This document shows, piece by piece, positions 1 through 64,000 of a stretch of DNA of 64,000 bases (positions are counted from its first letter, which is position 1; the number at the start of each line of letters is the position of its first letter). The DNA is from Ilyonectria destructans. Lineage: Eukaryota > Ascomycota > Sordariomycetes > Hypocreales > Nectriaceae. The stretch covers positions 2,294,001-2,358,000 of the forward strand of contig JAHEWK010000009.1 in NCBI GenBank assembly GCA_020740775.1, written 5' to 3'. The notes beneath the pieces are model-generated. The model was not told where the DNA came from, searched no databases, and saw only the letters and a program-made list of their open reading frames with translations. A program made the position numbers and the translations under genes.

Positions 1-283
1 CACCTTCCTGAAGTTTTCATCTTGGCGTTGGGCCGGGATTGGGTTGAGTTGGCAATAGTGCATCAACTCAAGAATGGGGAGGAAGAATGGAAAATATGGG
101 TATTTGCTAGGGTTCCGGTTCAAGTAGGCTTGATTTGGTTGCTTGGACCCTTTCTGACAATGAGATATGCGAATGAGCTGCATCAATATTTTTTTCTAGA
201 CGGGTTAGCATGCCACGCAATAGAACATTATTTAGCCAGTTGAGATTTTTATGAATTGTAACTGAATGGTATAATCAACGGAC
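1..283. other. Gene-free left edge
   Basis: No coding region is recognised here. A short open frame on the plus strand (22-243, 73 codons) has no motif or family resemblance I can see, and its composition does not look clearly coding. The stretch is probably the 3' flank of the ankyrin gene that follows on the minus strand. Confidence 0.4.
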
Positions 284-1252
284 CTATGTATTTTGTTCTT
301 GGATCATCGGCTCTGAAGCAGTTGAATGTTCCCTCAAGATAACACAAATCTCGTCCTGGCCTTCAGCCTCGGCCACGCTTAATGCAGTCTTCCCTTGGTT
401 GTTCTCGCGGCTAACGTCCGCCCCTCGCTCCAACAATAACTTCACTATCTCTACTCCTCCTTGTCTGGCTGCGCAAATGAGTGCTGATTCCGGTGGTTTA
501 CCAGCATACATCTTTCCATCTTGCCCCGCCACCTCCAAATCCTCCACGTCAGCGCCAGCGTCCAGGAGGATCTTGACCCCTTCCACAGAGAATTCCGCCA
601 GCATTTGCAAGGCGCCCGAACCGTTTATCCGCGCGCCCCTCTCGACCAGCCAGTGCAGCCTAGCTAAGAGTTGATCGTCGGTCTGCTCTAGCCGAGCGAC
701 ATACCGCAGTATCCTCACACGAGGCCATTCGTGGTTGATATCAACACCCTGAGAGCGCATGAAATCGACATATTCGAGATTCCCCCTGATGATGGCCGAC
801 GTGATTTGGCTGCCGGTCCGGAAGCCATTCAGGTATGAAACTGGAGGGATTCGAGCAAGTGCCGATGGTTCACAGCTCACAAATGCGCGCGCAAGTGGAA
901 TGTTGCCTTCGAGTGCATTTTTCCTCAGGCATTCCCATGGGATCTGCTCTGGCGCGTCGCCAAACTCTGAATGCGGCGGACGCGCAGCAGCCGCGGCCTC
1001 GTCAACGAGATGAGGCACATACAGCGTATCCCACACTAGCTTAAAGATCTCCGGCGATTCAGTATCCACGGCAGCACACAGAAGTGCCCTGGGCCCAAAG
1101 GGAAGCGCGGTGTAGGAAGTATAGAACTCTTGTATCTCAACTGAGAGCTGCGGGAATACATTTGAGAAGAAGTCGGAGAGTGCACCGAGATGCCGGGCCT
1201 TGATGAGCTGGCGGAGGTGATTTTGTGGATACGAAGGCGGATCCTTGGACAT
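284..1252 (-). CDS. Ankyrin-repeat protein
   Basis: A 322-residue intronless frame with no signal peptide or membrane segment. Ankyrin repeats are visible in the C-terminal half. The clearest repeat reads ALICAARQGG then VEIVKLLLERGADV, followed by NNQGKTALSVAEAEG, which is the standard helix-turn-helix plus beta-finger pattern. A weaker repeat precedes it (VEGVKILLDAGADV). The N-terminal 150 residues are divergent and may hold degenerate repeats. Ankyrin arrays bind other proteins. No catalytic domain is attached, so the partner and role are unknown. The start is the first in-frame ATG (MSKDPPSYPQ). It stands alone, with no convincing neighbour for about 1.8 kb upstream. Confidence 0.8.
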   Translation of the reverse strand: MSKDPPSYPQNHLRQLIKARHLGALSDFFSNVFPQLSVEIQEFYTSYTALPFGPRALLCAAVDTESPEIFKLVWDTLYVPHLVDEAAAAARPPHSEFGDAPEQIPWECLRKNALEGNIPLARAFVSCEPSALARIPPVSYLNGFRTGSQITSAIIRGNLEYVDFMRSQGVDINHEWPRVRILRYVARLEQTDDQLLARLHWLVERGARINGSGALQMLAEFSVEGVKILLDAGADVEDLEVAGQDGKMYAGKPPESALICAARQGGVEIVKLLLERGADVSRENNQGKTALSVAEAEGQDEICVILREHSTASEPMIQEQNT

Positions 1253-3106
1253 TGTTGACGAATAGATGGCTTTCTGGGTCCTTAACGTTATGTTGTCCGA
1301 AGGTTGACGTTGCGATCTTAGTTATGACAAGTTTGTGTGCGGCTGGGCCAAAACAAAAGAGCACCCAGTATGTGCTTACGTAGGCAGCCGTTGCGACAGC
1401 CTGAACCCGCTTCCGCTGTTCTGTTGGGTGCTGATATAGACCGGAGATGCACTACGTCAGATAAATGCGGAGGGAAATCACCAGTCCTTGCTGCTTCCAT
1501 CATCCAGGACCTAAGTTATGAAACATGGTCTTGCACTACGGATTTGGAATGACGGTGTACAAAGAACCTGCGGAGCCCATTGAATTAATGATGGACTCAG
1601 GTGTGCATGGGGGACTGTTTGTGCACTGCCTTGATCCTCCGCAGGAATCTGTGGGAATGTGTCTTCCAACGTCTTTCCATCGTACGTCGATTTTCTTGAT
1701 TCGCGGAGATTGTACGAATCCTTCATCCCATGCCAGGACCATCGCTTCATCCATATTTTCCCCCGTGAGGGCCGGTTAACAATGACATGGTACGAGTGAT
1801 GTGCGCTCGCATTGTTCAACCGGAACTGGAGTCCGAATGGTAGTACCATAAATAAATCCACATAAAGGATGATCCAAATCAGAGGAAAGGGTTATTTTTT
1901 GCGCCGTATTCCCTGCAGAGTCAGCAACCCGCGGCGCTTGGAAGTAGCGGCACGGTTTGGAAATGAGCGATGGCAAATTCTAAATTCCAGGCGACAATGC
2001 CGGGGTCGACGCTGTTTGGGGCGGCGCACAGGTAGCTGGAGTCGCTAATTATCACGTAGTACAGAAAGGATTGAGCAGGAGCTGGCCCCCAGGTTTCTAT
2101 ATTCCTGTGTCACATCCAGATATGAAGGAACCAACGACAGGGCTGAGCGGCCGTAAAGGTGATCGGATCGCCACAAGCGAGATGCAACAGCGTGCTAATT
2201 ACTCGGAGACTAATACGCCGCTGCCGTTTCTGCCGTTGTCATGCATCCGTGAGTGGGCCGAAACTAGGGCTGAAACAGGGCGTCTAATTACGGAGGAACT
2301 GTACTAATTAAAGCCTGGCCAAGCCCCGCGACAGCTCAGCTACCATCGAAACTGGATTTGATCCAATATTCTGTTCATACCGAAGACGATGCGCTCGTAC
2401 GTATGACTACTATTCACCCGCTACTAGATCCGAGTGCTGCCTTTTTGTGTGCTGTCACGGTGAAGCGAAGGCGTGGTCCGGACTCTACAGCCGCCATGGT
2501 GGAAAGGAGGCGTTGACATGGCAATCTAGGGAGCAAATGCCGGAGTAACGTATATGGAACCATTTAAGTAAGCACTGAAGTACGTAACCTAAGGATCGAG
2601 AAACTTTCCCAGAGTGGCGCAGGCCTTGACATAGCGATATTGGACCTGCAGGTAAAACAATCACAACAAGATCGAAGCATGGAACAAGCTGATGCGACAC
2701 GGCTATGACGGAACTTATCCCCCTGAACGAGTCAGCGCTGGTGATATAGCCGGGGTCCGCCCCACACAATGTCGTAGTGGAGGAGTCGGGATGAATCCTT
2801 TGAATCCTTCCGACTCCTCCACACGATCCATCACTCCCATCACGGGCCTCATGTAGCGCCTGGCGGCAAACTCGACCCGCTGCTAGCGTCAGCCCTACCC
2901 CTGGAAACGGGGCTGTTTTCATAGTGAGGCTGGGGATTTGACTGAATTGGCGAAAAGCGAATCTACCGCGTGGATAATGGGTCTACGCGTTGAGATAGAT
3001 AAAGACGCTGTTGCGATGCACAGTTGATGGCTTTTGTTGTTACGGAACCGTATTCTTACGGAATCTTTGAGTCCTTCTTTATTCGGTTTTTTGTTGCTTG
3101 AGCACC
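1253..3106. other. Intergenic region, possible decayed coding remnants
   Basis: About 1.85 kb without a gene I can support. On the minus strand between about 1540 and 1860, two overlapping frames have coding-like stretches (GLQFRLNNASAHHSYHVIV in one frame, DEGFVQSPRIKKIDVRWKD in the next). This could be a frameshifted relic, but I do not recognise the family. The last hundred bases before 3107 form the leader of the secreted-protein gene. Confidence 0.35.
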
Positions 3107-6100
3107 ATGCGGTCGTTTACGTTCTCTCTTTTATGCGCTTCGGTCGCAGCACTTTCTTTTCCTTCCGATCTGTCAGGTCGAGACTCACCGAACAATGCGG
3201 CCCAAGTACAGCCTCGAGTTGATGACCCTTTTGGTAAGTCTGCCGTCAGATGCAGTTGTCAACTACAAGGTTAACTCTTGGCAATCACAGGCGGCCAGGT
3301 AGCATGGACAGACATGACCTCCGGCGACGGCGCGAACTCGGGTGGTGATTCGGACAAGATCTGGTATCTGCAAGATTTCATTACCAAATACCTTGATCGT
3401 ATTCCGGCAGAGAACCGCAATGGCGTCTTCTGGGCCGGCGGGTCTACTTCAGAAGATGACTTTGATTACATTGATGAATTCATCGAGTCCCCAACTCGCT
3501 TGGATAGCCAGGGTGTCAAGGCCGACATGGTCTACCCGCTTAGTGACTTCCAGGCCATGGGCTTGGATGGAACAAAGACTCAACTTTGGTGGAGAGCCAT
3601 TAATCGAATGTCCAAAGGTGAACAATCTCGCACACGCAGCTCCGGATTCCCCAGCTGACAGGTTCCCATCCAGCTTTGGCCGCAAGTGCCTCTGGAGGCG
3701 GTATCGCCTACGTCTACTTGAGGCCCGTCAACTGCCGTACCATCTTTTCGCCACCTTCCCAGAACCCTCAGGATAGTAAGTACACATTCACTTCTTTACA
3801 CAGCGCGTCGTCTGACATTGTTTCCGTAGGCGATCCGGATCACGGTGGCGTAGCAACCAACGGCGAGATCTGGTACTACGCAGAGCTGCCGATGTTGATG
3901 AGGAACACAAACATCAACCAGATCGTCACATTCTACAAGAATGGCCGAAAATTCGAAACAAAGGTGGAGTGGGATGCCACTAGAGTCAGTTTAACCGCTT
4001 GCAAGTTTATTACTCCACGAAAAACTGCTAACGACCATTCAGGATGCCGCTACACATCCTCGAAATGAATTCGACGACATTGCCATGGACGCGTCGCCCA
4101 TCGTTCTCCCCGCTGCAGCCGGACGAGCCCCGTTGAAGAAGCGCCGTGCCTTTGTTCCGAGATTCGAGGGTTCGAACACAACCATGACGACTCTTCCCAT
4201 TGAGGCCGATACCACAACTACCTGGGCGACATGGAGCTATCCGACAAGCACCCCGGACGTTGTTGAACCCACCACGGAATCTACTTCTCTTCTGGTCCCT
4301 GTCGAGAGTTCCACCGCCGTGGTTTCCATCCCAGCAAACACCGAGACCCCGACCTCCGTCGTCGAACCCACCACTGAGGTTGGGACGCCAACATCGAACC
4401 CCGTCGTCGAGGAGACTTCTACTACTTGGATTCCTCCGGTCTCTGACGTAACCTCGGATTCCATCGCTACGCCTTCCATTCTGTCTACCAACATCCTTAG
4501 CGTCCTGACAACCACAGAAGCTGTTACGTCGGACACGCTCACCACCGATCCAGTTGTGGTTGACTCAACTACTGAAACCTCAGTCCTTGGAGAAGTCACT
4601 TCTACTACCTTTGCTGCTCCTACAACCACTGATGCTGTCCCCACGTCAGCTACCACTGGCGCAGTTGTCATCCCGGGTCTGGTCGTCGTTGATGGCACGA
4701 CCGTGATTACCGGTGGCGACATCACATCTCCCATTCCAGTTACTGTTACCACGTCAATTGACCCCAAGGGAACCGAAGCTAGCTCCAGCGCTATCGCTAT
4801 CCAGAGCAGCATCATCGCCTTGATTCCGGACATCCAGAACTACATTGACAACCCGTCCAAGGACAAGGCTGATAACGCCAACAACAACATTATCATCCTT
4901 TTGCCTCTAGTCACAGTAAGTCACCTCTACTTTCTGCAATAGCAACACTAACACATTCAGAACCTTTTGGGATCTCTCAGTGGAAGCCCAGACCCGAACC
5001 CCAAGCCATGCTCCGCAAGCACAAACTTGATCAAAACCCTCTTCAACGCCGTTTCTTGCGTTGTCGATAACCTCACCAAGGTTACTAGCCAAATTACCAA
5101 GAGCGTCGATGATGAGTTCAAGAACTTGGCGGACATTACGAGTACTCTTGCCTTGCTCCAGGGTTTGGAAGAGCCATTGGATACTGAGAATGACGAGGAC
5201 GACGACGATGATGAAAACAGCTCAAAGACTGAGGAACAATCGTCGACAGCAGAGTCAACCACAGAGGCAACAACGGAGACTTGCACGGCCACTATCACCG
5301 CAAGTGACTGCCTGGTCATCTGTCCCACCGCTACCTCAGGCGTAACTCTCGCCGCCACTGCAAGCTGCAGCACCACTTGCTTCTCTACGGTATCCGGCTG
5401 CGACGCCACTGCCTACACGACTACATCTTACACTGTAGAGGCTTGCTTGCTGCCGACTGGTGACTTGGCCGCGCCAACCGGCGACTTCGTCGGGGTGTGG
5501 TGGGATTATGGCTTGTCCTGTGCCGGAAACTGCGGTGCCTACACATTGCCCTCCGGAAGTGTCGATGAAGCTACTTCGACGACTGACGTGGCTGCTGAAG
5601 CTACTAGCACGACTACTGAAGGGATTCTAACCTCAGAGACGACCACGCCTGGCCTGGCGTCTGTGACTAGCATTATCTCGGATCTTTCTACCCCGGTGCC
5701 CAGCACTCTTGTGGCTTCCATCAGAACCACGGAGTCTGATTTGACATCTGATACGGCAGAGACAACTACTACCGAGGAGCTAACTACCACCGAGGCTACG
5801 ACTGATGAGGCTACTACTCCTGGCCAGATTACTACCCCCGGCCAGACTACCACGGATACGGCCACTACCACAGCTGATATCACCACCACCACCGAAGCTC
5901 CGCAGCCCACGATCGAAGGCTGGCCTTTCTGTGGCAACTTTGGCGGTCCAGGCGTTGCCACGCCCTACTGCCAATGCTCCACAACAGCCGAAGGTCAAAC
6001 ATTCTTTGCCACTGCTACTCTCATCGATGGACAATGCACAGGCTACACCAGCTTCCCATCCGACATCACCTTGGCGCCAACAGAGGCTCCCACGACGGCA

Positions 6101-6658
6101 CCGCACGTGGCCGAGCCTTACACCGAGACCACAGACGGAACTGTTCTTGCCTATCCTGATCGCACGGTTGAATACGGAAACGTCTACACCGGAATCAAGG
6201 TCACTTTGACCTACGGTGTAGGCACGCCCACCACGATTTCGACCCCAGTCCCGACTCAGACCGATGTGAACGACAAGGGCTCGAGCCAATGTCACAGCAT
6301 CGACGATGCATGTGACCGAGCGTTCGAGCAGTTTGAAGATGACAAAATCTACACACAGTTCACATCCTATTATTCTCGGGTCAATTCGGGCATTATCAAA
6401 GTTGCCACGTTCGGCCAGGCCGGTTGCACGGCGCAATGGGATTGCGACGATTTTGGTATCGGCATGAATGGAACGGATATCAAGGATGCGTGAGTCAACA
6501 CCATTCATTAAAATTCCCATCCACCTACTAACTATTCCATTAGTGTTCAATACATGAAGGACAACGACGGCGTATCCAAGTGTGGTACTACTTATCTTTC
6601 AAACACCTGCCATGTCACTCTCAACTACTGCACAAACTGCCACCATATTGTAGAATGA
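3107..6658 (+). CDS. Large secreted mucin-like protein with possible ADP-ribosyl-cyclase-like head
   Basis: Seven exons: 3107-3233, 3291-3617, 3674-3775, 3830-3984, 4043-4915, 4961-6489 and 6544-6658. All junctions are GT-AG and keep frame. The protein starts with a signal peptide (MRSFTFSLLCASVAALS). The N-terminal domain (about residues 40-230) has FW near NGVFWAGG, then WWRAINRMSKALAASASGG, then WYYAELPML. This spacing recalls the ADP-ribosyl cyclase/CD38 fold (FW, then W..S..A..A.G, then .ELP.L). That assignment is inference from pattern only. A long Thr/Ser/Val/Pro-rich region follows and is probably heavily O-glycosylated. Further on come Cys-rich patches (CTATITASDCLVICP; WPFCGNFGG...YCQC). 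The C-terminus is Cys-rich (CGTTYLSNTC, YCTNCHHIV). It is likely a cell-wall or secreted surface protein. Confidence 0.75.
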
Positions 6659-8025
6659 GCTGAGCCTGGAAGATAGTGGATCGGTTTCATGATCACACTG
6701 CTCACCAAATAAGCTCAGCTTCACAACGGCACACGCAAGTCTCACTTGGAGGTCCTTGTTAGCCTATGTCAGATTTTTAATAAAGAAATTGAATATTAAG
6801 TGATGCAGTGTCGCTTACATATGCGTGAACAAGGATGACTTACGACTGGCCTGTACTGCAAATACTGCTTTGCACTGGAGACCAGTGTGACGAAGATGAA
6901 TTATATCATCCCCGATTTAAGTTCCCATTATGCCTGTGTCAATTTTCTGCGTCCATTCTACCGGTTAGACTTGTAACGCAATCGATCAATAAGTCCCTCT
7001 GGCGATAATCTCACAAGGTCCTCTCCAACTGTGAGGTCAGCGACTTTAAAACCCCCTCACCCCTTACATTCGCTTCTTATACAGTCTTCCATCATGTCAT
7101 TCACATAATATTTTGTATGCAATTTATCCTTGCACTTTATATTAAAGAGTCGGATAGTGAATACAATTTCTATGAAGCGCCTTCTTCCTGGTTAGTTGTC
7201 ATGTTTGGACGCTTTGAGCTGAGACGAGCAATTCAGAAATGGCACTATCGAGGAGATGGAGCAACGGAAGAAGGGACGTCCCAATTATTCTAGTGGTCTC
7301 AGTCGATCTCGGAGGTCAAGGGCTCCTCAATGCCATTTCCTAGCTCTGTTAAAACTGGATTGCCCAAAATAGACATTGAAGCCGGAGATCTCCAGATTGT
7401 CCAACTACTTCAGCATGTTTGAGTTGTCAAAATCCCAATATGGCCCCACAACCAGTTTTGAGTCAGGCCTAGCATCATGCCAAGCCTTGTGAATCAGTTC
7501 ATACCTGGTCCTCCCAGGTTAAAGACCCTCTTCCCAAGGTGGATTCAAAACCAGCTTTCAGCTCCCTCACATCTGCGCGCTAACAGAACCATTGAAGAAT
7601 GCCAAGAGTGAGGCGCCCATAGACGACTCATTCTCTTCTCGCAATGCAAGTCCTAAATGCGCGTGATTTTCACAAGCCCATCAAATAATTGCCGTATTTG
7701 ATGCGGTGTGCTGAAAGCTGTGGCGGGCTGAATTATGCGAGAGAGCTAGTGCAGACACTATTGAAGCTGCCCTGCCGTTGAGGTTAGTTCAGGGGCTAAT
7801 GCGAAGACTATTGAAGCAGCTCTACTTTTAAGGCTAAGTTGTTCGTCTTTGCAGTGGGCCGCCCCGAGCTGACCCAACTACAGCAGTGTCCACTGAAATA
7901 CGGCATCAAAGGCGATTGCGTCGCTTATTTGTTGTTATTTATACGCTGTGCTGCCCGGCCCGAACATTGTCACTGCTCTCATCTTTTATTGATTAGACAA
8001 ACGAAGTGCATCTTCCTGAAGAACA
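6659..8025. other. Intergenic region with an imperfect 50-bp duplication
   Basis: No gene is seen in 1.37 kb. Two adjacent imperfect copies of a segment occur at about 7748-7790 and 7798-7840; the shared core ACTATTGAAG recurs 50 bp apart. The rest is unique sequence with no long open frame, forming the 3' flank of one secreted-protein gene and the promoter of the next. Confidence 0.5.
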
Positions 8026-9214
8026 ATGATGGGTAATACATTGCTCGCTGGAGCTCTCGTGTTGATGGGAACCGTTGCCGCAACATCAACCCATCAACTT
8101 TATGAACGCGCCGCCTGCAACCGGGACAATTTATTCCGATGCTTCATCGATACCCGCTACTCTATTCAAGCGAGTGAATTTTGCACAGGTCTCTCGCCTT
8201 TCACGGCGACAGTCGCCACCACAACTGCAACCACGTAAGAACACATACACCGGACTTATTTCCTTTCATTCAACTAACCCTCTCAGGACTACAACTGTAC
8301 AAGCCCTGGTCACTCTTGATGCAGTCATTAGTACTGCTACTTCTACCACCACTGTTTTTACGGAGACGATTCCCACGGCCACTACCACCTTGACTCTCAG
8401 CGTCGGAACTGTGGCGAAGCGCGATGCCACCGCGAGCCCGCCAAAGTGCATGACAAACGGGGTCACCTATCCTGCCAGCCGCATCACATCAGCTTGCTCT
8501 TGCATCGATGTACCAGCCACTACTATCAGCGCCACATACACTGTGAGCACCGAGACGGTAACACAGGTAAGCTTGCTTCTCATTTGAGACATCGTTCTAT
8601 GCAAGGAAACAATGCTCATATGACATTAGACCATCATTTCATACACAACCCCTTCCGCCACGGTGACATCCTGGACAACCGTCTCTACAGCTACAACTGG
8701 TGGAGTCTTTACAGTCACCGTCGGTCCGCCGTCTGGAACCAACCGTATCATAAACGGCGACTTCGAGACCAAAAATGCCGACGGCTGGGAGCTGATTCCT
8801 GAGAGTTGGGCAGGCCAGGTGATAACAGGAAGCCTAGATTCAGAGTACAAAGTAACTGGTTCCGGCGACAGCATTGGCTGGTTGCGCCAAACCCAACTCA
8901 TCTATCTAGAATCAGGCCTGTATCGATTCGGACTTCGCGCTTCGCTTTTGCTATTTCCCTTGCCCTCAGCGGCTTGGGGCGCCTACGCGGTTTTGGAGCT
9001 TGTGAACCCAACAACAGGCACGAATGTAACCGTCGCATTGCCTCCGACATCGATCAAGCAGATTGACGTTGCTACAAGGTCTTTTTTCCACAAAGTTGAG
9101 CAGAATTTTGAGGTTCCTGAGAATGCGGTTGGATACAACCAAGTCTCTATTAGGTATCTGGTCTTCAGCCCCCCCTCCGCAACTATAGATGATATTTTCC
9201 TGAACAAGGTATAA
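8026..9214 (+). CDS. Secreted Ser/Thr-rich protein with C-terminal jelly-roll-like domain
   Basis: Three exons: 8026-8234, 8287-8566 and 8630-9214, giving about 357 residues. Either of two adjacent ATGs (8026, 8029) could start it. A signal peptide follows (NTLLAGALVLMGTVAATS). The N-terminal part has paired cysteines (CNRDNLFRCFIDTR). The middle is a Thr/Ser/Val linker resembling many fungal wall proteins. The last 170 residues begin NRIINGDFETKNADGWE, the signature start of the carbohydrate-binding-like beta-sandwich common in fungal secreted proteins, and end ATIDDIFLNKV. The binding target is unknown. It shares gene style (signal peptide, Thr-rich linker) with the preceding gene but no obvious sequence identity. 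Confidence 0.78.
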
Positions 9215-10279
9215 TACACACACTCCAGTTCGCCCTGAATAGACAAGCAGTACCTTAGTTAGTTCAAGTTTAAGATGCTCTAGAGTTTTTGAAAATACAT
9301 CAGCGTCATAGCCAGCTCTGGGAACCGGCTCATGAAATGCACGCTTTGTGACATTCCCTTGCATCACGGATAAAGCCTTGGGCTTCCTTTATCATTGACG
9401 AGTGTCTTCGTTCCCCGTCAATTCCGTTCTTCTCCATCACCCGGCTTTAAGACGGCCAACGTCAGTAGGCCCAATCCTCTACTATGTTGCCTGCAATTGG
9501 AGTTAGTCCGCAGCAATGACGCAGGTGTGGGGTTGTTGGAGGCCTTTGCCGCTCAGCCGGTGCATCTCTAAGCCCGTAAATGAGCCCCGGCGCAGGTTCG
9601 AATCACGCTCCAAATCTGGCTTGGTGTGTTGAGTGGATGACCTTTCACAAGATTCGCTTCGGCCGAGAATAGGCTCCGCCACATTTCCAGGGCCTCTCCG
9701 CCTCCCTCAGTCCAATTCTCCCCCACCTGTTATTTGGTCTCGTCGTTCTCGTTCTCGTTCCCGTTCGTTAGGTTGGTCAATCGTTCAACATTAACCACGC
9801 CACGGCAGCCAACACAACGTCAGCTGCATGGGTCGTGCATCATCATTTCCCCGTGTCTGGCTACACTTGGCTCTATTGTCTCATAAATACCCCCAATCTC
9901 TTAGTGCCGAACAACCGGTCGGTGCCGATCAACCGGTCATTCCTCGCTGACCTGATCGCCACGTAGAAAGGCAGCAAAATCCACAAGCGACTAGTAAGGT
10001 TTTCTTTAATTCAATTGGCCGTTTCCCAAAGATGTAAGATCGTGGCTGTACCCTTGCAACGTTCTTGGTGACGCTCGCACACGCGCGGACGCGCCACACA
10101 CAGGAACGACAAGATAAATTTGTACAAATCCTTCAATCCAGCATTTCCTTACGAACTACGATACCTTTAAAAGACCCGAGACTCTACAGGGTTTTTTTTC
10201 ACTTCATCCCGTTATAACTGCGGGACATTTTCTTCAATCCTCCGAAGCAGTCGCGCCAAGGTCGCTTGGGTCCATCACA
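9215..10279. other. Intergenic region / promoter of the acetyltransferase gene
   Basis: No coding gene in about 1.06 kb. Pyrimidine-rich tracts (CTCGTTCTCGTTCCCGTTCG near 9745) and a T-rich run before 10280 fit a fungal promoter and leader. A tRNA-like 3' end lies at 9592-9612 (GCAGG, loop TTCGAAT, then ACGCTCCA), but the remainder of a tRNA cannot be folded; it is treated under findings. Confidence 0.4.
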
Positions 10280-11857
10280 ATGTCAACACCAACATCAGTC
10301 TCCTGCTCAACACCGCACATCATTAGGAATTTAAGATCACTGTATGTATTCATTGCGTTTTTAATCGGAAAAGTGGAAACTGACCATCTTTACAGCGAAT
10401 CCTACCAAACTGCATTATATGAACTAGACTTCTACTGCGGCACCAGTATTACATGTCGCTATGGCATACCTGGCACCCTTAGGAATGCAACCCACAGCGA
10501 GCTCGTGGATTTTATGGAGCTTGCAGTTGCAGACACCGTTCTTCAGCATCCTCTTCTCCAGGTCGGACTGATTCATGAGAGTTCAACATGCCCCGCCTGG
10601 GTTCAACTTGACCATATCGACCTTTCTCAACACATCGAATGGAAGGTTGTTGACAGTTCAGAGAGATACAACCATACCTTGAAGGGCATGGTTGAAGAGC
10701 AGGTGGATACAAAGTTTTCTAGCCCTGCGAGTCGTCCTAGCTGGCGTGTGGTAGTCCTAAAAAACGGAGGGCAGCATGCCTTGGATGTGATGTTTGTCTG
10801 GCATCATTCTCACTCGGACGGAACTGGTGCCAAGATCTTCCATTCGACTCTCCTCCAATCCCTCAACAATTTGAAAGAAGGAAGTCATCAGCCATTGAAG
10901 AATCACTTGCTCAAGACAACTGTCACAGCTCAAAATCTTCCTCCTCCTCAAGACATTGTCGCGCCGTATTCCATCTCTCCGAAATTTGCTCTCTCGGTAG
11001 CCTGGAAGGAGATGATTCCATTGAAACTGAGCTCACGGCACACATCTTGGGGTGCGATTCGAACGGCAACACGCAAGACACAGCTAAGGAGATTGAGCAT
11101 CGACAACGCTACTCTCCAAAATATCTTGTCTGCTTGCAGGGCGCATAATACTACCCTGACAGGACTTTTGCACGGAATCACATTCATATCCCTTGCTCCA
11201 CAACTGCCGGAGAAGCAACTGGCTGCTATGATAGGCGAAACAGCTCTCAACTTGCGGCGGTTTATGGCACCAAACCCACCAGCATATCCTGCGCTTGAGC
11301 CTACCAAGACCATTGCGAATTATGTGGGAATAATGGAGCATAAATTTGATAAGGCTCTGGTATCTAGAATCAGAGGCCTGGGTAGACAGAGTTTGAGCCC
11401 TTCCGCAGACTCGGAGATGCGTGTGGCTCTTGAGGACGAGATTTGGCGGACGTCCACCGTTGTGCGAGGAGAAATTCAGGATAAGTTGGACTTGGGGATG
11501 AAAAATGACATACTCGGCCTGATGCATCGGGTGAAGGACTGGAAAGCGTATGTCATGGGAGATCAAGTGAAGAAGCCACGAGTTTCTTCCTGGGCTATAA
11601 CAAACTTGGGCGTCATCGACGGGGGTAATTCTGCTGCAAAGATCAAAGGTGAGACGACGGAGGGCTGGTCGATTGAAAGAGCAGAATTCGCTCTTAGCGC
11701 CAGTGTCACGGCGGCACTTTTTACCCTCTCCCCTATTGCTGCGAAAGGCGGTGATTTGTGTATCGATGTCACTTGGCAAGATTCTGTTATTGATGATGGT
11801 GTTGGAGATGGACTGGTCGCTGATTTAGAGGCTTGGTTGGGACATATTGGGTCTTAG
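10280..11857 (+). CDS. Alcohol acetyltransferase-like (condensation fold) enzyme
   Basis: Two exons: 10280-10341 and 10396-11857. The 54-bp intron (GTATGT...TACAG) is a multiple of three and has no stop, so the frame reads through it. Splicing gives NLRSLESYQTALYELDFYCG and 507 residues. The condensation-superfamily motif HHSHSDG occupies about residues 157-163 (catalytic HxxxD, H158 and D162). The NLGVIDG segment and C-terminal strand pattern fit the fungal AATase family, which transfers acetyl groups from acetyl-CoA to alcohols or acts as a stand-alone acyltransferase in secondary metabolism. No signal peptide or membrane anchor is seen. The substrate cannot be read from sequence. No biosynthetic partner lies next to it. 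Confidence 0.82.
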   Translation: MSTPTSVSCSTPHIIRNLRSLYVFIAFLIGKVETDHLYSESYQTALYELDFYCGTSITCRYGIPGTLRNATHSELVDFMELAVADTVLQHPLLQVGLIHESSTCPAWVQLDHIDLSQHIEWKVVDSSERYNHTLKGMVEEQVDTKFSSPASRPSWRVVVLKNGGQHALDVMFVWHHSHSDGTGAKIFHSTLLQSLNNLKEGSHQPLKNHLLKTTVTAQNLPPPQDIVAPYSISPKFALSVAWKEMIPLKLSSRHTSWGAIRTATRKTQLRRLSIDNATLQNILSACRAHNTTLTGLLHGITFISLAPQLPEKQLAAMIGETALNLRRFMAPNPPAYPALEPTKTIANYVGIMEHKFDKALVSRIRGLGRQSLSPSADSEMRVALEDEIWRTSTVVRGEIQDKLDLGMKNDILGLMHRVKDWKAYVMGDQVKKPRVSSWAITNLGVIDGGNSAAKIKGETTEGWSIERAEFALSASVTAALFTLSPIAAKGGDLCIDVTWQDSVIDDGVGDGLVADLEAWLGHIGS

Positions 11858-12248
11858 TTGTTGCGGGGGTATTCGAGAGGAGTGCGGAGCTAAGTAAACA
11901 GGTAGCATAGATTTTCTGCGGACCATCCCTTAAATAGATGAGGTGCCTACATAAGGAGTCGCTTCAAAGGTGTATCCAGCATTGCCCACTCGAACATGCA
12001 ACCGTAGATCATTACCTCACATGGCGGTGGGTACGTGTCTTAGATGGTTCTCCTCTTTTGATGGCCTTGTTTATTCATTATCAACAGAAGCTACTTGTGT
12101 GTGGTGGTCTAATCATTGCTCATCATGCATGCTAATACCAGGGTATATGCGTAAATCTTGAGCCTTGGGACTGAGTGAACCACTCATTCCGCTCCTGCCA
12201 TTTTGTCAAACTGCATCGTATCTCATCCCCGATCAACCGACTGCGACT
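11858..12248. other. Short convergent intergenic region
   Basis: This region holds the 3' ends of two convergent genes. No coding signal or structured RNA was noticed. Confidence 0.4.
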
Positions 12249-12617
12249 CTATTGGAAATCGTTGGGCCAGCACTTCTCCTTGGGCCAGAGCTTCTCGTTG
12301 TGAGTGCTCGCGTGGACTTCCAGCTGGATCTTGTTTGTGTTGACAATCTCCTTGCGACAGTTTTGGCACTGCACCGAATCACTCAGTCACGTAGTCCATG
12401 AGCAGCGTGCAACAGGTCAATACTCACGATGGAAGTGGGCTTGGGCGCCTTGACAGGCAGACCGTTGGCCTTCACGGGAGTGCGAGTACCGGCAGCATCG
12501 GCCTTCTTCTGCTCCTTGTTGCGCTGCGGGAGACACGGATAAGCAGAGGCGAGAGAGACTGGGGACTAGATGGGCTCGACTGAAGGGACCTACTCTGTCT
12601 TTCTTGGAGATGGGCAT
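12249..12617 (-). CDS. Small ZNF706/At2g23090-like C2H2 zinc protein
   Basis: Three tiny exons on the minus strand: 12594-12617, 12428-12523 and 12249-12368 (24, 96 and 120 nt), all phase 0 with GT-AG junctions. Together they give 79 residues. The protein starts MPISKKDRRNKEQKKA, a basic 4F5/SERF-like head. A Pro/Lys linker follows, then a single zinc finger CQNCRKEIV...HASTH (Cys at residues 41 and 44, His pair about 16 residues on) and the tail EKLWPKEKCWPNDFQ. This is the layout of the small eukaryotic zf-met2/ZNF706-type family, whose exact role is poorly defined. The gene is easy to miss because no exon exceeds 120 nt. Confidence 0.88.
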
Positions 12618-13221
12618 GATGGCGGACGGCGAAGATACGGAAACCCGGTGAACAGAGATGCTATTGCGTGTTTTTCAAACTGCGCGGGGTCTTTGTCGTA
12701 ACGTGATGCGGTGATGCGGCGAGGGAAAAAATTTGATACGGGTGAAGTTTACAGCCGTGCGCTAGGTAGCCTGAGCAGACTCCAAAAGTCGCACCACAGG
12801 AGGTTGCCTGTTAGATGTGTTATCGGCCGGAATAATAGTCGGCCCAGTTGGTCTGATAAGGGAACGAGTTTTGAAACAAGGGAACTAATGCGGATTGGTG
12901 GGTTCTCGCGTGGCGATCCACTCTTCAAGTTGGGGCAGAATGGGAACGATTTACGGACTGAGAAAGACGAGCAGCAGCATCTTTTTGATGAATACGGGGT
13001 TTGATATAATTTATAACACGGGTTAATAATATTGAGTTGGCGAGGGATGTTTGAGTTATGGAACAAGTGCTGCATAAATGTTAGCACCATCCCTCTCACC
13101 AGCAAAATCATCCACTTTCACCAAATCAAACACCAACCAACACAGTGGGACGCACAAAGTAAATCACAATCTAATCAAAAGATAATGTACAGATCTTTTC
13201 GTTCCATGGCAACCTCTATCA
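12618..13221. other. Intergenic region
   Basis: Promoter side of the small zinc-protein gene and 3' flank of the protease gene. Open frames here overlap on both strands without any recognisable protein. Confidence 0.4.
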
Positions 13222-15979
13222 TCACTTCGCATACTTGATGCTAAACACTGGCGACACGGATTTATCCCAGTCACTCTCCTTCGTCTCGTCTCCAAAGATC
13301 CTCAGCGCCCGATACGCAATCTTATACCGTCCAGCAGGCGCAAAGCTGCCGTCCAACAGCTCACCAGTCCACTTCAGTGAGTTGGAACCCATTGCGTTCC
13401 ACAGCATGGGGAAGGTGACGGGCGCGCCGAGGCTCTTTGATGTAGCGTTGGACACAGCAGAGACGGGGATGACCTCGGCCTGCAGCTGAGCAGAGCCAAG
13501 GGCCAGGAACCATGTGAGCGCAGGCAGGACCGCGCTCGAGTCATTGGTGCCCTGCGCGGGGAGGGTGAAGCTGGAGTTGGCCGCCACAGGAGTCAGGCTC
13601 TTGTCAGTCGACAAGCTGATCCAGGTATCCTCAGGCGCCAGCACAGTCGAGTCGTGCAGAGATCCCGCAAGTCCTTGGTAGGGAAGCGACAGCGAGGTTC
13701 CATCCGATCCATTGATGGCGATGAAGCCAGACCACAGCGGGAGACGCTTTGCGGTAAGGCCCTCGGGAGGAGTAGGCACCACCTCGATCGTGACGCTGTC
13801 ACCCGCTCCGACGCTAAGCTTGGTCTCGCTGAATTTAAGGCTGGCAGGGCCGTCAGTAAACTCATTGGGGAACTTGGCTGGGTAGATGGAATCCGCATCA
13901 AGTGTGTAAACGGCCTTCGTAGGGATATTGGAAATATCAAAGTCGATATCCTCACTGCCGGTATTCTCAATCGTAAAGTTGAGCACGCTGACAAAGTTGT
14001 CTGTGTCGTTGAACGAGAGACTGGAATGGCTCAAGATGACGTTGGCGTAAGCAGCGTCATATGCTTTGATCAAACCACCACCCTGCTGGGGAACGGGAGC
14101 AAGGAAGTCATAAAACTTGGCGCCATCGTTGAAGAGCGTTGGGTCCGCATTGGCAGACAAGAGGTTCTCGATAAGAGCTGGCTCCAAGGTACCGCGGACC
14201 TCGGCGATGAGGGCGATGATTCCAGCGACCCCAGGGCAAGCCATCGATGTACCAGAGAGGACGGCATAGCTGCCCTTGGCTCTGGGGTAGGTCGATAGGA
14301 TGCTTCCTCCCGGAGCTCCAAACTGGGGCTTGACATCCAGTTCCCACGTCGGTCCCCAAGACGAAAAGGTGCTAATCGAACCACCAGTAACGCTGTTGGT
14401 GCTCTCAGAGAGAATGACATTACCGTCTGTTCCGTCAGACATCTCGAGCGTGACGGTAGATCCTGCCTTGAGGAGCGAGATCATCTTTGCACCGACGTCA
14501 GATGTAACCATGCCGGCAGCGAGGATGCCAGGAACAGTGGATACATCAATGGCCACAGCACCTCCGGCGTTGTTGTATACCATGATGTACTTGGCACCAG
14601 CCGCTGCGGCATTCTGGGCCTTCTGCACAAAGGTACAGGTTCCACGGCGCACGAGGACAATGTGTCCGCTCAAATCAGGTGTATCAGCAGGGTACGCATC
14701 ACAACCGCCATTGGTGATAGTGGTGTCGTAGCTAGGTGCCCAAAGAGGGAGTTTCACACCTCCCCAGGCAGAAGGAGATCCAGCTGTAGAACCAAACGCG
14801 ACCTTGGTGCTGCTGCCGTCGACGGTGTAGTGCGAGGTGTTGAGCAGCGCCATATACTTGCTGTTGTCGTACGAGGCGATGGCCATGACCTTCTTGCCGT
14901 TGGCCGCCGTGCTGGCGTAGAACATGCCGACATCGCCCGAGTTACCGGCCGATACCGTGCAAGGGACGCCCTGTTCGACAATGCGCGAGACAGCCACGGA
15001 CCAAGGCTCCTCTGACCAGCCGCTGGGGCCACCGATAGAGGCAGTGATGATGTCGGCGCCATCCTCAAAGGCCTGGTTGAAGGCGGCAATGAGCACATCG
15101 TTACCGGCCTCTCCGTCACATCCAAATACTCGGTATGCGCCAAGCGTAACGCCAGGAGCGGCGCCGGTGAATCCCATGGAGTTCTCTTGGGCGGCGATGA
15201 TACCAGCCACATGGCTACCGTGTCCTGCGCAATCCATTGGGTCCTCATCTGGGTAGACCGCATTATAACCGTCATAGTCATCGCCAACAAAGTCAGTGCC
15301 AAAGGACACGAGGCAGTCAGGACCAAAGCATCCTCCAAGAGCAGGGTGGTCGTAGTCAATCTAGATGAACCATATCAGTCAAGCTGACCTAACAAAAAGC
15401 CGAGTGTTGATACTTACACCAGTGTCGATGACGGCGACCTTGATTCCCTTTCCAGTAATACCCTTCGCTCGCAGCTTGTCGACCTGGGTCATGACGTGAG
15501 GCGAAAAGGTATCGGCCTCGGTCTCGTTGATGGCCCGCTTCTTGGTGATGGCATGCTCTACGCCAGGGGTTCCTACCCACTCGACTGTCGGTTTCGGGAT
15601 GCTGTACACCTTGACAGGCCACATGTTCTTAACCGCAGGCAACGCAGCAATGTTAGTCGCCATGTCATCAGCCTTGTCAAGGTCGTTGAACTGGATTGAG
15701 ACACCCTTGAAGAGCTTGTAGTTAAACTCCATACGGGTGGTAGCCTGCCCAGCTACCTTTCTATTGAAGCCCGCTAAGTTCTATTCCATATTAGCTTTGC
15801 CTGTGTGGACGAAGGCTGGACGGTTCATAACCGGAATGTACACATACGCTGTCATCCTCGAATTCGACGATGTAGGCACCGGGGAGCCGAGAGGATGCCT
15901 GCTTCGTCTCAGTGTTGTCGAGTTGCACGGCACTCGACAACCCTGCAAACAGGCATGCTGCCAAGCTTAAGCGAACCAT
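13222..15979 (-). CDS. Secreted subtilisin-like serine protease (S8, PA-domain type)
   Basis: Three exons on the minus strand: 15848-15979, 15418-15780 and 13222-15360, joining in phase 0 to 877 residues. Order of parts: signal peptide (MVRLSLAACLFAGLSSA), an inhibitor-like propeptide, then the catalytic domain with Asp163 (AVIDTG), His212 (GHGSHVAG) and Ser537 (GTSMACPG). A protease-associated domain is inserted between His and Ser (around LVRRGTCTFVQKAQNAAAAGAKYIMVYN). The C-terminal Fn3-like region is typical of vpr/C5a-peptidase-like subtilases. All three catalytic residues are present, so it should be active outside the cell in protein breakdown. Close relatives occur in many plant- and insect-associated ascomycetes. 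Confidence 0.95.
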
Positions 15980-18508
15980 GGCGGCTAGTGCAGATCCTCC
16001 TTCTGGGAATGTCAAAAATGAGAGACTGGGAACAGAAATGGCAATGAGTGAAGACGAGTCCCTTGGCCTTCAAGTACAGCGACTATATGGTACTGTTATA
16101 TAGGAAAACCATTGCTTCTACAAAGAAGGTTCATTGTCGGCTCAAGAAGCCAGGATAAGACCGAGGGACTAATTACTCAAGCACATGCTCACCTGTTCCG
16201 CGCAGCAGCCATCGTTGCAGCGATAGCCAAGCGACGAGCATTAGCGGGGCTTGATTGCAGCCAACATATCGAGAGATTGCAACAGCTGCATTTATTGGCC
16301 ATTAATGGAAGGTGTCGCATGGCATAAGTTCCTGGACCTTAGCAGAAGTTCCGGCGCAGAAGTTCCTCAAGACCTTTGGTTTTCGACGGCTATCATGGAC
16401 CAACCGACCTCCCTGTTCGGGTTAGTTCCCCTGGTTCTATCGCGTTGCATCGCAGCTATAAGTGCGAAAAGAGTAAAAGAGGAACGGATCTACGGCCGGA
16501 ATCACATCAGCCCCCCGGGATGCCCCTGATAACCCCTGCCGATGCCCCTGAAAATAAAGTGCTTAGCGCCGGGAAGTAACCCAGATCGATAGCCACAGCG
16601 CACGAGCGTCACGCGATGGAGCATAGACAATGGGTGGAAATAGAGCTGACTGGTCAATTCACCAGATTATTTTGCATGGACTAGGATTTAACAGAATGGA
16701 CACGAAGGGCGGAATTGGAGAGAATGGGCCTAACTAAAGCTGGGAGAACTGTCGTCCCTTTTTAACTTCGAAGCCGTACCCACCCCACTACACGCCTACC
16801 CTAGATGTTATCACCTAGCAGTGTGAATCCCCTCAAGAGACTGAAGCTCTCTCGTATTTGTTTAAAAATTAATTTAGTTTAACTTTCATAGTCAGGCTTG
16901 TTACAAAATCCATTACTTTGTTTCTGCATCAATATAGACTCTAGAACCGCAGGCGTCGAATTTCCAGTTTTGAATTTTATTGGCCTTGTCTTCCACCTCA
17001 TCTGTACTCTCAACTAAATGTATTAACCAAAAATACTTTCCTATTTTGCCCACTCAGTCACCTTTTGACCAATGGAATTCATTTACAAACTGGCTGACCC
17101 GCAAACGGGCGAGTTCGAGGTACATTTAACCATAAGCACTCAAATTGCATCAACCCCGGTCGCAGCGTAACGCAGGCCAGCATGTACCCCAGCCCGATCT
17201 TGCTTACATGTAGGGTTGCTATTGGACGTCACTTGAGGTGTGTGTACACTTCTATGCAGAGAATGAAAATTCTAGTGTATCAGTGATCGAATGGTAACTT
17301 AGATTAAATCATTGGTCGCCCTGTCGCTGCTACACTCGGCTTCGTAATTGCAGTCTCAATTTACTTTGTCCGGGACTCATGTTCGAGTTCTGGTTTATAA
17401 TAGCGCTCTAAGGTCGTGCTGGGTTGTATTTTAGGTGGTATGAATGACGGGAGAGCTACAAACTGCTGGACTGAACCGTGTCCCTTGCTCATTATTCCTG
17501 ATCAATGGTACGCATATGAAAAAGCCATCTGCTTCAACGAGGCAAAATACTTTCACCGCGCCCAGGAATCGGAGTGGTAGGGATCTGGTCAGTCACTAAG
17601 TAAATTTAGATTTTAAGAATGATGCACTCCCTAAAGGTGATTTTAGCGAGTCAATTGGAGCGGCCGACTCAGTTAGAGCACACCTCGAAATTGACCGAGA
17701 ATATAAGACACTTCATTCATTCATAGAAAGATTCTAATCTGAAATAAAGTGGCTTGTTCGGGTTGTAAACTACCCCTCAAACCCTAGTACCCTATTGATG
17801 TGTGTTGAAGTACTACAATCCATACGGCATTGGTATGGGTATCCATACTTTGCAGATCGTGGATTGTGGTTTAACAATATGCAAAACGCCAACTCTCGCA
17901 ACATCAAGTTGACACTTGCTGTAGCAGCCCCAAATACCCTCTAAAATACATTTTGACATTAGAATCGAACTCCACAGGTCTACTTTAGCCTAGATCCGAT
18001 GGTGCATTGTGCCCACAGCGCCAACGCTGCGGAGTTGCCGATGGCGATCGATTCTGGTCACTGTGGCCTCGCTCACAGCCAGCACAATCCCCTCGAGAAT
18101 GCCAGTCAGCAGGCGACTCGGGGCAGCGCCGAATCCGCGGAGGCTGCGATCTTTGTGCCAGGTGACAATACTGAAAAGGAAGCATATAAAGCTATCGCTG
18201 GAATCATCCCTTCCAACCTCCTCACCGCGCGCAACCCCCGCTGCGCGCATACCAACCTGATGGTTCCAGTTCTGGCAGAAGGACTAAGTTACTTTCTCAA
18301 CTAATATGACATCAATGGGACCCCGGATCGGGCCCGAGATACTGAATAATGGTTTTCTGCCAGTTACTATAGTTTTTCCTTTATTTCTACAGTACAGAAG
18401 CACTATCTATCTTTAACTAGGTCTATAGAGTATGAATAAACTATAATATGCAAAACGCAACCCGAAAAGTAAACACACCAAAACTTGGTGCTATTTATCT
18501 GCAGAGCT
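15980..18508. other. Long AT-rich gene-free region
   Basis: About 2.5 kb without a supportable gene. The part next to 15980 is the protease promoter. From about 16850 to 17980 the sequence is AT-rich with stops in all frames. A hairpin with 7-bp perfect arms (GTCAATT/AATTGAC, 17650-17695) resembles a tRNA acceptor and D arm but is too short. Open frames at 17985-18304 have no recognisable features. Confidence 0.45.
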
Positions 18509-19507
18509 CTAAGCCAAACCCACCAGCTTCAGCGAATCTTCCCAAAGACGCGCTTCATTTCCTGCATCATAAGCATGCTTCGCGTGACCTATGGCACCCT
18601 GCGCCGCACTCTCATCCGGTGAAAGTTCTGCTACCGCACAGTCGGCCAGATATTTTCCTCCAGTGTGCTCCAACTGCTTGCTTACTGCAGCCCAAACAGT
18701 TGTCGCGGCTCCTTGCTCGGGGCTCTTCAATCCCTTGGCCATTGCCTCACTGCTAGCCATTTGCTTGACGACTGCTTCGGGGACATGCTTCATAAGAGGC
18801 GTCAAGATGCCGCCGGGGTGGAGGCTTGTTGCGTGGATGCCCTGGGATCCGTATCGACGCTCGATCTCGTTGGCCATGTAGATGTTGGCTGTCTTGGATT
18901 GGCCATACGCTGCCCAGGGACTATATCCACCTTTCTGGAAATTGTAGTTGTCCGACGCATTGATGCCGCTCATTGTGTGTGCGGTTGATGAAAGGTTGAC
19001 GACTCGCGAGTTGAGTTCCGGCGTGACAGCGGCCAGCAGGGCGGGTTTCAATAACTCGAAGAACAGGAAGTGGGACAGATGATTGGTTCCAAACTGCAGT
19101 TCATGTCCGTCTTGAGTGAGCTCGAGGTTCTGCACCGCCATGATGCCCGCATTGTTGATCAAGATGTTGATTCTATCCGTCTTTGCCAAGATGTCCTTTG
19201 CAGCACCGCGAACGCTGTCCAGCGAACCTTGATCCATCTTGACAAGAAACATGCGGCTGGGGTCGAAGAAATCGGCCAATGCAGACTCGGCCTTTGCAAG
19301 ATCTCGAGCAGTCAAGTACATGGTTGCGCCGGTGCGAGAAAGAGCACGAACGGTTTCGATGCCAATACCTGACGAGACTCCGGTGATGACAATGACCTTG
19401 CCGACGAGCTTACCCTCGGCTGCTTCGTCCTTGATGATCTGCAAGGCGGTTGGCCTAGCGTCACCCGGGCCTTGAGGGTTGGCGTGGGCGGGTGCGTAGC
19501 GGGACAT
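18509..19507 (-). CDS. Short-chain dehydrogenase/reductase
   Basis: 332 residues, intronless. The start chosen is MSRYAPAHANPQ at 19507; the upstream in-frame extension has no family similarity. NAD(P)-binding motif TGVSSGIG is at residues 42-49, NNAG at 118-121, the catalytic serine region NLSSTAH near 171-177, and Tyr201/Lys205 in YGQSK. This matches the classical SDR fold of the WW-domain-oxidoreductase/retinol-dehydrogenase-like group common in fungi. The substrate is unknown. It is divergent from the bZIP gene across a 425-bp shared promoter region, which makes co-regulation possible but unproved. Confidence 0.92.
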   Translation of the reverse strand: MSRYAPAHANPQGPGDARPTALQIIKDEAAEGKLVGKVIVITGVSSGIGIETVRALSRTGATMYLTARDLAKAESALADFFDPSRMFLVKMDQGSLDSVRGAAKDILAKTDRINILINNAGIMAVQNLELTQDGHELQFGTNHLSHFLFFELLKPALLAAVTPELNSRVVNLSSTAHTMSGINASDNYNFQKGGYSPWAAYGQSKTANIYMANEIERRYGSQGIHATSLHPGGILTPLMKHVPEAVVKQMASSEAMAKGLKSPEQGAATTVWAAVSKQLEHTGGKYLADCAVAELSPDESAAQGAIGHAKHAYDAGNEARLWEDSLKLVGLA

Positions 19508-19932
19508 GGTGATTGTGGTGATTTTGAATGAAGTGATTTGTTTTGAAGACTGTGAGGTTGAGTTGCCGAGAATCTCAATTGACGAGCCATAGATGTCTTT
19601 ATATACTGGATTTATCAAGAGACTGCTATGGATACTCCTTAATTCCCAGCACCTTTTCCTACACAACCCGGACTTAGGATGCAGTAGACCCGAAGGCCTC
19701 ACCGCACTCTGCCCCTTTGGTCCTAGCGTTGGAGTTTGGCCTCTTCCGATCTTTGTCATCTGGCTGACAGGTTTTCCCCCTTCTGGCTAGGCTCGAAGCT
19801 TGCGGAACAATCCAACTCCAGGCCATTTTTAACAGCGACCAAAACTTCCTCTTCTGAATCCTTTTGGACCGTTCCGTATCTTTTCTTAGTGATATCGACT
19901 TTTTATTCTCCTTTTGTACAAGCGCCGTCGAG
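19508..19932. promoter_or_regulatory. Divergent promoter region between SDR and bZIP genes
   Basis: 425 bp separate the two divergent start codons. No specific operator is evident. A TATA-like TTTATATA element lies near 19597, which could serve the minus-strand dehydrogenase gene. Confidence 0.45.
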
Positions 19933-20893
19933 ATGCCATCCGCCGGCCAGAAACGCAACGCCGAAGACCGAAAGGAGCTGAAACGGATCCAGAACCGGGT
20001 GAACCAAAGAGCGCGCAGTAAGTAAGCGAGATCCCCACACGCCGGATTCATAGCCTAATAGAATGGTAGGGCAGCGCCTTAAAGCGGAAGAGGATGCCAA
20101 CGCAAAGACGCAGAAGCACCCCTATCGAGTTGATCGTTGGCGGCTTCCTAGTCCCAGTGTTTCAGCTCCTCCCAAGTCCAAGTCAGGGTGCATTACTATA
20201 CCAGAAGTTACAAGAATGAATGAGAGTCCAAACCAAGGATCTGCTGCTCAGAAATCCGGGCCATCTCATGATATCGAGCTTCCTCTATCTGTCGATCACC
20301 TCCTAATACACTTGATATCCCACAATGTTTGTCGAGGTTTGATATCGAATAAGTCTCTCCTAAGACTGGCAGCCAGCTTCATCAACGTCGATCATAACAC
20401 ACCCGTACGCTCAGACGAATTCACACTATGCCATACCGCGGTAGTCCGACCTACACACCAAGAAATACCGAATAGCCTTGTACCGACACAGCTTCAGATG
20501 AACTCACCACACCCAACCTGGATGGACGTGATCCCATTCCCCCGAATCAGAGATAATCTGATCAAGCGACAAAATCTTTTCCATCACATGGATTTTTTAG
20601 AAGACCTTATCGGAGACGTGAACTTTTTTACACGGTCTGAGGACGAACTGACGCTGCCAGCGGCTTCATGGAATTGTCGGGGCGAAGACGGTGACCAAAC
20701 AGATCACGACACGAAAGGCCTCGTCTTATGGGGAGAGCCATACTTGAAGGAAAGTTGGGAGGTTAGCTCCCGTTTTTTAGGAAAGTGGGCGTGGACTACC
20801 GAAGGTTGTGAAGAAATTATCGACATCTCTAATGGGTGGCGAGTGACTAGAGGGGAGGATCCGCTGGGGATATCCGTATCACCTAAGTACTAG
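19933..20893 (+). CDS. bZIP transcription factor with DUF3425 domain
   Basis: Two exons: 19933-20017 and 20070-20893, joined by a GTAAGT...GGTAG intron of 52 bp, giving 302 residues. Splicing restores the basic region RIQNRVNQRARRQRLK at about residues 19-34. The bZIP signature N-x3-Q-x3-R is seen in NRVNQRARR. The leucine zipper is short or degenerate, as usual in this fungal family. The C-terminal half is the DUF3425 domain: LPTQLQMNSPHPTWMD, PFPRIRDNLI, then WGEPYLKESWEV and a helix around EEIIDISNGWRVTRG. These nuclear regulators often sit beside the gene they control, here perhaps the divergent dehydrogenase (inference). Confidence 0.88.
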
Positions 20894-21070
20894 GAGGAAG
20901 AAATAGGAGTCTTAACAGACAGCTCCAGCAGCTCTAGCGCTGATATCGCTCAACACAGACCCTAATATCTCAGGTAAAATGCAGCCTCAGGCCACCACCC
21001 GTTAATAATTACTGTCAGCATTGTTCAGTCATCCCTCGTTTTTGAACATCTAATATTCGAGACATAATTT

Positions 21071-22768
21071 ATGCTTAACGCTTATGCCGAGTTATCTTTC
21101 GTCAATATGACTGCCGGTAATAGTGTTTCCCTAGAGCGCGCTGGAGCATTCTACCGCCTTCCTAATGAGCTTCTGATCACCATTGTGAAGAGCTGTGAAG
21201 GTCTAGACAATCCAGTCCCAGCGCGGCGCAAACGTTGGTGGCATGGGTCATACCGTCTCCTCGAGACCCTGAGACTCACGCATCCGCGGTTCGCCAACCT
21301 GAAATTCATCAACACTCTGTTGTTCACCACCATCCAACTGGAGCCGACACGAGCAGGTCTGAGGAGCCTACAGCGTGGCGATTTCTCACGCGTTGCCGAG
21401 TTTGTGCTGAGAATCACCTTCGTTACGCCACCAAATTGGGCGCTATCATTCGAGGCCTTTAGCGATATTGTTTCACGGTTGGCCGTCGAAGCGCACGCCG
21501 ACGAGATTGACGAGGAAGAGTTCCGTCGCTCATATTGGGTCTTCGACAAACCTGAGCAGGAGAGGTACGTGAACGAGCATCTCGGGGGCGAATGGCCTCT
21601 TTCGGAAGCACAGCTACGTGACGGCTTTGCCGCCTACAGTCAGGAAGCGGCGGCTACCAAAGCTTTGCTTGAAGGACCTGATGCCCAGCTCAAAGACGCG
21701 TGGGTGAGCCTGATGAGAAAACTAGGCAGCCGACCACTCTACGTCCGGTTCATCAATGTGGACTGTGGGCAGATGCGCCGACCGGACTATTATTACGACT
21801 CACCCTGCAACTCCGACCCTAAGCCGCCATGTAGTCTTGCGGCTCATGAGCATACCGGAGAGCCTGAAGTACACTGCACCCGCCCGGCTGCTGTGGCGGG
21901 TGACTCCCTCTTCGCCATGGCCATGTCATGTCTGGCGATATCAGGAGTCTCTGTGGGAAATATGGTCATCCAGCACTACATGACAGGAAGCTTCGCCTGG
22001 GAGACAATTACGGCCTGGGAAAGCCTAGATCTAAGCTCGCTCAAGGTGTTCAACTTCAGCCCCCGAATCCTTCTGGGCGAAGCTCCCGGCGAGAACGACA
22101 GCGCGTTCGCTCCGCTGCCATTGCTGACTGCTGAGGACGTCGGACAGCGCGCCTCCGAAGCCGTCCACACCGTGCTCGACAAGAGCCATAACTCGTTGAC
22201 ATGTCTCAGAATCAACGTCGAACGCCCGATGCGCTGGCCTGGTCGTCGGGTAACCCTTGATCTGCCTGCGCTTCGGGATGTCCATATTATGAACGGAGAC
22301 GTCAACGCGCCGCTTTTGAGGAGGTGGATGGCCCACATGCCGCAGCTGCACCTCTTGGAGATAGCTGATTGCCAGCTATTCAAAGGCCTCCCGTCCGAGT
22401 GGATTAAGGTTCTTGATGCCATTCGCGACCATCCAAACGTGGCTGGACCCATGCTGAAGGGACTCACGGTCAAATTAAACCCCATCCTAACGACCAAACA
22501 CACAGGAGTTCATTATAACAGAATAGTACGCCGCGGGGACGACATCATCGCCACCAAAGGGTTGAACACGGCAGGCACATATGAGGCTGAGGATAGCGCT
22601 AAGGCATTTGAGAGGCATTTTTACAACGCAGTGCCGTTTAGAAAGAATTATGTCCTGAGATATTGGTTGGATTGCTACACTCCAGACACTGGGTCGGATG
22701 AGTATGATGAAGAGCCCGAGGATAATGATGAAGATGAAACAAGGGAAGGCGGTGAAGAACTACGTTGA
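21071..22768 (+). CDS. F-box protein
   Basis: 565 residues, intronless. An F-box-like N-terminal motif (FYRLPNELLITIVKSCE at about residues 27-43, then LRLTHPRFANL) suggests a Skp1-binding ubiquitin-ligase adaptor. The central part (residues about 330-460) has loosely leucine-rich segments such as LRINVERPMRWPGRR and LPALRDVHIMNGDV that resemble the target-binding region of fungal F-box/LRR proteins. The C-terminus is strongly acidic (DEYDEEPEDNDEDE). Targets cannot be inferred. It belongs to a large, fast-evolving fungal family. Confidence 0.75.
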   Translation: MLNAYAELSFVNMTAGNSVSLERAGAFYRLPNELLITIVKSCEGLDNPVPARRKRWWHGSYRLLETLRLTHPRFANLKFINTLLFTTIQLEPTRAGLRSLQRGDFSRVAEFVLRITFVTPPNWALSFEAFSDIVSRLAVEAHADEIDEEEFRRSYWVFDKPEQERYVNEHLGGEWPLSEAQLRDGFAAYSQEAAATKALLEGPDAQLKDAWVSLMRKLGSRPLYVRFINVDCGQMRRPDYYYDSPCNSDPKPPCSLAAHEHTGEPEVHCTRPAAVAGDSLFAMAMSCLAISGVSVGNMVIQHYMTGSFAWETITAWESLDLSSLKVFNFSPRILLGEAPGENDSAFAPLPLLTAEDVGQRASEAVHTVLDKSHNSLTCLRINVERPMRWPGRRVTLDLPALRDVHIMNGDVNAPLLRRWMAHMPQLHLLEIADCQLFKGLPSEWIKVLDAIRDHPNVAGPMLKGLTVKLNPILTTKHTGVHYNRIVRRGDDIIATKGLNTAGTYEAEDSAKAFERHFYNAVPFRKNYVLRYWLDCYTPDTGSDEYDEEPEDNDEDETREGGEELR

Positions 22769-22864
22769 AGATGATCTTAATCTTTTGCTATTTAAAAAGT
22801 ACACAAACTAAAACCTCCGTCTGAAGTTCCGTCTAAGGTATTCTCTAAGGTTAGATTTATCAAA

Positions 22865-23349
22865 TTGATAAGTATGGCTCCTGTGCCAAGCATACCTACC
22901 ATGAGTGCAAATGATAATATAGATAATAATAGCCGGCGAATTTATCTTGTCGATCCGCTAGGTTTCGACAACACTCATGGCTCAGATGTTGAAATATTCA
23001 AGGAGATGGCGGTTTTCCTTGGCCAGGTCTACAGGAGCGGAGCACGCCTAGGAGGGGTTCTCTATTGTCATCGAATTACTGATAACAGAATCTCTGGATC
23101 AGCTCTCCGGTCATTCACTCTACTCAAGAAATTATGCGGACCCGATGCGGCAAAATTCGTTATCCTTATCACCATCATGTGGGATTCAATCCGGGACGGT
23201 AAAGCAGCGAGTACCAGCAGGCTACCTGGAGATACGAAGAATTAAGGAACAAAGAGGAATTCTGGGGCTCAATTCAGCTCCTCGGAAGTCGTACTCAGCA
23301 ATGGGTCGGAACAAGATCATCAGCCCATTCTATTCTCACAAGAGAGTAG
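22865..23349 (+). pseudogene. Truncated AIG1/MMR_HSR1-like GTPase relic
   Basis: The frame 22865-23245 carries the middle of a fungal G-domain protein: VDPLGFDNTHGSDVEIFKEM (G3 region, DPLGF in place of the usual DTPGF), then GGVLYCHRITDNRISGSA and KFVILITIMWD. The expected P-loop is absent upstream. After MWD the similarity jumps frame: YEELRNKEEFWGSIQLLGS lies in another frame ending at the TAG at 23347-23349. Missing G1 plus a frameshift mark it as a decayed fragment. Intact relatives are cytosolic GTPases with coiled-coil tails of unknown role. Confidence 0.7.
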
Positions 23350-24562
23350 TGGCGACCAGCTTGCCTCTCTTATATTCATATTGTCTAAAGACTCCCACAG
23401 TTCATCCCTTTCGTCTCTGAATTGTTGAATCTTCAACCAAGCGAATGCGTCCTCGTCAGATTGATCAGGCTTTTCAATCGCCGGTCGATAACCCGCAAAA
23501 GTCTCAAACAAAGTCTCGTCTGCATAGGGTGGATGGTATCCCGTAGCGAGTGTCTTGCTCCAGGTTTTAAGGATTGAAGGTGACACCTTCAGCCGAGCTG
23601 ATTCCATCTGTTGGCAATTTCACAGCAACAGGCGCAAGGGGGGTCCGACAGTAATAGTATTCCCTTCCGAGAATACCTGTTCCCTTAGTCCTAGAAACCA
23701 ACGTCAACTTTGATTGATCTCTACCCAGCCCTACTAGAACAATGACAACGACCAATTGCAGTACGGTGCTATTGGGTCTCATCAGTCGGTCCAGCCTTTC
23801 CCATACCCTTGTCTCTGCGCCCGCTGCGTTTCCTTTGCCCGTTATCGTCGGCGTCAAACCTGCCCTCCCCAACCTGCTCCTCATTCTCAAGGCAGAGGAT
23901 TGCGAAACGAGTTCGTTCGAAGCTCTCCCTCGCACGGAGTTGTCAGCGGAGGTGGTCCGTCATCGTTGCCATCAGCTGCTCCGAGTCGGCCTGGAGATGG
24001 GGCCAGCTTAGTCGCTTGCTATAGAAGACGACGCAGCTGCGGTTACGATACCGAAGATGGGAGAGAAGCATTTGCGCTGGCGGCCCCAGGAGATATAAAG
24101 TAAAGTTGAGACGAGGTGACAAACACTCCTCCCACGTCCACTCTTCCCACGTCCACTCCTCCAACGTCCACTCCTTCTCGAAACCCATATCCGACACTAG
24201 CAGCAGTTCTTCCCACTGGCATGTATACAAAGGTGCAACGTTATGCAGCTCATTTGTAGGTAAGAATGTGTACCTGATGACATTGTTAGGAACTGGCTCA
24301 TGACAAGGAATGGGCATACTTTTTCGTACCATGCACCGGCATGTTGCCACTTGAAGACAAGTGCAAAACGGACTCCCCTTGTGCAGGCAAAAGCCCGTTG
24401 TGTCGAGTAGGAAAGGGAGTCCTATTGGCGCTTTATATCCAGCCCGACTCAGATCTTCACCAAGATGGCCCTATTCTTGTCAAGGCCTGGGCTTGGAGTG
24501 TTCATGTTCACGTACTAACTCACTGTGGTTGTGGCGGGGACTTGGGCGGGTTGTCGTATCTA
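23350..24562. other. Intergenic region with weak minus-strand open frames
   Basis: A minus-strand frame (23320-23607, 95 codons) has a charged, helix-like composition (DEDAFAWLKIQQFRDERDEL), and another (23567-23935) has a short hydrophobic stretch (VLQLVVVIVLVGL). They may be exons of an unrecognised small gene or chance frames. A run of near-identical CCACGTCCACTC units lies at 24131-24173. Confidence 0.3.
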
Positions 24563-25828
24563 TCAACTCTCGTCAACAGAAAGTGAATAATTCTTATTCA
24601 AGAGATTTGTGATGGTGCGATCTGTGACCCTTTGAACGATGCCCTCTTCCACCTCGCTGTCCAGTCCGTTCTGCAGCAGAAAGTCAACGCGCTCCGTCAG
24701 CTCCTCAAGGTCGCCCTGGGCTCTAAGCAAAGCAGCCTCGTTATCATGTACACCGTCAGTAGCCAGTTCACAGTTCGCACGCAAGACGTCCACTTCATCG
24801 CTGAGCTCCTTGTTCTCGTCCTCGAGCTGCTCGACTCGCTTCTCCAGTTTCCCCAGTTTCTCCGTAGCAAGTTGCACGTCTTGCTTCGCCTGCTTGTCCA
24901 TCTCCAGCTGAGCAACCCGCTGTACCAGCATCTGCATCTCCTGGCGCATTTTATCTGCCAAGGCGAAACCGACGCCGGCACGGCTGCCAACCGAGTCTGG
25001 ACTACTCGAGTAACCCAGTCGGCGTCTCTTCTTGCTTTTGTACTCAGTAGACAGGGCCATAGGCGGCGGGGATGCGGTGTTGGGGAGGGATGCAGATTCG
25101 ATCGCAGTGGAAGGCAGACGCTCGTTCGGAGTAGGAGACGTATGTTTGATCGAAGTGGGAGTCGAATATTCGAGGTCGTCGTATGGCGGAGGCTGGTTGT
25201 CTGGGTGGTTTCGGAGTACAGACACATCGTCGATCAGCTTGCCGCCGCTGCCGCCATACAGCGAAGCCAACGTAGTCGGAAAATCGGCATGGAATGGTTG
25301 GAGGGCGGATTGACGAACGGCTTGGGAAAACGCTTTCAACTTGGCAGTAGGTAGTTCTTTGTCGGATACGTAAATGTCGAGGGCTTTCACTCTGGCGAGC
25401 GAGCAGAGAGTACTGCAGACGTCAGCCGAACGCCGCCTTCTCGGCTGTACTGGCTCTGTTGCTTCAGCTGGAGCGACGAGACGGAGAGGCTGAGAGAGAT
25501 CGAAACGCAGGCGAATCACGTTGGAGTTGAATTTCTGTCGGACTGGTTCTGGCGGGCACGGATACATTTTGAAGGAGAACGAGGTGACGTCGCTGGGAGG
25601 AATCCATCCCAAGATGGACGTGTAGGGCTCGATTCCCTTCAACCTGATGGGGCAGTGGATTGTGAGGGATACGGAGCCGGTTTGCATACTGAATTGCTAC
25701 TCCAACAATACATCACGGGTCGCCGGATCGGGTTCGATCAGACTATGTGTGCTATTGTCGCATTCCCATACGACGCAAGCAGGCGTCATCATATCGATAT
25801 CGAGGCGGGGGGGATTTGGATCAGTCAT
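24563..25828 (-). CDS. Coiled-coil protein with in-frame TAG near the N-terminus
   Basis: From ATG at 25828 the frame encodes 43 residues (MTDPNPPRLDID...PATRDVLLE). It then meets TAG at 25697-25699 and continues in the same frame for 377 more codons (QFSMQTGSVSLTIHCPIRL...). The composition is coding-like on both sides. The protein has an arrestin-like or beta-rich N-terminal part, a nuclear-localisation-like KSKKRRR segment, and a C-terminal coiled coil (MRQEMQMLVQRVAQLEMDKQ, then KLEKRVEQLEDENKELSDEV). The next ATG after the stop is at 25687. Whether the TAG is a disabling mutation, is read through, or marks translation from 25687 is open. I do not recognise a named family. Three 221-bp repeats lie just upstream in the promoter region. 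Confidence 0.6.
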
Positions 25829-25854
25829 GATGTGCTGAAACAAGTGAGAAAACA

Positions 25855-26517
25855 AAGAGGGTGAAGGACGAACGGACTGGAACAAACCGCGAGCTGCCAA
25901 GGAGCAACTTCACAGACAAGCAACCCGCCTGACCTCCAGCAACCTGCAAGGCCGAGCGAGTCCTTTCCCCCGGTCCCTGGTCTTCCAACGAAGGCGTGAA
26001 ACGCGTTCGGTGGGTAGAAGCCGGAAAAAGTTGACCGGGAGCGCGAAGAAGCCCAAGCAGCTCGTGGTTTGATGGGGAGAAGCACAAAGGGAAAGGGGAA
26101 GAGGATGCAACGTGACGCGTCGAGCGAGCTTCACAGACCGGCAACCCACCTGACCTCCAGCAACCTGCAAGGCCAAGCAGATCCCGTCCCTGGGCCCCAA
26201 GTCTTCCAAAGAAGGCGTGAAACGCGTTCAGTGGGTAGAAGCCGGAAAAAGTTGGCCCAGAGCGCGAAGCTCGCAAGACGATGTCACGGGGGTTGATGAG
26301 GGTTGATGTCACTTGACAAAGAGGAATGGCACACCAAAAGGAGCCAGACTTCGCAGACCAGCAACCCGACCTGGCCTTCAGCAACCTGCAAGGCCAAGTA
26401 GGTCCTGTCCCTAAGCCCCAAGTCTTCCAAGGAAGGCGTGAAACGCGTTCAGTGGGTAGAAACCGGAGAGTTGGCAAAGGGCGCGAAGCTGGCGAGAACT
26501 TTTGGAGGCGGGAGGGA
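25855..26517. repeat. Three-copy tandem repeat, 221-bp period
   Basis: The same block recurs at an exact spacing of 221 bp. CAGCAACCTGCAAGGCC starts at 25937, 26158 and 26379, and GGCGTGAAACGCGTTC at 25993, 26214 and 26435. Other shared pieces are GTGGGTAGAAGCCGGAAAAA and GAGCGCGAAG. Copies are imperfect between these landmarks, and the outer limits are approximate. Because 221 is not a multiple of three, the open frames through the array shift frame in each unit. It is therefore a DNA repeat rather than a repetitive protein. Confidence 0.85.
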
Positions 26518-27290
26518 AGGGGGAGAAGGGGGAGAAGGAGAGATCGGGTGTTGGTGGTGGTGAAGGAGGGAAAAGCAAGGGCAAACGACGAAGGAGGAAG
26601 CGAAGGTGGTGGTGAAGGAGGAGAAAATCAGGGAGATGTAAAGAAGAGAGCGATGGCGGGCGACGATGAAGAGCGATGGTGGTGAAGGAGAAAAGGAGGG
26701 TGATGAAGAAGAAGAAGAAGACGAAAGTGATGATGTTGATAAAGAAGAAGAAGAAGAAGAAGAAGAAGAAGAAAGTGATCGAGAGGTGAGAGGTGAGGTG
26801 AGAGGTGAATGATGGAGGGGTGGGTGGAATCAAATGACGTCAGCGGCTCATTCACTGCACTCAGTGATTCACAGACAAGGCGCCTGTTCAGCCACCCAAA
26901 CACGAGCCACAATCAGCAATCTGCACTCTGCAAACACCACTTGTTCTGATTCCCTCATTCATTAAACGATGGGCATCACAGAACTCTTGTCCTGCGATGG
27001 AAGACAAGCCCCATGATGGCTTTCTAGCGTAGACTAGCCATCGGACCGGTTCCCCGGTGCCTGGAATGGAGTGGGGGGCGGGGGATGGATCTGCGCCGCC
27101 CTGTTCAGCCACGCCTGCGACGCCACAGCCACAGCCAACAGCCTGAACAAGGTTACGTTACCCCGTCAACAGCGAATAAACCACAGCGTCATCGCGGCCC
27201 TAACCAACGATACCACAATGTTTCAACTCCACGACACGACACCAGCAGGACTTGCAGCATCAGTCTCCTCTCTCTAGGGACATTGGAGCA
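26518..27290. other. Purine-rich low-complexity tract and promoter of the PD-(D/E)XK gene
   Basis: From about 26510 to 26810 the plus strand is almost pure A/G, with GGAGAAGGGGGAGAAGGAG runs and a (GAA)n microsatellite near 26742-26773. After 26820 the sequence becomes normal and leads into the next gene. No coding frame is supported. Confidence 0.6.
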
Positions 27291-28763
27291 ATGACCCATC
27301 ACAGCACCTTGGATCACAGCATCCTGGACTGGCTGCACAACGTTTCCGACACTCCTCAACCGCACCCTCAGCCTCACCCTCAGCCGTCTCAAAGCAACCG
27401 TCCCTCCTCACCCTCACGCAAGCGCCGTCGCCCTCTTACGCCCGAAACAACTGTCGACAACATGTCTTCGAGCCACGATGGCACCCCTCGAAAGCACAAG
27501 CGCCCGATTGTCCCCCGCGACCAAGACATGACCCCGCGCCCGACCCAGAAGCGCATCCAGACGGCCGACTCGGAGTCCGACTACTCGGTGCTGTCGGCAT
27601 CCCGCTCCCAGTCTCAGTCGCAGCAGTCCCATTCTCAGCGGTCGGGAAGTCAGTCGCCCCGGAAGCAGCTCGACCTGCTCAAGGATTACGATCGCGGCGT
27701 CGAGATCCGTCCCGTAGCCACGCTCAAGCAGCCCTCGGCCGCGCTTGGCGGCTTTCGAGAGAAGATGAGCCTCAGCTCCATGGGGATAGGCATTCTTCCC
27801 CCGGCGAGCAAGGAACCCATCCATGCGTACATGGCCCAGGATGGTGCCTCGGCAGAGACTGTCCCGGACTTTTCCTTCTCCGAGGAGAGGCATCGGATCG
27901 GGCACACGCCTCCATTCGAGGCTGTCCTGGCCGTGTTGGAAGAGGCGCTTGAGTGCGAATCAAGGTATCATGGAGAAGCCCAGTGGAACGTCGAGGTGCA
28001 CAGCCAGATCCTGCGCATGGCTCTCCGACCACCGGGTCGTTCGAGTTTCAGCAACCTGGTGAATTACATGACATGGTCAGTCTTTTATCACTCTCCTCCA
28101 CTGTGCGCACCTCAACTATGGATGTTTGTTTGCTAACCCCCGCGCAGCCCTACAGCATCCATCGTCCGCGAATTCCTCCCCCCCTTCTGCGCCCCTAAAA
28201 AGATCGACTTTTGCATGTACATCGATCCCGCAAACGACGAGACTGCTTCCTCTGCCAAGATGAAGTCGGCCGTAGCCGCAACCAAAAGCCGACGGCCCGG
28301 GGCGACTGTCAACCACACCAACTACGTGCCCCTCAGTGGCCGTCCCATCGCCCTGAGCATTGAGACTAAGAAGCCCGGCGAGGCCTGGGAGGCCGCCCTG
28401 TTGCAGCTAGGCGTGTGGGAGGCTGCGCATTGGAACTCTGTGGAGGAGCTGTGGGGGAATCAAGGGCAGCAACGAGAAAAGCAAGGGCAGCAACGAGAGG
28501 AACAAGGGCAACAAGAGCAGCAACATGATGACATCCCTCCGTTTCTCGACTTCATTCCCGGCATCGTCATCCAAGGACATGATTGGTTGCTGGTCCTATC
28601 GCTGAGGGAAGACGAAAAGACCATCTTGTACAGCAAAATCAACATGGGCGCCACAAACAGCCTCATGGGCATATACAAAATTGTCCACAGCCTTCAAGTC
28701 ATTCGGCAGTGGGCTGCCGAGACGTACTGGCCGTGTGTACGGCAAGCTATACTGGCAGGATGA
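27291..28763 (+). CDS. PD-(D/E)XK nuclease-like domain protein
   Basis: Two exons: 27291-28075 and 28148-28763, with a 72-bp intron, giving 466 residues. The N-terminal 150 residues are low-complexity: His/Pro repeats (PQPHPQPHPQPSQS), basic patches (KRRRPLT, PRKHKRP) and Ser/Gln runs (SRSQSQSQQSHSQRS). The C-terminal 250 residues form the fungal PD-(D/E)XK-like fold (PDDEXK_12 type). It has a conserved acidic position upstream (KIDFCMYIDPAND) and the ExK-like SIETKKPG, followed by a helix (AWEAALLQLGVWEAAHW). A short repeat of GQQREKQ/GQQREEQ interrupts it. Whether it cuts nucleic acid is unknown; these proteins are abundant in accessory fungal DNA. Confidence 0.82.
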
Positions 28764-31064
28764 GCAGTCTGGTCAATGAGACTACTGCATGCATACATCT
28801 ATCCACGCCCAGCCCTGGGCAGATCTGGCGCCTAAGACCACGACTGACGACTACGCCGAGACGAACGCCGGGCAATGACTGGCACAGCAACAAGCCAGCC
28901 GGCGATCAATATTGGAGTAGGGAAGCTAGGAAGGGAGTTTGGATGAAAGAGGATGTCTCGGTGGTGAACAAGTGCTCCCTATTTCGGCAAATGTCATCAG
29001 GAAGCCACACCGTCACCAAGTCCCTCCTCTTGTTCACCGGAACACTTTCCGGCCCTGAGACTTCAGGCTGCATCTCGCTCCAAGAAGCAGTCAACCAGAA
29101 TGGATTCCTTTCTTGGCCTGGTTTAATGGCGGTCAACCAGGGCCTGCCAAAGTGTTACCATCGCACTCATCTTTTACCCTTGGACATGGGCCATTCTCAG
29201 CCGCAGACTGCACAGCCTGTTGTGGTACAACATGCAGTATCGCTTGATCAAGTGGTAGCTTTCTCTTGGTTGGATCAATTGAAGATTGGATTCCTCCTCG
29301 TGGAGAAGCTGGAGGACTCGCTGGAAGTGTAACACCACATGATGAAAACGCAATCGCCGTGTCATAGCAGCGGTGGTGATGTCCCCATAGCGAGACTTGG
29401 ATGGTCTCGATCATAGACTCGCAATCTAGATCCTACCTCCTCTATACTGGCATATGACTCGTGACTTGTGTCGTCACCTGGATCACCGGAAACTGATGGA
29501 ATGGGGCATTTGGCCATAGAGGCGTGACTATTAGTACAGTGCCAAAGCACCAGCGGCTGAAGCAGATCTGGCGGCAATAAGTCCAGCTCTCCCGGTCAAG
29601 ATAAGGACTACCATATTCTCGGCTGACTAGCTGCGGGTCTTCGAGGTCCAGCTTTCTGGACTGTTGCCAGCAGAGCTCAATCATGACTTTTATTCAGAGT
29701 CTGTTTGCAACGACCAACAGTACATCTTCCCTCGCACCCAGCGACATTTTTACATGATAAATCACTACCAGTATCAATTATTCAATCAATGGTAGATGCG
29801 TTCTCAATGATGGTCTCGAGCTGGGCGCAGGTATGATGGCTTTCAACCCGATTTCCCTGGCCCTGAGTGGATCGAGCTTGAGCAGCAGATGGGAGATCAG
29901 TCAGACGATGCCCAGATTGCCTCGTTGGCCTTGGTTGACAGCCCGGAAAGGCAAATCAAGGAGACCTTGGCCACATTTGCCCAAGAGTTCAGACAGCCTG
30001 CAAGAAGAATACGTGAATAAGGGTAAAGGAACACTTATCTACCAATGCGGGTATTACGTACCGACGTTGGTAATATTATTCTATCACGGAATCAGTTGGT
30101 GTAAGGTATCACTCTGCCTTACTCTAGCTGACAGTTCATGATCTAGTAGGGCATCATGTACTTTGATAACTAGAGACCAGGGGAGCTTGGAGGGCATCAG
30201 GTTGTCGAACTTGGAAGACAACGAGCATTTTGAGATGAAATGAACTCACACTGTACGCAGACACTAAGTGAGACCAATATTAGCGATTTGGCGCGACAAG
30301 ATAACAGAAACGCTGGACCAATGCAGGCCGCAGGTGAGAAGTCCGTAGTGAAACAGCAGAATTCGAGAGCGCATTACACATCCATTTAATTCTGTTCCCC
30401 AATCCCTAGTGATAGAATTGGTCCCGCATTTCGAAGAACCAAATTGTCTAGTAGTGTAATAAACCTCTCCTAATGGTTCCAGTTTCCGAGGTCTTCTAAT
30501 ACAATCTCACTGCCAGTAACCACCTTCTAATTAAGACTAAAGCTTCATCTCTTGAAGACTACTCTGCATTATCTACAAAACTTACTGGTGTAAAAGATGA
30601 ACGATAATGTAGAGATGTACAGCGACCTGCCTCACCTCAATCATGCGGAGACACTCATTATTCATCGCCTGGTTCATCTCAGCTGTAGGTAAGAAGAACG
30701 ACCAAATGAACCCCAATGCTAATAAAAGTGAAAGGAACAGATTTTCACCTCACATTTTGAATGTTGAGGTTAAGAAGTAAGTTATTGCCACAGGCAGCTT
30801 CCCCCACTGCCTATATGAATTGCTGTCAACCAGCTCTGATCTTGGTATAACCACCTCACCACCTCATCCACAACCACCCATTAAGGAGCGCCCGCGAATT
30901 TGTTCGCGTAGTTGCTGTTTGTAGATAAATCTTAGAAAGATTGGCCAGGTTGAAGACTGGTGTGATGTGTATCAGACCAATAGGCGTCTTGAAATCGTAA
31001 AATACATCCCAAGTCATATAAATTTAAGGAGCAGAAGTTATTACTTAACATGCGCTAAGAATTC
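28764..31064. other. Long gene-free region with one coding-like remnant
   Basis: About 2.3 kb. Between 29833 and 30020 one plus-strand frame reads DFPGPEWIELEQQMGDQSDD and onward to FAQEFRQPARRIRE before a stop. It looks like a leftover coding piece but starts without ATG and has no recognised family. The remainder is AT-rich, unique sequence with frequent stops. Confidence 0.4.
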
Positions 31065-32738
31065 CTAAGTACGAGTAGATACCTCTCGATGCTCTGTCTG
31101 AAGAGCCTCTGCATCATGCTTCTCCGATCCGAATACAAGAGAATTGGTTCCGTTGGGGGGAGAAAGGTCAGTGACATATGTTGCAAACCGTCTTGTAGAA
31201 ACTCTCTTCTCAAATAATTCATCAAGTTGTTCAAGCGTTCTTCCTCCAGTCTCAGGAACGAAGAAGTAGACGAAAACCGCTAAGACCAAATTGCTGCCAC
31301 CCCAAATATAGCAGTATTTGGGGCCCCAGTTCAAGGACTCCGGGTTGATGAAATATGGGGTGCAGTACGAGGAGAGCCACGCAAAGATGAAGTTGACTCC
31401 CTGTGCAAATCCAACGGTCTGTGATCGAAGCCTTTGTGATGGAACTTCTGTTTGAATTGCCCACAACACTGGGCCCTGCCCAACACCATATATGAAGGTG
31501 AAGCTGATGCTGAGCCCAACCAACGCTTTACCAGCGGATGCTGACCCTGGTGCGGATACTGTATAGACAATTGCCATCCCCATCATGAGACCGGAGCACA
31601 TCAAAGTTGCCGCGAGAAGCAGGGTTCGGCGATGAAGGAATCGCATGGCTGGAAAGGACATCATGTTCCCTATTAGTGCAATGGCCAGAGAGACCATGAC
31701 CCATTTGAAAGGGCTGCCAATATTCGCCTGAACAAAAAAGTAGACCGAAAAAGCCGAAATAAATATGATACCCGTGGCTGTCTGACCAACAGCAGCAGAG
31801 ATGCTGAGAATTGTTCGTCGAAGGTCAGGACCGCGGAAGGCATCAAGTAAATGGGTTGATGAGTTCATATCCGTTTCCGCAATCCAGGCATCCCTCATGG
31901 CTTGGACATCTCCTTCAATCTGATCCTCGATGTGGGCTCCACGAAGCTTTCGTATGGCATGGGCAGCCTCGGCATCCCGTCCTCTTGAGACATAGTATCG
32001 AGGTGTCTCCGGTAAAAAGACCAGGCCGATAGATAGTAAGACTGGAATGACAAACATGACTGCGAGTGGAATTTGGTAAGAAATCCGGCCGATGTATACC
32101 TGAGTGTAATTGTCGACCAAGATGCCAATGAGAGCTCCGAGTGATACTTGAAACGTTATCATTCCGATCACAGGGCCTCGAATAGCAGCGGGCGCCGACT
32201 CCCCCATATAGATCGCGGAATAGGTTGTGAAGAAGCCGTTTGAGAGTCCAAGCAGCAGGCGACCAACGTACAAAGCACCCACATGGGTGCTCCCAATTTG
32301 AACGGCAATTGAAACGACGGATAGAATTGAACCAATCCATAGACCCATTCGACAGCTGAAAAGGCTTCCAAACTTGAAGATGACGATGCAAGATGCTAGG
32401 GAGCCTAGCTGGATCAGACTTTGTATGAGAGTCTGAACTTTCGTGCTGATATTGTAGCCGATTGGATTCAGAGGCTGGTTGAAGGAGTTAGCATAAAGTG
32501 ATGTAGCGTGAGGAAAAATCGGGTTTGCTTCAGAAAAAATATTGCATTGCATGGCGGGGCTTACATCAACATATCCAAAAACTGTCAAGAATCCGGGCAT
32601 GGATTGGAATCCTGATACAGCAGCAGAGTCATAGCCGTACTGGAACTGAGCCAGAGCGACGAATAAACAAATAAGAACCACCCGCTTCTCGGCCCAAATA
32701 GTTCGGAGTTGTTGTCGAATGGGTGAGTGCTTGTCCAT
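31065..32738 (-). CDS. MFS sugar (hexose-type) transporter
   Basis: 557 residues, intronless, started at MDKHSPIRQQ (32738). The longer in-frame extension upstream lacks family similarity. It has about twelve hydrophobic segments in two sets. Sugar-porter hallmarks are LYVGRLLLGLSNG after TM4, PETPRYYVSRGRDAEA at the end of the first half, and VPETGGRTLEQLDELFEKRV at the end of the last helix. The family imports hexoses or related polyols across the plasma membrane by proton symport. The substrate is undetermined. It lies next to an alcohol dehydrogenase relic. Divergence from the relic leaves about 0.8 kb of promoter sequence. Confidence 0.93.
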   Translation of the reverse strand: MDKHSPIRQQLRTIWAEKRVVLICLFVALAQFQYGYDSAAVSGFQSMPGFLTVFGYVDVSPAMQCNIFSEANPIFPHATSLYANSFNQPLNPIGYNISTKVQTLIQSLIQLGSLASCIVIFKFGSLFSCRMGLWIGSILSVVSIAVQIGSTHVGALYVGRLLLGLSNGFFTTYSAIYMGESAPAAIRGPVIGMITFQVSLGALIGILVDNYTQVYIGRISYQIPLAVMFVIPVLLSIGLVFLPETPRYYVSRGRDAEAAHAIRKLRGAHIEDQIEGDVQAMRDAWIAETDMNSSTHLLDAFRGPDLRRTILSISAAVGQTATGIIFISAFSVYFFVQANIGSPFKWVMVSLAIALIGNMMSFPAMRFLHRRTLLLAATLMCSGLMMGMAIVYTVSAPGSASAGKALVGLSISFTFIYGVGQGPVLWAIQTEVPSQRLRSQTVGFAQGVNFIFAWLSSYCTPYFINPESLNWGPKYCYIWGGSNLVLAVFVYFFVPETGGRTLEQLDELFEKRVSTRRFATYVTDLSPPNGTNSLVFGSEKHDAEALQTEHREVSTRT

Positions 32739-33520
32739 CTTGTCACACAATAATGTTCGTTGTTGAATGATTGTAGAAAGTGAAGGTGCGGAGAACCAAA
32801 GTGGAACGATGCATTGGAGTGGGGAATATAGTGATATAGGTCTGTCGCAAATATACCACCTGAATAATTTCCTTTGATGACCCAATCGGATCGTCGCCAA
32901 ATTCCTCGCCGATGGCTACGTACCTAAAACTATTTAGCCCAAAGCTTGTTATGATCGGAGCTTTGCTTCCGGGTCATGGGTTGTGTCGGTAGTTCGCCAA
33001 TACCCCTCTTCTAATGTTTGGGAGTTCGGCTCACACACCCAGCCAAAAGATCTATCATTATGCTGACTTTGATCGCGAGGAACATTACTCCAGGAACGAT
33101 TGGGAAGCATAATATTGTCATGGTCGTCTTACACAAATCAGAGTACGGCACAACCTCTGCCGCTACCATAGATATCCCGATCTTAAAAGGGAATCTAGGA
33201 ATTCCACGGACCTAGACAAGCCGAAGAGAGCTTTGAGTCGCTAAGGCATCAGCCATGATGCGCCTGACGTTGAGTATTTCAGGAGTGGTTTTCGTTCGTC
33301 ATGTTGAGTGGGCGGGCTAATACTGTCCTCGGAGCAATACTACCGATCTTCGGCTTATTTGCTCCGATATTTGTAGTGCGGTCGGTAGGATGGCGCGTCT
33401 CCAGGGTCAATTACAACTCTAGCCGGGGGTTAATCCTGATTAAGACGCACTAACGGGGCCTCTATTCGTACAATTTCCCTCTTGGCCAATATTCTTGCAC
33501 CTTTGACCAGAGTACTGGAT
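32739..33520. other. Promoter side of the transporter gene
   Basis: About 780 bp with no gene. An open frame on the plus strand at 33018-33215 has no recognisable features. Confidence 0.4.
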
Positions 33521-33521
33521 T

Positions 33522-34656
33522 TTGCTTGTGGTTGAGCGGAACCATGCCAGTCCCCCATCTCATTGTGCCGGTGCTGTGTATGATAAACCGGGAGAGATTA
33601 GGCCTATGGTTGTTGAACTTGAGCTACCGAGTCTCGGGATCGGGGAAGTTCTGTCACTCGGATCCATCTGTCATGAAGAATGGCTGGAAGCTTTCTGTTC
33701 TAGTCCCAGATAGTAACTTTCGGTTATCTGGAGAAAGACCAGCCTTGAATCAGTAAAAAGATGACTAATAGACGTGGTTCAAAAGCCCAAGTAGGGGATA
33801 ATTGTCCAAGTCGGCGAAGGAGCAGAGGTTTGTGGGTTTGGAATTAGTGGTTGAGTCGGCATCAAATGGCTTAGGGGTACGTGTAGCACATGTAGTACGT
33901 TTTCTCGTGAATTGAACACTTCCTGGTAATTCACTAACAGCACCACCTAACATAGGAACAAGAAGATTGCCTCACTCGCGACGATGGCCTCTGTGCGAAG
34001 CAGTCTGCCTCTGGTATTTTTCAACTAGGGACATTTCAGCAACATGTCACACTACCGCCCGCTATCTCACACCGATACCTGACAAGCTTAGTTCCAAGGT
34101 AGCAGCGCCTATGCTGTATGCTGGGATGACTTCATACGCAGCCCTGCGAAAGAGTAACACAAAGCCGGGAGATTGGATGGTCATGTCAGGCGTCAGTGGA
34201 AGTGTAGGGCATCTGGTCACGCAATTGGCAGCGAAGGCATTTGGGCAGAGAGTCATCGGAATCGATCAAGCTAGTAAAGGAGATGTTGTTAAACAGAGTG
34301 GAGCAGAGGTATTCCTCGACATTATGAAAGTCGGCCAGGATATACCAGCGGAAGTGAAACGGTACTCTGAAGGGTTAGGCGTTATTGTGTGCGCAGCTAG
34401 CAACATCGCATGCGCCCAAGGGGTCGATTTCCTACGACCTGGCGGTACAATGATTGGTATTGGGATGCCAAGCGGTGACCCCACACCGATTGCGACGGCA
34501 ATGCCGAGCTTGATAATCCAGAAGCAGCTCAAAACTTTTGGGTCAATCTTGGGGATTAATTACCCTTGCGAGTGTCCTTCTTTTGGCCCCCATGAAGCGG
34601 CAGGTCAAGCGCTTCATCTCGGACTTTATCGACAAATCCCCCGAACCTTCCAATGA
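33522..34656 (+). pseudogene. Decayed zinc-dependent alcohol dehydrogenase
   Basis: Pieces of one medium-chain dehydrogenase lie in order but in different frames. First GAVYDKPGEIRPMVVELELP, then CHSDPSVMKNGWK (the catalytic-zinc Cys). Next come IVQVGEGAE and VGIKWL (33.79-33.87 kb) and DDGLCAKQSASGIFQLGTFQ (33.98 kb). A long frame follows from LTPIPDKLSSKVAAPMLYAG through GVSGSVGHLVTQLAAK (Rossmann fold) to TFGSILGINY. About eight residues are missing before CHSD, several stops and frame changes intervene, and the usual C-terminal 50 residues are absent. It cannot encode a working enzyme. The intact family oxidises primary alcohols with NAD. Confidence 0.85.
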
Positions 34657-34991
34657 TGACGCATCTAACCTTGGCCACCTCGTCGAATCCGTGCTCGATG
34701 GCCTCGGCGATGGGAATATCCTCCTTCCATGACCGTCTTGAATCCTGCGGCCACGTTGGGCGTCAGCCCGTGCCGAAGGGCACGGCCGATATTGAATGCG
34801 TCGGAATCTTGGCGGAGATCCTCCATCATGAAGCCGCTCTCTAGGGTTGTTCCAAAGTGAGACATGCAGAACTGGCCTGGAGACGCAGTCTTGGTCTTGC
34901 TCCAATCGCCGTAGAGCTGGTACATGTCGCCCATCCGCCCTGAGATATCACCCTTGGTCGAGCGCTCCCCATTGAAGTATTCCCCTATCAT
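34556..34991 (-). pseudogene. Unrecognised coding relic, frameshifted
   Basis: A minus-strand frame starts MIGEYFNGERSTKGDISGRM and runs through QFCMSHFGTTLESGFMMEDL and NIGRALRHGLTPNVAAGF. Near 34726 the coding pattern switches frame to DIPIAEAIEHGFDEVAKVRC and continues to a TAA at 34556-34558. The steady coding-like composition across the frame change suggests a damaged gene or gene end rather than chance. I cannot assign a family. It abuts and slightly overlaps the 3' end of the alcohol dehydrogenase relic on the other strand. Confidence 0.4.
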
Positions 34992-35124
34992 GCCGGGTTA
35001 CTACTTGTTGTTGTGCAGTGGAAATTCGCCCCAACATGGAGGCGTGAAGTGGAAAGGAGTAAAGGAGTAGCCGGCGATGAACAAATACAGGGCAGTGCAA
35101 GACTATAGGAAACAATTTACAACG

Positions 35125-35171
35125 AAAAAAAAAGAATAAAAAAAGAAGCACCTTGAACAAGGTGTATTGCC
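35125..35171 (-). terminator. Pol III-type terminator after tRNA-Met
   Basis: Reading on the minus strand just after the tRNA discriminator base, the trailer contains a perfect hairpin (CACCTTG, two-base loop, CAAGGTG; 35149-35164). It is followed by runs of seven T (35138-35144) and nine T (35125-35133). T runs of this length are the standard stop signal for RNA polymerase III. This supports a Pol III transcript and an active tRNA gene. Confidence 0.75.
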
Positions 35172-35354
35172 TAGCAATTGCACGTTTCGATCGTGCGACT
35201 GGATTCGGAGTCAGTTGATGCTGATGGTCGATGTATGCTAGTATGAGACGTACCCTCCGGGTTATGAGCCCGGCTGATGCAAGTTAGTTTTCGAACCAAT
35301 GATTTGAGATGCTTGGAATGTAAACATACCGCGCTTCCACTGCGCCAAATTGCT
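35172..35354 (-). tRNA. Initiator tRNA-Met (CAT) split by two spliceosomal-type introns
   Basis: Minus strand, three tRNA segments: 35330-35354 (25 nt), 35254-35273 (20 nt) and 35172-35198 (27 nt). Joined, they make exactly 72 nt. Acceptor AGCAATT pairs with AATTGCT plus A73; positions 8-9 are TG; the D stem is GCGC/GCGC with loop AGTGGAA. The anticodon arm is CCGGG-CTCATAA-CCCGG, with the initiator's G:C pairs. The variable loop is AGGTC, and the T arm is GCACG-ATCGAAA-CGTGC. The A54-type T loop and CAT anticodon identify the initiator. Intron 1 (35274-35329, 56 bp, after position 26) starts GTATGT, has AACTAAC near its end and finishes CAG. Intron 2 (35199-35253, 55 bp, after position 46) starts GTACGT, has AACTGAC and finishes CAG. 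Neither is at the canonical 37/38 site. Box A (TGGCGCAGTGG, 35337-35347) and box B (GATCGAAAC, 35184-35192) are intact, about 144 bp apart. Confidence 0.9.
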
Positions 35355-37073
35355 TTCTTGGATGGCGTGTTCCGTGCTAAAGTTCCATTATCTCCGCCCG
35401 CGCTGTGCCCTAGCCCTGGGCGGAGACTGGACCCCATTTCTATGTGGGGTATAAAGCCTCACCACTATCGCCGCCATCCTCACATGTGGGATCCTCAGCA
35501 GACTTGCAGCCTCCACAAACAGTAGCCAGCCCTATCTATACTTGCACCATCACGTGGTCCCTTTTTTCATGATTGTATACAACAGCGAGGCACGAATCCT
35601 CAGACTCCTCACCCTAACACAATCGCCAGGGTCGTAGCACAAACAAGCCTTCAATTAGGTCTTATTGGCGGGAGTCTTCTTATGTAATACTTCGGTGGTG
35701 GTACTTGTGGCCTTGGATCGCTTCCACAGTGGTGAGGCAGCATTATCAAAGTAGGCGGTATACATATGTCCTTAAGGTATATCTTAAGAGTCGGAGGCGA
35801 GCTGCGATGACCCTTTAAATTAAGAGGTTGAGCTGAACGACATTAAAGCTAATGATGGTATTTGAGAATAATATATCGGGCTATATAGTTTTGTAACTCT
35901 AATACACCGTGTTTGTTGCATATGGCAACGTCGTGCTGATAGTTGACGTAAGGCCGCATCTCTATCTCTAGTAGTATAGTCTCGCAGAACTTGTATTTGT
36001 TACAGAAGTGCTGATTATAAATATAGTCCCCTAGAAGCAGCCAGATGCTGCGATTTCCCAAGCCAATACCAGATCACTGGTAATCATAAATACCGGCGAA
36101 GACAAAGTCAGCCATACTAAGGGGCTGGATCAAAACCCCAGTGTTTGACACCAACCAGGAGACTACCTGATCCTTTCTCCGAGGCTTCCGCGCTCAGTCT
36201 GTCATTTCCTACGGAATCCCATGGACCAGGTAGAACCGAGACAAGTATAATTGCGAAATGTTCCGAGTGGCTTCTTACCTTCATTGTCTGTCCTTTTCCC
36301 TAATGGGGCTTGATTAGCTACTTGATACTGGTGATTAACACCACCCCAACAGAAACAGCAAACTCGACGAGATACGCAGCTATCTATATACTGATCTTAT
36401 GCCACAGTAGTGCGCCATAGAGTGTCAAACATTTGTTATACTAAAGGTGGACTCTTCTCAATCACATAGATCAACATTAGTCTCTCCCTCTAGTGCTAAT
36501 AAATCATCCCTCCACCGGACCTTGCTCGTCTCGAAGGTGGCGCCTGGCATAACAAGGACTCGGCTCAGCATCCGGAATCAAATCATGTAATGCCTCCTTT
36601 GCACCAAGTCAAGCTTCTTAGCGAGCTCGAATCCCACATAACCAGCTTACGAAGCTCACAAAAGCACAGACGCTGAGAGTAGAGCAAAACCCCTGTCCTA
36701 CCCCTTGCTTTTAGCGTGTGTTTGAGGGCACTAATCACTTCTTGGAGTAGTGCGCAGCATCTCGGAAGCACCCTCGGAAAGAGAGGTCTGGACCTCTCGG
36801 GAACCTTGAGATAAACGCGTCACAGAGGAGGCTTCATTAGTAACCAAATGATTAAACTTACAAATCTCGGCTTTGTCAATCACCAAGTGAATTTATCAGC
36901 ATTGAACTATCAACGGTAATCTTAGTGGAGCCATATCGAAGCCTGACTGACTTGGCGTCAGTAAACAGCTGTTTAATTACTTGTTAAATGCTGCTCTTGT
37001 CAGAAAAGGGATCACTACCTCCTGTCTCTTAGGCTAGATCTCTTCTCTTCTACCGGTCCAAAACTCACTTGCA
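35355..37073. other. Gene-free region between tRNA and pirin gene
   Basis: About 1.7 kb without a supportable protein gene. The part next to 35354 is the tRNA leader. The remainder is AT-rich and unique, ending with the pirin promoter. No further tRNA arms were seen. Confidence 0.4.
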
Positions 37074-37928
37074 ATGCGTCAGCCAACAAGCCAAATCAAG
37101 ATCCGGCTGCTTCGGAGCGACGATCGTCACCATTCAAACCATGGCTGGCTCAATTCGCATGCCAGTCTATCCTATGCGGACCGGCATTCTGTCAAGTCCT
37201 CTGAGTTTTCCACGCTCTGCGTAGTGAACGAAGACCTAGTCGCACCAAAGTCTGGCTTTCCACAGCATCCACATGCCGAGTTTGAGATATTCAGCTATAT
37301 CATCTCAGGGGAGCTGACTCACCGCGACTCCACCATGGGGAGCATAAAGGGTGGCCAAGGTGGCGAATCCATAGTCATGCGCCGCGGGGACGTCCAGTTC
37401 ACCACTGCTGGCATCGGCCTTACACATTCTGAGACGAATGAGCATCCGACGGATATCACACAATTTCTGCAAATCTGGGTGAAACCTTGGAAAAGGCGGT
37501 TGCAACCGCGATATCACACACGCCACTTCGACGATGACGCCAAGCGTCGAGGCTTCGTCACTATTTTGTCGCCTTTGAAAGCAGGCCCCGAGGGTGGCCC
37601 CGAGGATGAGGCGCAATCAGAACCTCTTGTCCCAGGTACGATCCCTATACATGCAGACTTTTTCATGGCAGCCGGTATAGTCAAGCACGAGGGCACACTC
37701 TCGTGGAAAGTGGGTGCTTCTGCCCAACTTTCAACCAAGCGCAATCTTTTCATCCATGTTCCATTGCTTAGTGGGAGCAAAGCAAAGATCCGCTTTGATT
37801 CTGGGGAGGAGGTGACCCTCCGGGAGGGGGACGGCGCGTTTGTTGAAGATATAGAAGCAGGTAGCAGCATGTATGTAGATGGCGTTAGCCTTGTCGAGAC
37901 CGAGCTAGTTGTGTTAGACTTGGCATAA
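37074..37928 (+). CDS. Pirin-family cupin protein
   Basis: 284 residues, intronless. The N-terminal cupin has the metal-binding motif HPHAEFEIFSYIISGELTHR (His at about 63 and 65, Glu and His following), the pirin equivalent of HPHRGFE. It continues with GDVQFTTAGIGLTHSE and FLQIWVKPW. The C-terminal cupin (about 200-284) ends GDGAFVEDIEAGSSMYVDG. Pirins are iron-binding proteins with quercetinase or transcription-cofactor roles. Which of these applies here cannot be told. No signal peptide is seen, so it should be cytosolic or nuclear. It is complete in length for the family. Confidence 0.93.
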   Translation: MRQPTSQIKIRLLRSDDRHHSNHGWLNSHASLSYADRHSVKSSEFSTLCVVNEDLVAPKSGFPQHPHAEFEIFSYIISGELTHRDSTMGSIKGGQGGESIVMRRGDVQFTTAGIGLTHSETNEHPTDITQFLQIWVKPWKRRLQPRYHTRHFDDDAKRRGFVTILSPLKAGPEGGPEDEAQSEPLVPGTIPIHADFFMAAGIVKHEGTLSWKVGASAQLSTKRNLFIHVPLLSGSKAKIRFDSGEEVTLREGDGAFVEDIEAGSSMYVDGVSLVETELVVLDLA

Positions 37929-38152
37929 GATAGGGTTATGTCTTCTAGATTTGCTATAGTTATAGTAGAGAAGAGATAGGTCACTATTAGGAGTATATAG
38001 CATATATAGTTATAGGGATCGTGTTTTTTTACCCCGAAAGATGCAAGATGAATACCCCGCCTGTTCACTCCATGGTGAGAACCCTACAAGGGCCACAGAA
38101 AGCCCGCCAACATCATCACTCAAACAATGAAGCATGAGACGCAACAGACCAC

Positions 38153-38314
38153 CTACATCTCTTGATATGTGGATATAAATATCCCGTCAACAGGAAGTTC
38201 GCAACCGCCATCGGGACGGCGATATTTCGTCATGAACTGGCCAAACTCGGCATCGATCATAGCAACGATTTCATCAACAGAAAATGTCGCTGTTGCCGCT
38301 TCTGTGGAAGCCAT
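38153..38314 (-). CDS. Small hypothetical protein, 53 residues
   Basis: A short minus-strand frame with a favourable start context (CAAAATGG) encodes MASTEAATATFSVDEIVAMI and ends PVDGIFISTYQEM. It contains one amphipathic helix-like stretch and a DGGCE segment with a single Cys. No signal peptide or known motif is visible. It could be a real small gene, a terminal exon of something larger, or a chance frame. There is no supporting neighbour. Confidence 0.3.
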   Translation of the reverse strand: MASTEAATATFSVDEIVAMIDAEFGQFMTKYRRPDGGCELPVDGIFISTYQEM

Positions 38315-38932
38315 TTTGCCATCGATCATAGATGAAATGTAAAGTTGTGGAAGATGTGGGAGACAAAGACTTGGTCAGCGTATGAAAGGAAAGGACTGAA
38401 GGGGGGCACATACGGTCTGGCGGCCTGGCGATTGTAAGAAGTTCCCGCATGGTCGGGTATGTAGATGAGAAACTCAAGCTTACCTGGCTGGTAGTGACAT
38501 TGTGGATTCTGGCAAGGACCGAGAATGACATTGACGGAACTGGATTGTAAATATCGGAGGCCGATGGCAATCAGTCCAATATAACGGTTTTCTGAGGTCG
38601 CTCCCTAAAGATCGATGGATGGTTTGCCCGAGAGGTGGACTGCGCATACCGAGAGTCCGAGACGATACGACAAAAGCGGCATGACCCGAAGGTCGACCCC
38701 CTGTAGTGGAGCTGTTGGTGACCTCTCGGAGCTGTGGACTGATAGTCCCGAACTTGTGAAAGCCGAGTTCTACGGAGAGTCCACGCTCTGGACGACAAGT
38801 GACCGGGCATGTCATAGCCCACTGGCTGCTGATGGATATATATAACTCGCACCACTACTTTGTGGCGACGCCCCTCTCGTAGCTCCTCGCCTCTCATAAA
38901 CAACAGGCAGTTGGTCCTAACGATTGGCCGAC

Positions 38933-39240
38933 ATGGAATCCGTAGATGTTATCATTATCGGTGCAGGTAAAGCCGTACTGTGCTTGCTCCACCACCCGTT
39001 TGCATACACTGACCGACATTGCTCCGCAGGCGTCTTCGGACTTGCCGTGGCCGGGACGTAGGCCACGGCCAATCCCAATGCCAAAATCGTCGTGCTTGAG
39101 TCGGCCTCGAGCTTGGGAGGTACATGGGCGAAGCACCGACTCTACCCGGGATTGAAGACCACTAGCATCCTGGGAACCTATGAGTGGCCGGACTATCCCA
39201 TGAGTCCCCTCAACTTCGAAGTCACCCCCTGCTGGATGGT
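38933..39240 (+). pseudogene. N-terminal relic of a flavin-binding monooxygenase
   Basis: The first exon (38933-38966) encodes MESVDVIIIGAG, the start of a GxGxxG FAD-binding fold. After a 63-bp GT-AG intron the second exon gives GVFGLAVAGT, then a TAG stop (39059-39061). It then reads in frame NPNAKIVVLESASSLGGTWA and RLYPGLKTTSILGTYEWPD. Similarity ends at about 39220 and the rest of the roughly 500-residue enzyme is missing. The in-frame stop plus truncation make it a pseudogene. Intact relatives are class B-type monooxygenases that often serve secondary metabolism. Confidence 0.82.
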
Positions 39241-39690
39241 GTCATCCTCGTCACCTCGGTCCATGCTTGGCTCGAGAAGCTCGTCTACATGCACCTCCTG
39301 ACATGGCTCGTGCCGTTCAGACACATAGCTTATAGTACTCTCAAGAATTTGATTGATGCACCGTTTCCGCATTGTATTGTCTCAATTCTTCACTATTTAT
39401 CTCTTCCTCTCTCTTGTATCTTGCCAACCTATTCTGACTCCCTCTTAGAATCCATCCTAGGCTTTGAAATGCACTGATACTTTCAAATGTGCCTGAGAAA
39501 CTTATTTAAAATGCGACGTACTACGGCGACTTTTTCAAACTAGACCCTTTTTCATTTCCACCTTATCAGGCTCCCATGGATGAATGATGACTTCACATTT
39601 GTCCCCATTGCTTTGTCGGCATCTTCCAGATCCACATAGTTCATTGTTGCTGAATCACTATCTGACAATCCCAGGGCCCTATCACGAGAG
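39241..39690. other. Intergenic region
   Basis: About 450 bp between the monooxygenase relic and the receptor gene. It is pyrimidine-rich with no gene seen. Confidence 0.4.
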
Positions 39691-40922
39691 TCATGAGAGG
39701 ATCCGTTTCTGGTCAGATAAGTCGCTCATATTGCCATCTTCTCCGCTGCTCTGGAAGTTCGACGATGACGAGCTTGGACGTTGGGTGAGGGTCTTGAGCT
39801 TCGTGTAAACGAGGCGAAGAAGAGGCTGAAGCGCTGGAAAGCTAGCACACCAGAGCCCCATGTGCATTTCGAGAACATTCCAGGTACACACGCGAATCGC
39901 TTTGTAGGTTCTGCAAGGGCATGTCAGCATGTATACATAGCCTCAACCAGGTGAAGGGAGACAAACGTATCAGTCCTAAAATCTGTCGTGAGGAACATGC
40001 AGGTCTTGACGATCCCGGCGATGACAGCCAGGAAGCCAAAGCTGAAGACAAGAATCACCTTGATGGCTTTGGGATCGAAGATCATGGTCGTGTAGACAAT
40101 CCAAACAGGGAGGCCGAATAAAACCACATCGAGGCAGGTACTTATGATTGAGTGCACCAACACCATGATGCCTTTTGTGCGATTCGCCACGCAATGTACG
40201 TCGGGGAATTCAACATGGAAAGCATCACTGCCGGTTAGTCAGAAGGCAAATAATGGCGAATATGGAGGATTCAGAGAGGGCAAGCATACTAAACAGGGGA
40301 ACACGCAAACGTATAAACGAAAAGTGCGGTAAGAGTTGTGCAAATAGTGACGGCGCTGGTTGCCCATACAAATTTCATGTGAGCGTCTAGTAATCATCAG
40401 CCATGGGCCACGACATGTAGAATTACCCAGTACCGTTTATGCAGAAACGAGGAAGAAATGCCAGGATCGATAGTCGAACAAAGCAGCCGGCTAAAAAGAT
40501 TAATAGTGTGTTGACAGACAGCAGCTGTGTCGCCATCAAGTCAGCAGTGAGCGGATGGGGTCTTTGGTCAGGAAGCAAGTCCGTACTGAGAACCAGGCAT
40601 TCAATTGTTCCTGTGATAGCGTCCAGAGATGAGACCCGCTCCCGTACCGGACCATGACCATTTCCATGGCAGACACGGTGATAACGAGCGGCTAGAGAAC
40701 TCATGAGACACGGCCATGCAAAGCATAGAGTATGCAACTCACAAATGTTACGAGAACAATGATGTCGTCCCATCCGTGGGCCTTGATCATGAAGAATCGG
40801 ACATAGAGACGGGTAAAGACGAGGACTGTAGTGGTCGCAATCAGGAAGGCGTTGAGGTTGACGATGATGTGGCCTTCAGATCCGCTCTCGCCCGCCGACG
40901 CGGCGTCCGATGCGGCCGCCAT
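39691..40922 (-). CDS. PTH11/rhodopsin-domain seven-helix receptor-like protein
   Basis: Six exons on the minus strand: 40743-40922, 40587-40691, 40434-40524, 40290-40386, 39967-40227 and 39691-39910. All junctions are GT-AG with introns of 47-62 bp, giving 317 residues. Helices visible in order are LNAFLIATTTVLVFTRLYVR, VLVTFPLVITVSAMEMVMV, LLSVNTLLIFLAGCFVRLSI, WATSAVTICTTLTALFVY, VLVHSIISTCLDVVLFGL and KVILVFSFGFLAVIAGIV. YGSGSHLWTLSQEQL is the loop typical of the fungal rhodopsin domain. No CFEM domain precedes it. These are plasma-membrane receptor-like proteins. The start MAAASDAASAGE was preferred over an upstream in-frame ATG (41090). Intron 5 has the less common donor GTTTGT. Confidence 0.85.
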
Positions 40923-42740
40923 GCGAAGCGTCAGTGTCGGGTACGATTGTCGGCGTCCTGCATGAGCGGGAGTCGATGATGGCCCGCGGATGATCGACGA
41001 TGGAGAAAGGACCGGACCTAGCAGGGATGGGGGGGTCAAGATCTTAAGGGAATGCAGAGGTGGACACCAAGACCCAGTGTCCAAGTCCACTAATCTGGCG
41101 AGGCCAATGGACGCTGTCTTTCTTTGCGCTCTGACACAGAGTGGCTTGCTCTGACCCGTAGTGGCTTGCTCTGACCCGTCATCAGTGTCATCGTAACAGG
41201 GGACGCAAGCTATGGATAGAGTGGCGCATTGGACATCCCGGTTGCGGAAAGGTCCTCCGTGCTGCCGGTATTAAATCTGGGGTTGGAGCTCCAATCGGAG
41301 AGGAGCCGTGGTTTGGCTTGTTACCGGATTCAGCTGGTGTCGGGATCCAGCGAAACCCTTGTATCGGCCGAGTCTGGGGAGGTGATGGATCCGTTACGGT
41401 CAATTTGATCGTTGCAATAGTCTCAATTGATGATGATCGCGATGATCTTCCGGTCATCCGGACCGGCCGGAAGAGGGGTTATCTGACCCCCCCTCATGAC
41501 TAAGGTCCTGATATCAATCTATTAAAGGTTTCCTAGTAAAGGGTCTCTCTCTCTCTCTCTGTCCAACAGGAGGTAATACCGTATACTACGTAGTAGGCTC
41601 GATAAATTGGCCAAGTCTAGCACCGTATTTAGTATGGTCTTGGCAGCTTGATCAGCTTAACTGTGGGTTTGATCGACCTTCCATCCAATAGGCTCAGGTA
41701 GCAGGTACTTTGACATTGCGCTAGGGTTGGTTGGCCAATTTATCGAGTCGATACGGTGATTCTGGAAAGACGAGGATGGTCTGCGTGCGGGACGCTCTGA
41801 GATGTGTATTAAATATTCTTTGAAGGATTTCGGGCGGTCGGGGACATGTGGGCTAGCTGGTTGCTAGCAGGGATGTAATGGGGATACGTAGGGGAGGAAG
41901 CTGAGCACAAAGGGCAGGAATATACCCTTCTTTCCATAGAATTTTTCCTTGAGTAAGTAAGGCACCAAGCTTAACAATATTATCGCCTCAGAGAATAAAG
42001 ATCTTTTGCCTTGAACTTTTGAGAGATTTTATCAGATATTTGTAGCAGCTGTTACGATCCTTGTCCAATCTAAGTCTTCCACCACGCCAATTGCTGGGCT
42101 GCCGCGGGCCTCATCGATGCCTTGCCACGATCCTTTTCTGCGGCCGACCCTATACAGCATCTAATTAAATGCTTTCCTTCTAGGAGACATAAGCCACAGA
42201 TAAATCCGACCACAGGCGCGTTGTCAGGTGCCGGAATGCAACAGCTGGATCCAGGCCTCCCTGAACGCCGGATTCGGCAAAGACCAGCAATCTACATTCC
42301 ATAGCTGCAGCAAGCTAGCTGCAGTTATGCTGAAGGAAGCCTGTATAAATAGCTAGGAACAGCCGCCTTTTGGTAGGAAGGTCAGAGATCAATACAGTCA
42401 CAACCCTATCACTACCCTACAGCTGCTACCTAGTAGCTGATCTGCCCTCTTCACTCCTTATTGTGTATTCTAGCTCTGATACGCGTAGTCTGGTGCGGCT
42501 TGAGGCCGACCAAGCAAGTCGCCTGTGCGACGCTTTTCTATGCACTCCCTTAAGGAACGGCAGATAATTTGGGGTGTTGGTCATTGACCTTTTTCACCGC
42601 TAAAGCATTCATCTTACGGCGCATAGAACACAGTCGAGGTAGCTGATATAAAGGCGTCCAACCCGAAAGTTGCCGCCTTACTAACTAAAATCTAGTAACA
42701 GCTTAAAGCGAATATCCACCATTGGTCAGACAATAATTTG
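40923..42740. other. Gene-free region with a MITE-like element
   Basis: About 1.8 kb. It holds the receptor promoter, a repeated GTGGCTTGCTCTGACCCGT unit near 41142-41178, a (CT)n run near 41546-41562, and the inverted-repeat element at 41598-41747. No coding gene is supported. Confidence 0.5.
41598..41747. mobile_element. MITE-like element with 17-bp terminal inverted repeats
   Basis: CTCGATAAATTGGCCAA at 41598-41614 is the exact reverse complement of 41731-41747. Together they bound a 150-bp non-coding segment. Just inside each end there is a further match (CTAGC). The size, perfect ends and lack of coding capacity fit a miniature inverted-repeat transposable element. A clear target-site duplication is not visible, so the class is open. 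Confidence 0.55.
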
Positions 42741-43392
42741 CTAAGGACACTGGTCAACCTGAGTGAGAATGACATTCCAGTCGCTAGAAATATCAAACAG
42801 CTGTCCACGGGTGACTGTTTCTCCATTTTGAGCGGGAGAAGTGCAATAATCAACAATGCCCTGTGCAAAGTCGGCCACCCAATTGGTTGGAATGAAAATA
42901 GGTATGGTTTTCTAAAGTGATTCTTAGCTTTCACCCCTATTGTAGCTGGAGACGATAGTTTAGGGCAGACATACATCGTTGCATACTTTGACCGCCGCTC
43001 CTGTCCTCTTAATGGCGTCTGGAAGGAACCCAATTGGAGTACACTTTATGATTTCACAGTTGCCTGGTCCAACATCGAGTCCTATCCAACTTCGATCATC
43101 TATCGCGGAAGGGGGGGCAGTCCGAAGCGCAGAAATATCGTCTTGGAAGCCGCTAGTTTGCTCTTGCACTCCAACAAAGCAGAGAGGTGGCCAGTTCTGA
43201 GATATTGTCAGTTCTGATTAAATATAAAATACAAAAGACTTGGGTGAAGATCTTAAAGGAAAGGAGACCCACCGAGGTTCCGTGTTCAGGCAACCAAGTA
43301 GGTACGGGAGGCCAGTTGTTGGGGTCAGTCCTCGCGGTCGCAGCAGTTGAAAAGACTGCAGTGGCCATGGCGAGGGCAGATAAGAACATCAT
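42741..43392 (-). CDS. Small secreted cysteine-containing protein, effector-like
   Basis: Three exons on the minus strand: 43273-43392, 42975-43196 and 42741-42911, all in phase 0, giving 170 residues. A signal peptide (MMFLSALAMATAVFSTAATA) is followed by RTDPNNWPPVPTWLPEHG. The mature part has six cysteines (PLCFVG, GNCEIIKC, KVCND, DYCTS, DQCP), an even number that would allow three disulfides. There is no membrane anchor or GPI signal. The length, secretion and cysteine content fit candidate effectors, but I recognise no named family. A 17-bp direct repeat lies in its promoter (43578-43594 and 43619-43635). Confidence 0.72.
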
Positions 43393-46300
43393 AGTGACTA
43401 GAATACAGTATAATTGCAGTGTAGTTGGACGAGTCTAGGGTGAAGGCGAAGGTGCTGCGTATCTAGCTCTGAGTAGGCTGGGCTTAGGAGGTTGTTTGAA
43501 ACTGTGGAAGAGATGGAATCTTGGTTTACTTATAAAAGTCGCAAAGACATAATTCAGCGTTAAAAAGACCCTAAATTTAGAGAGTACAGTAAGCGCTTGC
43601 ATGCCGGCTTCCGAAGAGTAGAGAGTACAGTAAGCACGACACTGGGGAAACCAAAGTTCTCACGATATTTTAAGCCACTCTAATTATATAATAACCACGT
43701 GCGCTGTTACAGCTCCTGCAGGATTACCCTGCATTCCAAACTCGTATCGTCCGCATAGATGCGATGCTCTACTCTGGGACATAGCCATGAGGGGGCACAT
43801 TGTTCCCGTGCTAGCAAAGCATGTCTTGCCATTCTCAATCAATTATCGACCTTGCTTTAGTGCGCTTGTATCCTGTCATCACCAATGGGTTTATCCAATG
43901 AAACGTCAGTTGCTCAAAAGCCCTGCCTCGTACTCGGGCGACGGAATGCGCTCCTCGGGAACTGGTGGTATGCCACCCCAGCGTAGAGGATTCAACTTGC
44001 TGTGTCATGGGGCTCGGGTCGTCGCTATGGCTCCCGCAGCAGAAAAGTCTCCGGCGCTAGCCTCCCCTGGCTCAGGATACTCTGCCATATCTAAGTAGAC
44101 AAAGTCTAGGGTTAGGTATAGAGAATTGAATGCGGGGCCTCTGTATGATATGAAATGGCAACAAATGGGAGGATCCAAGTTGGGACAAAGACACAGGCAC
44201 AATATTAGGCTCCTCAGCGTGCCTGCAGAAAAACTTGCACTTGCACGTAATCCAGACTGAGTTTGAACACATGAAATAGGCATGCATCAAAAGCTACTGT
44301 GTAAGACAGATCTACATAGTAGAACCGCAGCACAAGGATGCCAAGATAGAGTCGGCATCAGGGGTCCGGTTCCCCCAAAGGCAGCCGCCCTCGCTACTAA
44401 GAGATCCAATTGATGACACAACGCGTCTCTCACCTCCACCCGCTAGACTATTGCCTCGCGAGACGCCAGAAGGCAGCGCATCGTTCATGGGGAAGATATT
44501 CCGGGACGGAATATTGATCCCTGTCGTGTCAAGGCGGGTCTCCGCTCGGCTGAGGATCATCGGTCGCGTAACATTGACACTAGCGAAATCTGGATGATAA
44601 TAGAGCTAGTCGTTTCATTCTAGGGCAAGATAGAGAGATTTCTAGTTAAGACTAAGAAAAGGTTCCGATTTTCCTGATTGGCCACTAAGGCTGGTAACGC
44701 AAGCGCAGCCTGTTATAGCAGAGCACCCTCTCGTGCTTACTTGGGCCGGTTTGGTATGGAAGCTAATGTGGAGGATTGTTAAGTGCTATGTAATACTAGG
44801 AGTATAAGTACTTTGCATACTGTATGAGAGCAAGAACGTCACAAGTTCTTTTGATGTAGCATGACATCTATGCTCTTACCATATCAACGGCGAGACGTAT
44901 TAAGTGCTCTTGTCGAGCACAAATAGTCCTGAGACAAGTCACGGACAACTTTATTTAAGTACAGAAACTAGAAAGTACAAGCGCTCTGCTTTGGTTTTCA
45001 TGCCATCTTCTGACATGAAAAAGAGCCGAACCGTGAGGGGATATATTCCTGACAATCTCCTCTCCTTTAGTGGCCCGGCCTTCTGCTCTCTCCAATCTTT
45101 CCTTGATCTACAAAAACCTCCTTTTCAAGATGAACCCGCTAAATAACCCAGGGGCTCGACAAGTGGAAGTTACTTGTCTCGACGGGCTCCGTCCTCTTGG
45201 GGACCGTCCTTGGACAGTAGCCGCTGTAGTATCCGTGGATTATAGAGCCAATCGCTCCTGGGTTATTGCCTGAACTATCGACGACGGCTGATTAGTCTTC
45301 AAACATGATGCCGCGACTGTTGAGTCTGTGCCTCATAACATGACTCGGTGGTATACTCATGAAATGCCAATATCGCAGATACTTTTGGAAGAGTATTGCA
45401 GTGGCTCTATATGTACGTCGAACCGCGGCTTGAGAGGCAAGGAGCAATTTGCTCTCTAAGGGCTAGGCCGACTGACTTTCCAGCATCCAGGAACTCAGAT
45501 CCTTCTAGCCAACAGCTAGCTTAGACAAGAGGGCAGATAGTTACTACTAAGTGCGGGCCATATGAAGTGCCTCGGGTTCATTGACTTCTCTGAAAGAGTC
45601 TGACATAGAACAATGCAAGTGCATAATTTCCGAAGAGAATCAGCAGAAAATGACACTACCCCCTTCGTGCAGAAAGTGGCGGCGCATTATCGATCTGAGT
45701 GGTCATTGTGGCGCTTTTTCGGTGAGGACGTGGGCCCCTTTATGTTGGGTGTTGCATATCAGGCCTTGGCAGCTGAAACTGCCTCAACGGAAAGTACGGT
45801 CACCTGCTGGGTCTCTGAGAACAGGGCTTAAACTCGTTAAGCTCATTTGTGATTGACAAGCCACAGGTCCATCCGGCAGGATTTAGCGGCCGCAGTGAAC
45901 GGCGGGGCTGGCCCGGGACAATCAAGGAGTCGCAAGTTGGGCAGCACGAATTGATCTAGTTTGGGGATCGACCGCCAAGATGATCTTTCTCATTGACTGT
46001 TGACCTCTCGCTATTCAACTAGGCGAGCTTCCACATACGGAGAATGCAAGGCTTGCGGCTGCACCTTGGGCAGGTCGGCTTGGCACAGATTAGGGTAAAA
46101 CGTTTCCCTCGTTTAACGGAAGTGCAAGATGGTTGTTCAATCAGCCAGCCTCGTCCTCAGACCCCCCCACGCTCATTTACATTCAAGAGTCGCTTCACCC
46201 TGTTGCCTAGTCAGCCTAACATGCACATGCAGTTCTAGCGGCAATAATCACTACGCCACCTTGTCCCTCATCACACCAGGCTATTGGCGACAGAGGCAGG

Positions 46301-47223
46301 GGAAGTCCCAAGCCTTGAGTGAAGTCGGGAGGGAAGAAAAAGATGGTAATCGCTCACACAACAGGATGACCAAAAACTAATGCAATTCATCCAGTCGTGA
46401 TGGCTATCGAGCTGGAATACCTCGTTAGATCACCTCACGCCTCCTCTGTGTATGATTCTGGCCTTGATAGAAGTGCTAAAACTTAAGCTTAGATATGAAG
46501 AATACGAGGTGATCATTTAGGTGCAGACGCACCATGCGGCTTTGATAATTAATCACTCATTTACCATGTAGTAGTAATGCGCCACGGCTGGCAGCGAGGT
46601 TGGGAGCCGAAACGCTCAAGCTGCGGCTGTACCTTCACTCCGCCTAGCTGCGACCTGGATGGATGACCTATCATATATCATGTTTAAACTTGTGGATGGA
46701 AATAGACGTGGCCGCTCATGGCATCTACACATTAATGTCCCTGTACTTGAGAGGATTTACGGGATCTGTACTACCAAAACATTCCCAGGATACGCTGCGT
46801 CTCCCATTTTCTGGCCAAGATTGACTGAAGTGGCAGGTCTTGCCAAGGCACATCAGGCTGCCATGTATTAGCCCCCAATAGTGTGATGACAACACAAAAA
46901 GGGCACATGGGCTGAACAGGAGCTCACTGTAGCCAGTCGCAAACGCTTGTCGAGCATTGAGTAACAGTCTGGACATGCGGTGGCTTCGAGACATGCGCCA
47001 CTACTAACCACAATTGTGCGACTTGGCGATAGAACGGGTTTAGGCGGGAGGCATGCAGCAAGCCACCTGGGAAAAAGACCCCTGATTGAACTGGACAGAG
47101 GATGAGCTGAATTGACGCATGTCGAACGGGAAGCCTTTCCTTTGAGGAATCTTTCAACTTCGTCGCTTGAGAAAACTCTCTTGAAGTCAAACGTAACACT
47201 GGCCTTGGTATTACCGTTTTGAA
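43393..47223. other. Long gene-free region
   Basis: About 3.8 kb. The first 250 bp are the promoter of the secreted protein, with the direct repeat TAGAGAGTACAGTAAGC. Beyond that, several short frames (43787-44098, 44312-44560, 45613-45831, 46659-46871) show no signal peptide, domain or splice structure that I can support. The sequence looks unique, moderately AT-rich and non-coding. Confidence 0.4.
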
Positions 47224-48274
47224 ATGAAGTTCCACGCAAGACTGGCTATCGTGCTTACGATAGCACGTTTTGTGGAACCTCAATCCTTACCCTCTTGTGC
47301 AGTAAGTCATTTATCGTCTAGCATTCGGGAGTACATCCCTAGAAAACTCTGACCATTTCTTCTAGCAATCATGTGCGTACAACACCGACGTTTTCACCAG
47401 TGCTTCGACCGTGTGCGACCTTTTTGACATCGCCTGCCAATGTACAGACGAGGAGTACCTTAGCACTGCGCTATGCTGTCTGTACGAGCAATGCTCCGAC
47501 TCCGACCGCAAAGAGGCGGAAGAGTTCTCGAGATGGTACTGCAGGTATTCGGGCCACTCTATACCATCGGGGATCGAGTGTTCTACTGTTGCCAGCTCGT
47601 CTGCCGACATGCAGTCTACTGAGACGTCCGGACCCGAACAAAGCAGCGTGACGGCAGATGATGGCATCACGACGGCGGAGAGCACAACGGTGGATGGCAG
47701 CAGCGCAACGGCGGAGAGCGCAACTGCGGATAGCAGCGGCTCAGAGACGGCGGCCAACTCTGCCGTCGAGCCTTCGAGCTTGCCAACATCTGACAGGAGC
47801 GGTGGCTCTTCGAGTAGCTACTCGGGAACGACGAAGGACAGTCACGCCCTGACGCTTAAGCTTGGACTGGGCCTTGGCATCGGCCTGGGAGTCCCACTAG
47901 TTGTCGCAGTTATCTATCTCGCGCTTCTCCAGAGGAAGAAGCTCAAAGGGCAGGGAACACCAAACAACCAGCAATCTCAAGTATCTTCTTACCATGCCCC
48001 TCCACCTCATGGATACCCTCCTAGCTATCCACCCTCGAGCTATCTACCGCAGGGCTATCCGGTGCCGAGTCCTCTAACTCAGGCCCAGTTCCAGCAAGAG
48101 CAATTCGATCCTCAGAAGCACGAGCACGGAGGTAGCGCGGGCGGTGCGGTTGGGAACCCGAATCGACATGAAATGATAGGAAATATACCCCCGTCAAGGC
48201 ATGAACTGGATTCCAATAACCCCCAGCTATATGGCGAGCTTCTTGGAGATACTCGGCCACACAATGAGCCTTAG
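47224..48274 (+). CDS. CFEM-domain single-pass membrane protein
   Basis: Two exons: 47224-47301 and 47366-48274 with a 64-bp intron, giving 328 residues. Signal peptide (MKFHARLAIVLTIARF), then a CFEM domain with cysteines at 25, 29, 43, 50, 52, 63/64, 69 and 85. Asp47 sits just before the CxC pair (FDIACQC); in CFEM haem proteins that Asp is the iron ligand. A Ser/Thr stalk follows, then one membrane helix (GLGLGIGLGVPLVVAVIYLA, about 160-185) and a basic stop-transfer (LQRKKLKG). The cytosolic tail is Pro/Tyr/Gln-rich (HGYPPSYPPSSYLPQGYP). It is probably a surface haem- or signal-related protein. Confidence 0.87.
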
Positions 48275-50472
48275 GTCGTTAATAGAATCAAGAAATCACC
48301 TCATGGAGTCTTCGCAAAGTATATTACAGTATCCCCTTTATCCATCTTGATGTATTTGTAGGTCCAGGCCCATGCAGGTCATCTAGCACCCCTGAACCCT
48401 CCACGCATTGTTTTTGTTAGCAATAGGATAGATGTGATCAAGGTAGGCGTAACATGGCCCCGTCTTATTGCTATCTAACACACAGATGCATGGTCATTGC
48501 ATTAATTAGAACGCTCAAAGATATTTCAGGGCGATGTCGATATTATGCGCGTCCTTGTTGTGGGCTACAGCTGGTAGTCACCTTTTGATACAAGTTGGAT
48601 TGCCAACGCAGCTTCGTTGTCCCTCCAAGCGCCTTTCTGGAAGCTATATTGATGGTGTACAGCAGCGTAAGGTGAAGTATGCTTTGAGGATGACGAAGGG
48701 AGAAAAGATTGGATGTGGAAGGATCGCATCAGCAATTTATCTTCCCATACGTAAATACTATAAGAATATTACTGAAGATTGAGAGGAGGGTTTTATAGAA
48801 TGTATAGATCAGTCTAATTTTCCTTATTTTAATTACTTACTATTTGAAAAAGCCTACTGCAATCCCTTTATCTCTCGAGTTAAATATAGAATAAGACATA
48901 AATAAAAACCAAATAAAAACCTTACCTTTTTTAAAGGTTCTGGGTTAATAACTATCATTTTAATATCTCATTCTTTTTCTTATTTTATTATAACTAATAC
49001 CTTCTGCAGCTATATTTAATATATACTGACTGTAGCTTATAGTATTGTCGTATATAAATTGCAAGGAAGAATATTAAAAAGAGTAGTTATACATGTATTA
49101 CGAGGGACTTTTACTATATATTGTTATATATAGCTATCTTGTATACTAAAAGGCTTTCTGAGATTATATTTAGTACTACTTTTAACTTTCCACATATTAC
49201 TACACAAGCAAATAGTGGTATTAGGGCAAGAATATGAAATTAAAACTGGTGGGAGTCTCGGAACATCTATCCCGATATGGAAGCTGAATGATGAAGCGGG
49301 GAAATGATCTACATAGCCGATGGCTTCAATTGACGGCTCTCTATGAAACAACTTTGCGTTCACGTTCGCCAAGGGTCACCCATTGGCGACTTCCCTAGTT
49401 ATGGTGAACCTAGCTAAGGCTGACTGCGAGACGCCTGGATGGTGGCTGAGCAAATGCCAACGTAATCGAGATTCTTTACCGAATTTCCCAGGATTAAGGG
49501 CACCCATTCATCCATGCATCAATATAGTGGCGTACTATTGAACTAATCGACATTTAGCAGGCAATACGACAAATTGTCACGAATCAACTTAAAGAGCTGG
49601 CACACAGTGAGTCTCTGCTAATTACGGACACCTGTCGCCGTCCCTGGGATATTATTCGAGGAAGGAAGGGGCTTGGTTTCCCACCATGTATTACGCAAAG
49701 TGCCCGATACAGTTGGCCACACTGACCTTAAGAGACCCTTGACTAGTGTCTAAAGAGCAAAAGGCACAGGTGCCAAGTCCGAGCCCCGGCTCGGAGCAGC
49801 TCGAGGACTAACTAGCCCTCGGCTCAGTCCCCGGGGAAAATAACTTTAAAAATAAGATTGGGGATAATCGCCGGCACTAATCTGATTCTGAATGTAGTCA
49901 AATGGCTATTAAGTTTATTTGAGATATATGGCGGCAAGGGTTAAGTGAGGGAAATGAATCGCCACTAGTGAATGATGCGCAGATGTCCTTAGCGAGACAG
50001 ATTTCCGGGCAACCTTCCTGTATGAGACCATGTAGCCGATCTTGGCTGGCAACGCTTCGGGGCAGTGAAACATCACCCCCGGTGGCGCTGAGGTATACGG
50101 GACTAATACGGCATTAACTCCGAAGGTGAAGCTATAAGATGTGCAACGAAATTACGGAATACTTGCCAATGCGATCGTTTATAGTACTCTGCCCTCGGTC
50201 TCGGTCTCGCTTTCGTAGAGCTGTATTTTACCGGCTCTCTCTCAAGGTTGGAATTACGGTTGTACGGTCAGTGTCGTGTGATGGATTGTGTGATGTTGAT
50301 TTGTAAGTGAACTGTGGGATACATGGTTGCATTATGCTCCCGTTGGGTGCGTAATAATGTATTAAAGGCGTGATCCCGAGTGCCAGAGGGCAAGATAACT
50401 ACAGCCCTTATCTTTCCATACGATCGTTGCTCAACTCTCTACCTCATTATAAACTGGAACCCGATCTGTGAC
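48275..50472. other. Very AT-rich gene-free region
   Basis: About 2.2 kb. From about 48780 to 49210 the sequence is extremely AT-rich with stops in all frames, as left by repeat-induced point mutation or an old decayed repeat (inference). A palindrome TCCGAGCC-CC-GGCTCGGA sits near 49779-49796. The last 300 bp form the promoter of the FAD oxidase gene. Confidence 0.45.
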
Positions 50473-52146
50473 ATGCGAGTCACCTCGATTATCTGGCCAG
50501 TGTGGCTTACTGTCAGCCTAGCCAAAGCTCAGGACATCTTGGCCCGAGAGCTACATGTCTCGAACGCGGTTGCAGCAGCCTGTGCTGAACTTGGAGAGAG
50601 CCATGCCAGCTTGACCCTTCTCCCCAACACGGCAGAGTACGATAAAGAAGTTATTAACGTATGGGATAAGAGGTCCAACCTCCTCCCTGGCTGTATCTTC
50701 AGACCAGAGACCGATTCTCAAGTGGCCTCGGCGCTCCGGATTTTCCACGCAAACAACGCCCAATTCGCTGTCCGTGGGGGCGGTCACCTGCCCGTAAGCT
50801 CTTCCAGAAAACTCCACTAGGTGGGAGAATGACTAACTCAGTTATAGTACCCGGGTGCGAACAGCATTAGTGATGGGATTCTGCTAGTCTTGAGTGGTCT
50901 GAACAAGGTCACGGTTGATACTAAAAAGAACCTTGTTGAAGTTGGGCCTGGCAACAAGTGGATAAACGTTTACTCAGCTCTAGCACCCCACGGTCTATAT
51001 GCCATCGGTGGCCGGCTCTCGACAATTGGCGTAGCAGGATCCAGCCTCCTGGGTGGAGTCAACTGGTTTCTCAACAAGTATGGCTTCACCATGGATAACA
51101 TTGTCAGCTACGACGTTGTGCTGGGCAACGGCACGCAAGTCGTAGCAGATAAGCGCACAAACCCAGACCTCTTCTGGGCCTTGAAAGGAAGTGCCCTGAA
51201 CTACGGCGTCGTCACCAAGTTCGTCATCAAAACATACAAGATCCCTCGCGTTACCAGCACCCTTCAGATCTTCCAGCCGGCTGCGGTACCTGCCTTCATC
51301 AAGGCTGCTTGCGACCTAGCTCTCTCAGAGAATGGTGCTGTTGGCGCCGGCGCTGTCATCAATATCAACTATAATGCGACGACCAAAACCGCCACGCCGC
51401 AGGTCTTCGGTCTCCAAGAAACTACCGAGTCCCCGCCGTCTCGTTTCTCCAACTTTACCGCCATTCCTCAAGTGTTGACTCGAGTTCATAATGTCACTAC
51501 TCCGATAGCTTGGCAGGCAGCCCAGGCGGCTCCCAACCAATTGTTCCGGTAGGTTTACGGCACGTATTGTACTCTATGAAGGATGGTGCTAATCCTTTCT
51601 CTCTGCAGCATTTCCTTCGGCCATCATACTATCAAGCCAGACGCCAAGAGACTTACCGAGATCTACAACGCGTGGGTAGAGGCAATCCAAGATGTAGCTG
51701 ACGTTCCAGGGATCCGCCCTACGTTCATTCTTAACCTTGTTCCACGATCTGCAGCAACTGTGGGGAAGAACAACGGCATTGGAAACGCCTTTGGCCTAGA
51801 CAATAAGCATCCATATATCTGTAAGTATCTCCGCAAGCATGCACAACTTCCTGGATCCTAACGTGTGTTTCTAGGGTGGCAACTTTCGACTGCTTGGGCG
51901 CGTCCCGAAGACGACCTCAGAGTGACAACCTGGGCTAGGTCGTTCCTCGAGCATTTCCACGCCGAGAATAAAGCTCTAGGACTCTCTACCGAGCTTCTCT
52001 ACGGCGGAGATGCGGCTGACTACCAAAATCCGCTGCTTACGTACCCGAAGGAGAACCAGAAGAAGTTGAGACGTATCAGAGATGTGTACGACCCAGACTT
52101 CGTGTTCACTCGTCTCAACTGGGGCGGGTTCAAGCTGGGATACTAA
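50473..52146 (+). CDS. Secreted berberine-bridge-enzyme-like FAD oxidoreductase
   Basis: Four exons: 50473-50793, 50848-51548, 51609-51820 and 51875-52146, giving 501 residues. The start MRVTSIIWPVWLTVSLAKAQ is a signal peptide; an upstream in-frame ATG (50380) would bury it. The FAD_binding_4 domain holds VRGGGH with His105, the usual site of covalent FAD attachment. GRLSTIGVAGSSLLGG and GSALNYGVVTKFVIKTY are typical of the PCMH fold. The C-terminal BBE segment reads YPKENQKKLRRIRDVYDPDF then NWGGFKL. It should oxidise an alcohol, sugar or secondary metabolite outside the cell or in the secretory path. It is followed by a regulator, an epoxide hydrolase and an NmrA-like reductase, a possible pathway group. 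Confidence 0.9.
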
Positions 52147-52365
52147 AGGGGAGACCTGAAGTATGTGCATAGGCTATCACAAGGTTTACTTGCCCCTTGG
52201 CCCGTTCTCGAATATTATCTCTTTGACCTCCCTCAATCGGATTCTATGCTCCCTACAGCCTGGTTCCCTTGAACGGTAATTTCCTCTTATTTACGTGTCT
52301 TCTAAGATGACAGGCTTCTTGTCATTTACTAGGGATCAATTTATGTATATTAGACAATCTTCTTC

Positions 52366-54288
52366 TTAACTCAAGTCATCGTCCCAGAGGGCCCCAGCAG
52401 CCGAATTCTCGTGAAACTTCAGGACCGCCAATGTAGCTCTTGAGCCAAGATCGGAGCATACAGAGTGTATAGTTCGCAAATAGGTGTCATCGGAGTTGTA
52501 AACTCGCTGTTCAAGCTGTTTGGTAGCCTTCTCTACTCGCTCCTCGTCCGCGTCGATCTGTTCATGAAGATCATGCTCAGAGAGAGTCAGGTTTTTAGCG
52601 GCGAGGACAGTAATTGCAGCTTGGCAAGCGCAGGTTGCGCCCCTTTGCACAGTCAGTTCTTGAAATATCAGAGTCCAGATAGAATGGACTGACCATTGTA
52701 GCGCGGAGTCTCTTTCATCTATGAGGTCCGATAATGCCAAACATGATCTTGCGGCTGTCACCAAGTTGGACCAGTTGGATGGTAACAACGCGGGTGCAGG
52801 CTGTGAAGTCTCTGCAATTTCGCCTTCCCGACCAAGTGCATCGCTAAATTCAGTCAAACGCTTCACCCAAGAGCTGTCATGAGCATTAACTCGGTGGCTT
52901 GAGAACAGGCACTGGTAGAAAGCCATGTGTAGCGAGATGCAGTGCCTTCGCTTCATCGGGTCCAATCCTGCAGCTTTATCAAAGGTAAAGCATCCAGGGA
53001 CTGAGCTATACCATTGGTCGAGCATTCGGTCAAGACGCTCAGTGGCAGCCTTTTTTTGGTTTGAAGAGAGCCTCGAGGCTCTGACGGAGTAAACGAGGTC
53101 GTAAACCTTACCTTGAACGAGAGCCAAGTTGAAGCGGAGCTGGAGTAAGTGGACTGGTTGACTGACGATGCCGCCAAGCCTTGAGAGTCCCTCGACGTCA
53201 ATATCCATGTCATGCTCTTGCAGCAGATATGGCTCTAGCGTATGCATTGATACGGCCCGATCAATGATAAAAGTTATCCAGAAAAGACGATCCCGCTCTA
53301 GAGTGTTTTCTTCAGCATCTGGTTCCCTCCTCCTGTGAAGCTTAAGCCGATGGGCCAGTTTCACCGCTGTCGCAACCAAGACACAGGCAGGATGTGGATG
53401 AGCAGTGCCGAGAAAAATCAAGGCTAGGCCTAAGAGGACTTGCATTCCTTTCAAGTCTTGATCTCGATAGACGAGGCTATCCATAGTGGACTGCGCATTG
53501 CGGATGCACATCGAGGCCATTCTATCTCTGGTGGTGGAGTTCGTGGAAGGATTATGCCGCAGGGACAGTGCGATGACGACGTTGATTGCCGACCACGATG
53601 CTTGGTCGCGCCCAGACGGGAACTCATACCAGTCTTTGAACATCTTGATGAAGCTGTCTGGATCGAATAAAGGCATGGCTTGATTGAAGCCTTCGAAGTA
53701 GTTGGCAATCAGCGGCTCCATTTGATTTCGAGGGGGCAAAGACAGTTCGTCTTCCTTGCTTGACTTAACAGCCTGCAGAGTCATGCTTGGCTGGAGGCTT
53801 GCGGGGGTGTCCATCGAGGACGGCGTTGGTGAATGTGCCTCGAAGGATGTTGCAGCGTATTGATTATCATCCTCCATCTCCATCGCTGATTGATTCGTGG
53901 AAGCATTTCGCCAGAGCTGAGCCTCGACAGCTCTGAGTCTGTCTTCAATACCCTCAAAGCGACTTTCGTTCGAGCCACTGTGAATGTGAGCGGGCCGGAA
54001 CCACCACAGCGTGCGGTGTAGTGTCCTGACCTATCTTTTCTAGTACTAGTCAGGGTCCTCTTTGGAGGTTTCGAGGATGGCCCGGGAGTCCACACACAGG
54101 CGACGTTGTGCAAAGAACACGTAGAGCATTGCGGCTTCTTTGCATCGCACCTGACCTTTCTCTGGCAGCAACTATCGCAGGCCTAGTGTTGATGTTGTTG
54201 TGAGCAAGAGAGGCGCTTTCCATTGCTGTGCTTGAGGCTGACTCACCTTTCGACGACCAAGGCCCCTCTCTCTTCTTGACCCATCCAT
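52366..54288 (-). CDS. Zn2Cys6 transcription factor with fungal-specific domain
   Basis: Three exons on the minus strand: 54247-54288, 54031-54182 and 52366-53977, giving 601 residues. The zinc cluster is ACDSCCQRKVRCDAKKPQCS with Cys16, 19, 26, 33, 36 and 43. It is followed by a linker and a coiled-coil dimerisation stretch (FEGIEDRLRAVEAQLWRN). The middle homology region (Fungal_trans) runs through about residues 200-450, with LLGLALIFLGTAHPHPACVL, HRLKLHRRREPDAEENTLER and WITFIIDRAVSMHTLEPYLL. These factors bind CGG half-sites. It is divergent from the epoxide hydrolase, and the shared 411-bp promoter contains several CGG(N3)CCG palindromes that could be its own targets (inference). Confidence 0.92.
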
Positions 54289-54699
54289 AGAATAGTAGTC
54301 TCTGTGGGAAAGGACAAGAGTTGTGTTCAACTTGGAGGCTGCTTAGCAAATGAAGTCGCTGTGAGAGTGATTGAAACTCCGTCGGAGTTCAGGCCTCGGA
54401 CAAAATGTGTCTTTTCCCCTGCTTACGTTCACGTAAGCTCTCGGAGTCCGCGGAGTCCGGAGCTCCGAGGACTTGTCACCGCACAAACTGCTTACCCCGA
54501 ACCTCCAAGTTTCGTCCGAATCAGTCAGCTACGGAGTCCGACGGACAAGACAGTGATGAATGGGTCACCAAGCATTGGCAAGCGTCATCATCTTACGAAC
54601 GCTTCAGGATTGACATAAATCGTTGAAATCGAGACGTCTTGTCTCAGCTAGCAGTGCAGCCACTGTTCACTTTGGTTTATTACCGACGGTATTTGAGAA
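54289..54699. promoter_or_regulatory. Divergent promoter with CGG-type palindromes
   Basis: Between the regulator (-) and epoxide hydrolase (+) starts lie AACTCCGTCGGAGTT (54375-54389), an 18-bp palindrome GCTTACGTTCACGTAAGC (54421-54438), and CGGAGTCCG at 54442-54450, 54451-54459 and 54532-54540. Inverted CGG triplets with fixed spacing are classic Zn2Cys6 dimer sites. The same nonamer, inverted (CGGACTCCG), is found at 58108-58116 upstream of the NmrA-like gene. Confidence 0.65.
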
Positions 54700-56122
54700 A
54701 TGATTGCTCAAGCATTTATAATTATTTTAGGGGGCCAACTTGTTGCTGCCCTCGTCGCACACGGCGTCAACTCAGCGCAGCATTTGAACTTTGACGCCCA
54801 TGTCCGCGACAAGCCTCACCCATTCACCATTCACGTCCATCAAGACTTTATTGATGACACTAAAGTAAAAGCTGGTAAAACACGCTTATCAGTCGACCTC
54901 GATCAACCCGACTTTGAAGACGGCGTTCCTTCACATGTTGTGGGCGCATGGTCCGAGTACTGGGCAGAAGAATACGACTGGAGAAAGGTAGAAAAGTCTC
55001 TCAATGACGACTTTCAGCATTTTACGACGACAGTTCACGCAGGAGAAAACTACACATATCCCATCCCTCTTCATTTCGTCCATCATCGGTCAGATCGACC
55101 AGATGCAATTCCCCTTCTGTTCTTGCATGGCTGGTCCGGCACCTTTCACGAAGTTGCTGGCATCATTGATCTACTTACCAGTCCGCCAAACAACACTCTT
55201 CCTGCTTTCCATGTAGTGGCCCCGGACTTGCCAGGCTTTGGCTTCTCCCCTGCTCCAATGCACCCAGGTCTGGGGTTGCGCGAGATGGGCCAAGGATTCA
55301 ATGACTTGATGAAGCAGCTCGGCTACACAAAATACGTCGGCCAAGGAGGTGACTTCGGCAGCCATATCCTCCGCGTCATGTCGCCCGACTTCCCGGACGC
55401 ACTGGTCTCGATCCTTTCCAACCTCTTCAACGTCACGCCAAATTCTACAGATCTGCAACGTTTCGCCAACAATCAGACCGACCCAGAAGAGACGGCTCTT
55501 ATTAATCTACTGACCAATCCAGCCTTCACCTGGACCAAGGCATACTGGGACATTGAGAAGTCTGTGCCGCTGCAGGTTGCCATTGGTCTTGCCGACAGCC
55601 CCATCGCTTGGATGGCGTGGCAGTACATGGGCATGCGCATGATGACGCCGGGTTATGAATGGGGCACGGAGCAACTCATTACGTGGTCTATGTTGAACTA
55701 CATTCAAGGCCCATATGGTGGGCTTAGGATTTATAAAGAGGCCAACCGAGTACGTTCCCGCCCTGTATGTTATCTGCGCGTTGATAGCTAACCACATTCT
55801 TTCACAGGAGGGTGTTTTAGATGGCGTCTTCCCCTTTGTCAAACAGCCAGTCGGTGTGGTCAAATACTTTGGCGACGCAGGCTACGACGTGGTACGTTCA
55901 TCTGGCCTTCACCAAACACTGTGTCTGATTAGCTAACTTGTTGCCAATACGCAGCCGATTGAATGGGCTCAGCGCCAGGGGAACATCACCTTCTTCAGTA
56001 AGAAGGCTCCTGATGTTCTCGGTGGGCATTTTCCCGCCTTCATAAATCCTCAAAACCTTGTGGAAGACTGCTGGACGTTTTGGGGTGACAAGAGCACTTC
56101 TGGAGTCGACGTCTTTTACTAG
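54700..56122 (+). CDS. Secreted epoxide hydrolase (alpha/beta fold, EHN domain)
   Basis: Three exons: 54700-55749, 55808-55891 and 55955-56122, giving 433 residues. A hydrophobic N-terminus (MIAQAFIIILGGQLVAALVA) acts as signal peptide or anchor. The EHN domain (about 35-145) precedes the alpha/beta-hydrolase core, with oxyanion motif FLHGWSG, nucleophile Asp218 in GQGGDFGSH and catalytic His403 in GGHFPAF. An acidic partner lies between them. Microsomal-type epoxide hydrolases open epoxides to diols. Several NxT/S sites fit secretion. It lies head to head with the Zn2Cys6 regulator and near an FAD oxidase and NmrA-like reductase, so it may act in one small degradation or biosynthesis pathway. 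Confidence 0.93.
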
Positions 56123-56797
56123 TCTTGGGAACTGGTTCGGATGAAGGGATGAGAAATTTGATATAGACAAGAGGACCATCTGTATCCTGTGGGACATTGT
56201 TCAATGTATGGATATCTTTACACCGGAGAACTCCATCTTGATTCATAGGTCCTCTCAAAGAATCTATAATCCCAGTTGATTCAGGTTACATGACTGATTC
56301 CCACAGACGCGACAAACAGCTGCCATTTGATTTTACAAGCGAGTTTGACAACTGAATCGACAGACAAATTGAGATGATGGTGTCACAGTCGTAATTCAAT
56401 CACATAAGATCCTTGACAACACAGTCAAGATCCATCGCAAAAGTCATTGAATCAGGATGGCTGGGGTGGGTGTTGCGTCTGTCAAGGTTACGATCCACAT
56501 GTGGGTGTAGAAACATGAGTCTTAGTCTTTCCCATTGGTTCTTCTTTAATCAATGGCCCTTTATCTCTTTCTTCCGCTCACTTTAACAACGTCATGGTCA
56601 ATGGAAACCCCCAGTTCTTAATGGCACACTTCTGAATACGCCACAAGTCTCTGTTTATCAACTACTCGCCTACAAAAAGTGTTGGAAAGGGCTTCCAACA
56701 ACTGGGCAAATAATTAGGTCATCTGAGCCTTCTTTGCACGTTTAAAAGTATCGTCATTGTATTCTATGACAGCTCTAGTAAACGAACCACTCCAGCC
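56123..56797. other. Convergent intergenic region
   Basis: About 675 bp between the 3' ends of the epoxide hydrolase and the NmrA-like gene. No gene or structured RNA is noticed. Confidence 0.4.
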
Positions 56798-57888
56798 TCA
56801 AGTCCGACTGTCAAACGACTGAAAGGGGTTGTAGCCATTTTCGGCCTTCGTTACGCACTCTTGGACGACTTCGACCAAGTCTTCCTTTGGCAATCCAAGC
56901 AATTGATTTTGCAGTTTATCTTCGTAGTTCAACTTCTGTCCCTCTGGCGACAATAAAAACGAGTAGTACGTCTTGACAAGTCCCCTGAAGTCACCAGTCG
57001 CAGCAGTTGCCTTTCCGTCAGCCATGCGGTCCTTGGTAGTCTCATACGCAATAGTCCAATCGGCATCTGTTGTGCCCGTGGCAACCTGAAGAGTGTTGAA
57101 GATATCGCGCTGGCTGATGAAGAAGCTGGAGACGTATAGCGGCTGGTTTCTAAACCGAGACACAGTGGGCGAGGTGTCGTTTTCGTCATCCGGTAGCTGC
57201 TTGAGACTCACAAATGCCGCAAGAGAGCGACCGTATTGAGCCCATGTTGTCGTGTTGATTTTGGCCATTCCCTGGTCGAAGAAGGTGACCTGGCGGCCCT
57301 TGATGTCAAACCCAAGAAAGTTTGGCCCGGCTGGAAAGCCGTAGTCGAACCAAACACTTCCAACAAGAACCGTCCAGGAGCTAACTCCAACGCGCTCTAT
57401 GGTAGTCAAGAGTGACCTCAGAGGCGCGGCGGGGAAAAAGTCGTCGACCAATCCTTGGTTGTTGACGACAATATTCGATGCGTAGACGTTCGGCACGATG
57501 TACGGCACGCCTGCTTTGCCTGCAGCCCTGACGATACGATGGTGGACTTCGATGTCGACACCATGGGCGAGAGTGATGACGAGAGCCTGTTGCCCCGCAA
57601 GAGCAGTGCTGATCGACTCCTCGTCGTCGTAGTCCACCGTCGCAACTTGAACACTGGGCGGGAGTTTTGTCTCACTGCTGGCACGGGTCAAAGCAGTGAC
57701 AGTGTGTCGGCCTGTCTTGAGAAGTTGCTCCGTCATATGCGCGCCCTGACGGCCTCCTGCCTAGTATAAGTCAGTGTCTTATCCTCGAACGGCGAAGGAA
57801 TGTCTGTACGTACACCGACGATGGCAACTCTCTCAATGCGATTGGTAAAGCCCCGGGGCTGGTCTTTGGCGTACTTTGTTGAGGCCAT
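56798..57888 (-). CDS. NmrA-like/isoflavone-reductase-type NAD(P)-binding protein
   Basis: Two exons on the minus strand: 57814-57888 and 56798-57760, giving 345 residues. Splicing joins VAIVG to AGGRQGAHM and so restores the dinucleotide-binding GxGGxQG motif at about residues 23-31; the unspliced frame would lose it. Later features are ALVITLAHGVDIEVHHRIVR and YIVPNVYASN. The C-terminal part varies as usual for atypical SDRs of the NmrA/phenylcoumaran-reductase type. They act as reductases or redox-sensing regulators. The promoter carries the CGGACTCCG element also present in the neighbouring regulator/epoxide-hydrolase promoter, suggesting shared control. Confidence 0.9.
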
Positions 57889-58452
57889 CTTGATGTCTTG
57901 TTGTGTTGCGAGACTGGATTTCAGGAGTGCAAGAGTGATCGAATTTGAGTAGACGAGGAGATGGGAGTTGTTCAAGCCAAATGCTGAGGCTCTTATATGA
58001 TTGACCCTTGGACTTTTAGCCACACAATAGAAACACCTCAGGACTACTTTATTCGTGGTCCCAGGTCCCTGTGTTGGCTTACTCTACCCTTGCTTCAATT
58101 TGCAATCCGGACTCCGAGCCGGAGTTCCGCGGGTGTGTCAGCCAACTCTTAGTAACCTAGCTAAAGCACGCAATTGAATTGGACCCCAAAGCTGATTATC
58201 AACCATGATGACAACAAGCACCTTTGTTCTGACCTTATACTCCCTGTTGCAGGAGCGGGACTAGAGACACCCACGTTCAAATATCCAGGTCCCATCGCAG
58301 AGAAATCAATTTTTAACCGCTGATTACGTTTCCTGCCTCGACTAGGAAATGTCTCTAAGTCGACCACGTGCTGCCACCTAGTCTCAGAAATTGATTTTTT
58401 TTTCATAAATGATGATTATTTAGTATTGCAATCTCATGCAAATGCAACCTCG
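57889..58452. promoter_or_regulatory. Promoter region of the NmrA-like gene
   Basis: Contains CGGACTCCG at 58108-58116, immediately followed by GAGCCGGAGTTCCGCGG, about 220 bp upstream of the start codon. The remainder up to 58452 shows no gene. Confidence 0.5.
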
Positions 58453-58815
58453 CTATGCCTTGATATTTCTAGCCACCCTTAACAAAACCCAAAACAGTAA
58501 GCGATATACAATAACGGCTGCCATCTCCAAGACGCTAACGACTGGATCTTCGTTAAACTTGTAAAGCTTTAGAGCTTCATCCCCAGTTGCAATCGGGCAA
58601 GATTCACTGTCGAATTTGCACTCGAATTCTAATCCTCGCATCGAGTAGTATGCCACAACGCGCACTTGATAGCGGATGGGCGGCAAATAGTTCAGCGCCA
58701 CAAATAGCGACGGCATGCCGAGCGAAAGAATTCCAGCCATGCCGTTAGCCAAAGCCAAAAATGCCCCTATAAGATCAATTGCAAATCCTGTGTGAGAAAG
58801 GAGCGTATTGAACAT
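58453..58815 (-). pseudogene. C-terminal fragment of an ABC-G (PDR/White-type) transporter
   Basis: A 120-codon minus-strand frame matches only the end of an ABCG half-transporter. It has the last extracellular loop (NYLPPIRYQVRVVAYYSMRG, then CPIATGDEALKLYKFNED, the TGEQVL-like motif) and the final membrane helix (VLEMAAVIVYRLLFWVLLRV). No ATP-binding cassette or earlier membrane helices are found upstream within 600 bp. The ATG at 58815 lies inside a helix. It is therefore a leftover of a larger transporter gene, not a functional pump. Confidence 0.72.
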
Positions 58816-59483
58816 GATGCCGAGCGACCTGGCTGTTTGAATGAACTCCTCGATGATCTACGCAATGCTATCGAGTGCATTGCTTACTGCCGTACAAAAT
58901 CTGTATTATAGCCTGACGTACTTCTCGTCGTTCGCAACCCCGCCGTTTAGAGAAGTGGAACGAGACTGGGGCTGAATTCGACGTTTTTGACTCACTGAGC
59001 ATGCACACATTACGCGTTTTTGTCCACATTTCTTCATGTTGAACCTGTCCTCTTCCCGGATCACTTTGTTGAGGCTGTGCCTGCCAATCATTGCTCACAA
59101 CGGTAGAAAATGAGTTATTTTTACTTTTTTCCGGAGACGTTGCAAAACTCAAATTTGTACAATGACGTTTTGGCGCGTCAGCAAAACTGTCGCAAATCAT
59201 ACACGCTCGGACGGCTGATGACGCGCAGGGATTGTCATGCAAGTTACTTTTGCTGAATCATTGTTTGTTGATTCCAGTGAGGACGCCACCTGGCTTTTCG
59301 TCTTTACTGTGTCCAGATTTCAAGTCGCGTTGTCGAGGACCACAACACGCGTGATAAGCGGGGTTCAGCCAGCCAACACGAAGTCGATCGAAATTATCCC
59401 CTGAAATGATGACAGGTTTTACAACATATCAATCGACACCTGAGAAAGACGTGGGCTGTTCATTGGCTTCCATTACAATCACC
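58816..59483. other. Intergenic region
   Basis: Separates the ABC relic from the GH12 gene. Minus-strand frames here (58868-59242) show no transporter similarity or other recognisable feature. Confidence 0.4.
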
Positions 59484-60623
59484 ATGAAACGGAGTCCCAT
59501 CTTGAGACTCCTTGCTCTGCTGTTGCTAGGCGCCAGCTCGGTGCAGGCCAAGACAGACGATGTCGAGGTCATTTGCGGCCACGAAAGCGTCGGCGATGTT
59601 GCAGAGCCTCTCATGTGTAAGCACACTTCAGAACTCGACTCGAGTGAGAGCTTGGCGAGCTGACTCTGCACTCAGACTACCCAAATCCCTGGAACCCCAA
59701 AAGCCCAGACGGCGGGTTTTCTTGCATGAGGGTTGATACCAGCATACCAGCCTACGACGCAACATGGAACTGGGGCGCGAACATTCAGGATGTACACTCT
59801 TTCCCGTACGTGCGGTTTGGCAGCGATGACCTCCCCATCCGTCTCAGCAACCTTCGGTCCATCCATCTGTCGACCGATTGGATCATGACAGCCGGTGCCA
59901 TCAGCGAATTTCCACGCACCTTTACCGAGTCTATTTGGAGTGAGAATAAGAATAAGCTGGAGAAGAATAATATCCAGGCCAACGCAGCTTGGGACTTCTT
60001 CCTTGACAATGATCGCAACAAGACGCTCTACCCGCAAGTGGCAGCCATCGAGTTCATGGTCTGGCTCGGTAGTGTGGGCGACCCTTGGTGGCTCGGCCGC
60101 TCGGACGGGACAATCTTGTCCAATATAACGCTTGGAGATGTCGAGTTGTGAGTTTCAATTTCCCGTCACCCTTTTGCTCAACTGGCTGCTAACAATCTTC
60201 AGCTCCCTTTACTATGGGCGCAACTCGGGCGGCACCCACGTCTTCACCGCAGTGCCCCGCGACGGCAAGGATATTCTCTCTATCGACCAAGACTTCTATC
60301 CTCTCCTTGAGTTCATTCTCAAAGACGCTCACAATCATCCCGAGATCCCAGACGACCTGCCAAAGGATCCATACCTGGGTATTGTCGAGTTTGGCACCGA
60401 AACCTGGTTCTCCGACGGAAATGCGACATTCACAGCAGCCAACTTTGGCATGAAGCTGGACGGAGACGTTGACTTGAACGGCGGCAACTCTAGTGAGAAC
60501 AACAGCACTTCTGGAGGCAGTTCGTCAGGCGGGGATGACGACAGTGCGGCTGTGATGCTAGATGGGTTGCCGGTGTTTGTGTATACCATGGCAGTCATGT
60601 TGATCGTCAGGGCTCTCTGGTAG
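59484..60623 (+). CDS. GH12-type endoglucanase, probably GPI-anchored
   Basis: Three exons: 59484-59616, 59676-60147 and 60203-60623, giving 341 residues. Start MKRSPILRLLALLLLGASSV is a signal peptide; an in-frame ATG 26 codons upstream was rejected because it would bury it. The beta-jelly-roll core has ATWNWGANI, then AAIEFMVWLG with nucleophile Glu170, and VEFGTETWFS with acid/base Glu268, the two GH12 glutamates in the expected order and spacing. The tail is Asn/Ser/Gly-rich (GGNSSENNSTSGGSSSGGD). A final hydrophobic stretch (GLPVFVYTMAVMLIVRALW) suggests a GPI anchor, so the enzyme may stay on the cell wall. It would cleave beta-1,4-glucan or xyloglucan. Confidence 0.82.
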
Positions 60624-61459
60624 TAGATGAGAATAGCTGATTTGACACATGCTATAAATTGAAGTAGAATGAAAACATGTCCGATCTCGGATCTGTTCTC
60701 GTCCCGTACGTGTCCTCAATTATTCAAGACAAATAGTCAAAAGCCAGCAGCTTTAATACTGTCAGCTTCCTGCACAGCGTGAATCTTATCATCCAAACTC
60801 TCTAATCGCATCGTCTCATCCCATTGAGGATTCCGCTTGTAGCTGCAGGAATAGGTCTTGTTGGAACAGCTGGGATGAAATTTATTTTTTCAAGGAAGAA
60901 CAAGAACAGCAAAGATAAGATGTGGGAGGTTCAAGATCACTCATGATAGAGTATAACTGCTATGGGGTGTGACTGGAGTATGTAGGAGATATACCTAATT
61001 CTGACTTTAACTAATACAAATAAAACCCTTGGCAATAAAAAGCATCTACCGCACTTCTTTTGGGGGCTACGCTTTGGTCTTACAGTATTGGCAAGTACAC
61101 CTTGCTCTGTTTCATTATTCTATACGTCCAGGCAAGCTACCGTTCTGCTATTATATCCTAAAACTTCTCCATATTATAAGCTGAAGGATTTAAACTACAT
61201 TAAACTTATATACTAAACTTCTTGAAACACGTCTTCTTCATGGAGTGATGAAAAAAATAGGCAGGCCGGTGGTGGTCCATGGGCTAGCACCACCAGCGCA
61301 GATATTTGACAGCAACCGCATAGCGAGGAAACACAAATTCCCCCTTTCTTCCTCCTCAACACTGGATAACTTTATACGCGGGACTACTTTGTTAAATACA
61401 CAGGGCCTGCCCCTTGCAAACACAAACTCTTTACTCGTTAAATCGTACCTAACGCTATA
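60624..61459. other. Convergent intergenic region
   Basis: About 835 bp, AT-rich, between the 3' ends of the GH12 and HET genes. No gene is seen. Confidence 0.4.
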
Positions 61460-63154
61460 TCATCGTAGTAGTAATCGCCTAACAGGCTGCCATTCAATCT
61501 CAGTAACAGAATTGCTTGGCTTTCCGTAAACCGTTTTCCAAGTAACAACGCCCAAACGTTCACATTCAGCACCTTCTAAGTCTTCCTCGGTACCACGGCC
61601 TGGTATATATATGAGGAGGCCGACGTGCATCCGATTCCATGTCTCGCTCTTGGCAGTCCACCCTCTTCCAACATCTCCCAGCAGGAGAACCCTCACCTTT
61701 TCAGAGTCAAATTGGGTAGAACTATACTTACGTGCATTGCCAGTATATCTCCGCAGACAATACATCTCGGATATTCGAAAGGAGGAAACCTTGGAAATAT
61801 CGTGGTCCAGATGTAGATTAGCATCGGGTCCCCATCCTTCTTCGTCGGAGGAGCCAAACACCATGCCGCCATCCGCTGATATCGCATGACACAATGTCAG
61901 AAATTGACAGTAGCTTCCAGTGGCAACATAGTCGCCATCTATGAGTTGGATATTGGCAAGAATGTTGGGGTGTCTGTATAGTATGAGGCTGATGGGAACT
62001 TTTGACTCCCCAGTAATTTGCCAGGTCGTCCCATATCTTGGGCGAGCAGTATGAACGAAGAGCTGGCCTAAGATGGGGCTACGTTGGTTGATTGCTCCTG
62101 CGAATTCAGTTACGAGTTCTTCCAGGGACGGGTTCTCGTTTGGCCGAGCAGACTTTCCAACACAGATGCCATATATCTGCATGATCGCATAGATGCGGTC
62201 CTCTTTCCGGCTTGTGGTACGGTAGCGAGCTGTTCCATACTGAACGTTTGGATTGGTGCTGAAGAGATAGTAGAATCCCGCTTGGACTATCTTTTGCATA
62301 GTTTGCTTAATCCCGTAGGCGGTCTGCGCCAAAAGCGGCACCAATGTCACCTGGCGTTCTACTTTAGCCAAGTTATTGTAGACATTCCGACAGTGGTTGA
62401 TGAACATGGTCAGGTACATGCGACGCGCTGTTGGCTCCTTTTCCCATAGCACAGGTTCACCTTCGGTGGACAAGACAAGAGCATCATGCCTCAGGACAAC
62501 CTCTTGTAGGGTCCACAATGACGAGAACCATGGGTCACTAAATACGCGGCTAAAAGCGTTCTGGAGCTTATCAATCGCAGAGTCAAAGTCGATATTGATC
62601 GAGGGACGGTGAACATACTCATCGAGAATGAGACTGTAGTCCAGGATATTATCCAGAGCAGATTGGAGTTGTCCACTTTGTATTCGAGACAGCCAAACAA
62701 AGGTGTTTCGTGCTTGCTTGAAGATGCTAGCTTGTTGACCGATCTCGATGGCGGCTTGAGAGTTTTCAACACCTCCATTCTGGTCGATGCAGCCGACGTC
62801 TATCCAGACCCAATTGGTGCCTTCCATTTGTATTTTATGGACAACGTTTTGGAACGCCCGCACGGTAAAATGCTCCTGCTTCACAGCAGGAATTCTCCAT
62901 GGAGTGTTCTTGATGGGTAGCGCCGGCGCACCCTGTGCCGAGCCGTCTCCAATCCTCCAGCGACCCCAGGTGTATGATAGCGTGCTATATAAGGGCTCCT
63001 TGACCCTTAATTCGCCAAACTTATATACATTGGAGTCGTCTCTGGAGATAGACGTCATGGTTGGTATGTGGATCAGCCGCTGTGGCCAGTACTCGCCGAC
63101 GTTCTCCCATCCGTAAGGGAGCCGCCCGCTTTCGTACGGATGATCCTTTCTCAT
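61460..63154 (-). CDS. HET-domain (heterokaryon incompatibility) protein
   Basis: 564 residues in one frame from MRKDHPYESGRLPYGW. The HET domain covers about residues 50-200: YSTLSYTWG, then NWVWIDVGCIDQ and FKQARNTFVWLSRI, the three classic blocks. The rest lacks known repeats. HET proteins trigger cell death after fusion of unlike hyphae, usually through a TIR-like N-terminal core. An alternative start exists: ATG at 63198-63200 followed by GTATGT and an acceptor AG just before GATCATCCG would splice M-T onto DHPYESG, replacing MRK. Both give nearly the same protein. Confidence 0.85.
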   Translation of the reverse strand: MRKDHPYESGRLPYGWENVGEYWPQRLIHIPTMTSISRDDSNVYKFGELRVKEPLYSTLSYTWGRWRIGDGSAQGAPALPIKNTPWRIPAVKQEHFTVRAFQNVVHKIQMEGTNWVWIDVGCIDQNGGVENSQAAIEIGQQASIFKQARNTFVWLSRIQSGQLQSALDNILDYSLILDEYVHRPSINIDFDSAIDKLQNAFSRVFSDPWFSSLWTLQEVVLRHDALVLSTEGEPVLWEKEPTARRMYLTMFINHCRNVYNNLAKVERQVTLVPLLAQTAYGIKQTMQKIVQAGFYYLFSTNPNVQYGTARYRTTSRKEDRIYAIMQIYGICVGKSARPNENPSLEELVTEFAGAINQRSPILGQLFVHTARPRYGTTWQITGESKVPISLILYRHPNILANIQLIDGDYVATGSYCQFLTLCHAISADGGMVFGSSDEEGWGPDANLHLDHDISKVSSFRISEMYCLRRYTGNARKYSSTQFDSEKVRVLLLGDVGRGWTAKSETWNRMHVGLLIYIPGRGTEEDLEGAECERLGVVTWKTVYGKPSNSVTEIEWQPVRRLLLR

Positions 63155-64000
63155 GTCAGTAATAGAATAGTCCCTGGTGACGCTCTATACATACCGTCAT
63201 TTTGATTGTCCTTTCAGCACGTTGCTACCAGACCCGACGGAAGACTTGGAATGAGGGAATTTCGTGGCGAGAAGCCAAACTCATAAGCCCACCATTGGGC
63301 ACCAATATTGGGTAAGCTGCATTCTGTTGGATCTGCAAGCTACCACGTGATCTTCTGCACTTTCATCTCTGGTTAAATCTGAGTAGGCATATCACTATGG
63401 CTTGGTGAGGGAATGTGATGCTCTATTCAGTCAAAGAAAAGAGCTTTCGAGCACTCAGCATTATTCGTCTAAGAGTCTATTGCGGCGGTGTGCCAAATGA
63501 ATAGAGTGAGAGGTACGGGTCAATCAGCGTAGAGTCGGAGGTAGGGGTGCTTGTGTTGTAATATTAATATCTGAGCCTTCTAACTCAAGACGCCGCTTGC
63601 CCTGTTTTATTCTCCTTCGGTGCCTGACTGTTAAATCACTTGTGACTACCTAGCCTGTTCCTCCCATCCAACTCGCTTAACATGCGACAATTGCGCAGCT
63701 TGGGAAAGGAGGGCAGATACAAGTTCAAACTACAGAAAGAAAAGTGACCTAAAATAAAGTAGAGGAAAGTCTACAATCCTCTGTTTATAATAGGAAGTAG
63801 TGATTCAAGATAAGGTTATTGCTCACCAGCAGCAAGGTCGGGGACAGAACGGCTGAGTTGAGGAGTTGAGGGACAGGCAAATGCATAATATCTTGATTTT
63901 ACAAGACACTATATGTCACGGCACCAGATTCAGTACTAAGTATGTGCTTCTATTGTTTGCGGCTACAGTTCGACATTAATCTATCTGACATTTTTAAGCA
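63155..64000. other. Gene-free right edge
   Basis: Promoter of the HET gene (with a possible short first exon at 63195-63200) followed by about 800 bp of unique sequence with no gene seen. Confidence 0.4.

Follow-up and report, generated by a model that had tools for sequence, protein, structure and literature searches.

Introns of nuclear tRNA genes lie at position 37/38, are cut by the tRNA splicing endonuclease and are taught as a single class. We know of no nuclear tRNA that is processed by the spliceosome. The introns described here, which interrupt initiator tRNA genes of the fungus Ilyonectria destructans, sit like the canonical ones in a tRNA precursor; they differ by their sites (26/27 and 46/47), by their mRNA splice signals and by the absence of a bulge-helix-bulge in 10 of 11 introns. 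Ectopic tRNA introns of archaea and red algae also lie outside 37/38, and several can occur in one tRNA, but they depend on the bulge-helix-bulge, the test that these 10 initiator introns fail. A bacterial initiator tRNA gene reportedly contains a self-splicing intron; the host tRNA is the same, whereas that intron is a ribozyme and the inserts studied here are only 53-60 nt long and without an Rfam match in the window (the whole 64,000-nt stretch of DNA that was analysed).

Introns of the U6 snRNA genes of Schizosaccharomyces and other fungi are alike in that a small RNA made by RNA polymerase III (Pol III), or in our case probably made by it, is split by a short intron that has GT-AG borders and a branch site. 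In 1990 Frendewey reportedly placed the B box of fission yeast U6 inside its intron. Unlike in U6, the host of the initiator introns is a tRNA, all seven copies found are split and a single gene holds up to two introns; they likely work in the same way without being members of the U6 group. The initiator intron sites lie outside the catalytic RNA of the spliceosome, so the explanation by reverse splicing into U6, as outlined in the excerpted literature, is not directly applicable to them. For U3 snoRNA genes, mRNA-type introns were described in the vast majority of the Pezizomycotina analysed, and the excerpted text names U3 and U6 as the sole small structured RNAs known to be often interrupted (PMC5832005). 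Fungal U3 introns and the initiator introns are both mRNA-type inserts in a structured non-coding RNA, although U3 is not a tRNA. LoBuglio is said to have described, in 1993, mRNA-type introns in fungal nuclear 18S rRNA genes; these are likewise spliceosomal-type introns in an RNA of the translation machinery, which unlike the initiator is a Pol I transcript and not a tRNA.

Excerpts of three publications (PMC3978253, PMC11782384, PMC8450103) treat tRNA introns as either endonuclease-cut or self-splicing and make no mention of a spliceosomal type; the excerpt of the last describes the non-canonical intron search of tRNAscan-SE 2.0 for archaeal tRNAs. In Aspergillus niger, according to the excerpted text, there are two tRNA-Met genes without introns, not called initiators, and 14 models with introns of >100 nt were removed (PMC6108506). 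In the open-licence literature, no title or abstract start among the matches listed reported spliceosomal introns in nuclear tRNAs. It is likely that such introns in nuclear tRNA genes are new.

The split initiator gene in the window

The window is part of contig C74 of I. destructans (Ascomycota; Sordariomycetes; Hypocreales; Nectriaceae), and HET, Fungal_trans and sugar transporter domains are found among its genes. The protein encoded at 33967-34656 matches one of I. destructans with 100% identity. The preliminary description of this DNA had proposed that three minus-strand segments of 25, 20 and 27 nt join to a perfect 72-nt initiator tRNA, with interruptions of 56 and 55 nt after tRNA positions 26 and 46. 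Direct reading of the minus strand from 35354 to 35172 reproduced this anatomy exactly, including all stems and the loops CTCATAA and ATCGAAA, and when the inserts were left out ARAGORN called the 72-nt joined exons as tRNA-Met(CAT) with every stem paired. The parts of the gene are as follows.

35330..35354, minus strand: initiator tRNA exon 1, 25 nt, tRNA positions 1-26 (5' strand of the acceptor stem, D arm and G26); the same in 7/7 copies found
35274..35329, minus strand: intron 1, 56 nt, after tRNA position 26, GTATGT...AACTAAC...CAG; an intron is present here in 7/7 copies found
35283..35289, minus strand: putative branch-site heptamer AACTAAC of intron 1; CTAAC or CTAAT lies equally far from the 3' splice site in 7/7 copies
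35254..35273, minus strand: initiator tRNA exon 2, 20 nt, positions 27-46 (anticodon arm CCGGG-CTCATAA-CCCGG plus AGG); the same in 7/7 copies found
35199..35253, minus strand: intron 2, 55 nt, after position 46, GTACGT...AACTGAC...CAG; present in 4/7 copies, precisely missing in three
35210..35216, minus strand: putative branch-site heptamer AACTGAC of intron 2, from the sequence
35172..35198, minus strand: initiator tRNA exon 3, 27 nt, positions 47-73 (T arm GCACG-ATCGAAA-CGTGC and 3' strand of the acceptor stem, AATTGCT)

In the raw window, ARAGORN found no tRNA and no Rfam family matched at the gathering score. Moving either junction by one base leaves the joined product unchanged, and the register chosen is the one with GT-AG borders.

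Pattern searches of the genome assembly (71.7 Mb in 74 contigs, possibly incomplete) found seven initiator genes, all of them interrupted: the window copy (C74), four copies in a 2.3-kb cluster on contig C1 (C1a-d), and one copy each named C3 and C12. Intron 1 is present in all seven and intron 2 in four, which gives 11 introns. In every copy the joined exons have the features of a eukaryotic cytosolic initiator, namely a 72-nt cloverleaf with the anticodon CAT, A1:T72, G29-31:C39-41, and A54 and A60 in the T loop; the discriminator is A73 in 7/7 copies and CCA is not encoded. The sequence A54-U55-C56 is given as an initiator feature in the excerpted text of PMC3978253. On the strength of the DNA we consider it highly probable that each of the seven initiator genes found is interrupted once or twice by an intron of the mRNA type, predicted to be removed by the spliceosome from a precursor likely made by Pol III.

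Promoter, terminator and trailer

The A and B boxes were identified by the Pol III consensus. The following elements surround or overlap the window copy.

35337..35347, minus strand: A box, TGGCGCAGTGG, in exon 1, by its sequence
35184..35192, minus strand: B box, GATCGAAAC, in exon 3, by its sequence
35287..35297, minus strand: B-box-like element, GGTTCGAAAAC, inside intron 1, agreeing at 8/9 informative positions and starting at precursor nt 58
35149..35164, minus strand: 3' trailer hairpin, between the end of the tRNA and the terminator
35138..35144, minus strand: run of seven T, by its sequence a likely Pol III terminator

All seven copies have these features of a type 2 Pol III gene (A box in exon 1, B box in exon 3, T run after the gene), and in each of them a run of at least five T starts 0-29 nt past the end of the tRNA. 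Intact boxes and T runs in 7/7 copies thus point to Pol III as the probable polymerase. The introns might instead be spliceosomal in a precursor made by Pol II, with the tRNA trimmed from a longer capped transcript; most spliceosomal introns do sit in Pol II transcripts, and the cap and the polymerase tail are established aids to U1. Such a precursor is highly improbable in our opinion, as the preserved boxes and the nearness of the T run to the tRNA end in every copy speak against it. A run of four T occurs in none of the 11 initiator introns, compared with 4 of the 18 predicted mRNA-type introns of the window (one of the 18 being intron 2 of the initiator gene), an observation that also speaks against Pol II but is weak alone. 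The idea that the lack of such runs is a special adaptation was dropped, the difference between 0/11 and 4/18 being too weak.

The introns widen the gap between the A and B boxes: the precursor of a one-intron copy has its B box start at nt 105-107 and that of a two-intron copy at nt 159-165, compared with nt 52 in an uninterrupted tRNA. In intron 1 of four of the seven copies a B-box-like element starts at nt 55-58, with a score of 8/9 in C74 and C12 and 7/9 in C1a and C1c; the best scores in C1b, C1d and C3 were 4-5/9. Among shuffled sequences 0.4% scored at least as high as GGTTCGAAAAC. A score of 7/9 was likewise seen in intron 2 of C1c. An intron-borne B box as a general rule was rejected, three of the seven introns 1 being without a match, and because the copies are related the element is only a lead.

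A trailer hairpin was seen in six of the seven initiator genes, with stems that differ and yet pair. Hairpins also occur in several trailers of Thr and Arg tRNAs, and the hairpin was rejected as an initiator-specific feature.

Comparison of the seven copies

The anticodon-arm core GGGCTCATAACCC had eight matches in the assembly. Seven of them are initiator tRNAs; the eighth (L015) is not. The D-arm core, with up to one mismatch allowed, gave seven matches, all exact and each adjoining one of the seven anticodon-arm initiator matches, and in every copy intron 1 parts the two cores. When the uninterrupted core from the D arm to the anticodon arm (29 fixed letters, up to three mismatches) was searched for, no match was found in the 71.7-Mb assembly; as far as these patterns reach, the assembly contains no intact copy and all seven genes are split. 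A BLAST-type search with the joined 72-mer scored three candidates, which were exon pieces of three copies only, and this search is weak evidence because four known copies were missed. Of 2006 candidates in the tRNA family search of the genome, 63 were scored. No match to the exon 1/5' splice-site pattern turned up in the viral and prokaryote genome contigs. A looser exon pattern gave 83 matches in viral and prokaryote collections (11 viral, 72 genomic), none of them a fungal initiator gene and one, in a viral contig, with the anticodon loop CTCATAA within 180 nt; these collections are uninformative on fungi.

Exons 1 and 2, 45 nt together, do not differ among the seven copies, although 30 of these letters (17 of 25 in exon 1, 13 of 20 in exon 2) belonged to the search patterns and 15 were free to vary, and the invariance is partly a product of the exact or near-exact exon patterns used for searching. 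The introns are much less alike: introns 1 (53-56 nt) are 57-87% identical among copies and introns 2 (53-60 nt) are 58-78% identical. Conserved exons beside diverged introns suggest that selection has held the joined RNA while the inserts drifted except in their splice signals.

Exon 3 occurs in two forms. One, with the T stem GCACG/CGTGC, goes together with intron 2 in C74, C1a, C1b and C1c, and the other, with the T stem GTACG/CGTAT, is found without intron 2 in C1d, C3 and C12. The two T stems differ at 50:64 (C-G to T-A) and at 49:65 (G-C to G-T), so that the pairing of the T arm is kept. In these last three copies intron 2 is exactly missing and the flanking exon letters are continuous, which confirms the borders of intron 2 without recourse to any model. 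The precise presence or absence of intron 2 and the compensated T-stem pair suggest selection on the joined tRNA. When the two joined forms were aligned with a yeast initiator, 63 of 63 pair cells were standard, nine pairs were changed on both sides and at least 51 of the 72 columns were invariant.

Intron 1 of C12 is 87% identical to that of C1c, and its exon 3 has the form of C1d and C3; this mixed character suggests exchange between initiator copies. The flank upstream of the window gene (35355-35600) resembles that of C1a (L099 upstream of 4637), with a local score of 47 over 400 nt compared with 12.5-23.5 for other pairs, and the copies C74 and C1a likely share a recent origin, to judge by these flanks. 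Each precursor has a stronger fold than the mature tRNA fold by itself, which counts against the proposed maturation. The minimum-energy folds keep all four tRNA arms in 6/7 copies, and in that of the C12 precursor the T arm is lost.

It could be argued that the seven genes are silent or decaying and that the initiator comes from an intronless gene, either unassembled or too diverged for our searches; the assembly in 74 contigs may indeed be incomplete, and the BLAST-type and family searches scored a limited number of candidates. This seems highly improbable to us. Decay does not fit with 45 exon letters (30 of them search patterns) that are invariant while the introns differ by 13-43%, with a T-stem change that was compensated or with a T run after every copy, and the uninterrupted core was unmatched even at three mismatches. 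The anatomy of the split genes and its conservation can be read directly in the DNA. As every initiator gene found is interrupted, I. destructans would need splicing to initiate translation.

ARAGORN, applied to the unspliced initiator copies, reported a gene in five of them, under the labels Lys, Arg, Asp, Val or stop tRNA, and none in the remaining two. An annotation gap is thereby exposed, all seven split initiator genes being missed or mislabelled. Three of them (L099 5441-6932) are called tRNA-Lys(CTT), tRNA-Arg(TCT) and a stop tRNA when introns are allowed, which is an annotation trap for fungal genomes.

Intron class and maturation

All 11 introns have GT-AG borders. The 5' sites are GTATGT (five), GTAAGT (two), GTACGT (three) and GTAAGC (one), and the introns end in CAG or TAG. 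The 5' sites were compared with predicted mRNA introns of the window and with the fungal consensus. A CTRAY branch site lies 9-13 nt before the intron end in 10/11 introns, the exception being intron 2 of C1b, which has no branch site at the usual distance. These signals were combined in one test that demands GTANGY at the start, YAG at the end and CTRAY 9-13 nt before that end. The limits of this test were chosen after the introns had been seen, and it was passed by 10 of the 11 initiator introns; intron 2 of C1b failed, with no branch site in range. When every stretch of 50-60 nt on both strands of the window was subjected to it, 9 of 1,406,680 passed. Two of these nine are the inserts of the initiator gene, one overlaps the gene on the opposite strand and five appear among the predicted mRNA introns; in shuffled windows the average was 0.4 passes on one strand. 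An ab initio scan of the window looked between open frames for introns with a GTRNGY start and CTRAY near the end; it yielded 18 candidates (intron 2 of the initiator gene among them) with a median length of 58 nt and 9-20 nt from branch to 3' end. In all seven introns 1 the distance from branch to 3' end is equal and falls inside this range.

The preliminary description had seen mRNA-type signals in both inserts and had taken them for spliceosomal introns rather than introns of the tRNA endonuclease. The first point is borne out by their place among the nine passing stretches. The second has support at the level of sequence: the seven paralogues hold 11 introns that share GT, branch site and AG, their exons 1 and 2 are invariant beside diverged introns, one precise difference in presence or absence is seen, and the T-stem change is compensated.

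Could the likeness to mRNA introns be superficial, the inserts being ectopic tRNA-type introns that the tRNA splicing endonuclease cuts at a bulge-helix-bulge, in the manner of archaea and some algae? This genome does have predicted introns after position 37 or 38, and ectopic introns of the tRNA type are known in archaea according to the excerpted literature. In the copies found, the inserts lie at 26/27 and 46/47 and not at the canonical nuclear site 37/38. The bulge-helix-bulge test was failed by 10 of the 11 introns, including both window introns; the one that passed, intron 2 of C1c, can form a central helix of 4 bp with 4/5 flank pairs. In the control, for which introns 1 alone were shuffled, 2 of 1400 shuffled introns 1 passed. 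The pairing probability across the intron borders was 0.00-0.08 in the four two-intron copies and 0.45-0.75 in the three one-intron copies, in which the strict test failed too. By the fold and pairing tests together the bulge-helix-bulge reading was rejected for 10/11 introns, and with GT, branch site and AG as the features that the introns have in common, cutting by the endonuclease appears extremely improbable. No ribozyme core of a group I or II self-splicing intron was found, the inserts being only 53-60 nt long and the window having no Rfam match at the gathering score.

We infer from the arrangement of these genes how a spliceosome-dependent initiator might be made, and the polymerase, the spliceosome, the order of the steps and the dependence of initiation on splicing are all proposed in this sense. 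The A box in exon 1 and the B box in exon 3 would drive Pol III transcription of the split gene, which would end at the T run. Recognition of the GTATGT, GTAAGT or GTACGT start and of the CTRAY branch site would fall to U1 and U2. Lariat splicing would then remove intron 1 and, where present, intron 2, the exons being joined either ahead of end trimming and CCA addition or together with them, and modification would complete a standard 72-nt eukaryotic initiator. The middle exon is only 20 nt long, which is demanding for the spliceosome, and an uncapped transcript would be a further difficulty.

We think it probable, judging from the genes as they stand, that these introns represent a further class of nuclear tRNA intron removed by the spliceosome, that the entire supply of initiator, and with it cytosolic initiation, depends on the splicing of Pol III transcripts, and that intron 1 of four of the seven copies may, like the U6 intron, provide an additional B box, here with the spacing usual for a tRNA. 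Confirmation would mean that an essential Pol III-made tRNA can be matured by the spliceosome and that the start tRNA of a eukaryote is tied to mRNA splicing. A direct loop would follow, with splicing making the tRNA needed for making splicing proteins, and the pace of protein synthesis could be set by how much splicing the cell can perform. The genes would also offer a natural system in which to study the search of U1 and U2 for introns in Pol III transcripts that lack a cap, the handling of a 20-nt exon flanked by two introns, and a possible limitation of translation by splicing capacity.

Other non-coding RNA genes of the genome were inspected for similar interruptions. There was none in the 47 5S rRNA candidates scored (of 3874) or in the one SRP RNA gene found. 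Among the 23 and 7 genomic matches of two contiguous anticodon-arm patterns there was no elongator tRNA-Met gene, and this gene may hold an intron too. Of three U6 genes found, two (L024 and L025) are intronless and the third has an intron of the mRNA type:

L026 1501-1670 (C1:6743874-6744043), minus strand: U6 snRNA gene with a 66-nt intron, GTAAGC...TACTAAC...CAG

The perfect B box inside this intron is like the one reported for fission yeast U6 introns, and the gene provides a precedent, in the same genome, for mRNA-type introns in Pol III transcripts. An mRNA-type intron, GTAAGC...GCTAACCC...CAG, lies close to the 5' end in each of the four U3 snoRNA genes found (L100-L103), immediately before the Rfam U3 match. 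The match runs over the intron, with its first 16 positions poorly matched and the usual U3 start upstream.

The initiator cluster on contig C1 adjoins an array of tRNA-Ser(GCT) genes (L099 1604-3875; C1 near 4490600-4492900), and in four of the five an intron of 41-50 nt is predicted, placed after position 37 or 38.
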